NCBI GenBank assembly: GCA_024281075.1 | Contig: JAMXLK010000073.1 | Coordinates: 1-48,842, forward strand | Length of the DNA stretch: 48,842 bases | Source: Vulcanimicrobiia bacterium | GTDB lineage: Bacteria; Vulcanimicrobiota; Vulcanimicrobiia; Vulcanimicrobiales; Vulcanimicrobiaceae | Direction: 5' to 3' | Shown here: positions 1 to 48,842 of the stretch, piece after piece | Layout: every line of letters starts with the position of its first letter | Numbering within the stretch: the first letter of the stretch is position 1 | The notes under the pieces: generated by a model | Seen by the model: only the letters and a program-made list of their open reading frames with translations | Told to the model about the DNA's origin: nothing | Database searches by the model: none | Made by a program: the position numbers and the translations under genes

Positions 1-2
1 GC

Positions 3-989
3 GCGCTGATCGGCTCGCCCCGTCAAAACGACGAAGCGAGTTTCGACGTCATAGACGGTCGCATCGGGCACGTGCGCGTCAACGGCGATGCATCCCAAGC
101 ATGGAGCCCAACGTCGCTGGTGCGATCTTCGGCGCTTTCCGATCTTTTTTCGCGCGGCGGTCCGACGCCCGCGTGGATATTGCTGACCGTGCTCGCTGCT
201 TTTGGGCTTGGCGCGCTCCACGGACTCGAGCCCGGCCACGGGAAGGCATTGCTCGCCTTCACGCTCGTCGGCTCGCGCGCGACGTTCAAACAAGCTGCGA
301 TTCTGGCGGGCGCATTGACCGTTGCGCACACGATCGCCGTGCTGCTACTGGGTCTGCTGCTGTTCGTCGCCGCGGGCTTTGCGACCGAAAGCCTTTTTAC
401 GTGGATCACGTTGATCTCCGGCGTCGCAGTGACTGCCATCGGTGCGCGTAGCCTCGCAGTTGCGGCCTTACATCGGTACCAGCACGCGCACGCCCACGCC
501 CATCACCACGCGCGCGAGCACTCCCATTCGCATGCGCTTCCAGGCTCGGCGTCGCTGCATTTTCCCAGCGCCGTCGTCGCGGCGATGAGCGGCGGTATCG
601 CGCCCTGCCCAGCGGCCATCGTCGTGTTGCTCACCGCGCTGCACTTGCACCGCGTCGGCTACGGATTGACGCTGATCGTCATCTTCAGTCTCGGCTTAGC
701 AACAACTCTCACTGCATTGGGCATGGCCGTCGTGCGCGGCGCCGCTTGGCTATCGCGGCGCTCCCTATTCGAGCGCGCCTCGCGCTACGCGCCGTTCGTT
801 TCGGCGACTGTCATCTCGATCATCGGCGCCGGCATGCTCGCGCAAGGGCTGATCGGCCAAGGACTACACGTCCACGCTCCCACGCTCGTTACGCTGACCC
901 TGGCCGGCGTCGCAATCGCCGTTATTCTTCTCACGCTCATCACGACCCGTTCAACACACCCCTCTCTCGCGATAAAGGAGACCACATGA
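3..989 (+). CDS. NicO-family nickel/cobalt transporter, 5' end missing
   Basis: Membrane transporter for Ni2+ or Co2+ of the NicO/RcnA family. The reading frame is open to the first base of the window, so the gene begins upstream; a GTG at 72 is possible but not needed. Seen: a first membrane segment carrying HGLEPGHGK, the NicO signature; a later segment with GGIAPCPAA; about six hydrophobic segments; and a cytoplasmic-type loop rich in histidine (HAHAHAHHH and HSHSH), as in metal exporters and importers of this family. The residues before the first membrane segment look like the end of an extracytoplasmic domain. The stop overlaps the next ATG (ATGA), so it is probably cotranscribed with the DUF4331 genes. 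Uptake versus efflux cannot be told from sequence. Confidence 0.85.
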   Translation, partial: ALIGSPRQNDEASFDVIDGRIGHVRVNGDASQAWSPTSLVRSSALSDLFSRGGPTPAWILLTVLAAFGLGALHGLEPGHGKALLAFTLVGSRATFKQAAILAGALTVAHTIAVLLLGLLLFVAAGFATESLFTWITLISGVAVTAIGARSLAVAALHRYQHAHAHAHHHAREHSHSHALPGSASLHFPSAVVAAMSGGIAPCPAAIVVLLTALHLHRVGYGLTLIVIFSLGLATTLTALGMAVVRGAAWLSRRSLFERASRYAPFVSATVISIIGAGMLAQGLIGQGLHVHAPTLVTLTLAGVAIAVILLTLITTRSTHPSLAIKETT

Positions 990-1804
990 AAATCCTTCGT
1001 TCCGTTGGGACGATGGCGGCGGTCTTCGTGCTCGCTTTCTCGATCTCGCTCTACTCGTTTAGAGCGGCCCGTGGATCCGATCACCAAGACTCACCGACCG
1101 TCGTTGCCAACCCGCTCGCAGATATCACCGACGTTTTCGCGTTCCCGAACCCAAACGATGCCTCGCGCGTCGCCCTGGTGATGGACGTGCGTCCGCTGAT
1201 TCCGGCCGGCATGTACGGCGGAATCGGCCTCGATCCGAACGTGCTTTACCAGTTCAAGATCGCCAATACCGGCGTCACTTCAAACTCATTCAAAGAAAAT
1301 CTCGTTTTGCAGTTCACCGCCGACACGACCGGCTCGTCGCAAAAGATAACGCTCTACGGGCCGGCCATTCCCAATGAAGTGGGAACCGCAAACACGCTCG
1401 TTTCAAAGACCGGCAGCTTCGCGTTCGGTAAAGTCTCCTCGCTCAAGCACGGGATTAAAGTGTTTGTAGGGCCGCGCCGCGACCCGTTCTACTTCGACCT
1501 CGCGCAGTTCTTCAAAATCATTCCCGACCGCAACTACATGAATCATCCGCACGTGCCGCCGGCGACCGCCGATTCGTTCCGCTTTGCTTCGCGCAAACAA
1601 GAGATCATTCTCAACGGCGTCGATTACGGCACGGCCGGTTCCAACAAATGCAAGATTGCAAAGCCTCAGGATTATCTCGCCGACTACGACGTTCTCTCGA
1701 TCGTCATAGAGATGCCGAAGTCAATGCTCGCGCCGGCGAGCGGATCGGCGGGGATCATCGCACTCTGGGCGACCACCGGCACGCCCGACGGCCACGCGGA
1801 GTAG
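986..1804 (+). CDS. Exported DUF4331 protein, N-terminal half of the family
   Basis: 272 residues. The start is the ATG that overlaps the previous stop, with AAAGGAG about 6 bases ahead. A Sec signal (residues about 1-29) is followed by SDHQDSPTVVANPLADITD, the typical beginning of DUF4331 proteins, which are exported proteins of unknown function. The body matches the first part of the family: the DVYAF-like DVFAFPNP and a central stretch near LSIVIEMPKSML followed by IIALWATTG. The part expected after that is missing here but is encoded by the next gene. It lies between Ni/Co transporters, which may hint at metal handling; this is inference only. Confidence 0.85.
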   Translation: MKILRSVGTMAAVFVLAFSISLYSFRAARGSDHQDSPTVVANPLADITDVFAFPNPNDASRVALVMDVRPLIPAGMYGGIGLDPNVLYQFKIANTGVTSNSFKENLVLQFTADTTGSSQKITLYGPAIPNEVGTANTLVSKTGSFAFGKVSSLKHGIKVFVGPRRDPFYFDLAQFFKIIPDRNYMNHPHVPPATADSFRFASRKQEIILNGVDYGTAGSNKCKIAKPQDYLADYDVLSIVIEMPKSMLAPASGSAGIIALWATTGTPDGHAE

Positions 1805-1815
1805 GAGTTTCAATC

Positions 1816-2406
1816 ATGACGACACGCTATAAACTATCGTTGCTCGGTCTCGCGTTGGTAGGCGCGCTGATCGGCGGCTGCAGCTCGAACGCGGCAGTCA
1901 CCCCCGCTTTGCGCGAGACGCCCAGCTACATCCATTCATCGCAGACGGTCTACAAACAGATCGAGCTGCTCTCTCGGCCCGCGGTGAAAGAGGCGTTCGA
2001 GATGTTCAAAGACCACAACCGGACCAACCGTTCCGAACCCTACGACGACCGGGTGCTTGCGCACCAGATCAAATCGTTCACGTTGGCATTTCGAAGCAAG
2101 GATAACGCCGACACGTTGCAGGCCGTGCTCTATCCGAACGTGATGAAGGTCGACCTGTCGCAAAATACCACAACCGCTGCTTACCTTGGAGTCGAGACGG
2201 GCGGAGCCACGGGAAGCAAATATGGTGGACGCGCTCTGAGCGACGACATTATTGACATCTCGCTCGGGGCGATCTTCGGCAACACGCTTTCCGCGCTGGG
2301 CCTCATTCCCGACGACCACAAAGAAGCTCCGTGCTTGACGACCGACAACATCGCGTACGATAAGTCGAACACGACCACGTTCCCTTACATCCAGGCACCG
2401 CTCTAA
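1816..2406 (+). CDS. Lipoprotein resembling the C-terminal half of DUF4331
   Basis: 196 residues, ATG preceded by TAGGAG. It has a lipoprotein signal with lipobox-like LIGGC, so the mature protein is probably lipid-anchored. The rest resembles the end of DUF4331 proteins: QIELLSRPAVKEAF, then LYPNVMKVDLS, GGRALSDDIIDISLGAIFG and a closing FPYIQAPL. Together with the preceding gene it would make one complete DUF4331 protein, so the family appears split into a soluble exported half and a lipid-anchored half. A simple frameshift is unlikely, because this gene has its own ribosome site and signal peptide. Function unknown. Confidence 0.8.
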   Translation: MTTRYKLSLLGLALVGALIGGCSSNAAVTPALRETPSYIHSSQTVYKQIELLSRPAVKEAFEMFKDHNRTNRSEPYDDRVLAHQIKSFTLAFRSKDNADTLQAVLYPNVMKVDLSQNTTTAAYLGVETGGATGSKYGGRALSDDIIDISLGAIFGNTLSALGLIPDDHKEAPCLTTDNIAYDKSNTTTFPYIQAPL

Positions 2407-2409
2407 CCC

Positions 2410-3723
2410 ATGAAAGCGCCACAGGCGATTGTCGTCCTTGCGACGGCAATCGCCCTCGGGGCCGTCTGGCCGTGGTTCGCTGGGCGCAACGCGCGGGCGA
2501 GTTTGGTGCCGCTCGCGCCGATCCAGACTGATTACCTGCAACGTAATGCGCTCATCGCTTTTTACGAAAAACAAGCCCGCCGCGATACCACCGATCAGAT
2601 CACGCGTCGCATGCTGGGGGGTCAGTACCTACAAAGATTTCGCGAAACCGGCGACCTCAACGACGTCTCACGCGCGCTCGCCGTCGCGAAAGACTCGCTG
2701 CGACTGCAACCGCACGGCAACGTTCAGGCCCTCGGAGTCATCGCTTCCGGCGACATCGCGCTGCACCGCTTCACCGCCGCACTCGCCGCGGAAGAATCTG
2801 CCGTTGAAGCTGAACCGTCCGACGATAACTCGCGCGCGCAAGTAGTATCGATTCTCATGGAGATCGGCCGCTACGAGCGCGCCGCGCACATTCTTGCCCG
2901 GGCGCAGCAAACCGATCCGAACCCGACGTGGATGTCGATCCGCGCGCGATACGACGAAATTACCGGCGATTTGTTGGGAGCTCGCGTACAAATGGAGCGG
3001 GCCGCGGCGATCGTCGACCGCATCGTCGTCATCCCCGCTTACACGCGTTCGTGGTATCACATGCGTGAAGGGCAGCTCGCCTTCGAAGCGGGCGACACCG
3101 GAAGCGCCGTCACGCAGTTGGATGAAGCGCTGCGTATCTTTCCCGACAACGCCATGGCGCTGCTGGTCGAAGCAAAACTCTACCGCGCGCACCGCGATTG
3201 GCCACGCGCGCTTGCTGCGGCGACCCGCAGCGCCGAACTCTATCCGCTGCCGCAAGCGCTCGGCTACGAGGCGGACGCCCAGCGCGCGCTCGGCGATGGC
3301 GCCGGCGCGCGCCGAACCGACGCGCTCATTCGTGCCGAACAGCGCCTCTTGAACGCGCGCGGCGTTAACGATCGGCTGCTCGCAATGTACTACGCGGAGC
3401 ATCACGAGCATTTACAAGACGCACTCGTCGCGGCACGATCCGATCTAGTCAAGCGCGGCGACGAGATTTATGCCGACGATACTATGGCGTGGGTGCTTGC
3501 CGCGCTGGGGCGCTGGAACGCGGCGCGTGTCTACGCACTCCGGGCTACGCGATACGACACGGCGGATCCGGAGCTGCAGTATCATGCCGCCGTCATCGCG
3601 TGGCATACCGGACACGTAGCTGAAGCGCGGCGGCGGCTTCGCACGGCGCTGGCCGCGGACCCGCAGTTCCATCCGGTTTATGCCGACGATGCTCGACGGC
3701 TTCTTGCGGTGGCGGGCAAATGA
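2410..3723 (+). CDS. TPR-repeat exported protein
   Basis: 437 residues, starting three bases after the previous stop. The N-terminus has a hydrophobic segment (about 8-25) that could be a signal or membrane anchor. From about residue 65 to the end there are degenerate tetratricopeptide helices, for example FEAGDTGSAVTQLDEALRIF and RWNAARVYALRATRYD. No catalytic motif is seen. TPR proteins usually scaffold protein assemblies, and this one sits in the same run as the two DUF4331 halves and ends in an ATGA overlap with the NiCoT permease, so all probably act together at the envelope. Specific partner unknown. Confidence 0.8.
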   Translation: MKAPQAIVVLATAIALGAVWPWFAGRNARASLVPLAPIQTDYLQRNALIAFYEKQARRDTTDQITRRMLGGQYLQRFRETGDLNDVSRALAVAKDSLRLQPHGNVQALGVIASGDIALHRFTAALAAEESAVEAEPSDDNSRAQVVSILMEIGRYERAAHILARAQQTDPNPTWMSIRARYDEITGDLLGARVQMERAAAIVDRIVVIPAYTRSWYHMREGQLAFEAGDTGSAVTQLDEALRIFPDNAMALLVEAKLYRAHRDWPRALAAATRSAELYPLPQALGYEADAQRALGDGAGARRTDALIRAEQRLLNARGVNDRLLAMYYAEHHEHLQDALVAARSDLVKRGDEIYADDTMAWVLAALGRWNAARVYALRATRYDTADPELQYHAAVIAWHTGHVAEARRRLRTALAADPQFHPVYADDARRLLAVAGK

Positions 3724-4742
3724 CAATGCGCGCGAATCTGATTCGCCTGTACGGATTCCTGATCGGGCTAAACCTCACGGCGTGGGCGCTCGCATTATGG
3801 GCGTTTTGGTCGCATCCGATTCTGCTCGGAACGGCACTGCTTGCGTACACTTTTGGTCTTCGGCACGCGATCGACGCCGACCACATCTCCGCGATCGACA
3901 ACGCGACGCGCAAGCTCATGCAGGACCGCAAGAGTCCTCTCGGTGTCGGGCTCTTCTTTTCGTTGGGACATTCGACCGTCGTCGTGGCGCTCACCGTCGC
4001 CGTTGCGATTGGTGCTGCGGTGATCAAGGATCGGCTACCCGCACTACAGCAAGCCGGCACGCTGATCGGCACGTCGGTCTCGGCGGGCTTCTTATTGTTG
4101 ATCGGGGCGATCAACCTCACGGTCTTATTCGACATTTGCGGAGCATTCGGGCGCGCGCGTCGCGGCGAGACCGATGAAGGTTCGAAGCTCGACACAACAT
4201 TGAACCGCCGTGGTTTGCTGGGGCGCCTTTTTGCGCCGCTTCTGCAGATCGTCGATCAGAGCTGGAAGATGTATCCGATCGGCGTGCTGTTCGGACTGGG
4301 CTTTGACACCGCTACCGAGGTCGCGTTGCTTGGAATTGCGGCGGTCGAGGCCGGCAAAGGCCTTCCGGTCGTCGACATTTTGCTGTTTCCGCTGCTCTTT
4401 ACCGCCGGAATGTCGCTGATCGACACCACCGACGGCATCCTCATGCTCGGCGCGTACGGCTGGGCTTTCGTGAAACCCGTGCGTAAGTTGTACTATAACG
4501 CCGTGATCACGATGATCTCGGTCGTCGTGGCACTCGCCGTCGGCGGCATCGAAGCGATCGGCGTCGTTGCCGATCAGTTCCGGCTCAACGGCGGCATTTG
4601 GGATGCAGTGAGGCTGCTCAACGAAAACTTCGGACTCCTCGGCTTCATCATCGTTGCGCTCTTCATGGCGAGCTGGCTCATTTCAGCGGCAATGTATAAG
4701 GTACTCAGGTACGACGAACTGGAGCCGCGGCTTGGCTCATGA
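3720..4742 (+). CDS. nicT: NiCoT-family nickel/cobalt permease
   Basis: 340 residues, high-affinity Ni2+/Co2+ uptake permease of the HoxN/NixA family. Seen: the family signature RHAIDADHISAIDN (about residues 48-61) in the second membrane segment, LFFSLGHSTVV in the third, GLGFDTATEVALLGIAA, and LFTAGMSLIDTTDGILM. About eight membrane segments are predicted by eye, and the length is normal for the family. The start chosen is the ATG overlapping the preceding stop; another ATG lies two codons on. It is the second Ni/Co transporter family in the run, after NicO. The 3' end overlaps the convergent Fur-type gene by 6 bases. Nickel or cobalt specificity is not resolved. Confidence 0.9.
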   Translation: MTMRANLIRLYGFLIGLNLTAWALALWAFWSHPILLGTALLAYTFGLRHAIDADHISAIDNATRKLMQDRKSPLGVGLFFSLGHSTVVVALTVAVAIGAAVIKDRLPALQQAGTLIGTSVSAGFLLLIGAINLTVLFDICGAFGRARRGETDEGSKLDTTLNRRGLLGRLFAPLLQIVDQSWKMYPIGVLFGLGFDTATEVALLGIAAVEAGKGLPVVDILLFPLLFTAGMSLIDTTDGILMLGAYGWAFVKPVRKLYYNAVITMISVVVALAVGGIEAIGVVADQFRLNGGIWDAVRLLNENFGLLGFIIVALFMASWLISAAMYKVLRYDELEPRLGS

Positions 4743-5162
4743 AGCGCAATCCGCGCAGTGCCCTTCGAACGTGACTCGCTCGGTGTCGATCGTAAAACCG
4801 TGCTCGAGCGCGAGCGCCTTCAGGGTGCGTGACGGAACCGCGTAAGGAACGTCCTCGATTTCGCCGCATTCACTGCAGCGGAAATGCGCGTGCTTCGGGC
4901 CGACGGGTTCGTACGTCGCGGCTTCGGCGCCGGGAACGTGCAGCTCCGATACCAAACCGAGATCGCGCAAGCGTTCGAGGCCACGGTAGACTGTCGAGAA
5001 TCCGATGCCGGGCCGGCGCTTGAGTGCTTTTGTATAGATCTCCGCGGGTGTAAGATGACGCCCGAGGCCACTCTGCTCCACGATGTCGTAGATAAGCTGG
5101 TAGTTCTTCGGAAGCTTCGGCTCGGCAGGATTGCGCCGACTGAGAGTGAAAGTCACTTTCAC
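4737..5162 (-). CDS. Fur-family metalloregulator, PerR-like
   Basis: 141 residues. A winged-helix DNA-binding half (TPAEIYTKALKRRPGIGFS, then STVYRGLERLRDLGLV) is followed by a metal-binding half with KHAHFRC, CSEC and CADC; the two CxxC pairs are the structural zinc site. It is divergent from katG with 56 bases between the two starts, the arrangement expected for a peroxide sensor (PerR/FurA type). A nickel (Nur) or zinc (Zur) regulator is possible because the neighbouring gene is a Ni/Co permease. The start is GTG at 5162, with a second in-frame GTG at 5156; both lie in a perfect palindrome, which suggests autoregulation. Confidence 0.88.
   Translation of the reverse strand: MKVTFTLSRRNPAEPKLPKNYQLIYDIVEQSGLGRHLTPAEIYTKALKRRPGIGFSTVYRGLERLRDLGLVSELHVPGAEAATYEPVGPKHAHFRCSECGEIEDVPYAVPSRTLKALALEHGFTIDTERVTFEGHCADCAS
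5146..5162. promoter_or_regulatory. Fur-family operator palindrome
   Basis: GTGAAAGTCACTTTCAC is a perfect inverted repeat with 8-base arms and one central base. Its core TGAAAGT-C-ACTTTCA has the 7-1-7 layout of Fur, PerR and Zur boxes. It covers the regulator's start codon, and the katG start is 57 bases away. A second, weaker repeat follows: GCGTTT at 5163-5168 and AAACGC at 5177-5182. Binding by the adjacent Fur-type protein is inference. Confidence 0.65.
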
Positions 5163-5212
5163 GCGTTTCGTTAAGCAAACGCCTTAATCTTTCCACCGGA
5201 TCGGAGAAATAG

Positions 5213-7426
<2,214 letters not shown>

Positions 7427-7463
7427 CGACTAACGCGCCGGGAACGCGCGCTTCGGAGAGCGT

Positions 7464-8726
7464 ATGCAAGTGAACGTCATGCGTATCATAGCATTACTTG
7501 CATCCGCTCTCTTGCTGTCGGCGTGCGCGCACTTTTCGCAATCGCCGCTTCCAAGCACGCTCTCGAACGGCGCGTCGTCGCTGCGTCCGGCGAATGGGCC
7601 CTGGCTCTGCGGATCGCCGCCATCGCTTCAATCTCAGTCAAGCGCGATCGAATCGAACGCCGGAAGCGGCTACAAGAACATCTACAAATTCAAAGCGACG
7701 CCCGACGGCGGCTCACCATACGCCGGATTGCTGGCGCTCAACGGCAAGCTTTACGGCACGACGTATGCCGGCGGCAAAAACGGCTTTGGGGCAGTCTTCG
7801 AAACCAGTCCCACCGGCCAAGAACGCGTCGTCTACAGCTTCAAAGGTGGAGCGGACGGTGCGTATCCTTGCGCGGGCCTCATTGACGTCAACGGCAAGCT
7901 CTATGGTACCGCTGCGCAAGGCGGCGCACAAAACTGGGGCACGATCTACGAAGTCACCACGTCGGGGCAAGAGCGCACGCTCTATGCATTCAAGGCGCAG
8001 CCCGACGGTGCCGCGCCCTACGGGGCGCTGCTCGCGCTCAACGGAAAACTTTACGGCACGACGGTTGAAGGCGGAAAGTACGGTTACGGCGCGGTCTTCA
8101 CAAGCACGACGTCAGGTTCGAAGCACCTGATTTACAGCTTCCACGGCGGAAAGGACGGCGCGTACCCCTACTGTACGTTGATCGCAGTCAAAGACACGCT
8201 GTACGGCACCACCATGCAGGGCGGAGCTAACAACTGGGGCACGGCCTTTAGTCTGAGCACGGCGGGCCAAGAGCGCGTGCTCCATAGCTTCAAAGCACAG
8301 CCGGATGGTGCGTATCCGTTCGACGGTCTTACCGCGGTCGGCACCAAGTTATATGGCACCGCAAAGGAGGGCGGTTCGGCCGGTTACGGGGTCATCTTCT
8401 ACGTGACGGCGAGCGCTCAAGAGCACGTCGTTTATTCATTCAAAGGCGGAGCGGACGGCGCATATCCGTATGCAGGTCTCCTTGCGCTCAACGGCGTGCT
8501 GTACGGCACCACCTATCAAGGCGGAAAGCCCAATTGGGGAACGGTCTTTCAGCTTGCGTCCGGCAAAGAGACGGTGCTGCACGCGTTCCAAGCGCAGAAC
8601 AACGGCGCCACCGACGGCGCGTATCCGTTCGCAGCGCTGACCGCGGTGAGCGGCAAGGTGTACGGTACCGCCGAGGGCGGCGGTATCAACAGCGGCTGGG
8701 GAACGGTCTACACGTTTACGCCGTAG
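7464..8726 (+). CDS. GloVer-repeat beta-propeller lipoprotein
   Basis: 420 residues. A lipoprotein signal (LLASALLLSAC) is followed by a short linker and seven tandem repeats of about 50 residues, each with LYGT and GG plus a closing GxVF or GTxY, the choice-of-anchor GloVer type. Seven repeats of this size fit a seven-bladed beta-propeller. Repeats alternate between two kinds: odd ones read F-K-A-(Q/T)-P-D-G, even ones GG-x-D-G-A-Y-P with NWGT. The start has GGAGAG five bases ahead; an internal ATG at 7479 is an alternative. It probably sits on the cell surface or in the periplasm. No function is known for the family beyond likely binding. Confidence 0.85.
   Translation: MQVNVMRIIALLASALLLSACAHFSQSPLPSTLSNGASSLRPANGPWLCGSPPSLQSQSSAIESNAGSGYKNIYKFKATPDGGSPYAGLLALNGKLYGTTYAGGKNGFGAVFETSPTGQERVVYSFKGGADGAYPCAGLIDVNGKLYGTAAQGGAQNWGTIYEVTTSGQERTLYAFKAQPDGAAPYGALLALNGKLYGTTVEGGKYGYGAVFTSTTSGSKHLIYSFHGGKDGAYPYCTLIAVKDTLYGTTMQGGANNWGTAFSLSTAGQERVLHSFKAQPDGAYPFDGLTAVGTKLYGTAKEGGSAGYGVIFYVTASAQEHVVYSFKGGADGAYPYAGLLALNGVLYGTTYQGGKPNWGTVFQLASGKETVLHAFQAQNNGATDGAYPFAALTAVSGKVYGTAEGGGINSGWGTVYTFTP
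7683..8723 (+). repeat. Seven tandem coding repeats of about 150 bases
   Basis: These encode the seven GloVer repeats (about 49-54 residues each). The alternation of two repeat types gives a higher-order unit of about 300 bases, in the pattern A-B-A-B-A-B-A, suggesting growth by duplication of pairs. The last repeat carries a five-residue insertion. Confidence 0.75.
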
Positions 8727-8745
8727 GCGTTACCGTCGCCGCGGA

Positions 8746-9045
8746 CTACTCTTCGACTTGCTGCAGCCGGCCGGTCAGAAGTTGATACACCATCATGAAG
8801 TCACCGCAGAACGACAGTGCCGGATGCTCCAGCGTTTTGGGCTGGTTCTTTTCGAAGACCCAGTGCGACACGAACGCGGGAAGATAACCCAGCGCTAATC
8901 CGCCTAAGAGCCAGGCGGGACGCCGCATGGCGACGGCGCTCAATCCGACGGCCAGGCCACTGAGAAGGCCCGCTGCGTGCACGAGCTTCGTGCGGCGGTC
9001 CCGATGCGCGGCCAGATACTCGGGATAGAACTCTTCAAACGTCAT
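8746..9045 (-). CDS. DUF962 / Mpo1-like membrane protein
   Basis: 99 residues. Two hydrophobic hairpins (about residues 24-38 and 45-62) lie between conserved polar pieces FEEFYPEYLAAHRDRRTKLVH and SHWVFEKNQPKTLEHP, the pattern of the DUF962 family. Yeast Mpo1, of this family, is an iron-dependent dioxygenase of 2-hydroxy fatty acids, and the four conserved histidines (14, 23, 61, 74) are here, so a similar role is possible. The first in-frame ATG that gives the family's normal N-terminus was chosen; longer in-frame starts run into the neighbour. It follows the MCO-ZIP gene by 19 bases on the same strand and may be cotranscribed. Confidence 0.8.
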   Translation of the reverse strand: MTFEEFYPEYLAAHRDRRTKLVHAAGLLSGLAVGLSAVAMRRPAWLLGGLALGYLPAFVSHWVFEKNQPKTLEHPALSFCGDFMMVYQLLTGRLQQVEE

Positions 9046-9064
9046 GGTAGACGAATGATAACCG

Positions 9065-10933
9065 CTATCCGCCGTTGATGTCGATAAAGAGCTCGGTGGC
9101 GAGTGCGACGAGAAAGCCCACGCACATCGTCGCAGTAACTGCGCCCGTAAGGCCCGTGCGCCGCAGCACGCTCCAGAGCTCGCCGATGACGAAGACCAGC
9201 GCGCCGACCGCGATGGCGAGGAAGAACACCGCAAGCGTCGGCGAGTAAAACGTGTAGCCGATTATCGTTCCGATGAACGTCGGCCCACCGGCGACGAGCC
9301 CGGCCAATCCGATCTGCGCCCAGCTTGGAACGACGCGTCCGACGAGCGGCGCGGCGACGCCGAAGCCTTCGGTCGCGTTATGCAAGCCGAAGCCGATGAT
9401 GAGCGCCAAGGCGACTGCCGTGGCACCGGCGGCGGCCGATGCGCCGATGGCGAGGCCTTCGCCGAAGTTGTGCGCGCCGATTCCGACGGCAATCAAGGCG
9501 GCGAGCACGATGGGGTTTTCGGCGTGCATCGCGGCCTTGCGGGTAACATGCGTTGCGGCGCTGCCCAGGCCGACCAATCCGATCATCAAGCCGATCACGA
9601 AGACGGCGATCGGCGCAATCGGAAACGCGGCCGCACCGGCGTGCCAGGCGTTCAGTCCGCGCGAGATCGGTGCGATCGCGTTTTGCGCAATCTCGACGAC
9701 GAGATAGAGCAGAATCCCGATGGCGAGCGCGTTGAGCAACGCGACGGTCTGCGGCGTCAGGCGTCGCGCCCGAGCGATCGGCAGACCGAGAAAGATCGTG
9801 AAGCCCGCGACCGCGCCGAGCAGCACCGTCTCGCCGAAGCTCAATGCGCGCGTCGTTGATCCGGCGGTCGGCAACATCGCGCGATACATCGAGGCGAGCG
9901 TATTCGGCGTCCCGGCGTAATGAATAGCGGCGATGAGTCCGGCCGGCATTCCGCTGGAATCTTCGATATGATCCATCACGTGGCAGTGAATCAGCCACGT
10001 CCCGGGCTTTGCATCGGCCTTCACGACCACGTCGACGCGCTGTCCCGGCGAGATCAGCACCGTGTCCTCGACGTCGTGGTAATCGACCGGCGCCGCATCG
10101 CGCGCAACGATCTGCTGGTAGTGCCCGTGCGTGTGCATGGTGTGGAACTCTTCGCCCGAGATGTTGATCCAGCGAATGCGAAAGCGTTCGCCTCTGTGCA
10201 CCTCGAGCGCGCGCGTCGCCGGATACTCTTTGCCGTTGAGCGTGAAATGATTCTCCGCGCCGCTTTGAATTTGCCACGACGAGATCATCTGCAGAAAATC
10301 GTGCGTTACGCCGCGTTCGACCGGCCGCGGATTCGACGGTTCGACGACGATTGCGCCGTACAATCCGGAGTCGAGCATCGCTTGATCGTCGTGCGTGTGA
10401 TAGATAAACGTCCCCGGCTGATCGGCCACGAAGCGATAGACGAAGTGACCGCCGCGCGGAACGAGCGGTTGTGAGATGCCGCCGACGCCATCCATTGAGA
10501 CGGGGATGTCGTGCACGCCGTGCAGATGAATCGAGTCTTCCGTCGGGATGTCGTTGGTGAAGTCGATCGTGACCGTGTCGCCTTGCTTGACCTCGAGCAC
10601 CGGCCCCGGCACGACGCCGTTATACGTATTGGCCATGACGGTTAAGCCCGGTTTGAGCGTCCACGGAGCGGCGCGTTCGACGATGTGAAAAATGCGTTCG
10701 CGACCGCGTGACGCCGGAACCGCTTGGTACGCACCATCCGGACGGGCCACGAGCGGCGATTCGCCCGGAGCGGCCGTCGCAACGGGAATTGCCCCGCGAA
10801 GCGGCTGCAATCCGAGCGCGGTCGAGTTGGGCGAACCGCCTTCGTCCCCGTCGGCGAACGCTCGCACGGGGAGTAGGAGAAGCAGTAAAAACCCGGCGAC
10901 TAGGCCGGCGGACCGAAGCCGGAAGCGACCCAT
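9065..10933 (-). CDS. Multicopper oxidase fused to a ZIP metal transporter
   Basis: 622 residues in one frame. A signal or anchor segment (about 8-27) precedes a multicopper oxidase part (about 75-340) with all four copper motifs: HLH at 136-138, YHTH at 178-181, HTMHTHGH at 264-271 and HCHVMDH at 316-322. From about residue 365 to the end there are roughly eight membrane segments containing HNFGEG (488-493) and HNATEG (518-523), the paired metal-binding motifs of ZIP/ZupT transporters. So an exported oxidase domain is tethered to its own metal permease, a one-chain analogue of the Fet3-Ftr1 oxidase-permease idea. Substrate is unknown; Fe2+ or Mn2+ is suggested by the DtxR-like palindrome at the start codon. 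No stop, frameshift or composition change marks the junction. Confidence 0.88.
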   Translation of the reverse strand: MGRFRLRSAGLVAGFLLLLLLPVRAFADGDEGGSPNSTALGLQPLRGAIPVATAAPGESPLVARPDGAYQAVPASRGRERIFHIVERAAPWTLKPGLTVMANTYNGVVPGPVLEVKQGDTVTIDFTNDIPTEDSIHLHGVHDIPVSMDGVGGISQPLVPRGGHFVYRFVADQPGTFIYHTHDDQAMLDSGLYGAIVVEPSNPRPVERGVTHDFLQMISSWQIQSGAENHFTLNGKEYPATRALEVHRGERFRIRWINISGEEFHTMHTHGHYQQIVARDAAPVDYHDVEDTVLISPGQRVDVVVKADAKPGTWLIHCHVMDHIEDSSGMPAGLIAAIHYAGTPNTLASMYRAMLPTAGSTTRALSFGETVLLGAVAGFTIFLGLPIARARRLTPQTVALLNALAIGILLYLVVEIAQNAIAPISRGLNAWHAGAAAFPIAPIAVFVIGLMIGLVGLGSAATHVTRKAAMHAENPIVLAALIAVGIGAHNFGEGLAIGASAAAGATAVALALIIGFGLHNATEGFGVAAPLVGRVVPSWAQIGLAGLVAGGPTFIGTIIGYTFYSPTLAVFFLAIAVGALVFVIGELWSVLRRTGLTGAVTATMCVGFLVALATELFIDINGG

Positions 10934-10947
10934 TTAGGTATGCCTAA
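10934..10947. promoter_or_regulatory. DtxR/MntR-like operator at the MCO-ZIP start
   Basis: TTAGGTATGCCTAA has perfect 5-base arms TTAGG/CCTAA around four bases and directly abuts the ATG of the MCO-ZIP gene. The arms match the half-sites of DtxR/IdeR-type iron and manganese repressors. On the gene's strand, AATAAT (10954-10949) lies just upstream and could be the -10 element, making the mRNA nearly leaderless. A further repeat, GTGTC (10968-10972) and GACAC (10980-10984), lies near the expected -35 region. Regulator identity is inferred. Confidence 0.55.
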
Positions 10948-11066
10948 GATTATTCGTAGGCGCACCTGTGTCCTGGAAAGACACGTAATTTTGCCGCTCA
11001 TCGACCCCGCTCGGGGGGACGAGAACTCTGCGTGGGGTGACAGAGCGCGGGTTAGCTGGTTTGAGT

Positions 11067-11348
11067 TTATTTGGCGGTGTAAAAAATTCGATCGAAGCCG
11101 ACGATGCGAAAGACGCGGGATATATGAGCGTTTGCTCCCGCTAATGTAATTGAGCGTTGCTCGCTTTGACGCCGCAGCGTCGCGAGCTCGTCGAGGATGG
11201 TCGAATCGAGATACGTCACGTCGGTAAGATCGATGATGAGATCGTCCTCGCCGTCGAGCGTTCGAAATAGCGTCGCGATCTCGGCCTTACGCGTGAGATC
11301 GTATTCGCCTTCCAGCAAAACGCGCCGCGTTGCGGACGCAGGCTGCAT
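11067..11348 (-). CDS. STAS-domain protein (anti-sigma antagonist type)
   Basis: 93 residues, a single STAS domain as in SpoIIAA/RsbV. Seen: beta strand DLIIDLTDVTYLDST leading into the helix with Ser49-Thr50, the usual phosphorylation site in anti-sigma antagonists. ATG has GGAGG eight bases ahead. No sigma factor or anti-sigma kinase gene is nearby, so its partner is elsewhere. It may be a stand-alone switch in a partner-switching pathway or part of a transporter-regulating complex. It lies upstream of the MCO-ZIP gene on the same strand but 133 bases away, with regulatory palindromes between, so it is likely a separate unit. Confidence 0.85.
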   Translation of the reverse strand: MQPASATRRVLLEGEYDLTRKAEIATLFRTLDGEDDLIIDLTDVTYLDSTILDELATLRRQSEQRSITLAGANAHISRVFRIVGFDRIFYTAK

Positions 11349-11454
11349 CGGAGTCCTCCGCTCCCTTTGTTATGAAGAGGGAATCCCACCATACTGCCGC
11401 GCACTGCCGGCGTCAAGGGCGGGAGAACGTCGCGCCTTAGAAAAGCGAGGAGGG

Positions 11455-11961
11455 GTGCCCGAGGTACGACTCACGCGCACGCTGCGCGTTCCCGCCGATC
11501 CGGCGGGCGACGCAATCGGCGAGTTGCTTACGGCGATCGCCCATCAAGAGGGTCCGTGGCGCGGATTTGCGCTCCACGTTAGCCTTGGCGATCTGCACCT
11601 TCCCGACGTCGGCTACGTGGCCGTACCGATCGACCTGACCGTCGAACGGCATCGCGAACAGCCGCATGCCTTTGAGATCTCCTTCGTTTCAGCGAATCTT
11701 CCGGCTGCTTTCCCGGCATACAAAGGGACCATCGCTGTCGAGGAAGCCGGCCTGGGAGAATGCACGCTGCATTTGCGCGGCGCGTACGAGCTGCCGATGC
11801 AGCTCTTCGGGAGACTGCTCGACGCGGCATTTACGCCCGGCGTTGCGGAACGATCGCTCGAAAACTTCATCGACGAAATCGGCGCAGCGTGTGAGGCACG
11901 CGTCAATCAGCGCGAGGCCGAGTTTATTCGCTACCGTTTTTACGCGCGCGCGCCTCGGTGA
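11455..11961 (+). CDS. SRPBCC-like unknown protein
   Basis: 168 residues from GTG at 11455. AGGAGG is only one base before this GTG, too close for comfort, but no other ATG, GTG or TTG is near in this frame. No clear motif is visible. The C-terminal part, with LRGAYELPMQLFGRLLDAAF followed by a long helix, resembles START/SRPBCC-fold lipid-binding proteins, where a long helix closes a pocket. The GTGA overlap with the flavin monooxygenase that follows suggests the two act together, perhaps on the same hydrophobic substrate. Function not assigned. Confidence 0.6.
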   Translation: MPEVRLTRTLRVPADPAGDAIGELLTAIAHQEGPWRGFALHVSLGDLHLPDVGYVAVPIDLTVERHREQPHAFEISFVSANLPAAFPAYKGTIAVEEAGLGECTLHLRGAYELPMQLFGRLLDAAFTPGVAERSLENFIDEIGAACEARVNQREAEFIRYRFYARAPR

Positions 11962-13181
11962 CGGAAGTGCGCGCCGGCTGCTGCATCGTCGGCGGTGGTC
12001 CGGCAGGAATGATGGCGGCGCTGCTCTTTGCGCGCGCCGGCGTTCATACGGTGCTGCTCGAAAAGCACGCGGACTTTTTGCGCGACTTTCGCGGCGACAC
12101 GATTCATCCGTCGACGCTTCAAGTGATGGAAGAGCTCGGCGTTCTCGAAGACTTTTTGACACGGCCGCATCAAGAAGTAACGAAGCTCGCCGGAAACCTC
12201 GGCGACACGCTCGTGACCGTTGCGGATTTTTCTCATCTCCCGACGAGTTGCAAGTTTCTCGCGTTCATGCCGCAATGGGACTTTCTCGATTTCCTAGCCG
12301 ACCAGGCACGGCGCTATCCCGGATTCGATTTACGCATGCAGGCGCGTGCCGACGATCTCTTATGGGATGGTTCGCGGGTAGCCGGCGTGCGCGCGCAGAC
12401 GCCTGCCGGCCCACTGGAAGTCCGTGCCGCACTGACGATTGCCGCTGACGGGCGCGAATCGGTTCTGCGTGAGCGAGCGGGCCTGGAGGTCGTCGAGCTC
12501 GGCGCGCCCATGGACGTGCTATGGCTGCGCTTGACGAAACATGCCGGCGATCCACACCAGACATTCGGCTACATTCGCGGAGGCCGTATTATGGCGCTGA
12601 TCGATCGCGGTGTCTATTGGCAATGCGCTTACGTCATTCCGAAGGGAACGCTTGCGCAGCTGCGCGAGCGAGGCCTCAGCGAGTTCCGCACGCAGATCAG
12701 TGAGATCGTGCCGTTTCTGGCCGACCGCGTCAACGAGCTTGCAACCTGGGATGACGTGAAGCTGCTCACCGTACGCGTGAACCGTTTACGCCAATGGTAC
12801 CGTCCGGGATTGCTCTGCATCGGCGATGCCGCACACGCAATGTCGCCGATCGGCGGCGTGGGCATTAACCTTGCGATTCAAGATGCCGTTGCGGCGGCCA
12901 ACATGCTGACGCCAAAAGTACTGGACGGCAATGTGACGGCCGCGGACCTCTCGGCGGTGCAGCGCCGCCGTGAGACGGCCGCGCGTCGCACGCAGGCGCT
13001 GCAGCTCTTCATTCAGCGCAATTTTATCGGGCGCGCACTTACGCACGGGCAGCCGCGATTTCTTCACCGGCTGCCGGCGCTGCTGCGATTCCTGCCGTTC
13101 TTGCCGCGAATTCCGGGACACTTGGTCGGACTCGGTTTTCGCCCCGAGCATCTCTACGAAAAAACGATGCCGGCGTCTTGA
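11958..13181 (+). CDS. FAD-dependent monooxygenase (PHBH fold)
   Basis: 407 residues. Seen: N-terminal FAD dinucleotide motif VGGGPAGMM (GxGxxG type, about residues 11-19), ADG in the middle (IAADGRESVLR) and the second FAD motif GDAAHAMSPIGGVGINLAIQD; the three together define the p-hydroxybenzoate hydroxylase/UbiH group of NAD(P)H-dependent aromatic hydroxylases and related enzymes. Length is normal for the group. It starts at GTG overlapping the preceding stop. Its substrate is not indicated: aromatic acids, quinone precursors or polyketides are all possible. The last 28 bases overlap the convergent VOC gene. Confidence 0.88.
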   Translation: MTEVRAGCCIVGGGPAGMMAALLFARAGVHTVLLEKHADFLRDFRGDTIHPSTLQVMEELGVLEDFLTRPHQEVTKLAGNLGDTLVTVADFSHLPTSCKFLAFMPQWDFLDFLADQARRYPGFDLRMQARADDLLWDGSRVAGVRAQTPAGPLEVRAALTIAADGRESVLRERAGLEVVELGAPMDVLWLRLTKHAGDPHQTFGYIRGGRIMALIDRGVYWQCAYVIPKGTLAQLRERGLSEFRTQISEIVPFLADRVNELATWDDVKLLTVRVNRLRQWYRPGLLCIGDAAHAMSPIGGVGINLAIQDAVAAANMLTPKVLDGNVTAADLSAVQRRRETAARRTQALQLFIQRNFIGRALTHGQPRFLHRLPALLRFLPFLPRIPGHLVGLGFRPEHLYEKTMPAS

Positions 13182-13561
13182 ACTTCGCGGTACGGTAGCA
13201 GCCAAACCATCGATTCGTCGTGCAAGTCGACCACCTGCACGCGATTACCGAACGGATCGAAGAAGTCGCAGCGAAACGGCGGTATAAGTTCGATGCCGTA
13301 TTTTTTCGTGAGCTTCTCCCGCACTTCGTTCACCTGCGCTTGATCGCGGACCATCAGACCGAAATGGCGTGTGCGAACCGGCTGAACTTTGGGTACTTCG
13401 AACATAGCCAAGAATTGATGCTCGCCCACCTTGAAGAACGCGTCGCCCTCGCCTTCGTCGAGCTTCACTAAATCGAAGACGTCTTGGTAGAAAGCGACGG
13501 CTTTTTCGATGTCGTCAACCTCGATCGCGAGATGATTGATGCCGTAGACTTTAACGCTCAT
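13154..13561 (-). CDS. VOC-family (glyoxalase/dioxygenase-like) protein
   Basis: 135 residues with two beta-alpha-beta-beta-beta modules. The first starts NHLAIEVDDIEKAVAFYQ, the second RHFGLMVRD, ending DPFGNRVQVVDL. His in NHLAI and RHFGL are in the metal-ligand positions of vicinal-oxygen-chelate enzymes; the final ligand, usually Glu, is not obvious. It could be a lyase, an extradiol dioxygenase-like protein or a resistance protein. It converges on the flavin monooxygenase with a 28-base overlap, and its start is 22 bases from the histidine kinase stop on the same strand... which means it lies downstream of, and reads with, that operon (stop of the kinase at 13565). Confidence 0.8.
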   Translation of the reverse strand: MSVKVYGINHLAIEVDDIEKAVAFYQDVFDLVKLDEGEGDAFFKVGEHQFLAMFEVPKVQPVRTRHFGLMVRDQAQVNEVREKLTKKYGIELIPPFRCDFFDPFGNRVQVVDLHDESMVWLLPYREVQDAGIVFS

Positions 13562-13564
13562 GAC

Positions 13565-14914
13565 TCAATCCGACCACCGTGGAATCGAAATGGTTACCCG
13601 CGTGCCCGATCCGGGCCGGCTCTCGAGCGCAATGGTGCCGTTTGCTCGTTCGATGCCGCGCTTTGCGATGGCCAAGCCTAATCCGGAGCCTTCGCCGCTG
13701 CGCCCGCCGCCGCGGTAGAAGCGATCGAAGGCATGCTCGACGTCGACCGCTTCCATGCCGGGGCCTCGATCCTCAATTGTGATGACGGCGTGAGCGTCCT
13801 CGCAGACGAGCTCGGCGCGAACCGGCGACTCGGTTGCGTAACGCAGCGCGTTTTCGATGACGTTTTTGATCGCTTCAACCAGCTCGCTCTCATCGGCGGC
13901 GATAAAACACGGTGTCGCGGGCAATATCACGGCGATGTGCTCGGCACCCGCCAGCGGCGCGAGCGCGTCCGCCGCGCGCCGTAGAATAGCCGCAACGTCG
14001 GCGCGTTCGGCGGGAACTCCGCTGGGACGCTCGAGGCGCGCGAGTAAGATGAGCTTTTCGATTGCCGCCCGCATCCGCCGGCTCTGCGTCAGCATCGTTT
14101 CGTAAACGTGCTCGATGCCCGATTCCCCGATGGCGCCCCGCTGCAGCATTTCGAGGTAGCCCATCACGATCGTCAGCGGCGTTCGCAGCTCGTGCCCGGC
14201 ATCGGCGACGAACTGGCGCATTTGGAGCTCGTTACGCTCCCGCTCGACCGCCGCGGCCGTGAGCCGGTGCGCGACGTCGTTATACGCGGCGGTCAACCCG
14301 CGCAAAGCGTTCTCATCCGATGGCAACGGCGCGGGCATTAAGTCGCCGCCGGCGATGCCGCGCAGTGCCGTCGCGACGGCTTGAAGCGGCGCGATCGCGC
14401 GCCGCGTAATCGCGCGGCCGAAGAGCCACGCAACCAGCACTGCGATTGCGCCGATCGGTAAAACGATCGCTAAATACGTGCCGAGCAGCCGGGCGAAACC
14501 CGCAAGCTCGGGAAAGACGACGATCGTTCCGCCATTGACGCGTACGACGGCGGAATGCAATCCCGCAAGCGCGACCAGGGTGCGCGTGAAACGCCCGGCC
14601 GCAGCGGGACTCGCGCGGCTTGTCGCAAGAAGCCGGTGTTGCGTATCGTAAACGCGCACGCCGACGCGGCGGCTGGCGATCTCGTCGACCAGTGCGCCGG
14701 CGTAGCGCTGCAGCGGTTGGTTCAGCCGAGCATACGCTGCGGCGCGCGCGGCGGCACGCTGTGCGTCGTTTGCAATGCCGGCATCGAGCGTGCCGGTGTA
14801 GAGAACGAATGCGATCGCGCTCGTCGTAACGACGACGAGCGCGATCAGCGCGACTGCCAATAAGACGTAGCTGCGCGTCAGCCGCCGTCGAAAGGCGGCA
14901 AACGAATCATGCAC
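13565..14914 (-). CDS. Sensor histidine kinase
   Basis: 449 residues. Two membrane segments (about 18-40 and 145-165) enclose a periplasmic sensor of about 105 residues, followed by a HAMP linker, the H-box with His241 (DAGHELRTPLT), N-box NVIENALRYA, and G boxes DRGPGM and GEGSGLGLAIAK. All catalytic features are intact. It overlaps the response regulator by 8 bases, and the pair closes the MacAB-type efflux operon, so it probably senses a compound or envelope stress that the pump deals with. The VOC gene begins three bases after its stop. Confidence 0.93.
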   Translation of the reverse strand: MHDSFAAFRRRLTRSYVLLAVALIALVVVTTSAIAFVLYTGTLDAGIANDAQRAAARAAAYARLNQPLQRYAGALVDEIASRRVGVRVYDTQHRLLATSRASPAAAGRFTRTLVALAGLHSAVVRVNGGTIVVFPELAGFARLLGTYLAIVLPIGAIAVLVAWLFGRAITRRAIAPLQAVATALRGIAGGDLMPAPLPSDENALRGLTAAYNDVAHRLTAAAVERERNELQMRQFVADAGHELRTPLTIVMGYLEMLQRGAIGESGIEHVYETMLTQSRRMRAAIEKLILLARLERPSGVPAERADVAAILRRAADALAPLAGAEHIAVILPATPCFIAADESELVEAIKNVIENALRYATESPVRAELVCEDAHAVITIEDRGPGMEAVDVEHAFDRFYRGGGRSGEGSGLGLAIAKRGIERANGTIALESRPGSGTRVTISIPRWSD

Positions 14915-15575
14915 GCAGCGTGTATCCGGCGCCGCGCACGGTTTGAATTAATGGTCGTTCGAAACCGTCGTCGACCTTTCCGCGAAGATACGAAATGTAC
15001 CGCTCGACGGCGCCGGTTCCCACCTCGGCATCGCTCCAGACCGCGTCGAGCAGTTCTTCGCGCGTGAAGACTCGCCGCGGCCGGCGCATGAGCGTGACGA
15101 GCAGATCGTATTCGAGCGGCGAGAGATCGAGACGCCGTCCGTCGCGTTCGACGACGTGCTGCTCGAGATCGATGCTCAAGCCGGCATATTCGAGCGTCGC
15201 ACGCTCCTCGAGATGCGGACGCCGTAACTTCGCGTCGACCCGCGCCAGCAGTTCGGAAATCGCGAACGGTTTGCTGAGATAGTCGTCCGCACCGTGTGCA
15301 AGGCCTTCGACTTTATCCTCGACCTCGCCGCGCGCGCTTAACACGATGACGGGTGCGTCGGTAGCGCGTCGAAGCGCGGGCAGCATTTCGATACCGCTGG
15401 TCTTCGGCATCATCACGTCGAGCACGACGAGATCGGGCTCCCACTCGCGCACCAGCTCGAGACCCGACGCCGCATCGAATGCAGCGCGCACCGAGTATCC
15501 GGCGTGTCCCAGCGCCAGCGCGAGCAGATCGCGAATGTGCGGTTCGTCGTCGATGACCGCGATGCGGGCGGTCAT
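14907..15575 (-). CDS. OmpR-family response regulator
   Basis: 222 residues. The receiver domain has the acidic pair in VIDDE, phosphoacceptor Asp53 in VVLDVMMP and the conserved Lys in LSKPF. The C-terminal winged helix ends in VERYISYLRGKVDDG and VRGAGYTL, typical OmpR/PhoB. The start is the ATG overlapping the permease stop (ATGA), which gives the normal receiver N-terminus; longer in-frame starts are not needed. It is likely the partner of the kinase that follows and probably controls the efflux operon it belongs to. Confidence 0.94.
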   Translation of the reverse strand: MTARIAVIDDEPHIRDLLALALGHAGYSVRAAFDAASGLELVREWEPDLVVLDVMMPKTSGIEMLPALRRATDAPVIVLSARGEVEDKVEGLAHGADDYLSKPFAISELLARVDAKLRRPHLEERATLEYAGLSIDLEQHVVERDGRRLDLSPLEYDLLVTLMRRPRRVFTREELLDAVWSDAEVGTGAVERYISYLRGKVDDGFERPLIQTVRGAGYTLRA

Positions 15576-16789
15576 TCGAACCGTAACGCCTCGATCGGAT
15601 TGAGCTGCGCAGCCTGTCGTGCGGGATAGTATCCGAAGAAGATTCCGACCATTGCCGAAAAGCCGACCGACGCAACGATCCATTGCGGCGGAATCGTCGT
15701 GGGCCAATGCGTGAGCGCCGCAACTGCCAGCGTGCCGGTTCCTCCCACGACGACTCCGATCAATCCGCCGATCGTCGCGAGCACCACCGATTCGGCAAGA
15801 AACTGCCGGAGAATAGAGCCGCCGCGCGCACCGACCGCCATACGCAAGCCGATCTCGCGAGTGCGTTCGGTTACGGAAACCAGCATGATGTTCATGATTC
15901 CAATGCCGCCGACGACAAGCGACACGGCTGCCACTCCCGCGAGGAGGAGCTCCATGATCGTGCCGGTCTGCGACGCCGTCTGCGCGATCGCTTGCAGGTT
16001 GCGCACCTGAAAGTCATCGGTCTGCGGCGGAACGATGCGATGGCGCTGTTCTAGTAACGCGGTCACGCGCTCGGTAACCGGATCGATGGCATCCGCGCTG
16101 GCCGCGGAGATCATCAGCACGTTGACCGTCGTCAAACCCGTCAGGCGCTGCATCGCCGAGGTATACGGAATCAGCACGGTGTCATCCTGATCCTGACCGA
16201 GCCCGCTTTGTCCGAGTGCCTGCAGCGTGCCGACGACCGTAAAGGGCGCGCCTTTGACGATGATCGTCTGTCCGATCGGCGAGTCGCCGCTGGGGAAAAG
16301 CTGCGATACGACCGTCTGGCCGAGCACGGCTACTTTTGCGGCCGAAGCGACGTCGTTTTCATTGAAGAAGCGCCCCGCCGCCAGCGGCCACGAACGAATG
16401 AACGTGTACGTCGGCGCGACGCCGTTCACGCTGGTCTGCCAGTTATTATCGCCGGCGACGGCTTGCGTCCGAAATGATGCGATCGGCGAAACGGCCGCGA
16501 CGCCGGGAAGCTTTGCGATTGCCAAACCATCGTCTGGCGTCAGCGTCGAAGCGCCGCCCAGCCCGGTGCGCGCCCCGGTCATGGTGACGCTGCCGGGTTG
16601 GACGACGATCAAATTCGATCCAAGGCTGTTGATGCTCTGCTGCACCGAGGTGCGTGCGCCCACGCCGATGGCAACGGTAACGAGAACGGCCGCGACGCCG
16701 ATGACGATACCGAGCATCGTGAGCATGGAGCGAGTCTTATTCCGAATCAGCGCGGCGAGCGCCAGACGGAGAGTTGCTGCCGCCGTCAT
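15572..16789 (-). CDS. MacB-type ABC transporter permease
   Basis: 405 residues. N-terminal membrane segment (RSMLTMLGIVIGVAAVLVTV), a large periplasmic MacB core domain (about 45-270) and three C-terminal membrane segments with VVGGIGIMNIMLVSVTERTREIGLR, the FtsX/MacB signature. It works with the separate ATPase and the adaptor as a mechanotransmission exporter moving periplasmic substrates outward, such as macrolides, peptides or lipids. Its start overlaps the ATPase stop and its stop overlaps the regulator start, so translation is coupled through the operon. In E. coli MacB the ATPase and permease are one chain; here they are separate. Confidence 0.92.
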   Translation of the reverse strand: MTAAATLRLALAALIRNKTRSMLTMLGIVIGVAAVLVTVAIGVGARTSVQQSINSLGSNLIVVQPGSVTMTGARTGLGGASTLTPDDGLAIAKLPGVAAVSPIASFRTQAVAGDNNWQTSVNGVAPTYTFIRSWPLAAGRFFNENDVASAAKVAVLGQTVVSQLFPSGDSPIGQTIIVKGAPFTVVGTLQALGQSGLGQDQDDTVLIPYTSAMQRLTGLTTVNVLMISAASADAIDPVTERVTALLEQRHRIVPPQTDDFQVRNLQAIAQTASQTGTIMELLLAGVAAVSLVVGGIGIMNIMLVSVTERTREIGLRMAVGARGGSILRQFLAESVVLATIGGLIGVVVGGTGTLAVAALTHWPTTIPPQWIVASVGFSAMVGIFFGYYPARQAAQLNPIEALRFE

Positions 16790-17487
16790 GCCGCTCTTCG
16801 ATCGTTGGTAGCGTCGCCGGTAATCACGCCGTCGCGAAACGTCACGATTCGACGCGCGTAGGCGGCGACGTCCGGCTCGTGCGTCACCAGCATGATCGTC
16901 ATGCCTTGTTCTTCGTTCAAACGCGCAAAGAGCCGCATCACGTCCTGCGAGCTCTTGGTATCGAGCGCGCCGGTCGGCTCGTCTGCCAGGATGAGCCCGG
17001 GGTTGTTGACGAGGGCGCGCGCGATCGCGACGCGCTGCTGCTGTCCGCCCGACATTTGATTGGGATGGTGTGCCGCCAGTTGCGGCACACCGACGAGCGC
17101 GAGTTTTTCGAGCGCGAGCGCCCGTCGCTCGGCCTCGATAACGCCGGCGTAGACCATCGGCAGCTCGACGTTTTCCAGCGCGCTGGTGCGCGGCAGCAAG
17201 TTATAAGCTTGAAAGACGAATCCAAGCCTGCGTCCACGGATATCGGCTCGCGCGTCGGTGCTCAAGTTCGAGACTTCCTGCCCTTCGAGACGATACGTTC
17301 CTTCCGTCGGCGTATCGAGCAGGCCGATCAGGTGCATGAACGTCGACTTTCCGGAACCCGACGGCCCCATGACCGCGACGAACTCGCCGCATTCCACCGT
17401 AAGGTCGACGCCGCGCAACGCATACACGCGGTCGTTGCCGAGGGCGTACTCCTTGCGAAGTCCAGCGACTTCCACAACGGCTGCCAT
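16786..17487 (-). CDS. MacB/LolD-type ABC transporter ATPase
   Basis: 233 residues. Walker A GPSGSGKST (41-49), Q-loop in FVFQAYNLLPR, signature MSGGQQQRVAIARAL, Walker B LILADEPTGALD and switch His in THEP. These are the marks of the LolD/MacB/FtsE group, which powers FtsX-type permeases. The chosen ATG shares one base with the adaptor's stop (TAATG), which is translationally coupled; a longer frame upstream overlaps the adaptor and adds nothing recognisable. It is the energy unit of the efflux complex encoded here. Confidence 0.94.
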   Translation of the reverse strand: MAAVVEVAGLRKEYALGNDRVYALRGVDLTVECGEFVAVMGPSGSGKSTFMHLIGLLDTPTEGTYRLEGQEVSNLSTDARADIRGRRLGFVFQAYNLLPRTSALENVELPMVYAGVIEAERRALALEKLALVGVPQLAAHHPNQMSGGQQQRVAIARALVNNPGLILADEPTGALDTKSSQDVMRLFARLNEEQGMTIMLVTHEPDVAAYARRIVTFRDGVITGDATNDRRAA

Positions 17488-18995
17488 TAATGGATGCCTC
17501 GCATCGCGCCCATGGCGCTCATCGGCGAGCGACCGTTGCCGTTGCTCGCGCTTCGGCGCGGCGAATTCGTGCCGATCACGACGCGATCGGCGGTCGTCAG
17601 CGTGCCCGGAGTCAATGGTTCGACCGCGGCTTGGGAGCCGTTGGTCAGACGCACGTAGACGGGCACGTGTACGGGTTTGCCGTTGCGATCTACCAGAAGA
17701 TGCGCCGTCGACCCGGCCGTAATCGCGCTGTTCGCGACGGAGCCGCTCACCGCGCCCCACGGAGTTGCCGCTGCGCTCGAGCCGCGTGCGTGCAGCGCCG
17801 TGAGCGGTACCGTCAACGCGTTCGGTACGCTGGCGACGTCGATCGTTGCGTTTGCGGTCATGCCCGGCAGCAGCCTTCCACCGGCGTTTTCGGCATAGAC
17901 GACGACGTCGTACGTTACCACGTTATTGAGGGTCTGTGGATTGATGCGCACCTGCGCGACCGTTCCGCGGAAGGTTTGGTTCGGATAGGCCAGCACGGTA
18001 AACGAGACTCGGTCGCCGCGTTTTACGCCGCCGATATCGGGCTCGCCGACGTTGATATCGACTTCCATCTTGCCAAGATTCTGCGCGATGGAGAAGAGCG
18101 TCGGCGTCTGAAGCGACGCGGCGACGGTTTGCCCCACCGAAACCTCGCGCGCGACGACGGTGCCGTCGACCGGAGATGTAATAACGGTATGCCCAAGATT
18201 GATTTCGTCTTGGCGGACGATGGCTTGCGCCGCGGCAATGTTTGCTTCGGCGGCTTGCGTTGCGGCGGCTTGGCTCTGCGCCGTCGAGGAGCTCTGGTTT
18301 ACGGTCGCACTGCCCGCCAGGGCCTGTGCCTGAGCCTGCGCAACGGCGGCCTGGGCGGCTGCAACGTCGCTTTCGCCTTGCGCCACCGCCGCGCGATCGG
18401 CATCCACCGAGCTCTGCGCGATATAGCCTTGAGCGAGCAACGCTGCGTCGCGGGATTCCGTTTTTTGCGCAAGCCCTAGAGCGGCTTGCGTTTTGTTGAC
18501 GTTGGCCTTCGCGGACGCGATCGCGGCCGCTTGTGCCGCTGCGTTTGCGCTCGCAACGTCGATACCGGACGATGCGCCGTTCGCGCTTGCCGATGACTGC
18601 GCGGCCTGCGCGCGCGCTTGTGCGAGCGTCGCCTGCGCCTGCTCGAGCTGCGCCTCCAACGTGCTAGGATCGAGTCGCGCGAGAACTTGGCCTCGCTTGA
18701 CCTTACTATTGTAATCGACGTCGATTGCGGCGATCGTTCCCGAGATCTGCGTGCCGACGGAGATCAAATTTTGCGGATTGACCGTGCCCGACGCCGTGAC
18801 CGTGGAGACGAGCGTTCCTTGCGTAACCGGTGCGGTATCGAATTGATCGGCGGCGTGCGATCGCGTCAAAAAATAAGCAAGGATGCCGCCGGCAAAAAGC
18901 AGCGCGAGCGCGGCCCAGAACACCCGCGGAATCTTAGCAAGGGCGGCCCCGGCCGCGACACGCGGGCCGGGAGCGGGAATGGTAGCAGTTGACAT
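17487..18995 (-). CDS. MacA-like periplasmic adaptor (HlyD family)
   Basis: 502 residues. Short cytoplasmic tail, one membrane segment (about 26-45), a lipoyl-like half, then a very Ala/Gln-rich coiled-coil hairpin (about 110-275), the second lipoyl half (TVITSPVDGTVVAREVSVGQTV), beta-barrel and membrane-proximal domains. The hairpin is long, consistent with reaching an outer-membrane channel. The C-terminal tail is Ser/Asn/Met-rich and unstructured. First gene of the five-gene efflux operon, with TAGGAG five bases ahead of ATG. No TolC-type channel gene lies in the window. Confidence 0.92.
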   Translation of the reverse strand: MSTATIPAPGPRVAAGAALAKIPRVFWAALALLFAGGILAYFLTRSHAADQFDTAPVTQGTLVSTVTASGTVNPQNLISVGTQISGTIAAIDVDYNSKVKRGQVLARLDPSTLEAQLEQAQATLAQARAQAAQSSASANGASSGIDVASANAAAQAAAIASAKANVNKTQAALGLAQKTESRDAALLAQGYIAQSSVDADRAAVAQGESDVAAAQAAVAQAQAQALAGSATVNQSSSTAQSQAAATQAAEANIAAAQAIVRQDEINLGHTVITSPVDGTVVAREVSVGQTVAASLQTPTLFSIAQNLGKMEVDINVGEPDIGGVKRGDRVSFTVLAYPNQTFRGTVAQVRINPQTLNNVVTYDVVVYAENAGGRLLPGMTANATIDVASVPNALTVPLTALHARGSSAAATPWGAVSGSVANSAITAGSTAHLLVDRNGKPVHVPVYVRLTNGSQAAVEPLTPGTLTTADRVVIGTNSPRRSASNGNGRSPMSAMGAMRGIH

Positions 18996-19084
18996 GACGC
19001 TCCTACCGTACCGTGCCGACCTGACAACGAGTGGAGAGTTTGCCGGACGGCGGTTAAGCCCGCATTAGCGTCGAAGGCGGCGCG

Positions 19085-19609
19085 ATGGCTCGAGGCATCG
19101 TCATTGGAATACTCGCAACCCTTGTCGTCATCGTCGTGCTCGGATACGCCGCAGTCGAGCTCGGATTCATGCCTGCGAACGCCGATGGAAAGGCGTCGAA
19201 GATCGAGCGTTGGGCGGCGCGAACTTCGCTGCGCGCGACCATTGCGCGCCAGGCGCCCCGTACGCCGAATCCCGTCGCCCTAACCGATGAAAACCTCATT
19301 TCGGGCATTAAGCTGTACGCCGCCAACTGCGCGATTTGCCACGGAGCGTCCGACGCGAACCGCTCGAACATTGCCGCGGGGCTCTATCAAAGCCCGCCGC
19401 AACTCGCCAAAGACGGCGTTGAGGACGATCCGGAGGGTGTAACGTTCTGGAAGATCGATCACGGCATCCGCTTTACCGGTATGCCGGCCTTCGGACATAC
19501 ACTTAACGATACACAGATTTGGCAACTTGCGCTATTTCTCAAACATATGGATTCGTTGCCGCCCGGCCCGGACCGCGCGTGGAAGGCGGTGAAGAGCGTC
19601 GGCCGATGA
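19085..19609 (+). CDS. Membrane-anchored cytochrome c
   Basis: 174 residues. One N-terminal membrane segment (about 5-25) anchors a periplasmic class I cytochrome c domain with heme site Cys82-Ala-Ile-Cys85-His86 and probable axial Met133 in TGMPAFG. It would carry electrons at the outer face of the membrane. It is divergent from the efflux operon (89 bases between starts), and its last 71 bases overlap the convergent small membrane protein gene. No oxidase or reductase genes are adjacent, so the electron donor and acceptor are unknown. Confidence 0.88.
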   Translation: MARGIVIGILATLVVIVVLGYAAVELGFMPANADGKASKIERWAARTSLRATIARQAPRTPNPVALTDENLISGIKLYAANCAICHGASDANRSNIAAGLYQSPPQLAKDGVEDDPEGVTFWKIDHGIRFTGMPAFGHTLNDTQIWQLALFLKHMDSLPPGPDRAWKAVKSVGR

Positions 19610-19940
19610 AGACGCCGGCGGTCGCAATCGCACTCGAGACCAACGCGCGTTCGAGCGCGAGCATGGCGAGCATCGGCATCGTCCAGCCGGGAACGTAACC
19701 GGGTCCGATCGCCGCGGCGATGTACCATCCGAGGGTTGCCTCCAGTGCGGCAGCGATGATGACCGCGAATAATCCGGACCAACCGAACTTTCGCCCCGCG
19801 AGCACGCCCATAAAGAAGAAGAGCACCCACGCGAGCACGAGAAATGAGTCGTACGAGATGCCGACCACTTTAGCGATCGCCGCGGTCAGCGCATCGTATG
19901 CAATCAGGATCGCCGTAAAGAAGAGCGCGAGCGGCAGCAT
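19539..19940 (-). CDS. Small integral membrane protein, unknown
   Basis: 133 residues, about four hydrophobic segments: LPLALFFTAILIAYDAL, SFLVLAWVLFFFMGVLAG, SGLFAVIIAAALEATLGWYI and a C-terminal one around ALVSSAIATAGVFIG, then a basic tail. I do not recognise the family. It lies 12 bases after the secreted protein gene on the same strand, so the two may form an operon. The C-terminal 23 codons overlap the end of the cytochrome c gene. An upstream shorter overlap could be had only by truncating the protein, so the overlap appears real. Confidence 0.6.
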   Translation of the reverse strand: MLPLALFFTAILIAYDALTAAIAKVVGISYDSFLVLAWVLFFFMGVLAGRKFGWSGLFAVIIAAALEATLGWYIAAAIGPGYVPGWTMPMLAMLALERALVSSAIATAGVFIGRRSSPPSTRGPGRAATNPYV

Positions 19941-19952
19941 CGCGCCTAATCC

Positions 19953-20468
19953 TTATGGCGCAGTGGTTGCTTCGGCGTGCGCGGGAGTTGCCGCAAAGAT
20001 ATACTGATCGTTCGAGTTCTGCGACACCGGCGGCGGCGGCGAGAGCTGATATTGCATCGCGAGTCCCGAGAGCACGGCTGCGGTTTCGGGATAGACTTGA
20101 CCGCGGAACGAACCGTCACCATTCATCGAGGCGACCACGTGCAGCTTTCCCTCCGGCCCGGCGCCGAGACCGAGGTCGATGCTCGACGGACCGATGTCGA
20201 ACCAAATGTAATTTCCGTCGCGGCCGCCGATCACCGGAACGTAGAGCTTGTAATACGTCGTGTGGTAATGCCCGCGCAGCGTACCGTCCGGAAAAATCTC
20301 GAGATCGAGTTTCCCGGTCAGCGGATACTGCGATCCGTAGACTTCCGTGATCGCCGTGTCGTAGTAGCTCGAGGTCGGCTGGGCAGAGGCCGCGCTTGCT
20401 AGGACTGCCGTTGCCACGCATCCGAGCGCAACGCCCCTGACCAACTTTTTAACCCAAGTTACTACCAT
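19953..20468 (-). CDS. Secreted protein, unknown
   Basis: 171 residues from the ATG at 20468, which has GAGGAG six bases ahead; another ATG nine codons earlier lacks a ribosome site. Clear Sec signal (basic KKLVR, hydrophobic core, ASAASA cleavage region). The mature part is beta-rich: repeated short strands such as GKLDLEIFPDGTLRGHYHT, then YIWFDIG, then GKLHVVASMNGDGSFRGQVY, suggesting a small beta-barrel or jellyroll. The tail is Pro/Ala/Thr-rich. No homologue is recognised. It is divergent from the DUF2249-Crp regulator, 60 bases apart, which may control it. Confidence 0.7.
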   Translation of the reverse strand: MVVTWVKKLVRGVALGCVATAVLASAASAQPTSSYYDTAITEVYGSQYPLTGKLDLEIFPDGTLRGHYHTTYYKLYVPVIGGRDGNYIWFDIGPSSIDLGLGAGPEGKLHVVASMNGDGSFRGQVYPETAAVLSGLAMQYQLSPPPPVSQNSNDQYIFAATPAHAEATTAP

Positions 20469-20528
20469 TCTGTCTCCTCTCGACACTCGTTCCATCTAAG
20501 GGAGTAGAGCGCTTGGCCCGGCGAGAAC

Positions 20529-21476
20529 GTGACGAGAGTGGTACAACCGTCCGAAATCGACCTTCGGGGTCTTCCCGTTTGGGAGCGTCCCGATCTCGTC
20601 CGTAAAGCGCTTGACCGTCTTCCATCCGGAGGGTCGCTCACCCTTATAACCGACGCCGAGCCACGAGCGCTTTCGTCCCGAGTTACCCAAGATCGTCCCG
20701 ATCGCTTCGTCGTCGAGACGCGCCGCGTCGGCAGCCGCGTTTGGCAGTTGCGTTTAACGCACCGGCCCGGCGAGCTCGCCGATCGCAATTCCGCGGCACA
20801 GCATCTGAGCCGTTGTCCCGCATTTGCCACACTCGACGCCGGCGTTCGCTCCGAGCTTGCGGCCGCCGCGGTCTGGCAAACGGGGCGTCGCGGGCAGACG
20901 CTCGTCGCCGAAAATAGCGACTGGCCGTTCATCGGAATGGTGACCGAAGGCATCGTTGCACGCGCCAACGGCGGTGGGCGCGAACGCGAGCGGATCCTTT
21001 ACGAAATCTTTCCATACGAGCTCTTCGGCGTTGCGGAATATTTCGATCGCGGCTTCAAAATGGCGCGAATCGCGGTCTTCTCCAAGTCGGCCCACGTGCT
21101 GAAAATTCCATGGGAAGTCGTTTCACGCATTGCCGAGCGCTATCCGCAGCTTACCAACGCGCTGGGAATCGTCATGGCGCAGCGTATCCGGCTTTTGGCC
21201 GATGCGCTCGCAGTGCAAGGCTCCTTGCCGATCCTCGGACGAATTGCGCGCGTGTTGCTTCCCTATGCAATGCCGGAACGCGGGCTCGTGCAGGCTTCGG
21301 CGGCGCTCTCAACGATTACACAATCGCAGATCGCTGCTGCCGGTGGAACGGTGAAAGAAGTTGCCGCCCGCGCCATTGCGGAACTCGAATCGCGCAACGC
21401 GCTGCGACGCGAGCACGGCCACATCCGTTATCTCGATCGCGAAGTCTTGCTGGAGCTTATCCAGGACGTAAGCTAG
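20529..21476 (+). CDS. DUF2249-Crp/Fnr fusion transcription regulator
   Basis: 315 residues, three parts. Residues about 8-78 are a DUF2249 domain (EIDLRGLPVWERPDLVRKAL, then ITDAEPRAL, closing VWQLRL); this TusA-like fold is common near nitric-oxide, nitrite and hemerythrin genes. Residues about 90-205 are a cNMP-binding-type beta-roll without an obvious cAMP Arg-Ser pair. Residues about 220-312 are a Crp-type helix-turn-helix (ITQSQIAAAGGTVKEVAARA). So a TusA-like sensor or sulfur/redox module sits on a Crp-family repressor or activator. The start is GTG; a GTG three codons on is an alternative. Its 3' end overlaps serS by 20 bases. Confidence 0.82.
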   Translation: MTRVVQPSEIDLRGLPVWERPDLVRKALDRLPSGGSLTLITDAEPRALSSRVTQDRPDRFVVETRRVGSRVWQLRLTHRPGELADRNSAAQHLSRCPAFATLDAGVRSELAAAAVWQTGRRGQTLVAENSDWPFIGMVTEGIVARANGGGRERERILYEIFPYELFGVAEYFDRGFKMARIAVFSKSAHVLKIPWEVVSRIAERYPQLTNALGIVMAQRIRLLADALAVQGSLPILGRIARVLLPYAMPERGLVQASAALSTITQSQIAAAGGTVKEVAARAIAELESRNALRREHGHIRYLDREVLLELIQDVS

Positions 21477-22746
21477 CAAACCCGGCGTAGGGATGGAGGA
21501 CCGGCGGCAGCTCGACGGAGCCGTCCTCGCGCTGAAAGTTTTCGAGAATTGCGATCAGCGTTCGGCCGATCGCGAGACCCGAGCCGTTGAGCGTGTGGAC
21601 GAACTCCGGTTTGCCGGCGCCCTCGCGACGGAAGCGAATCGCTCCGCGACGCGCTTGAAAGTCGGTGCAGTTCGAGCACGAACTGATCTCACGGTATGAC
21701 GCGCTGCTCGGCACCCAGACTTCGATGTCGTACGTCTTTGAGGAATTGAAGCTCGTATCGCCTGCGCACAGCGCCACGACGCGATATGGCAGCCCAAGTT
21801 CGCGCAGCAGGGATTCCGCGTCGCCGGTGAGCGTTTCGAGCGTTTCGAAGGAATGTTCCGGTGCCGTCAGCCAGACTAGTTCGACCTTTTCGAATTGATG
21901 CTGGCGCATCAACCCTCGCGTGTCTTTACCCGCGGCGCCCGCTTCTTTGCGGAAACACGCGGTAGCGGCGACGTACTTCAGCGGAAGCTCCGTCAAGTCG
22001 AGAATCTCGCCGCCGCGCAGCGCGGTGAGCGGAACCTCCGCCGTCGGGATCATGAACAAGTCGGCGCTCGGATCCGCGAACATCGCGTCCGAGAATTTAC
22101 TCAGCTGCCCGGTCGACCACATCGTGTCGCGCGAAACCAGCAGCGGTGGGGCGATCTCAACGTAGCCGCGCGCTGCGGCCCGATCGAGAAAAAATGTCTG
22201 GAGCGCTCGCGCGAGTCGCGCACCGTCGCCCCACAGAACCGAAAAGCGGCTTCCCGAGAGTTTTGCCGCGCGTCCGAAATCGAGTATGCCGAGACGTTCT
22301 CCGAGCTCCCAGTGCGGCTTGGGCTCAAAACCAAGCGTGGGCGGCTCGCCCCACCGGCGCAACTCGACGTTCGCGCTTTCATCGGTGCCGTCCGGCACGG
22401 AATCGTCGAGGAGGTTCGGCATCTGCTCGAGCAGCGCGCGCAGCGGCGATGCCGGATCGGATACGGAGATGGAGCGCGCAGTTTCTTCGAGCGTTCCGAT
22501 GCGTTGTGCGAGCTCTTCAAGCTGCGGCTTTATGTCGCGTGCTGCGGCCGCTTTATCGGCGGCTTGCGCAATCGCTGCGGTAAGGCGGTTCTTCTCGGCT
22601 TTCGCTCGCTCGACCGCGGTGAGCGCTGAGCGGTACTCTTCGTCGTAGCGCAGAACCTCGCCGACCGGCGCAGGGTCGAGCCCGCGTCGGCGCAGTGAGC
22701 GTCGCACGCGGTCGGGATCGCGCCGAATCAAAGCTATGTCGAGCAT
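21457..22746 (-). CDS. serS: Seryl-tRNA synthetase
   Basis: 429 residues, normal length for the bacterial enzyme, which charges tRNA-Ser and the selenocysteine tRNA. The N-terminal coiled-coil arm (about 30-100) grips the tRNA long variable arm. Class II motifs are present: motif 2 FRKEAGAAGKDTRGLMRQHQ and motif 3 GSGLAIGRTLIAILENFQ; TAEVPLT marks the serine pocket. It starts at ATG 22746, facing moeA, and its end overlaps the convergent DUF2249-Crp gene by 20 bases. Confidence 0.97.
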   Translation of the reverse strand: MLDIALIRRDPDRVRRSLRRRGLDPAPVGEVLRYDEEYRSALTAVERAKAEKNRLTAAIAQAADKAAAARDIKPQLEELAQRIGTLEETARSISVSDPASPLRALLEQMPNLLDDSVPDGTDESANVELRRWGEPPTLGFEPKPHWELGERLGILDFGRAAKLSGSRFSVLWGDGARLARALQTFFLDRAAARGYVEIAPPLLVSRDTMWSTGQLSKFSDAMFADPSADLFMIPTAEVPLTALRGGEILDLTELPLKYVAATACFRKEAGAAGKDTRGLMRQHQFEKVELVWLTAPEHSFETLETLTGDAESLLRELGLPYRVVALCAGDTSFNSSKTYDIEVWVPSSASYREISSCSNCTDFQARRGAIRFRREGAGKPEFVHTLNGSGLAIGRTLIAILENFQREDGSVELPPVLHPYAGFASLRPG

Positions 22747-22762
22747 GGAGAAACGCGCCCTT

Positions 22763-24016
22763 ATGCAGTCCGTAAATCCAGTCCTACCGGGCGAAGGATT
22801 TGCGGTGGATCGATTGTTGCCGCCGCGTCAAGCCATCGTGGCATTCCTTTCACGCGTTACAATCGCGACGATGCCGGCCGAACACGTCTCGCTTGACGCT
22901 GCAGCGGGGCGCGTGCTCGCCGAATCGATCGCCGCAGACCAGGATTATCCGGCTGCGCCGCGGTCGCTGATGGACGGCTATGCGGTGCGCGCCGATGCGA
23001 CTCCCGGCGAGTTCGAGATCGTCGACGACGTTCGCATGGGCTCGCCGTCCGACGTTTCGCTCTCCGCCGCAACGGCGTCACGCATTCCGACCGGCGGCGT
23101 GCTTCCCAGCGGCGCCGATGCCGTCGTGCCGGTAGAAGATGCACGCAGTGACGGCACGCACGTGACGGTCCGCAACGTCGTCACCGCCGGAGAAAACGTT
23201 GCCGAGGCGGGCGGCGACATGCGCCAAGGCGACGTCGTCCTGCCGGCACGCCGGCGAATTCGTGCAGCCGAAATCGGCGTGCTTGCGACCCTCGGCGTCA
23301 CGCACGTGCCGGTCTTTCGAAAGCCGCTCGTTGCGGTATTTTCCAGTGGCGACGAGCTCGTCGAGCCGGACGCGCGGCCGACGCTCGGTCAAATTCGCGA
23401 CTCGAATCGATACGCCGTCGCAGCGTCGCTGCGCGCGATGGGCGCAAACCCGCGGCACTATCCAACGCTGCGCGATGAAGCGCCGGATTTTGAAGCTGCG
23501 CTGGCAAATGCGTTGCGCGAATGTGATGCGGTCGTTGTAACGGGAGGCTCGTCGGTCGGAGAACGCGACCGCCTGCCGCGCGCGGTCGCCGCGATTGCAA
23601 AGCCCGGCATCATCGTTCACGGTCTGCGTATCAAACCCGGAAAGCCGACGCTTTTGGCGTCGCACGGCGGTAAGCCGATCGTAGGGTTGCCGGGAAATCC
23701 CGCCTCGGCCTTGCTCGTGCTGGAAGCCGTCGCTGCACCGGTCTTTGCCGCACTTTGCGGCGCACCGGTCGTCCCCGCGACGGTGCACGCTCGACTTGCA
23801 GAGACGGCCCGCAGCCGTGCCGGCTGGACCTGGCATATTCCGGTGCGCCTGCACGAAGAGGGCAGCGTGGCGGCTGCGCACCCGCTCGCCGTTCGTTCTT
23901 TTTCGGTCAGTCTCGCGGCACGCGCCGACGGATACATCGTTATGGAGGAGCGCGATGAAGCATGGCCTGCCGGAACGCCCGTGACCGTCGTGCGCTTTCT
24001 CGAGGGCCACGGGTGA
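22763..24016 (+). CDS. moeA: Molybdopterin molybdenumtransferase
   Basis: 417 residues from ATG 22763. Inserts molybdate into adenylylated molybdopterin in the last step of Mo-cofactor synthesis. Seen: N-terminal ALMDGYA-like SLMDGYAVRAD, GEFEIVDDVRMG, PTGGVLPSGADAVV, the MPT-binding VVVTGGSSVGERD and GLRIKPGKP, then GLPGNPASALLV. ATGs at 22736 and 22745 are in frame but would overlap the divergent serS start; 22763 gives the family's usual N-terminus, with GGAG 12 bases ahead. moaC and a mogA/moaB-type gene, two other steps of the same pathway, lie at the right end of the window. The GTGA overlap links it to hisC. Confidence 0.95.
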   Translation: MQSVNPVLPGEGFAVDRLLPPRQAIVAFLSRVTIATMPAEHVSLDAAAGRVLAESIAADQDYPAAPRSLMDGYAVRADATPGEFEIVDDVRMGSPSDVSLSAATASRIPTGGVLPSGADAVVPVEDARSDGTHVTVRNVVTAGENVAEAGGDMRQGDVVLPARRRIRAAEIGVLATLGVTHVPVFRKPLVAVFSSGDELVEPDARPTLGQIRDSNRYAVAASLRAMGANPRHYPTLRDEAPDFEAALANALRECDAVVVTGGSSVGERDRLPRAVAAIAKPGIIVHGLRIKPGKPTLLASHGGKPIVGLPGNPASALLVLEAVAAPVFAALCGAPVVPATVHARLAETARSRAGWTWHIPVRLHEEGSVAAAHPLAVRSFSVSLAARADGYIVMEERDEAWPAGTPVTVVRFLEGHG

Positions 24017-25110
24017 TTCGCCCGACGCCGGCGATCGAGGCGATACCGCAAACGACGCCGTTCATCGGTCCCGAGCAGCTCATGCGCGAGACGCATCAGT
24101 GCGAGCTTCTGCGGCTCGGCGCGAACGAAAGCGCATTCGGACCGTCACCAAAAGCGATTGACGCGATGACGCGAGAACTGCCGCGGCTTTCCTGGTACGG
24201 CGATCCCGAATCGCTCGATCTGCGCGACGCGCTCGCGGAGAAGCACCAATGCGATCCGGCGCAGATCGTCGTCGGCTCGGGCATTGACGATCTCATGGGG
24301 ATTGCCGTACGGGCGTTCGTCGCACCGGGTGGCGCGGCACTCGCAACGTTGGGAACGTATCCAACGTTCGCATATCACGTCGCGGGTTACGGCGCGCGCT
24401 TGCTAGAGGTTCCGTATCAGCCCGACGGGACGCCGGACTGCGACGCACTCCTCGATGCAGCGCGCAGCGCGATGCCGTCGATCGTCTATCTGGCGAATCC
24501 CGACAATCCCAGCGGCCGCTTTATCTCGCGCGGCGAGATGGAGGCATTCTACAACGCATTGCCGGACGATACGCTGCTGCTGCTCGACGAGGCGTACGCC
24601 GATTTCGTCGACGAGCGCGACCTGCTTCCGGCCATTTTCCAAGACCGCCTCATTCGGCTGCGAACGTTCTCCAAAGCCTACGGCATGGCCGGCGCGCGGA
24701 TCGGTTATGCGCTTGCGACGCAGCGCAACGTTGCGACTTTCCAGAAGATCCGGCTTCATTACGGAATCAACCGCAACGCGCAAATAGGAGCGCTCGCGTC
24801 GCTGCACGATCCCGAGTTTCGTCAGTACGTGGTAACCGAGACGGCGCGTGCCCGCGAAGCCTATTACCGCCTCGCTGCCGAGCTTGGACGGCCGTACATC
24901 GAGTCGCGAACGAACTTCGTCTGCATCGGAATGGAGACGGCGCAGCGCGCGACGTGCGTGATGAACGAGCTTTTGCGACGGGGCGTTTGGATTCGCAAGC
25001 CTGGCGCGCCGCCGCTCGACGCCTACGTTCGCGTCAGCGCGGGAACCGCCGGCATGCGCGACGCTTTTTCGGCCGCGCTGCGCGCGGTGCTCGCCGAGGT
25101 CTTCGTTTAA
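24013..25110 (+). CDS. hisC: Histidinol-phosphate aminotransferase-like
   Basis: 365 residues, fold-type I PLP aminotransferase. Seen: RLGANESAFGPSP at the N-terminus, NPDNPSGR, DEAYADFV, and Lys221 in FSKAYGMAGARIGY forming the PLP Schiff base. The family transaminates imidazole-acetol phosphate in histidine synthesis; some members act on phenylalanine or tyrosine precursors. It starts at GTG overlapping the moeA stop. No other his genes are near, so the substrate assignment is from overall similarity only. Confidence 0.85.
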   Translation: MIRPTPAIEAIPQTTPFIGPEQLMRETHQCELLRLGANESAFGPSPKAIDAMTRELPRLSWYGDPESLDLRDALAEKHQCDPAQIVVGSGIDDLMGIAVRAFVAPGGAALATLGTYPTFAYHVAGYGARLLEVPYQPDGTPDCDALLDAARSAMPSIVYLANPDNPSGRFISRGEMEAFYNALPDDTLLLLDEAYADFVDERDLLPAIFQDRLIRLRTFSKAYGMAGARIGYALATQRNVATFQKIRLHYGINRNAQIGALASLHDPEFRQYVVTETARAREAYYRLAAELGRPYIESRTNFVCIGMETAQRATCVMNELLRRGVWIRKPGAPPLDAYVRVSAGTAGMRDAFSAALRAVLAEVFV

Positions 25111-25114
25111 CAAA

Positions 25115-25840
25115 ATGCGCTACGCAGTCGTTTCGGACGTTCATGCAAACATCGACTCGCTGCAATGCGTGCTTTCGAGCATAGGCTCCGACGACGCGCT
25201 GGTCTCACTCGGCGACGTCGTCGGCTACGGCCCGAATCCCAACGAGTGCGTGGCGGCCTTGCGCGAGCGCGCAACGCATGCGGTGCTCGGCAACCACGAC
25301 CTCGCGGCGGTGGAAAACTTCGGGGTCGAAAACTTCAACCCGGCGGCTCGCTCGGCAATCGGATGGACGCAGCAGGCACTGGGCGACGATGCGAAGCGGT
25401 GGCTCAACTCGCTGCCGTACGAACTGCGGTTGCCGGATTTCTTGCTGGTGCACGGCGCGCCCGTCGATTACTTCGAGTACATCCTCGACAAAGCCACCGC
25501 TGCGCGGGCCTTTGAGCGGACCGATGCGCGCATCGTTTTCATCGGGCACACGCACATCGCCGAATACTGGGATCGTGACGACGAGGGCAACATCGGACAC
25601 CGGCACATGCAGCAAGGCGGCGAACTCGAACTCGAGCCCGGAAAGCGCTACATTATCGACGTCGGCAGCGTCGGTCAGCCGCGCGATCTCAATCCGTTGG
25701 CATGCTACGTTGAATACGACGCGGATGCCGGACGCGTTCGATGGATTCGTTACGAATATCCCATCGCGGAAGTGCAGCGTAAGATGCGGGCGGCCGGCCT
25801 GCCGCGATATTTGGCGGATCGGCTGAGTGCCGGGCGATGA
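25115..25840 (+). CDS. Calcineurin-like metallophosphoesterase
   Basis: 241 residues of the YfcE/MJ0936 type. Metal ligands: Asp8 and His10 (SDVHAN), Asp34 (GDVVGYGPNP), Asn60-His61 (GNHD), His in VHGAP and GHTH. All are present, so it should be active on phosphodiesters or phosphomonoesters; the substrate is not indicated. The start follows the hisC stop by four bases, and its own stop overlaps the thioesterase ATG. The C-terminal part (RYIIDVGSVGQPRD) is normal for the group. Confidence 0.88.
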   Translation: MRYAVVSDVHANIDSLQCVLSSIGSDDALVSLGDVVGYGPNPNECVAALRERATHAVLGNHDLAAVENFGVENFNPAARSAIGWTQQALGDDAKRWLNSLPYELRLPDFLLVHGAPVDYFEYILDKATAARAFERTDARIVFIGHTHIAEYWDRDDEGNIGHRHMQQGGELELEPGKRYIIDVGSVGQPRDLNPLACYVEYDADAGRVRWIRYEYPIAEVQRKMRAAGLPRYLADRLSAGR

Positions 25841-26301
25841 GCGGCGTTCCGTTCGATGACGGCAACTGCTTTGCGTGCGGACCCGATAATCCGATCGGCA
25901 TGCGTCTGCATTTTGACGCAAGCCCCGACGGCGAAGGCGTCGTGGCGCGGGTTACGCTGGCATCCGATTATCAAGGCTGGCGCGGCATCGCGCACGGCGG
26001 CATCGTCATGGCGTTGCTCGATGAGGCGATGGCGCACGCCGCGGGTTTTGCCGGGCATCGCGGCCTCACCGCGTCGGTCAGCGTGCGATTCCGTAAGCCG
26101 GTGCCGCTCGAAGCACCGATCGACGTGCGCGGCCGCGTGACCTGGCAGCGGCGGAACGTTCTCGGCGTCGAAGGCCGCGTGCTCGATAATAAGGGCGACC
26201 TTCTTGCGCGGGCTGAAGGAAGCTTCGTTTCGCGCGGCCGGCTCGACGCCGCGAACGACCGGCGCAATCCATCGTTTGCAGAATCGGTCGGCGATGAGTA
26301 A
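25837..26301 (+). CDS. PaaI-type hotdog thioesterase
   Basis: 154 residues. The N-terminus CFACGPDNPIGMRLHF is a Cys-x-x-Cys-Gly segment common in 4HBT thioesterases of this subgroup. Catalytic region HGGIVMALLDEAMAHAA has the conserved His, Gly-Gly and acidic residue; the final strand ends RFRKPVPLE. It probably hydrolyses acyl-CoA, but the acyl group is unknown. ATG overlaps the preceding stop, and its stop overlaps smpB by 8 bases. Confidence 0.87.
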   Translation: MSGVPFDDGNCFACGPDNPIGMRLHFDASPDGEGVVARVTLASDYQGWRGIAHGGIVMALLDEAMAHAAGFAGHRGLTASVSVRFRKPVPLEAPIDVRGRVTWQRRNVLGVEGRVLDNKGDLLARAEGSFVSRGRLDAANDRRNPSFAESVGDE

Positions 26302-26740
26302 CGCACCGACCATCGACAATCGGCGAGCGCGTCACGAGTACCATATTCTCGAGTCCCTCGAAGCCGGCGTGGCGCTGACCGGTACGGAAGTCAAAGCCAT
26401 TCGCGCCGGGGGCGCCAGCCTGAGCGAGGCGTACGTCCGCTTTCGCGATGGAGAAGCGTGGCTGCTCAGCATGCACGTGCCGCCCTACCGGCAGGGGAGT
26501 TTCTCGAATGCGGAGCCCACGCGTCCGCGCAAATTGCTCATGCACAAAGCGGAGATCGTTCGCATGCAGAGCCGCGTGGCGGAGAAGGGCTTGACCGTGG
26601 TGCCCCTGCGCTTGTACTTTACCCGCGGCAAAGCGAAGATCCAAGTCGCGCTCGTTCGCGGCAAAAAGCTTTGGGATAAGCGAGCCGACGCAGCGAAGCG
26701 CGCGGTCGAACGCGAGATCGCCGCGCACGTGCGCCGCTAG
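26294..26740 (+). CDS. smpB: SsrA-binding protein (tmRNA partner)
   Basis: 148 residues, slightly short for SmpB. Seen: NRRARHEYHILESLEAGVAL and TEVKAIRAG at the start, LYFTRGKAKIQVALVRGKK later and a basic C-terminal tail that reads into the decoding site. It brings tmRNA to stalled ribosomes. The start is the ATG eight bases before the thioesterase stop; earlier in-frame codons belong to an overlap with no SmpB similarity. The tmRNA gene itself is not in the window. The tilS start follows one base after its stop. Confidence 0.96.
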   Translation: MSNAPTIDNRRARHEYHILESLEAGVALTGTEVKAIRAGGASLSEAYVRFRDGEAWLLSMHVPPYRQGSFSNAEPTRPRKLLMHKAEIVRMQSRVAEKGLTVVPLRLYFTRGKAKIQVALVRGKKLWDKRADAAKRAVEREIAAHVRR

Positions 26741-26741
26741 C

Positions 26742-27650
26742 GTGCGCGGCGCGCACCCCGAACGCGACGTCGAACGCACGCTCGAGCGCAGCGACGTCCT
26801 CAATTCCGGCGAGCGCGTGCTCGTCGCGTGCAGCGGCGGACCCGACTCGGTCGCGCTTGCTGCCGCGATGCACGGCGTTGCGGGCCGCCGAGAGTTTACC
26901 TTGCATGTGGGCTTCGTCAATCACGGCACGCGTGCGTCGGCGTGGCAGGATGAGTGCATCGTTCTGCAGCTTGCGGCGCAGTTTGCTCTGCCGCTCGAGA
27001 TCGCCGTTTTGCGCGCAGGCGATGCCGGCGAGGAAGCGTTGCGGTCGGCGCGCTACGATGCGCTGGCCGGCATGGCGAAACGGTCCGGTTGCTCTGCGGT
27101 CGTTACGGCGCATCACGCCGAAGACCAGAGCGAGACGGTGCTGCTCGCGCTGCTGCGCGGCACGGGTCCGGCCGGACTGCGCGGCATGGAGGGTCGCCGG
27201 CGATTAGCAAACGGAATCGATCTCGCGCGTCCCTTCCTTAGGATTCCGTCCGAGCGCTTGCGCGCATACTGTCACGCGCGCGCGCTGCCGTACGCTATCG
27301 ATCCATCCAACGCGCGGACAACGCTTCGCCGCAACGCCGTTCGCGAAGCATTGACTGCCCTGCGCCCGCTCTTCCCCGGCCTCGACGCAGCGGTTGCCCG
27401 CGCCGCGGACGTAACGGCTGAAGAACGCGCAGCCTCGCCCCGCGCGCAGTTGCGGGGGGCGGTGCGAGAGCAACTGAGCAAGGAAACGGAACTACGCGAC
27501 ATTGACTTTCTGCACGTCGAAGAAGCGGTGCGCGCGCTCGAAAACGGCCGCACTGGGACGTTTCATATGAAGGCTGGGATCGCTCTGAGAATCGAAGGTG
27601 GGGCCATAACGGGTATTACCAAGCGTGAAACGTCGAGCGACGGCGATTAG
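26742..27650 (+). CDS. tilS: tRNA(Ile)-lysidine synthetase
   Basis: 302 residues, shorter than many TilS enzymes, and lacking the extended C-terminal domains. PP-loop SGGPDS (31-36), later HAEDQSETVLLALLRG and FLRIPSE, the TilS signatures. It turns C34 of the minor tRNA-Ile into lysidine so AUA is read as Ile. It starts at GTG. The N-terminal catalytic domain is complete. tilS next to ftsH is a widespread arrangement (also with hpt in Firmicutes), and ftsH follows here after 121 bases. Confidence 0.93.
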   Translation: MRGAHPERDVERTLERSDVLNSGERVLVACSGGPDSVALAAAMHGVAGRREFTLHVGFVNHGTRASAWQDECIVLQLAAQFALPLEIAVLRAGDAGEEALRSARYDALAGMAKRSGCSAVVTAHHAEDQSETVLLALLRGTGPAGLRGMEGRRRLANGIDLARPFLRIPSERLRAYCHARALPYAIDPSNARTTLRRNAVREALTALRPLFPGLDAAVARAADVTAEERAASPRAQLRGAVREQLSKETELRDIDFLHVEEAVRALENGRTGTFHMKAGIALRIEGGAITGITKRETSSDGD

Positions 27651-27771
27651 AAAGGCGGCCGAGCGCTTGGCAGCCAATCAGGCATCTGCCGCAACGCCGG
27701 GAGTATAGGTTGCGGTTTGAGGCTTAAGGAAGTAACGAATTCAAGGAAGGTAAGTACGGTCTAAAGACACC

Positions 27772-29691
27772 TTGAGCAAACATCTTCGGTCCATCGTCCT
27801 CATTATTCTGGCGGTCGTTGCCGTCTTCATCATCGTTGAACGGTTCGTTCAGCCGAGCGAAGGGGAGACGCGGCTCGATTACGGAGCCTTCTATCAGAAG
27901 CTCGAAGCCGGGCAGGTCCAGTCATTCCACGCCACCGGTCTCAATGCGGTCGGCGATCTTTCAAGCGGGACGAAATACTCCGTTTCAGTTCCCAACGTCG
28001 ACCAAACGTTCGTAGACGAGGTCTATAAGCGGGTAAACAGTAGAGCGGTCAGCTTCGATCAGCAATCCAACACGGGGCTGCTCTCCAGCCTCATGACGCT
28101 GGGACCGCTGGCGATAACGGTACTTTTGCTCTTCTTTATCTTACGGCAAGCTCAAAGCGGCGGAAGCCAAGCGCTCTCCTTCGGACGTTCGCGCGCCAAG
28201 ATGCTATCGGAAAACCGTCCGAAAGTTACCTTTGCCGACGTTGCCGGGGTTGACGAAGCGAAAGAAGAGCTCGCCGAAATCGTCGATTTCCTGAAGTACC
28301 CTAAGAAGTATCAATCGCTCGGCGCGCGCATTCCCAAAGGCGTCTTGCTCCTCGGTCCTCCCGGCACCGGAAAAACGCTGCTGGCACGTGCGATTGCGGG
28401 CGAGGCGGGCGTTCCGTTCCTTTCGATCTCCGGCTCGGACTTCGTGGAGATGTTCGTCGGCGTCGGTGCATCGCGGGTGCGCGATCTCTTCGATCAAGCG
28501 AAGAAATCGGCGCCGTGCATCGTCTTTATCGACGAGATCGACGCGGTAGGCCGCCAGCGCGGCGCGGGACTCGGCGGCGGACACGACGAGCGCGAGCAGA
28601 CGCTCAATCAGCTGCTCGTCGAAATGGACGGCTTCGATCAAAACACCGGCGTCATCCTGATCGCGGCGACGAATCGCTCCGACGTACTCGATCCGGCGCT
28701 GTTACGGCCGGGCCGGTTCGACCGGCAGATCGTCGTGGGGCGCGCGGATTTCAAGGGGCGTCAAAAAATTCTGGAAGTGCACGCGCGCAACAAGCCGCTC
28801 GGAAAGGAAGTTTCGCTCGAGACGCTTGCAAAGCGCACGCCCGGGTTCTCGGGAGCCGATCTCGAGAACTTGCTCAACGAAGCGGCGCTGCTCGCCGCGC
28901 GCAAAAACAAGAACTTCATCGAGATGATCGATTGCGATGAGGCGATCGATCGCGTCATGGTGGGTCCGGAGCGCAAGTCGCTGGTGATGTCGCAAAAAGA
29001 GAAAGAAGTCACCGCATACCACGAGTCGGGTCACGCGATCATCGGCGGTTTGCTCGAGAAGGCCGATCCGGTACATAAGGTAACGATCATTCCGCGCGGC
29101 ATGGCGATGGGAATCACGTGGTCGCTGCCGGAGGACGACCGGCACAGCCAAACGCGTGAAGAACTCCTCGCCGCCATTACGATGGCGATGGGCGGGCGGC
29201 TTGCGGAGGAGATCAAGTTCGGCGACGTTACGACCGGCGCCAGCAACGACTTCGAAAAAGCGACGGAGCTCGCGCGCCGCATGGTGACGCAGTATGGCAT
29301 GAGCGAGCTGGGGCCGATTCAGTTCGGTCGTGGCGCGCACCAGGTCTTCCTCGGACGCGATTTCGGCGAAGAGCGAAACTACTCCGAGGAAGTCGCGAGT
29401 AAGATCGATGCCGAGGTACGCAAGATCATCGAGTCGTGTTACGACAACGGACGCCGGCTTCTCGAGACGAACTGGGACAAGGTGGACCGCATGGTCGCGT
29501 CGCTGCTCGAGTATGAGACCGTCGAGGCCGAAGAAGTGCACGCGATTCTGGCCGGCCGGCCGTACGATCGAGCCAAAGGCACGGAGGTGCCGCCGGCGGA
29601 TGCGCAGCCGGACCGTCCGGTGGCGGAAGAACCGCGGCGCGTCGAAAAGCCGTCGCGGCTGCCGCCTAAGATATCGCCGGAACCCGCATGA
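27772..29691 (+). CDS. ftsH: ATP-dependent membrane zinc protease FtsH
   Basis: 639 residues, full length. Two membrane segments (about 7-24 and 106-125) surround a periplasmic domain; then AAA+ module with Walker A GPPGTGKT (195-202), pore loop FVEMFVG, Walker B VFIDEID (251-257) and [15 protein letters not shown]; zinc motif HESGH (417-421). It degrades membrane and regulatory proteins. The start is TTG at 27772, the only start codon in the frame that includes the first membrane segment; the ribosome site is weak and AAGGAAGG lies 20 bases away. The C-terminal tail is Pro-rich. ATGA overlap with the first M16-fold gene. Confidence 0.97.
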
Positions 29692-30995
29692 TTGCGCGCG
29701 CGACGCTGGCGGCTGCGACCTTCGGCGTCGCGTCGTTTTTTCTAGTCGCTTCGCCGTCGCACGCCGCGATGATGCAGCAGCTCGGCTCCTTACCGCGCGG
29801 CGGCTCCTACGTGCTCGATCCGGATCCGACGGTCGACACCGCCGCGATCGGCTTGTGGTTCCGAGCGCCCGGTGCGGGATACGATAATGCAACGCCCGGC
29901 ATAAGCGATCTCGCGGCAACGGCCGCGGCAGTCACGCCGCTTGCGAGCGGGCGTTCGTTGTACGAGTTCGTGCATACCGTCGGCGGTAATCTCAACATCG
30001 AAGTGTATCCGGACATCGTCGGCATTACTGCCGCGGTGCCGGCTTCGGCAGCACGCCGCGTCGTCGCCGCGATGACGGCGGCCTATTTTGCGCCGGCGAT
30101 CGACGAAAAGTCACTCAAGACGGCACGAGCCAACGCCGCCGTGCTCGGCGTTCAAGAACGCTATGAAGCCGATTCGACGCTGCACGATCTTCTCTTCAAG
30201 CAGATCTTTGCGGGCGGACCCGCGCACTATCCGACGCTTCCCGGATCGGTGGCACAGCTTACCAGCATGAACGCCGAGCAGGTTAGTGCGTTCGCCAAGC
30301 GCGCGTTCCGCGCCGAGAACGCAGTGTTGACGCTTGCGGGCAACGTCGATCAGACGAGCGTCACGGCCGTCACGGACGGCAACGGTTCGGGAACGATGGA
30401 TCCGCCCTACGACTCCCCGCTGGCGACGGCACCCTCTTCGGCTACCGCCACGGGTTCGGTCGACGGCGTTGGTTTGGCGTGGATCGGGCCGCCGATTTCC
30501 GACGAGAAAGCGGCCACCGCCCTCGATTTCGTTGCCGACTATTTGTTTCGCGACGGAACGGGCGTCGTGATGAAGGCGCTCGACCGCACGAAGAGCGACG
30601 CGCTCGTCGTGGGTCAGTTCATCACACTGCACGATCCCGGCGTGATGGTGGTCACTATCGGCGGCGATCAGGAAAAGCAGGCCGAGCATCGCGTTCTCGA
30701 TGCGCTGACGTCGCTGCAGCAGCCGCTGGACGCGAAAACGTTCGAAGCCGCGCGCGAAGCGTTCCTCTACCACGTTGCGTCGGATACGCAAACGCCGCAG
30801 GAGCGCGCCGACAACTTTGGCTGGTATTCGACGGAAGGCAATTTATCGTATGCTCCCGGAATCGCTAACGGAAACTACGAACGTAACGCGCGCTCGCTCG
30901 ACCCGCAGTACGTCGCGGGGGTAGTGCGGCGCTATCTCAACAAGCCGATCGTCGTCGATCTCGTAGCCTCGACGCCGCAGAAGGAGGGACAGTGA
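29688..30995 (+). CDS. M16-fold exported protein without zinc motif (1)
   Basis: 435 residues with a Sec signal (about 1-27). The body has the two-lobe M16 (pitrilysin/PqqL) layout: AAIGLWFRAPGAGYD, then the helix that should carry HxxEH but reads GISDLAATAAAV, followed by VGGNLNIEVYPD and the later domain from about residue 250. So the zinc ligands and catalytic Glu are absent and it cannot work as a classical M16 peptidase. It pairs with the next gene, also M16-fold. In many bacteria a catalytic and a non-catalytic M16 protein form a dimer; here neither has the motif. Role unknown; operon with ftsH. Confidence 0.8.
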   Translation: MIARATLAAATFGVASFFLVASPSHAAMMQQLGSLPRGGSYVLDPDPTVDTAAIGLWFRAPGAGYDNATPGISDLAATAAAVTPLASGRSLYEFVHTVGGNLNIEVYPDIVGITAAVPASAARRVVAAMTAAYFAPAIDEKSLKTARANAAVLGVQERYEADSTLHDLLFKQIFAGGPAHYPTLPGSVAQLTSMNAEQVSAFAKRAFRAENAVLTLAGNVDQTSVTAVTDGNGSGTMDPPYDSPLATAPSSATATGSVDGVGLAWIGPPISDEKAATALDFVADYLFRDGTGVVMKALDRTKSDALVVGQFITLHDPGVMVVTIGGDQEKQAEHRVLDALTSLQQPLDAKTFEAAREAFLYHVASDTQTPQERADNFGWYSTEGNLSYAPGIANGNYERNARSLDPQYVAGVVRRYLNKPIVVDLVASTPQKEGQ

Positions 30996-32329
30996 GGGCG
31001 ATCGCCGCCGTGGCCGCTGCGCTCTTTGCCTGCGCGCCGCTTGCGCCCGCCGGCGCGCCGGCCGCAAGCATTCCCGCGCCGAGCGTCGAGAGCACGGGCA
31101 GCACGACGATTATTCGGCAACACGACGACGCCGCATCGCTGATCGGTGTCGCGCTGGTCGTGCGCGCCGGTCTCGACCGTGAGACGCTCAAGCAGAATGG
31201 GCTCGCCGCGCTGGTGGCGGAGACGATCGTGCAAACGCCCGTTACCGCTAGCGGCAGCAGTGCCGAAGGATTGCGGCTCGACGAAGCGATCGCGGCGCGC
31301 GGCGGATCCATTCGCTTCACGGTGGATCCGACCGACGTTCGATTCTACGTCGAGGCGCTCGCGGGCGACGCGGGCACCGTCTTGGCGCTCTTCCGCAACG
31401 CCCTAGCCGCACCCGATTTTTCGCCGGCGACGATTCGTGAAGCGCGCGCCGCGCTGGTCCGGCAGATTGCGCAAAACCAGCAGGTAGCGTTGCAGGTCGG
31501 CCTTGACATGCTCAACGCGGCGTCTTCGTCGCAGGCGAACGTGGGTTTACCGGAGCTCGGTACGCCTGCGGCGCTCGCGCAGTTCCATGCAAACGACGTG
31601 CGGACGTTTTATCGCAATTACTATCGGCGCGGCGGCATGGTCGTTAGCGCGGCCGGACGGCTCGAGGCACTCCCGGGCGACGCGCTCACGTCACTCGCAA
31701 TGGCTCTCCCCGAAGGAACGACGGCGGCCGTCACCGTGCGCACGCCCTCGCTGAGCGGCGCAACGCGTGAGATCGTGACTCATCGCGACATCGCTTCTCC
31801 GTGGCTGATCGCTCAGTATCCCGCACCGCGCGTCGATAGCCAGGACTTCGGCCCGATGCTCGTGCTCGCCGCATTCGTGCGCCGGACGCTCTCCGATATC
31901 GCGCAAGTGCCCGGCGTCGTTTCGCCGACGTTCGCCTCGCGTTCGGTCGGTGCAGTCTATGCCTACGATCGCATGCCCGCAACGCTCGTGCTCTACGTTA
32001 ACGGCGGGCTGAACGGAAATCCGAGTCGCGCGTTTGCAACGGCGCTTTCGGTCGTGAACGTGCTGGCGGCAGCGCCGCTGCAAGGTTCGATCGAAGAGTT
32101 CAAAGCCGAGGCGGCGGGCGATTTCGCCAACGAAGCAACGACGCTCGAAACGCGCACGTGGCTTGCGGCGGTCTTCTCGCGCGAAAATGCAACGCCCGAC
32201 TTTATCAATCGAGCCGTGGCCTCGATCGCCGCGACGACGCCGGCCGACGTCCAGCGCGTTGCCCGCAAATATCTCGGCAATCCGACGATCGCTTTAGTAT
32301 TGCCGCGCGGCCAGAACCTGCAAGACTGA
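30992..32329 (+). CDS. M16-fold exported protein without zinc motif (2)
   Basis: 445 residues, GTG start overlapping the previous stop, with AAGGAGGG ahead. Signal-like N-terminus (Ala-rich, about 1-25). M16 layout: ASLIGVALVVRAG, then GLAALVAETIVQ in place of GxxHxxEH, then ARGGSIRFTVDPTDVRFYVEAL, and the closing YLGNPTIALVLP. The zinc motif is replaced (A, A, E at the three positions), so it is probably non-catalytic. It likely forms a pair with the product of the preceding gene. The stop TGA overlaps a CTG that may start the next gene. Confidence 0.8.
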   Translation: MRAIAAVAAALFACAPLAPAGAPAASIPAPSVESTGSTTIIRQHDDAASLIGVALVVRAGLDRETLKQNGLAALVAETIVQTPVTASGSSAEGLRLDEAIAARGGSIRFTVDPTDVRFYVEALAGDAGTVLALFRNALAAPDFSPATIREARAALVRQIAQNQQVALQVGLDMLNAASSSQANVGLPELGTPAALAQFHANDVRTFYRNYYRRGGMVVSAAGRLEALPGDALTSLAMALPEGTTAAVTVRTPSLSGATREIVTHRDIASPWLIAQYPAPRVDSQDFGPMLVLAAFVRRTLSDIAQVPGVVSPTFASRSVGAVYAYDRMPATLVLYVNGGLNGNPSRAFATALSVVNVLAAAPLQGSIEEFKAEAAGDFANEATTLETRTWLAAVFSRENATPDFINRAVASIAATTPADVQRVARKYLGNPTIALVLPRGQNLQD

Positions 32330-33390
32330 GAGTCGCGCTCGCGCACGACTACTTGAATCAGCGCGGCGGCGCGGAACGGGTCTTTGCCCACATTGCCCAG
32401 GCGTGGCCCGATGCGCCGATCTATACCGCGCTCTACGACGAGCGCGTCGTCGGGGATCTCTTTCCTCCAGATCGCGTTCGGTGCTCGTATCTCAGCGCTA
32501 TCCCGATGACGAATTATTATTTCCGCGCGCTCGCGCCGTTTTATCCGCGGGCTTTTGAATCGTTCGACCTGCGCGGCTACGATACGATCGTAAGCTCCAC
32601 GACGTCGTGGGCCAAAGGACTGCGCGTGCCGCCCGGTGCCGTGCACGTCTGCTACATCAATACCGTTAGCCGTTTCGCCTTTGCTCGCGACGAGTACGTA
32701 CCGGCGTACGCGCGCCCATTCGTCAACGGTCTAATCGAGTGGGATCATCGAGCCGCGCAGCGCCCGACGCGGTTCGTCGCCAATTCGCGCAACGTCGCCG
32801 AGCGGATCCGCACGTTCTACGATCGCGACAGCGACGTGCTGCACTGTCCGGTCGATCTCGATCGTTTCACCCTCGGCGCGGGCACCGGCGATTATTTCAT
32901 CGTCGCATCCCGCCTGCTGCCGTACAAACGCATCGATCTCGCGATTCGCGCCGCGTCGCTCGCGAACGTTCCTCTCCTCGTTGCCGGCACCGGCCCGGTC
33001 GAATCGTCGCTGCGCCGGCTCGCGCAGGGCACGACTACGACGGTGCTCGGCTTCATCAGCGATGCGCGCTTGAACGAGCTCGTCGGCAACGCGCGCGCGG
33101 CAATTGTGCCGGGCGAAGAAGACTTCGGCCTCGTCCCGCTGGAGGCAGCGGCGGCCGGGCGTCCGACGATCGCGTATCGCCGCGGCGGCACGCTCGAGAC
33201 GATCGTGGAGGGCGAAACCGGCGTGTTCTTCGACGACGCAACCCCGGAATCGCTCGCCGCCGCGATGCGTGATTTTGACGCGTCGCGCTTCGATTCGCAA
33301 CGTTTGCGAGCGCATGCCGAGCGATTTGCACCGGCGCAGTTCATCGACAAGCTTCGCGGGATCGTCGAGAGAGTTTATCAGAGCCGCTAG
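32326..33390 (+). CDS. GT4-family glycosyltransferase (CTG start?)
   Basis: 354 residues if it begins at CTG 32326. The family's N-terminal strand (RVALAHDYLNQRGGAERVF) begins immediately after, and no ATG, GTG or TTG lies between it and codons far upstream in the frame, which run antisense to nothing and through the M16 gene. CTG plus TGA gives a CTGA overlap like the ATGA and GTGA overlaps elsewhere. Seen: GDYFIVASRLLPYKRIDLAI, GTGPVESSLRRL and the donor-site EEDFGLVPLEAAAAGRP, a retaining nucleotide-sugar transferase of the WcaI/mannosyltransferase kind. Acceptor unknown; it acts in the cytoplasm on envelope glycans. Confidence 0.85.
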   Translation: MRVALAHDYLNQRGGAERVFAHIAQAWPDAPIYTALYDERVVGDLFPPDRVRCSYLSAIPMTNYYFRALAPFYPRAFESFDLRGYDTIVSSTTSWAKGLRVPPGAVHVCYINTVSRFAFARDEYVPAYARPFVNGLIEWDHRAAQRPTRFVANSRNVAERIRTFYDRDSDVLHCPVDLDRFTLGAGTGDYFIVASRLLPYKRIDLAIRAASLANVPLLVAGTGPVESSLRRLAQGTTTTVLGFISDARLNELVGNARAAIVPGEEDFGLVPLEAAAAGRPTIAYRRGGTLETIVEGETGVFFDDATPESLAAAMRDFDASRFDSQRLRAHAERFAPAQFIDKLRGIVERVYQSR

Positions 33391-33391
33391 A

Positions 33392-34624
33392 ATGCGTGCG
33401 ACCTACGTTGCCGCCGGCATTTTTGCGCTAATCTACATCGCGCTGGGGCTAAACAAACTGTATGCGCTGCGATATGGCGCCGACTTAGGCACGTATTTGC
33501 AAACCTTCGTGAACTTGCAGCACGGATCGTCGTGGAACTACGGCGAGTGGAAGCACCATTTCGCGGTGCACGATTCCTGGGCGCTGACGGCGCTGGTGCC
33601 GATCGTGGCGGTTTTTCCGCGCGCGCAGACGCTGATCGTCGTGCAAGTGCTGGCGGTTGCAGCGGCGGCGATTCCGTTAGCAATGTTGGGGCGCGAGGTC
33701 GGGCTGAGCGTAAAGGCCGCAAATGTGCTCGCCATCGCGTATCTGCTTTCCCCGGCGGCGCAGGGACTGAGCTACGACAACTTCTCCGAGAACGTTTTCG
33801 TGCCGCTCCTCGCATGCTGCGGGGCGCTCGCGGCGAGGCGGCGATCGTTTTGGTGGACCGTCATCTGCGCCCAGCTGTTGATGGGGCTCAAAGAGGATCA
33901 GATCTTGTTCGTGATCTGGTTCGGCGCGGCGTGCGTGCTTTGGTGGGATCGGCGAATCGGAATTGCGCTCTGCGGGCTGGCGCTCGCAAACGGTTTGTTG
34001 TTTTTTGCCTTCGAGCGGCTGCTCGGAGCGCATCCGAACGACCCTGGATACTCGCTACAGATTTTCAATCCGCTCAGCAAAGTCTCGATGTTCTTGCTCC
34101 TGCTCGCGCCGTTTGCATTTGCGCCGTTGGCGGTCGGAAGATGGCTGTTGTTGGGATTACCGCTCGCCGCGGAGATCGTCTTTATGCGGCCCTGGAATTA
34201 CGAGCCGAGCCGGCTGGGATCGCATTACGTCGCATCGCTTTTTGCCGCCACCGCGATTGCAGCGGCGTTCGGTTTCAAGCGGTATTGGCGCTTCACACGA
34301 TTTGCGATCGTCGCGGCACTTGCGGTTACGCTGGTCTTCAACGACACGGCTCTGCGGCCGGGGCGATGGCCGTACGTCGTCGACTGGAGGGCATATGCAC
34401 GCGCAACGGCGTTGCGCGACGGTCGCGCAGGCGCGGTGTTGAGGCGCCGCGATGAAGGCGTTTGGGCCGTTGCTGCAGCCAATCCCAACGTGAAGCTCGA
34501 TCCACGATCCGATCCCCAGTTCAACGCGTGCCCGGCGTATAATACGAACGCCGGCGCATTCTTTAATAGTTTCGGCGGACGAATGCCGGCGCAGCTGTGC
34601 GGCGGCGTGCCGGTCTCGCAATGA
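33392..34624 (+). CDS. DUF2079 integral membrane protein
   Basis: 410 residues, ATG one base after the previous stop. About nine hydrophobic segments. The DUF2079 landmarks are present: YGADLGTYLQTFVNLQHG, then HFAVHDSWAL with an acidic-His pair, and LLMGLKEDQILFVIWFG. The family is related to GT-C-type lipid-linked sugar transferases (PMT/ArnT fold), so the extracytoplasmic end may add sugars from lipid carriers. The C-terminal portion after about residue 340 is soluble and periplasmic. Placed between two cytoplasmic glycosyltransferases, it suits a small envelope glycan pathway. Function not proved. Confidence 0.85.
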   Translation: MRATYVAAGIFALIYIALGLNKLYALRYGADLGTYLQTFVNLQHGSSWNYGEWKHHFAVHDSWALTALVPIVAVFPRAQTLIVVQVLAVAAAAIPLAMLGREVGLSVKAANVLAIAYLLSPAAQGLSYDNFSENVFVPLLACCGALAARRRSFWWTVICAQLLMGLKEDQILFVIWFGAACVLWWDRRIGIALCGLALANGLLFFAFERLLGAHPNDPGYSLQIFNPLSKVSMFLLLLAPFAFAPLAVGRWLLLGLPLAAEIVFMRPWNYEPSRLGSHYVASLFAATAIAAAFGFKRYWRFTRFAIVAALAVTLVFNDTALRPGRWPYVVDWRAYARATALRDGRAGAVLRRRDEGVWAVAAANPNVKLDPRSDPQFNACPAYNTNAGAFFNSFGGRMPAQLCGGVPVSQ

Positions 34625-35718
34625 GCGCGGTGGCACGCTTTGAAGTGCGCGCGATGCGCGAGGATCGCGGGCGATTCGCGGCATTGCGCGACAAGCGCGT
34701 CCTGATCTACTGGCCGCATGGCTTGGGCGATTGGGTTACTTTCGGGGGCGTTTTGCCGCTGCTCGAGCCATCCAATAGATACGCGATCACGCGCTTTGGC
34801 GACGACTACGTCAGCGTAATGGAAGGCAACGCAATCGTCGAGCCGCTGGCCGGCGGGGTGCGCGGGCTCGGAGACGGTACGGCATTCGGCACGCCGCATT
34901 TTGGGTTACGCTTGCGTGACTGTAACGGCAAAGCGGTGGCGATCGACGTGCCGGCTCCGATGGATGCCGCGGTGCGTCGCTTTGCGCCCGAGGTGCTGCT
35001 TTGGACGGATTATCCCGAAACCGAAGGCCGCACGCCGTATCCGTTTCACACCAAAGCGCGGAGCCTGGCGCGCACGCTCGTGCCGGCGGAGCGCCTCGCG
35101 GGATTCGATCTCTCGGCGCCGCTCCCAAACTCGATCGACTTTTCCGCGCCGGACGAAACGCAGCGGCGCGTCGACGAACGGCTCGAGCGCGTCGCTCCGG
35201 CCGGAACTCGCCTCGCCGTGATTTCGCGCAGCGGCTTCACCGCCGCGCGCAAGAACTGGGGCGACGGCGCCGAGGCCCGCGCATTTGCACGCGCGCTGCA
35301 CCGCCACTGCGCGGACTGGCGATTCATTTCGATGGACGACGACGATTTGGGTGACGGCAGTGCAACGTTTCGCGGCGTCTTCGGCGATCTGGACGAACCG
35401 TTCGCGCGCCTCTACAAGGCGTTGTCGCGCCGCATCGAACTCTTCGTCGGAATTCCGGCCGGGCCGCTGCACTTCACGATGGCGCGCGGCGGCGTTCCGG
35501 TCGTAGGCCTGTGGCTCGCGCATCATCCGGATTGGTACGACGAGCCGAACGCAGATGCGATTCACCTCGTCGGGTCGTACGTGCGCGAGCGGGGCTTCGA
35601 CCGGCGCCCCGCGAGCGCCACCAAACCGCCGTCGCTCGCGCACCGTCTCATCTATCTCGACAGGCCGGCAATCAGCGCCGAGAACGTCGTCGAGGCGGCG
35701 ATCGCGCTGCTTACGTGA
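34621..35718 (+). CDS. GT9-like (heptosyltransferase-type) glycosyltransferase
   Basis: 365 residues. ATG overlaps the DUF2079 stop. The N-terminal YWPHGLGDWVTFGGVLPLLE and the C-terminal VGIPAGPLHFTMARGGVPVV, then WLAHHPDWY, match the general plan of the GT-B family 9 enzymes that add heptose to lipid A core, although the sugar donor motif is not the classical one. Length is normal. It probably works with the GT4 and DUF2079 genes before it. Eight bases at its end overlap the convergent CPBP gene. Confidence 0.65.
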   Translation: MSAVARFEVRAMREDRGRFAALRDKRVLIYWPHGLGDWVTFGGVLPLLEPSNRYAITRFGDDYVSVMEGNAIVEPLAGGVRGLGDGTAFGTPHFGLRLRDCNGKAVAIDVPAPMDAAVRRFAPEVLLWTDYPETEGRTPYPFHTKARSLARTLVPAERLAGFDLSAPLPNSIDFSAPDETQRRVDERLERVAPAGTRLAVISRSGFTAARKNWGDGAEARAFARALHRHCADWRFISMDDDDLGDGSATFRGVFGDLDEPFARLYKALSRRIELFVGIPAGPLHFTMARGGVPVVGLWLAHHPDWYDEPNADAIHLVGSYVRERGFDRRPASATKPPSLAHRLIYLDRPAISAENVVEAAIALLT

Positions 35719-36451
35719 TTTTCGGCGCGACCAGAAGCGCCACAATCGAGAGCCCGTTGAAGAGCGCGTGCGAAATCATGGATGCATAGGCGTTCCGCGT
35801 TAGGTAGTACACGCCGCAGAGCACCATACCGCCCAGCGCGAGCGGCACGGCCGCGTAGAGGTCGCCGTGCACGATTCCGAACATCACGCCGCTGAGGACG
35901 GCACCGCCCCAAAACCCTCCGTATCGCAAACCTAAGTTGAAGAAGAAGACGCGAAAGAACGTCTCTTCGGCGAACGGTGCGAAGACGACCGCAAAGATAA
36001 TGAATATGCCGATCGCCGTCGGATCGTGAAGCGTCTTGAAGATTTCGACGATGTCTTGCTGATGGCGGCTATGCGCGAAAGACTCGATGAGCGACGCGCT
36101 TCCGTCCGCGACGACGAACATCGCGGCGAACCCGACCACCGCGATCCCGATCGTCGATAGCGTCGGCATGCGGAAGCCGAGCTCGCGCAGGCTGAACTTC
36201 GAAAGCGCCGGCATTGCCAGAAGAATGATTCCGGCAAAAATTGCCTCGCCGACGAATTGCAGCGCGATCCCGATGTCGAAAAGAAGCGGGCTGACTGGCG
36301 TGACCGGGCCTTGTTTGAGCTGTGCGACCGCCAATAGGAGGACGAGCACGACGAAGAGTGCGGTCAGCACCCACGTCCAAACGCCTTTAAAACTATTCTT
36401 CGGCCAGCGCGTCGGCCAAACGGGCGAAGTCGCCGAGGTCGAGTCGTTCAC
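35711..36451 (-). CDS. CPBP-family intramembrane metalloprotease
   Basis: 246 residues, about eight membrane segments. The three CPBP motifs are visible: EETFFRVFFF (EExxxR), FGIVHGD (FxxxH) and SMISHALFN (HxxxN), whose Glu and His residues make the active site of the Rce1-like glutamic proteases/CAAX prenyl peptidases and bacteriocin-immunity proteins. It starts at GTG 36451 with GGAG seven bases ahead and overlaps the end of rsmA by 59 bases. The end overlaps the GT9-like gene by 8 bases. Substrate unknown. Confidence 0.88.
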   Translation of the reverse strand: MNDSTSATSPVWPTRWPKNSFKGVWTWVLTALFVVLVLLLAVAQLKQGPVTPVSPLLFDIGIALQFVGEAIFAGIILLAMPALSKFSLRELGFRMPTLSTIGIAVVGFAAMFVVADGSASLIESFAHSRHQQDIVEIFKTLHDPTAIGIFIIFAVVFAPFAEETFFRVFFFNLGLRYGGFWGGAVLSGVMFGIVHGDLYAAVPLALGGMVLCGVYYLTRNAYASMISHALFNGLSIVALLVAPKIT

Positions 36452-37187
36452 CGCGAAGCTCCGGAGAAAGGTTGCTCGATTGAAGCGCCCGCAAAATCCG
36501 CTCCCGGTCTAAATCGAGCGCGAGGATGAGGCTATTTACGAGCGTTTTGCGGCGGTACGCGAACGCGCCGCGTACGACCTTCCAAAACATCGCCGGAGCG
36601 CGCGGATGCACTGCAGGCTCGGAGCGGCGCGAGAGACGCACCACCGTCGAGTCAACCTTGGGCTTTGGGAAAAACGATGCGGGTGAGAGCGTGAATGCGC
36701 GCTCGACGTACATTCCATACTGCACCGCGACCGATAGACTCCCGTACGCGGGCGTGCCCGGCGTCGCGACGAAGCGATCGGCGACGTCTTTTTGCACCAT
36801 CACCGTCATCGCATCCGGGCCATGCTCCATTTCGATCAAACGCAGAACGATCGGCGTCGCGACGTTATACGGCAAGTTGCCTGCGACGATCCATGGCCGT
36901 CCGGCTGCCCACGCCGCGTAGTCGAACGTCAATCCATCGGCCTGCACGATGCGCGCGTCCGCCAAATCTTTGCGCGCGCGTAAGAGCGCGACGAGCTGCG
37001 GATCGATTTCAATCGCGGTGAGCCGCGCGCCGGCGTTCAGCAGCGCGAGCGTGAGCGCCCCGGTGCCGGCGCCGATTTCCAAGGTTTGCGCATCCGGGGG
37101 CACCGATGACAGCGCGAGGCGCGCAATTTCGCGCAAGGCCGAAGCGTCGCGTAAGAAATTTTGCCCGTAACGCTTTTTAGGCCGCAG
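36393..37187 (-). CDS. rsmA: 16S rRNA dimethyladenosine transferase, CTG start
   Basis: 264 residues when read from CTG at 37187. It dimethylates A1518 and A1519 of 16S rRNA. SAM motif LEIGAGTGALT, acidic ADGLTFD and catalytic NLPYNVATP are present. The first conventional codon in frame (TTG 37136) would cut off the conserved N-terminus; the seventeen codons before it read RPKKRYGQNFL and further, exactly the RsmA start. Going upstream there is no ATG, GTG or TTG before a frame change in the upstream gene, but CTG stands just before RPKK, with GGAGG five bases earlier. Hence a CTG start. The product is full length. It overlaps the CPBP start by 59 bases and follows the G5-3D gene by 14 bases. 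Confidence 0.93.
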   Translation of the reverse strand: MRPKKRYGQNFLRDASALREIARLALSSVPPDAQTLEIGAGTGALTLALLNAGARLTAIEIDPQLVALLRARKDLADARIVQADGLTFDYAAWAAGRPWIVAGNLPYNVATPIVLRLIEMEHGPDAMTVMVQKDVADRFVATPGTPAYGSLSVAVQYGMYVERAFTLSPASFFPKPKVDSTVVRLSRRSEPAVHPRAPAMFWKVVRGAFAYRRKTLVNSLILALDLDRERILRALQSSNLSPELRGERLDLGDFARLADALAEE

Positions 37188-37192
37188 GCGGG

Positions 37193-37197
37193 CCTCC
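37193..37197 (-). promoter_or_regulatory. Ribosome site fixing the rsmA CTG start
   Basis: On the minus strand GGAGG is followed by five bases and then CTG (37187). Perfect spacing supports translation from CTG. Confidence 0.75.
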
Positions 37198-37201
37198 GGG
37201 A

Positions 37202-37885
37202 CTACGGCAGGCGGTAGACTTTGACGTCGCGGCGGCCGAAGAGCAATGCCTCGCGCGTCGAGTCGAATCCGAGGTCGATGCGATTGCCGACGATGTCGCC
37301 GCCGGTATCGCCGGCGACGGCGAAACCGTAGCCGGGGATGAAGAGATGCGTGCCGATCGGAATCACGCGCGGATCGACCGCGACGATTCCTTTTCCGGCA
37401 CGACGGCCGAGCGCCGTCATTCCATCGCAGCCGGCGCAGGCGGCGGTGTACGCCGTTGCGAGCATCTCCATTGCGCTGCGCGCCATATATGCCATTTGTG
37501 CGATGCCGTGCGTCTCAAAACTAGTAAGCGGCGTACCGCCGATTCCTTCGGCGACGACGCGCGCCTTCGGCGCAACGGTTACCGCGGAAGCGAGCACCGT
37601 GCTGCGCACCGGCCCGCCGTCGCGTTGGCTGTAACGGACATACACCTCGCGGACGCCCGCGTGGCCACGAGCGATCACCTTGGTGTTGCCGGGCGCAAGG
37701 CTAATCATGAGACGATGAATCGTTTGGGGAGCGATTGCGCGATGCTCGACGCGCTCCCAGGTCGTGAGACCGTTTCCGTGCCACGTAACGTGGGTTACGT
37801 CCGCGCGCGCCGCGGCAGTGCTGACGTCTAGGCATAAGCCTAAACACGCAACGGCAATGAGTGCGCAAAGGAGACGTCCTATCAA
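37202..37885 (-). CDS. G5-3D domain cell-wall protein (YabE/Rpf-like)
   Basis: 227 residues from TTG 37885, preceded by AAAGGA nine bases away; this gives a clean signal sequence (about 1-30: IGRLLCALIAVACLGLCL). A G5-like beta domain (about 35-125) is followed by a 3D domain (about 140-227) with three conserved Asp: VAVDPRVIPIGTHLFIPGYG, AGDTGGDI and IDLGF, which in this family form a lytic transglycosylase-like site on peptidoglycan. Similar G5-3D proteins next to ksgA/rsmA occur in Bacillus (yabE-rnmV-ksgA). A longer frame starting at 38086 has no ribosome site or signal. The leader upstream is structured. Confidence 0.85.
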   Translation of the reverse strand: MIGRLLCALIAVACLGLCLDVSTAAARADVTHVTWHGNGLTTWERVEHRAIAPQTIHRLMISLAPGNTKVIARGHAGVREVYVRYSQRDGGPVRSTVLASAVTVAPKARVVAEGIGGTPLTSFETHGIAQMAYMARSAMEMLATAYTAACAGCDGMTALGRRAGKGIVAVDPRVIPIGTHLFIPGYGFAVAGDTGGDIVGNRIDLGFDSTREALLFGRRDVKVYRLP

Positions 37886-38003
37886 CCCGATGTTCCTTTC
37901 TTCTCTCGACCCGCGCCACGGTTTGATCTCCACCCGAAGAATCGAACGATGAACGACGGGCCGCGTGTTTTGGGGAAGCGGCGCAACGCACCGCGGGGCG
38001 ATG

Positions 38004-38051
38004 GATGGTCGGAGAGGCTTACCAAAATTCGAAGCCTGCTTGCTCTCCATC
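38004..38051 (-). other. Structured leader hairpin of the G5-3D gene
   Basis: On the minus strand three nested stems can pair: GATGG with CCATC, GGAG with CTCC and AGGCTT with AAGCCT, around an 11-base loop; a mismatch region separates the second and third. It lies about 20 bases downstream of a likely -10 element and well before the TTG start. Leaders in front of wall-hydrolase genes are often riboswitches, but I could not match this one to a known class. Confidence 0.45.
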
Positions 38052-38074
38052 TCGGCAGGCCGTCTGACCCGGGC

Positions 38075-38084
38075 ACTATAGCAC
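38075..38084 (-). promoter_or_regulatory. Promoter of the G5-3D gene (extended -10)
   Basis: The minus strand reads TGCTATAGTG, an extended -10 (TGnTATAGT). No good -35 is seen. The 11-base GTGCTATAGTG is identical to the -10 region of rho. Confidence 0.5.
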
Positions 38085-38178
38085 ATTCGGCAAGCGGCGG
38101 GAATATGTCCAAAGTCACAATAGGCAGGCCCCTCCTTTTGGGGGCTCGCGCCGGACGCGAATCGAAGGGACGAGGCCG

Positions 38179-39321
38179 ATGGAGCCGCTGCGCGTAGGCT
38201 TTTTTACGGAGATTTACCGGCCCGTGGTTAACGGAGTAGTCGCCTCGGTCGAGGCGCTCGCCGACGGACTGCGCGGTCGCGGACACGAGGTATACTGCTT
38301 TGCGCCGCACATGCCCGGATCGGCCGATGCGGACGGCTTAGTCTTTCGCATGCCGTCGCTGCCGCTTCCAACCCGAACGGCATACCGCTTGACGCTGCCG
38401 CTCGTCAGCCGCGCGAATCTCAATGGAATCATCAAGCGGCTTACCATCGTGCACGTCCATTCACCGTTCGTTACGGGCTGGATGGGGCTGCGATATGCGC
38501 GGCGCTATGCGATACCGATCGTCTATACGTATCACACACAGCTGGAAGCGTACGCCCACTACATTCCGTTCGAACCGAATGCGACGCGCTTCGCTGCGTC
38601 CCAATTGACGCGGACGTTTGCGAATCAAACGGACGCGGTTGTCGTTCCCACGCCGGCGATGGCGGCGCGCCTGCGCGACCTCGGCGTTACCGTTCGCATT
38701 GAAATCGTGCCGAGCGGCATCGACGTCGCGCGCTTCGCCGCCGGGCGCCGGGACGAGACGCTGCGCGAACGGCTCGGCGTTCGCGCCGGGGATCGGATGG
38801 TGCTCTACGTCGGACGTTTGGCGAAGGAAAAGAACGTCGAGCTGGTGCTGCGTGCGCTCGAGCGCACCCGCAGCGACTCGCTCAAACTCATCGTCGCCGG
38901 TGACGGTCCGCATCGTCCGGAGTTGGAGCGCGTTGCGTCCGAGAGCGGCGCGGCGGCGAGGACGCGGTTTGTTGGCGCGATCGCGCGAGACGAACTTCCC
39001 GATTACTATGCCAGCGCCGACGCGTTCGTGATGCCCAGTACGACGGAAACGCAGGGACTCGTGTTGGCCGAAGCCCTGGCCGCGGGTGCCTTTGTGATCG
39101 CGGCGGACGCCCCGCAGAATCGCGACGTGCTTGGGGACGCCGCCGCCATCGTGCCGCCGACCCCGCAAGCATTCGCCGACGCCCTCGCGGCGATTCCCCC
39201 GTCCGGTGGCCGCCGGCTCGCCCGCGCCCGCCATACGGCTGAATCGTTTTCCATCGAGCGTCAGCTCGACCGTATGCAGGCGCTTTATGAGAGCCTTCAG
39301 CGGCCCGCTCGTATTGCTTGA
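38179..39321 (+). CDS. GT4-family glycosyltransferase (diacylglycerol/mannosyl type)
   Basis: 380 residues, ATG with GAAGGGA about ten bases ahead. N-terminal FFTEIYRPVVNGVVASVEAL is the usual start for GT4 enzymes that add sugars to lipids, such as phosphatidylinositol mannosyltransferase or diacylglycerol glucosyltransferase. Further on: IVHVHSPFVTGWMGLRYAR, YHTQLEAYAHYIP, VGRLAKEKNVELVLRAL, and PSTTETQGLVLAEALAAG with donor-site Glu residues. It is divergent from the G5-3D gene. A small hairpin at 38128-38145 lies in its leader. The TGA stop lies inside the -35 element of the next promoter. Confidence 0.87.
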   Translation: MEPLRVGFFTEIYRPVVNGVVASVEALADGLRGRGHEVYCFAPHMPGSADADGLVFRMPSLPLPTRTAYRLTLPLVSRANLNGIIKRLTIVHVHSPFVTGWMGLRYARRYAIPIVYTYHTQLEAYAHYIPFEPNATRFAASQLTRTFANQTDAVVVPTPAMAARLRDLGVTVRIEIVPSGIDVARFAAGRRDETLRERLGVRAGDRMVLYVGRLAKEKNVELVLRALERTRSDSLKLIVAGDGPHRPELERVASESGAAARTRFVGAIARDELPDYYASADAFVMPSTTETQGLVLAEALAAGAFVIAADAPQNRDVLGDAAAIVPPTPQAFADALAAIPPSGGRRLARARHTAESFSIERQLDRMQALYESLQRPARIA

Positions 39322-39346
39322 CTCGAACATATGTTCGCTATAAAAT
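39318..39346 (+). promoter_or_regulatory. SOS promoter with LexA-type box in the spacer
   Basis: TTGACT (39318-39323), 17 bases, TAAAAT (39341-39346). The first 14 of those 17 bases are CGAACATATGTTCG, a perfect palindrome matching the Gram-positive LexA/DinR consensus CGAAC-N4-GTTCG. Bound repressor would cover the promoter. The -35 contains the stop codon of the preceding gene. Confidence 0.75.
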
Positions 39347-39365
39347 CGGGTAGAGGACCTATGGA

Positions 39366-39788
39366 ATGCGAGCCACGCGAGAAAATCCGTTGGTCGAGGT
39401 GGTGGCGGGCTACGCGACGGGCACCCAGGGTGCCGGCGTAGCCTACGCCCGCGTGACGGGCGAAGGGCGGCAAAATGTCTTACGACTCGACTTTCGCGTG
39501 AATGCACCGCGCGAATGCCGCGAGCGGGCAGCCGGTTACGCCGCGATGACCGCAATAGTACGGGCACTATGGAAGCGAGGCATTCGTGCCGCGCGTTTCA
39601 TCATCGGCGACGAAGACTTCGCGGAGGAGATCGTCACCGGACGCCGCGTCGATGAAAGGCTGGCGATTCCGTACGTACGGCTGCGCTGTGCGATGAACTC
39701 GCTGGCGAGCTTTGACGTGCAAGCGGGGAGTGCCGACGATTTAACGCAGAGGGCCAGAGCCGAAGCAGCGCTGAACGTTGCGGCATGA
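39366..39788 (+). CDS. RNase H-fold-like protein, probably SOS-controlled
   Basis: 140 residues, ATG with GAGGA eight bases ahead, first gene after the LexA box. The order of segments looks like the RNase H/RVT_3 fold: a first hairpin VVAGYATGTQGAGVAYARV, a helix RERAAGYAAMTAIVRALWKRG, strand AARFIIGDEDFAEEI, and a last helix. But the usual catalytic Asp (DG) and Glu (AEY) positions hold Ala and Gly, so catalysis is doubtful. ATGA overlap with the alkylation repair glycosylase suggests a DNA-repair role, perhaps nucleic-acid binding. Family assignment is inference. Confidence 0.6.
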   Translation: MRATRENPLVEVVAGYATGTQGAGVAYARVTGEGRQNVLRLDFRVNAPRECRERAAGYAAMTAIVRALWKRGIRAARFIIGDEDFAEEIVTGRRVDERLAIPYVRLRCAMNSLASFDVQAGSADDLTQRARAEAALNVAA

Positions 39789-40384
39789 CGTTCGCCCGGC
39801 TTTCGCCGGATGTATTACCAATTGAGACGCGCGCGTTAGCCCAAGCCCTGATCGGCTGTGTTCTCGTGCGCGAGAGCCCCGATGGAACGACGGCCGGCCT
39901 CATCGTTGAAACGGAAGCGTACCTGCCGGACGATCCCGCGTGCCATGCCTATCGCGGCCGCAGCGTGCGTAATGCGACGCTCTTCGGGCCGCCGCACCGG
40001 GCTTACGTCTATCAGATCTACGGCAGGAACTTTTGCTTCAACGTATCGAGTGAGGTCGACGGCCAAGGCGCCGGCGTGCTCGTGCGCGCGGCGGAGCCGC
40101 TCGAAGGCCTCGCTTTGATGAGTCGGCGGCGCGCGACGCAAAACACGCGGGATCTTTGCCGCGGGCCGGGCCGCCTCTGCGAAGCGTTTGCGATCGACCG
40201 TTCCCTAGACGGCGTCGATCCGCTGACGCATCCCCAGCTATGGATTGGGGCGGGGGGCGCTCGCGCGATGCGCGTGCGCCGTAGCCGGCGCATCGGCGTT
40301 ACGCAAGCGGCACACCGCAGGCTGCGTTTCTACGCTGCCGGAAGCCCGTACGTCAGCGGTGCTGCTCGGTTGAGCCCTGCTTGA
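39785..40384 (+). CDS. mpg: 3-methyladenine DNA glycosylase (AAG/MPG type)
   Basis: 199 residues, normal for bacterial AAG-fold enzymes. Removes alkylated bases from DNA. Catalytic Glu44 in VETEAY, then RNATLFGPPHRAYVYQIYG and FCFNV, the AAG signature; RGPGRLCEAFAID marks the C-terminal half. It is the second gene after the LexA-type box and overlaps its partner by ATGA, so alkylation repair here is probably part of the DNA-damage response. The stop codon lies inside the -35 of the rho promoter. Confidence 0.92.
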   Translation: MTFARLSPDVLPIETRALAQALIGCVLVRESPDGTTAGLIVETEAYLPDDPACHAYRGRSVRNATLFGPPHRAYVYQIYGRNFCFNVSSEVDGQGAGVLVRAAEPLEGLALMSRRRATQNTRDLCRGPGRLCEAFAIDRSLDGVDPLTHPQLWIGAGGARAMRVRRSRRIGVTQAAHRRLRFYAAGSPYVSGAARLSPA

Positions 40385-40409
40385 ACGCACCTTCCCCTTG
40401 TGCTATAGT
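40381..40409 (+). promoter_or_regulatory. Promoter of rho
   Basis: TTGAAC (40381-40386), 17 bases, TATAGT (40404-40409) with an extended TG. Spacing is ideal. As in the SOS promoter, the TGA stop of the preceding gene lies within the -35. Confidence 0.7.
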
Positions 40410-40410
40410 G

Positions 40411-40430
40411 TGACCGTCGCGTAGCGGTCA
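40411..40430 (+). other. Inverted repeat at the rho transcript start
   Basis: TGACCG (40411-40416) and CGGTCA (40425-40430) with 8 bases between, right at the expected first bases of the mRNA. It could be a 5' hairpin or an operator. The leader is about 105 bases, long enough for rho autoregulation by attenuation; this is inference. Confidence 0.4.
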
Positions 40431-40522
40431 TTTGTGACAGCCACGGCACTCATTGACATCCCCACGCTTGCACCACCGGTCTGATCGCGACGGCAGCCTC
40501 GCCACGCTCTCGGCTGTGAATC

Positions 40523-42007
40523 TTGGCGCGAGCTACTCGTAAAGAGAGACAGTTGCAAACCGAACATCGTTCCAACATCGATCATCGTCCAAACGACATG
40601 CGTCAGCAGCAAGGCGGAGGACGCCGCCGCCGTGCGCGACGCCGCCATCACTTTGCGCAGCATCCCGCGGTCTATCACGATCAGCTGCCGCAGGTAGAGA
40701 TTCCGCCGATTCAAACGGCGGCGCAGCTCGCAGAAAAAACAAAAACCGAGCTCATCGAAATCGCGAAGGAGCTCGAAGTCGAGATTCCAGTTCCCGCGAA
40801 GATGAAAAAGGACGAGATCGTCGAGCTTCTCGTGCAAGCGCAGATTTCGCGATCCGGCATCGAGATGGCCAGCGGCATCCTCGATATCCTTCCGGAGGGA
40901 TACGGTTTCTTGCGTCGCGCCGGTTACTACATCGGCAACGACGATATCTACGTTAGCCAGTCCCAGATTCGCCGCTTCGAACTACGGCGCGGCGATATGG
41001 TTGAAGGCCAAGCGCGGCGTCCGAAAGAGAGCGAGAAGTACTACGGGCTCATCCGCGTCGATAAGGTCAACGACTTAGATCCCGAAGCCATCAAGGGACG
41101 GCGAGTCTTTGAAAAAGGCACGCCGATTTACCCGCAAGAGCGTTTCAAGCTCGAAGTCCGATCCACGCAGCTTTCAACGCGCGTCATCGATCTGTTTTCG
41201 CCGATCGGCAAAGGTCAGCGCGCGCTTATCGTCTCGCCGCCAAAGGCCGGAAAGACGACGCTGCTCAAGAATATTGCGAACTCGATTTCGATCAACCATC
41301 CCGACGCGCACATCATCGCGCTGTTGGTCGACGAGCGTCCCGAAGAAGTCACCGACATGCAGCGCACGATCGACGGCGACGTAGTCGCGTCGACGTTCGA
41401 CGAGCATCCCGAGAATCACACGACGGTTGCGGAGCTTACGATGGAACGCGCAAAGCGGCTCGTCGAGCTCGGCAAGGACGTGGTGATCCTCCTCGACTCG
41501 ATCACCCGCCTGGCGCGCGCCTATAACCAAGTCGTCGCGAGCTCCGGACGCACGCTTTCCGGCGGCCTCGATACGGCCTCGCTTCACAAACCGAAGCGCT
41601 TCTTCGGCGCGGCGCGTAAGATCGAAGAGGGCGGATCGCTGACCATCATCGCGACCGCTTTGATCGAGACCGGATCGAAGATGGACGACGTGATTTTCGA
41701 AGAGTTCAAAGGCACCGGTAACATGGAGATCGACCTCACCCGGAAGCTCGCGGAATCGCGCGTCTTCCCGGCGATCGACATCAAGCGGTCCGGTACGCGT
41801 CACGAAGAGCTGCTGCTCTCGCCCGACGAGATGCGCAAAATCTGGATGCTTCGGCGCGCGACTGCGGTGCTCAACACCGGCGACATTACCGAGATCATTC
41901 TCGACAAGATGGCGCAGACGCGCACGAACGAAGAGTTCTTGCAGTCCGTCACCAAAGAGGCACTCTCGATGTCGCGCGGATACGAGGACGGCAACGGCAA
42001 GTATTAG
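40523..42007 (+). CDS. rho: Transcription termination factor Rho
   Basis: 494 residues from TTG; a second TTG at 40553 and ATG 40598 are alternatives, with weak ribosome sites at each. The N-terminus is basic and Gln/Arg-rich ([10 protein letters not shown]), an extra not found in E. coli Rho but usual in Gram-positive and high-GC groups. SAP-like helix [18 protein letters not shown]-binding cold-shock fold [13 protein letters not shown], Walker A PPKAGKTT (about 239-246), [11 protein letters not shown] and the Q/R-loops follow. A hexameric RNA helicase that ends transcription. Few intrinsic terminators are seen in the window, so it may carry much of the load. Confidence 0.96.
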
Positions 42008-42010
42008 CGC

Positions 42011-42796
42011 GTGAAGGCGGGGATTCGCCTTAACCGCTATTTGGCGCAGTGCGGGATTGCGTCGCGTCGGCACGCCGACGAGCTAATCGTTAAAGGCGCG
42101 GTTAAAATTAACGGCCGGGCAGTTCGTGAGCTCGGGACTCTCGTTAATTATGCAGATGATGTTGAAGTGGAAGGACGAGTCATCCGACCCCCGCGCCGGC
42201 CGACCTATCTGCTCGTCAATAAACCGGCCGGCGTGGTGACGACGATGCGCGACCCCGAGAGCCGCCGCACGGTTGCCGAGCTATTGCCGCACGGCACGCG
42301 AGGCGTCCCCGTAGGTCGCCTCGACTACGATACCAGCGGCGTACTGCTGATTACCGACGACGGCGAGCTGGCGAATCGCCTGCTTCATCCGCGTTTCGGC
42401 GTCGAAAAGACCTACCGGGCCGCAGTTGCCGGACGTCTCTCCCAAGCAGAGGTCGCCAAGCTGCACCGTGGCATTCCCCTCGACGGCGTTCGAACGGCAC
42501 CCGCGAAGGTGCGGGTCGTCTCCTCAGCACGAGAACGCTCGATCGTCGAGATCACCATTCACGAGGGACGGAACCGGCAAGTTCGACGGATGTTCGAGGC
42601 GCTTGGGCATCCCGTTCTTGCATTGACGCGCACGCGATTCGGTCCGCTTCGGCTCGGTGCGCTTGCCGGCGGAGCGGTTCGGTCGCTTACGCCGCGCGAG
42701 TTGGCGGCACTCGAGCGTCATCGCAGGCCGCCGGTCGAATTCCCTCGTAGCAAGCGGAACACGACTCGCACTCCAGTAACCCGAGGTACGTCATGA
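42011..42796 (+). CDS. rluB: Ribosomal pseudouridine synthase (RluB/RsuA type)
   Basis: 261 residues, GTG start three bases after rho. S4 RNA-binding domain (about 4-60: IRLNRYLAQCGIASRRHADELI), then catalytic Asp in GRLDYDTSGVLLITDDG, and EGRNRQVRRMFEALGHPVLALTR. It makes pseudouridine in 23S rRNA (RluB) or 16S (RsuA). The C-terminal basic tail (RRPPVEFPRSKRNTTRTP) is unstructured. ATGA overlap with the following TonB-domain gene. Confidence 0.92.
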   Translation: MKAGIRLNRYLAQCGIASRRHADELIVKGAVKINGRAVRELGTLVNYADDVEVEGRVIRPPRRPTYLLVNKPAGVVTTMRDPESRRTVAELLPHGTRGVPVGRLDYDTSGVLLITDDGELANRLLHPRFGVEKTYRAAVAGRLSQAEVAKLHRGIPLDGVRTAPAKVRVVSSARERSIVEITIHEGRNRQVRRMFEALGHPVLALTRTRFGPLRLGALAGGAVRSLTPRELAALERHRRPPVEFPRSKRNTTRTPVTRGTS

Positions 42797-44178
42797 AGGC
42801 TCGCAATTTCGTCGCACCGGCTGCCGCAGCGCTTCTCGCGCTCATCCCGCTCGCCGCGCCGGCGCAATACGCTAACGAATTCACCCCCGCAAAGCTCTTG
42901 GCGCAAGGAAAGACGACCCACGACATTGCCGGCAGCGGCACGGTCGTCGTCCAGGTCCAAGTCAATGCCGACGGCAGTCACAAAGTAGTCAAGGTCCTGC
43001 GTTCTACCAACGCAGGAGACAACGCCGCAGCAATGGACATCGCACAGAACTCGAGCTACCATCCGGCGCATCGAGGAACGACGCCCGTCGTGTCGTTTTA
43101 CGACTTCACGCTCAAGTTCAATGGTAAGGCGGTCGTGAACACGCCGAGCGAGAGCCAAGGCCCAGGCGTGCCGTCGTCGGGTGGCAACGTGAGCCCCGCT
43201 GCGACGCAAGTGGCGACGCTCATCCGGCAACATCAATACTCTCAAGCGGTCTCCAAAGCGCAAGCCGAGCTCGTGAACTCGCCCGGCGACGATTCGCTGC
43301 GGCAAATGCTGGGCATCGCCGAATTCAATAGCGGAAACGTAATGGGTGCTGCGGCAGCGTTCGATAAAGTGCAGAACATCGGCACGCAGTTTCGCCCGAT
43401 CGCCGCCGCCAGTTTCGCACGGGCGGCCGTGAGCACGGCAAACAGCAATCCGACGCAGGCGCTGGCGTATGCAAATAAGGCCATGAGCCTCCAGCCGGGA
43501 GCGAACTCCCGGTTTGCATTAGGGGTGGCACAGCTTGCCAACAATCAGAATGCGGAAGCGTTGGCATCGCTGAAGGCGGCGCACGACGCGGAGCTCTCCG
43601 ATCGAAGCCTTTCGACGAGCTCCAAGGTGAATCTCGACCAGGAGCTCATGCGTGCGTATATCGCCAACAACGACTCGGCCGGGGCGCAGGCCGTCGCGGC
43701 GGAGATCAAGCGGCTCGATCCCAACAGCAGTGCAGGCTCACAGGCGATGGGCGACAGCCTTCTTCGCTCCGGCGTGGCGGCATTCAACAATAAGGACTAC
43801 ACGACGGCGTTGGCGGACTTCGACAAAGCAGCCGCTTCCGGTTCTCCCGACATCGCGTTTCAGGCTAACGTGCTGGCGGCCAAAGCGATCGGCAACAGCG
43901 CCAAACCCGACTACAAGCAGATGCAGGCGTATGCCGACAAGGCGCTCGCCATCAAGCCGAACGATGCGAACGCAAACTTCGCGCAGGGCATTGCACTGAC
44001 GGGTCAGTGGTTCGGCAGCCACAGCGATACTACCAAGAAAGCTGCGAGTGCCGCCCTCGCTAAGGCAGATCAGGAAGCGAAGGATCAGGGCGACGAGGGC
44101 CTCGCGCTTCAAATCGAGAGTTTTGTGAAAAAATATCTCAACGGCACGCCTTCCGGCGGCTCGGGAGGCGGCAGCTAA
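42793..44178 (+). CDS. Exported TonB-C-like/TPR protein
   Basis: 461 residues with a Sec signal (about 1-25). Residues about 28-115 look like a TonB C-terminal domain (GTVVVQVQVNADGSHKVVKVL, then AMDIAQNSSYHPA). From about 130 to 455 there are helical TPR-like repeats (for example AAAAFDKVQNIG, then QALAYANKAMSLQPG). Unlike the two TonB proteins downstream it has no membrane Ser-His segment, so it is a periplasmic partner rather than an energised TonB. It is placed ahead of exbB. Ends in a Gly/Ser tail. Specific role unknown. Confidence 0.78.
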   Translation: MKARNFVAPAAAALLALIPLAAPAQYANEFTPAKLLAQGKTTHDIAGSGTVVVQVQVNADGSHKVVKVLRSTNAGDNAAAMDIAQNSSYHPAHRGTTPVVSFYDFTLKFNGKAVVNTPSESQGPGVPSSGGNVSPAATQVATLIRQHQYSQAVSKAQAELVNSPGDDSLRQMLGIAEFNSGNVMGAAAAFDKVQNIGTQFRPIAAASFARAAVSTANSNPTQALAYANKAMSLQPGANSRFALGVAQLANNQNAEALASLKAAHDAELSDRSLSTSSKVNLDQELMRAYIANNDSAGAQAVAAEIKRLDPNSSAGSQAMGDSLLRSGVAAFNNKDYTTALADFDKAAASGSPDIAFQANVLAAKAIGNSAKPDYKQMQAYADKALAIKPNDANANFAQGIALTGQWFGSHSDTTKKAASAALAKADQEAKDQGDEGLALQIESFVKKYLNGTPSGGSGGGS

Positions 44179-44274
44179 TATTACCAGGACTTTAGGCTGG
44201 GGTAGGCCAATGGCTCGCCCTCACGGGGCGGGAGGTCGCCGCGGCACTTTGCTAGTTGGAGGGTGGTAGGACAC

Positions 44275-44943
44275 GTGTTTTCCGGATTTATGAGTCTCAT
44301 GCAGCAGGGCGGTTGGGACATGTGGCTGCTCCTGCTCATCTCGATCGTCGGACTCGCCGTCGTCATCGAACGGCTCGTTTTCTTCCAGATGCAGCATGCG
44401 GATACCAAAGGGTTGCTGCGGCAGATCGGAACGAAAGTTTCGGCCGACGATCTCGACGGCGCAATCGAAATTTGTCGGAAGAACCGCGGCATGCTCCCGC
44501 GGATCCTCGAGTTCGGCCTTCGGCGCGGCGAAAAGAACCGCGCGGACATCACCGACGCGCTCTCCATCGCGTTGATGGAGCACCTGAACTCGCTCGAGCG
44601 CAATCTCGCGATCATCGGAACGATCGCGGTTATCGCGCCGTTCGTCGGCCTCTTCGGAACGGTCTTGGGCATCATTCGCGCCTTCCAAGACATCGCGCTG
44701 AAGGGTAACTCGACTCCGGCCGTGGTCGCGGCGGGCGTCTCCGAGGCGCTCATCACGACCGCGACGGGACTTATCATCGCCGTCATCGCGGTCGTGTTCT
44801 TCAACTTCTTCAAGTCGCGCATCAAGAATTACAACCAAGAGATGATCGTCGCGGCCAATCAGCTCGCCGAAATGCTGCACTTCCACAATACGGGCGCGCC
44901 GATTCCCACGGAGCTCTATCAACCGACTCGAGCCGGAAAATAA
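44275..44943 (+). CDS. exbB: ExbB/TolQ-type proton-channel protein
   Basis: 222 residues from GTG 44275. Three membrane segments: one near the N-terminus (MWLLLLISIVGLAVVIERL), and two after about residue 115 (IGTIAVIAPFVGLFGTVLGII and TTATGLIIAVIAVVFFNFF), the MotA/TolQ/ExbB pattern. With ExbD it makes the proton-driven motor that powers TonB. GTGs at 44263 and 44275 are possible starts; GGAGG at 44257-44261 is too near the first, and about 13 bases from the second. The preceding 84 bases hold a weak GC hairpin only. Confidence 0.9.
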   Translation: MFSGFMSLMQQGGWDMWLLLLISIVGLAVVIERLVFFQMQHADTKGLLRQIGTKVSADDLDGAIEICRKNRGMLPRILEFGLRRGEKNRADITDALSIALMEHLNSLERNLAIIGTIAVIAPFVGLFGTVLGIIRAFQDIALKGNSTPAVVAAGVSEALITTATGLIIAVIAVVFFNFFKSRIKNYNQEMIVAANQLAEMLHFHNTGAPIPTELYQPTRAGK

Positions 44944-44961
44944 TCTCGTAGGGACGCGATC

Positions 44962-45372
44962 GTGAGCCTGCTGTCCTCGCAGCAAGACCAAGAGGTAATG
45001 GCGGAGATCAATATCACGCCGTTTACCGACGTGCTATTGGTTTTGCTCATCATCTTCATGATTCTCGCCGCCTTGGTTGCGCCGCCCGGGTTCGAGAAAG
45101 AGCTGCCGAACAAGAACCCCAACACTTCGACCGCAACGAAGAACAAGAACGACATCGAAGTCGACGTCAACAATAAGGGCGTGATCTTCGTCGACGGCGT
45201 CAAGACCGACGAAAACGGCATCTACCGCATCATGTACGATGCGTCAAAGAAGAAGCCCAACCATCACGTCGCAATCGTCGCCGACGCCAAGGCACCGTAC
45301 GGGGTGATCATTCGTATTCTCGATGCCGCGAAGAACGCCGGTCTTCAGGACGTCGGCTTCGTGACGTCGTAG
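44962..45372 (+). CDS. exbD: ExbD/TolR-type protein 1
   Basis: 136 residues. One membrane segment with the proton-carrying Asp in INITPFTDVLLVLLIIF, then a periplasmic domain with two beta-alpha units. A Lys/Asn-rich linker (NKNPNTSTATKNKN) follows the membrane part. It pairs with ExbB as the motor; the gene starts at GTG 18 bases after exbB. A second exbD paralogue follows, as in some systems that make two different ExbD subunits. Confidence 0.92.
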   Translation: MSLLSSQQDQEVMAEINITPFTDVLLVLLIIFMILAALVAPPGFEKELPNKNPNTSTATKNKNDIEVDVNNKGVIFVDGVKTDENGIYRIMYDASKKKPNHHVAIVADAKAPYGVIIRILDAAKNAGLQDVGFVTS

Positions 45373-45388
45373 CGGAGGTTTTTAGAGC

Positions 45389-45817
45389 GTGGCAGTTTCC
45401 ACCGGTCAAGGTGAAGATGAAGTAATGTCGACGATCAACATCACGCCCTTTACGGACGTGCTGTTGGTCCTCCTGATCATCTTCATCATTCTGGCGTCGG
45501 TGACGAAAGAGCCGAAGTTGCCCGACGCCTATAACAAAGACAAAGTTCAGCCTTCGCAGATCGTCGTAATCATCGACGAGCACGATCACATCCAAGTCGG
45601 CTCGAATACGGTCACCATGGCCGATGCCAAAGCAGCGTTTGCCGAACTCCAAGACGCAACCGACCACCGTTTCAAGAGCGTCATCATCAAAGCCGATCCG
45701 AGGGCGACCTACGGCACGATCCTCCAAGTGATGGACGCGGCCAAGCAGGTCGATCTCACCGACTTCGGCCTTGCCAATAAAGTTCAGCTGTCAAGTGCTA
45801 ACGGGGCGACGCCCTAA
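45389..45817 (+). CDS. exbD: ExbD/TolR-type protein 2
   Basis: 142 residues; starts at GTG with GGAGG about nine bases ahead. Same membrane motif (INITPFTDVLLVLLIIFII) as its neighbour, but a different periplasmic half and no Asn/Lys linker. The near-identity of the 17-residue membrane stretch shows recent duplication or strong constraint; the periplasmic parts differ, so the two may serve different TonB proteins. Followed by tonB genes. Confidence 0.92.
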   Translation: MAVSTGQGEDEVMSTINITPFTDVLLVLLIIFIILASVTKEPKLPDAYNKDKVQPSQIVVIIDEHDHIQVGSNTVTMADAKAAFAELQDATDHRFKSVIIKADPRATYGTILQVMDAAKQVDLTDFGLANKVQLSSANGATP

Positions 45818-45820
45818 GCA

Positions 45821-46540
45821 ATGGCAAGGGGCGGCTATTTAACCACCGGCGAACGGGTGCGCAGCTATATCGGCTGGGCATTCGTGATCTCACTGATCGC
45901 TCACTTGGCAATCGGTTCGTTCCTTCCCAACTTCGCAAAGCAACACGAACAGCAAAAAGTCGAAGAGGTGACCGTCCAAAAACAAAAGGTCATCGTGCAC
46001 ACGCCGCCGCCGCCGACACCAACCCCGCCGCCCACGCCCACGCCGCCGCCTAATGCAACGCCGCCCCCCAAACAACAGCATCAGGTCGAGCAGCCGAAGC
46101 TTAAGGTCAACCTCGTCCACACCACCAACAAGGGCGCCGGATCGACTGAGAATACCTACGCGCAACCGAAGACCGGCACCGAGAACGGTGCGCCCGCGGG
46201 CGAGGGAACCGGAAAGCCGGCTCCCGCAGCAACCGTCGGAACGCCGAAGCCGGCCTGCGCGAATCCGAACGTTGAAGCATCGGTCACCAGTCCGGTGCAG
46301 CCGGACTATCCCGAATCGGCGAAGGAGCTTGGCCTCGGTGCGGTCACCGTCGAGGTAGAAGTGACCGTCGGCCCCAGCGGAAATTTGGTAGGTGCAAAGG
46401 TTTATAAGAGTGCGGGCAACATGTCGATCGATCAGGCGGCACTCCGCGCGGCGCGCGCGTCGACGTACTCGCCGAAACTGGTCGATTGCCAGCCGACGAC
46501 GGGCGATTATCTCTTCCGGGCCGACTTCACTCCCGACTAA
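45821..46540 (+). CDS. tonB: TonB energy transducer 1
   Basis: 239 residues. One membrane segment (about 17-35) with Ser24 and His28, the S-x3-H motif that touches ExbBD. Then a charged stretch and a Pro/Thr spacer (about 60-84), a flexible Gly/Ala linker, and a C-terminal TonB domain (about 145-239; GLGAVTVEVEVTVGPSG). Cys146 and Cys223 flank the domain. It spans the periplasm to energise outer-membrane receptors, none of which are in the window. Confidence 0.92.
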   Translation: MARGGYLTTGERVRSYIGWAFVISLIAHLAIGSFLPNFAKQHEQQKVEEVTVQKQKVIVHTPPPPTPTPPPTPTPPPNATPPPKQQHQVEQPKLKVNLVHTTNKGAGSTENTYAQPKTGTENGAPAGEGTGKPAPAATVGTPKPACANPNVEASVTSPVQPDYPESAKELGLGAVTVEVEVTVGPSGNLVGAKVYKSAGNMSIDQAALRAARASTYSPKLVDCQPTTGDYLFRADFTPD

Positions 46541-46561
46541 CCTCCCAGCGCGCGATGAGCC

Positions 46562-47182
46562 ATGAGACGCATACCGCGTTTATTGCTGGTTGCGTTCGCG
46601 CTCTCGCTGCTGCTGCATCTCATCGTTGCGATCGGTCTTCGGCCGCCGTCGCCGACGCCCGCGACGCAGAGTGAGGTCGTCTCGATCCAGCACCGGCCGG
46701 CGACCATCGCCGTGAGGAGGCCGCCGACGCCTCCACCCTCTCCACCACCGCAACGAACTCCGGCTCCGCGCACGGCTGCGTCCGCTCCGCCGCGCAAAGG
46801 CCCGGGTGAGGGCGGAACGCAAGGCGGGAGCGCCGCGACGCCGAGGCCGGTGGTCGCGCAAGCCAGCGCAACGCCGGCGGCTACGCCAACGGCCGGCTGC
46901 GCGCAGTCCAGCACCGCGGCGGCCGTGGTCTCGACCCCCGCGCCGCCGGAAATTCCGCTTTCGGTCCGGGCATCGGGCACCAGCGGCACCGCGCTCGTGA
47001 GCGTGCAGCTCGACACATCCGGAACCGTCACCGGCGCGGCCGTCACCCAAAGCACCGGCAATTCGTCGCTCGATTTGGTGGCCGTCGGAATGGCGCGCGA
47101 GGCGCACTACTCGCCCGCGCTGCACGATTGCAAACCGGTTGCGAGCGCGTACACATACAGCGTAAAGTTCGTCGCGTGGTAA
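46562..47182 (+). CDS. tonB: TonB energy transducer 2
   Basis: 206 residues. Membrane segment (about 7-25) with Ser15 and His19, Pro-rich spacer (about 53-70), Ala/Gly linker, and C-terminal TonB-like domain (about 112-206; TALVSVQLDTSGTVTGAAV). Cys113 and Cys190 bound the domain with the same spacing (77) as in TonB 1. The domain is more diverged, so it may serve other receptors. It follows TonB 1 by 21 bases and is followed by uppP after seven. Confidence 0.9.
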   Translation: MRRIPRLLLVAFALSLLLHLIVAIGLRPPSPTPATQSEVVSIQHRPATIAVRRPPTPPPSPPPQRTPAPRTAASAPPRKGPGEGGTQGGSAATPRPVVAQASATPAATPTAGCAQSSTAAAVVSTPAPPEIPLSVRASGTSGTALVSVQLDTSGTVTGAAVTQSTGNSSLDLVAVGMAREAHYSPALHDCKPVASAYTYSVKFVAW

Positions 47183-47189
47183 GTCCTCT

Positions 47190-48050
47190 GTGAGCTACTT
47201 CCAAGCGCTGGCGCTGGCGCTCTTGCAGGGCGTGAGCGAACTCTTCCCCGTCTCGAGCCTCGGCCACACCATTTTAGTCCCGGCGCTGCTGCAATGGCAC
47301 AACATCGATCGCGCAAGCCCGTCGTTCCTTGCCTTCGTCGTCGTGCTGCATTTGGGAACGGCGCTGGCATTGATTCTCTACTATCGCGAAGAGTGGTACG
47401 CGATCGTGCGCGCGCTCCTCGCGAGCGTCGTGCGCGGGCACTTGAGCGACGATCGGGAAGAACGCATCGGATGGCGTTTGGTTGTCGGAACGATTCCCGT
47501 TGGAATACTCGGCGTGATTTTCGAACACCCCGTGCGAAAGCTTTTCGGATCGCCCGCGCCCGCCGCGATCTTCCTTTTGATCAACGGCCTGGTGATGTTT
47601 GCGGGCGAAGCGTTGCGGCGGCGCCAGCACGGCGCGGCGTCGGGAAAGTACAAGCCGATCGAAGCGCTGAGTTATCCGCAGAGTCTCCTCATTGGAGTCG
47701 CGCAAGCCTTGGCGCTGCTGCCCGGCATCTCGCGTTCGGGCGTCTCGATGGTGGCGGGACTGCTCTTCGATCTCGATCATGAAAACGCGGCGCGGTTTTC
47801 GTTCCTGCTCGCGACGCCGGTCATCTTCGCCGCGGGGCTGCTCGAAGTGCCGAAGCTCTTCGCACCGGGCGCGAACATCGTGCTGATCGAGGCAATCCTC
47901 GGCGGGATTGCGGCAGGCGTCGCCGCATATCTCTCCGTTGCCTTTCTCATGCGCTATTTCCGTTCGAACGATTTGCGGCCATTCGGCTGGTACTGCGTCG
48001 TGATGGGGGCTGTTAGTTTCGTTCTCGCGCGGAAGGGAGTGATTTCATGA
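47190..48050 (+). CDS. uppP: Undecaprenyl-diphosphatase
   Basis: 286 residues. Membrane protein of the BacA family that recycles the wall-lipid carrier undecaprenyl phosphate. Two catalytic sequences are intact: QGVSELFPVSSLGH at the N-terminus (with the acidic residue in SEL) and LLPGISRSGVS in the second half. About eight membrane segments. It starts at GTG, the ribosome site is weak. ATGA overlap with the next small gene. Gives bacitracin tolerance when abundant in other bacteria. Confidence 0.95.
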   Translation: MSYFQALALALLQGVSELFPVSSLGHTILVPALLQWHNIDRASPSFLAFVVVLHLGTALALILYYREEWYAIVRALLASVVRGHLSDDREERIGWRLVVGTIPVGILGVIFEHPVRKLFGSPAPAAIFLLINGLVMFAGEALRRRQHGAASGKYKPIEALSYPQSLLIGVAQALALLPGISRSGVSMVAGLLFDLDHENAARFSFLLATPVIFAAGLLEVPKLFAPGANIVLIEAILGGIAAGVAAYLSVAFLMRYFRSNDLRPFGWYCVVMGAVSFVLARKGVIS

Positions 48051-48247
48051 GAGTCATTGCGTTCGCACTGGCCATCGTCTTTTTCATTTTGGGTATTCTT
48101 TACGGGCTGGGCAAGATCAACTTTCTCACCGAGTCGGGCGCCGGCCACACGCATCACATCACGCATCTCGTCATCTGCTGGGTTTTGGCGCTGCTCGCGC
48201 TCATCTGGGCGCGCTTCCAAGGCTCGCCGTCGGCCTCGATGCGGTGA
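48047..48247 (+). CDS. Small two-segment membrane protein, unknown
   Basis: 66 residues, two hydrophobic segments (RVIAFALAIVFFILGILYGLG and ITHLVICWVLALLALIWARF), with a short loop holding three His. No family recognised. It is likely real: it has ATGA overlap with uppP at one end and GTGA overlap with moaC at the other, and a well-formed hydrophobic pattern. Confidence 0.75.
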   Translation: MRVIAFALAIVFFILGILYGLGKINFLTESGAGHTHHITHLVICWVLALLALIWARFQGSPSASMR

Positions 48248-48738
48248 AACCGTCGCACATCGCGCGCGACGGCAGCGTCGCGATGGTCGACGTGTCGCGA
48301 AAGCGCGTGACGCCGCGCCGCGCGCGCGCCGAAGCACTCGTTCGCATGAGCCGCGACGCCCGCGAAGCGCTGCAAAAAGCGACGTTGCCAAAGGGCGACG
48401 CCTTCGTGGCCGCGCAGCTCGCCGGCATCATGGCGGCGAAGCAGACCGCCGCCCTGATCCCGCTGACGCATCCGCTGCCGTTGAGCAGCGTTGACGTACG
48501 ATTTGATTGGCGTCCCGACGGCGCGTTGCGCGTCGAAGCCGAGGCGCGAACGTCGGCGCAAACCGGCGTCGAGATGGAGGCGATGGTCGCTGCGGCAATT
48601 GCCGCCCTGACCATCTACGACATGTCGAAATCGCTCGATAAAGGAATTACGATCGAGTCGGTGAGGCTGCTGAAAAAGAGCGGTGGAAAGAGCGGAGCCT
48701 GGAAACCCCTCGACTCCGCTCGGGACAGGCGTGTTTAA
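48244..48738 (+). CDS. moaC: Cyclic pyranopterin monophosphate synthase
   Basis: 164 residues. Second half of the first Mo-cofactor step (with MoaA), rearranging GTP-derived 3',8-cyclo-GTP to cPMP. Seen: MVDVSRKRVTPRRARAEA at the start, KQTAALIPLTHPLPLSSVDV with the active-site Lys and His, and GVEMEAMVAAAIAALTIYDM and KSLDKG. GTG start overlapping the small membrane gene. Its stop overlaps the next gene by 8 bases. moeA is at 22.8 kb, so the pathway genes are split. Confidence 0.95.
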   Translation: MKPSHIARDGSVAMVDVSRKRVTPRRARAEALVRMSRDAREALQKATLPKGDAFVAAQLAGIMAAKQTAALIPLTHPLPLSSVDVRFDWRPDGALRVEAEARTSAQTGVEMEAMVAAAIAALTIYDMSKSLDKGITIESVRLLKKSGGKSGAWKPLDSARDRRV

Positions 48739-48842
48739 GGCTGCGCTGATCGTGCTGTCGGATCGCGCCGCTTCGGGGGAGCGCGCCGATGCGTGCATTC
48801 CCGTGATGAAAGAGCGCTTGGGCGATGTCTATTCGATCGTGC
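48731..48842 (+). CDS. MogA/MoaB-type molybdopterin adenylyltransferase, 3' end missing
   Basis: GTG start, 37 codons visible, running off the window. ALIVLSDRAASGERAD is the first strand and loop of the MogA/MoaB fold, which adenylylates molybdopterin before metal insertion by MoeA. It overlaps the moaC stop by 8 bases. Which of MogA or MoaB is meant cannot be told from the fragment. Confidence 0.8.
   Translation, partial: MFKAALIVLSDRAASGERADACIPVMKERLGDVYSIV

Follow-up and report, generated by a model that had tools for sequence, protein, structure and literature searches.

A gene joining a two-domain multicopper oxidase to a ZIP-type transporter in a soil bacterium, with an IdeR/DtxR-like palindrome at its start codon

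The yeast ferroxidase-permease Fet3-Ftr1 combines a three-domain oxidase with a permease of the Ftr1 family. ZIP transporters carry divalent ions, and we know of no case of a member of the ZIP family working with a ferroxidase. Bacterial Fe(II) uptake through FtrABCD, in Brucella and others, uses a periplasmic copper-oxidase-related protein and a permease (in the consulted part of PMC11966278). In ammonia-oxidising archaea, adjacent genes encode the multicopper oxidase (MCO) MCO1 and a ZIP-type permease (NVIE_000600/000590), for which copper uptake has been proposed (PMC7785015, sections consulted), and linked but separate oxidase and ZIP genes are thus already in print. The original prediction for the gene described here set a fused form against separate partners such as Fet3 and Ftr1 and knew of no described example. 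Separate partners do exist, as unfused MCO and ZIP genes on plasmids and in ammonia-oxidising archaea, and a full-text literature search, with most subscription papers outside its scope, found no description of a fused MCO-ZIP protein. New here are the TTAGGNNNNCCTAA site before the fused gene, the linkage of a DtxR gene to it in the sister family f3, and the co-occurrence of the site with a Cyc2-like protein.

The window, i.e. the whole stretch of 48,842 nucleotides that was analysed, comes from a soil bacterium of the Vulcanimicrobiia (contig JAMXLK010000073.1). The coordinates predicted for a continuous 622-codon gene, 9065-10933, proved right, and the strand is the minus strand: the codons run unbroken from 10933 to 9065, and the plus strand of the same interval has stops in that frame. 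Every motif named in advance was found, namely HLH (residues 136-138), HTH (179-181), HTMHTHGH (264-271), HCHVMDH (316-322), HNFGEG (488-493) and HNATEG (518-523). The features are collected in Table 1. A model of the whole protein has a mean pLDDT of 86, and a sigma-70 scan gave no match at the start of the gene. On the 3' side of the fused gene the window carries an Mpo1-like gene (8746-9234), a repeat-rich protein without a Pfam match (7464-8726), a peroxidase-family gene (5219-7426) and a NicO nickel transporter gene (3720-4742).

Table 1. Position of the fused gene, its parts and its putative operator in the window, with one related locus lacking the ZIP half.
Feature	Position	Strand	Basis or content
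Fused gene, 622 codons + stop	9065..10933	-	signal peptide, two-domain multicopper oxidase, Met-rich linker, ZIP transporter
Probable operator TTAGGCATACCTAA	10934..10947	-	abuts ATG; part of 19-bp IdeR/DtxR box
Likely signal peptide, aa 1-27 (MGRFRLRSAGLVAGFLLLLLLPVRAFA)	10853..10933	-	read by eye; helix 2-20 in model
Two-domain multicopper oxidase, aa 80-340	9914..10696	-	Pfam; PDB best 2zwn, E 9e-49; Foldseek best 2zwn, then 3g5w
HCHVMDH, aa 316-322	9968..9988	-	alignments of related rows
Met-rich linker, aa 341-365	9839..9913	-	composition over 44 fused rows
ZIP transporter half, aa 366-622, eight helices	9068..9838	-	profile search, AlphaFold2 model, Foldseek
HNFGEG, aa 488-493, ZIP metal site, TM4	9455..9472	-	H, N, E invariant in 57/57 rows; aligned to BbZIP H-N-x-x-E
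HNATEG, aa 518-523, ZIP metal site, TM5	9365..9382	-	H, N, E invariant in 57/57 rows; aligned to BbZIP Q-D-x-x-E
L118, oxidase orthologue without ZIP	G128:C1:1898000-1903000

The domain search that the prediction had proposed was run on the translation and matched Cu-oxidase_3 at residues 93-201 (E 2e-31) and Cu-oxidase_2 at 221-325 (E 3e-28). The closest PDB sequences to the oxidase are 2zwn, named a two-domain laccase, and 3g5w, and the same pair tops the fold search. Conservation was read from an alignment of 44 fused proteins (the window, 33 named loci and 10 copies from genomes of the phylum, with near-copies and cut or broken copies excluded). All four His-rich motifs of the Cu-oxidase domains are present; H136, H138, H179, H181, H264, H267, H269, H318, H322 and C317 are invariant in the 44 rows, and H316 is kept in 43. 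HCHVMDH presumably supplies the ligands of the type-1 and type-3 copper in domain 2. The type-1 Cys is confined to domain 2, being C317 in every row, an arrangement that we take to define the "type B" two-domain multicopper oxidases, and position 180, where 2zwn has the Cys of HCH, is Thr in 37 rows and Ser in seven. Position 329, our guess for the axial place of the type-1 copper and presumably two residues later than the axial Met of known oxidases, is Met in 29 rows, Gly in ten, His in four and Leu in one. A copper nitrite reductase was considered and rejected, as the NCBIfam model scores 75 bits against a cut-off of 296 and domain 1 carries no Cys.

Between the two halves lies a linker rich in methionine: over the 44 rows Met makes up 12.3% of residues 341-364, compared with 2.7% of the oxidase and 1.9% of the ZIP half, and 35 of the rows have at least three Met there. 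The enrichment is highest in residues 349-364, a stretch picked after the data had been seen (16.4%, compared with 1.1-1.8% in four other stretches, including the first eight residues of the linker). We regard this linker as the strongest sign for copper, which is a serious rival to iron as the metal handled. In such a system the oxidase would convert Cu(I) to Cu(II), the linker would hold Cu(I), and the ZIP would import Cu(II) or move it away. The same idea has been proposed, as a hypothesis, for Nitrososphaera, in which MCO and ZIP genes adjoin each other (PMC7785015, sections consulted), and metal-resistance genes stand beside two of the four fusions of reversed order described below. Against it stand the DtxR-type palindrome and the repressor ligands of iron type, also described below, and with these in the balance we consider a copper system unlikely.

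The C-terminal half was predicted to be a ZIP, for which the scores of the single sequence are weak. Pfam Zip matches residues 470-580 with E 7e-7 and 29.1 bits, short of the curated cut-off of 35.1, and a single-sequence search of the PDB reached BbZIP, the bacterial ZIP of solved structure, only at E 1.6, ranked under chance matches to proteasome. The only PDB matches of a 30-row profile were five BbZIP sequences (best E 3.7e-12), and Foldseek of the AlphaFold2 model of this half (mean pLDDT 91, eight helices) gave BbZIP the first ten places (best E 6e-6, TM-score by query length 0.54-0.62), the next protein following at E 0.09. Profile and fold thus both pick BbZIP, and a non-ZIP C-terminal half is ruled out by these two matches. 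The number of Lys and Arg residues per sequence is 2.0-2.5 in loops 1-2, 3-4 and 7-8, 0.8 in loop 5-6, and 0-0.6 in the even loops and the C-terminus. Since the positive charge lies in loops 1-2, 3-4, 5-6 and 7-8, the N-terminus is predicted to point outward, and the oxidase half should therefore face the outside.

The same architecture was sought in 149 genomes of the phylum, with a match defined as E<=1e-30. Matches were obtained in 80 genomes and none at this threshold in the other 69; in 70 of the 80, as read from the match list, a single open frame contains both halves. Among these 70, 64 copies are nearly complete and six more are partial in both halves, five of them ending at a contig edge (G011, G072, G073, G030 and G031), the sixth being that of G133. 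Elsewhere, G134 spans both halves with one internal TAG, the halves are split over frames in two genomes (G130, G137), a single half lies at or near a contig edge in three (G085, G110, G120), and three have other oxidases only (G141, G146, G148). The reading frame is kept in relatives at 45-91% identity and is therefore neither a chance frame nor an assembly join; this conservation, with the genomes of the phylum, rules out a frameshift or assembly artefact. Pfam, the 30-row profile, the fold match and the kept frame together bear out the in-frame fusion of oxidase and ZIP. The named loci of at least 60% identity are mostly from Candidatus Eremiobacterota MAGs.

In the four genomes searched with Pfam Zip for this purpose (G000, G010, G013 and G138) the fused gene is the sole match, and the profile of the ZIP half (E<=1e-8) found no such ZIP in the class outside the places of the fused gene; it gave weak matches in shorter frames in six genomes of other classes. 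In one near relative with a one-contig genome, G128, the oxidase continues into a tail rich in Met and one membrane helix, without a ZIP, and a Pfam Zip search of this genome gave no match. The replacement of the ZIP by one helix in G128 is what would be expected if the two halves shared no chemistry, the ZIP serving mainly as a membrane anchor for a laccase or the fusion merely co-locating unrelated activities. This is the least probable of the readings that we weigh, given that none of the six ZIP ligand positions varies across the 57 rows of fused and free ZIPs and that the same two domains also occur in the reverse order and as adjacent gene pairs. In the neighbourhoods of 44 named fused loci, antisense frames included, no ORF family recurs at more than eight, so the context there names no metal.

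The perfect palindrome TTAGGNNNNCCTAA occurs once in the window, where it touches the start codon, and it is the sole match even when one mismatch is allowed (0.16 expected). The published IdeR/DtxR box is TTAGGTTAGSCTAACCTAA, which overlaps promoters under repression (PMC10317159, in the part consulted); TTAGGNNNNCCTAA has the form of the first 14 bases of this box, TTAGG-N4-SCTAA. The full 19-bp box is not present, the best score in the window being 16/19, which none of 100 shuffles equalled. The TTAGG/CCTAA operator feature is present at the promoter in a 14-bp form, which we read as the probable site of one dimer. A subset of the fused loci provided 38 upstream regions (the window, 31 named loci with approximate starts and six f3 operons), in which all ten fixed bases are matched in 24, nine in 11, eight in one and six in two; in shuffled regions the frequency of a full match was 0.0001. 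Each of 41 whole genomes contains 0-3 exact copies of the pattern, which gives 55 places compared with 52 for the pattern read backwards, so that the evidence lies in placement and not in number. Where the 5' end is readable, 26 of 32 genomes, the window's own included, have an exact TTAGGNNNNCCTAA ahead of the fused gene or operon: 20 of 20 in families f1/f2 and 6 of 12 in f3.

A candidate regulator is encoded beside the gene in f3, where each of the 12 genomes carries a DtxR gene immediately 5' of the fused gene, with a clear stop/start overlap in four of the six enlarged loci. The ligand positions are Met, Cys, Glu and His in all ten aligned f3 regulators and in L066. Met10 and Cys102 are described as specific to IdeR and as raising iron selectivity, MntR having Asp/Asn and Glu at these places (PMC10317159, in the same part). 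Compared with solved proteins, the f3 regulator L023 is closest to the IdeR-type 7b24 (E 4e-26) and 1fx7 (E 2e-25), and matches SloR (5e-18), ScaR (4e-16) and MntR (8e-10) more weakly. In the surveyed genomes of f1/f2, those of the window's own genus among them, no DtxR match adjoins the fused gene. Two DtxR genes were found in the window's genome, both outside the window. C136 has Met/Cys/Glu/His ligands of iron type and an adenosine-deaminase-like gene nearby (both by eye), the latter as in three of the six enlarged f3 loci. The other, C106, has Asp/Glu ligands of manganese type and stands in tandem with Nramp. C136 resembles the f3 operon regulator more closely (E 4e-55, versus 3e-18 for C106) and is the likely controller of the fused gene here; the f3 regulators and C136 both carry iron ligands of Met10/Cys102 type.

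Some observations on these regulators suit manganese. The NCBIfam MntR model outscores the DtxR model on both L023 (129 and 105 bits) and C136 (157 and 117 bits), all four scores being far under the cut-off, and the regulators near three of the unfused gene pairs described below (L112, L113 and L115) all show Asp in place of Met10 and, respectively, Asp, Glu and Asp in place of Cys102. ZIPs, moreover, are divalent-metal carriers. The protein could accordingly be a redox filter, in which the oxidase would remove Fe(II) or Cu(I) at the pore and the ZIP would import Mn(II) or Zn(II). The Met and Cys ligands of the f3 regulator upstream of the fused gene speak against this, as does the separate Mn-type DtxR in tandem with Nramp in the window's genome, and we judge a manganese or zinc filter to be quite unlikely.

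By locus or position, 45 of the 55 palindrome places were inspected: 26 lie before the fused gene or operon, 14 before a CxxCH protein and five before neither. The 14 are thus the majority of the 19 other sites, and the protein that they precede resembles the iron oxidase Cyc2. It has about 370 residues, one CxxCH and, by eye, a likely signal peptide, and many copies begin AIPLFAHQY-GVT-CEKCH-SVIPHL. Cyc2 is a fused cytochrome-porin iron oxidase with AXPXFAR[Q/K][T/Y] five residues before CXXCH, PXL after it and a length of at least 365 residues (PMC8406198, in the part consulted). The Arg of this motif is absent from every copy; with the Arg position left free, the motif is matched at 9 of the 14 places (12 of 17 rows, with three places entered twice). 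PxL is present in all copies, three residues separate the motif from CxxCH, and the length of some copies falls slightly short of 365 residues. Pfam, NCBIfam and the PDB hold no useful relative. Since the Arg is lacking, the spacing is three and some copies are short, we label the protein Cyc2-like rather than an established Cyc2.

Conserved copies with TTAGGNNNNCCTAA upstream are L186:2220-3329, L188, L192, L185 (C97 of the window's genome), L154, L159 and L164; the copy at C97 is cut by the contig end and has the palindrome 14 bp before its start. Exact palindromes before neither gene are those of L175, L176, L177, L183 and L184 (C101 of the window's genome), the C101 palindrome lying between a lipoprotein-like ORF and a cyclophilin-type gene. 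The Eremiobacteria may have a roughly two-part iron-scarcity regulon, in which an IdeR-type repressor would control both a ferroxidase-ZIP importer and an outer-membrane Cyc2-like cytochrome-porin. We offer this tentatively and with considerable doubt; if it were true, iron oxidation would be coupled to uptake rather than to energy.

The conserved join and the iron-repressor-like site suggest a one-piece, iron-controlled uptake machine. The reading that we prefer is that of a one-polypeptide, iron-repressed metallo-oxidase/permease, a counterpart of the ferroxidase-permease pair, and we put its chances of being right and wrong at about equal. It would be an inner-membrane protein with a periplasmic two-domain oxidase at the N-terminus, a ZIP divalent-metal permease at the C-terminus and a short Met-rich linker between them. 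The gene would be repressed when iron is sufficient and the protein made when iron is scarce. At the permease mouth the oxidase would then act on Fe(II), or less likely on Cu(I) or Mn, and metal would be imported through the permease, the identity of the metal and the direction of transport both being our inference. After oxidation, either the oxidised ion would be passed on, or a competing ion would be cleared, leaving entry to the right divalent metal only. Oxidation outside followed by hand-over to the transporter, as originally imagined, fits the predicted outward position of the oxidase and the DtxR-type control. With ZIPs being carriers of divalent ions, a hand-off of Fe(III) would be unusual, and this keeps the filter role in play.

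Iron is favoured by the regulator ligands, the palindrome and the Cyc2-like partner. Several findings count against the preferred reading: G128 has no ZIP, 69 of the 149 genomes have no match and 6 of the 12 f3 operons have no exact palindrome; the Met-rich linker and the metal-resistance neighbours in the Deinococcota point to copper or other metals; and the NCBIfam MntR model outscores DtxR on the regulators.

Outside the phylum, the two domains occur in one frame in the reverse order, ZIP-oxidase, in Alicyclobacillus acidiphilus, A. cellulosilyticus, a Deinococcales MAG and a Deinococcus plasmid (L086, L101, L107 and L111, the last with the RefSeq name "multicopper oxidase domain-containing protein" only). 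Such fusions look rare: at E<=1e-25 they were found in 2 of 59 genomes from the order of A. acidiphilus and in 1 of 111 from the class to which the Deinococcales MAG belongs. The two Deinococcota loci have P-type ATPase, DUF305, CDF and ArsR genes as metal-resistance neighbours. If the C-terminus of the ZIP is outside, the oxidase of these fusions would also be outward.

Unfused MCO and ZIP genes lie side by side on bacterial and haloarchaeal plasmids; among the best 40 of 3,695 plasmid records matched, 31 name both MCO and transporter genes. In the five gene pairs that were read the oxidase comes first in all five, and a DtxR gene is near in four (with one gene between in L112). At the free ZIP loci a DtxR gene lies in or beside the ZIP stretch in 9 of 32, with mixed ligand types; these loci, whose ZIPs belong to the same subfamily and come from other phyla, are L076, L079, L084, L094, L096, L098, L100, L104 and L106. 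A different fused protein, L117:3029-4993 on a plasmid of Variovorax sp. RA8, has DUF4396 N-terminal to a similar oxidase, with cueR, a P-type ATPase and a heavy-metal two-component system as neighbours.

A first ZIP tree had implied two origins of the MCO-ZIP order, a result that vanished once the distant ZIPs of the gene pairs and the long row L105 were left out. In the reduced tree the MCO-ZIP order forms one clade (support 86/88, not starred), and one common clade of both gene orders is not rejected (p 0.16). In the oxidase tree the free oxidase L127 groups with the ZIP-oxidase fusions (100/99). The reversed order and this grouping are the basis on which we speak of separate fusions.

The join of oxidase and ZIP, found in both orders and in unrelated lineages, is natural evidence for the two acting together, and it bears on the MCO and "metal transporter" gene pairs of bacteria and haloarchaea. 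One expressible protein offers a direct test bed for the hand-off of metal between oxidase and carrier, and the regulatory site makes iron the first metal to try.

Compared with these systems, the ZIP-MCO fusions of Alicyclobacillus and the Deinococcota share with the window's fusion the same two domains in one frame, but they have the reverse order and form a separate clade, with metal-resistance surroundings in the Deinococcota loci and not in Alicyclobacillus. The pairs of Deinococcus, Rubrobacter, Arthrobacter, Chroococcidiopsis and haloarchaea have the oxidase first and the "metal transporter" second, as in the window's fusion, but they are unfused, each half groups in a clade separate from that of its fused counterpart, and the regulator ligands are unlike the iron type in the three read. 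NVIE_000600/000590 likewise link an oxidase to a ZIP-type permease with a proposed role in uptake, but as separate genes and with copper as the metal proposed (in the sections consulted of PMC7785015). FtrABCD differs in having four components and an Ftr1-type permease (in the consulted part of PMC11966278). Like Fet3-Ftr1, the window's gene pairs a multicopper oxidase on the outside with a metal permease, here under control of iron type; its product is, however, one polypeptide with a two-domain oxidase and a ZIP in place of an Ftr1-family permease. The fused protein may therefore work like Fet3-Ftr1 but, its transporter half being a ZIP, is not a member of the Fet3-Ftr1 family.
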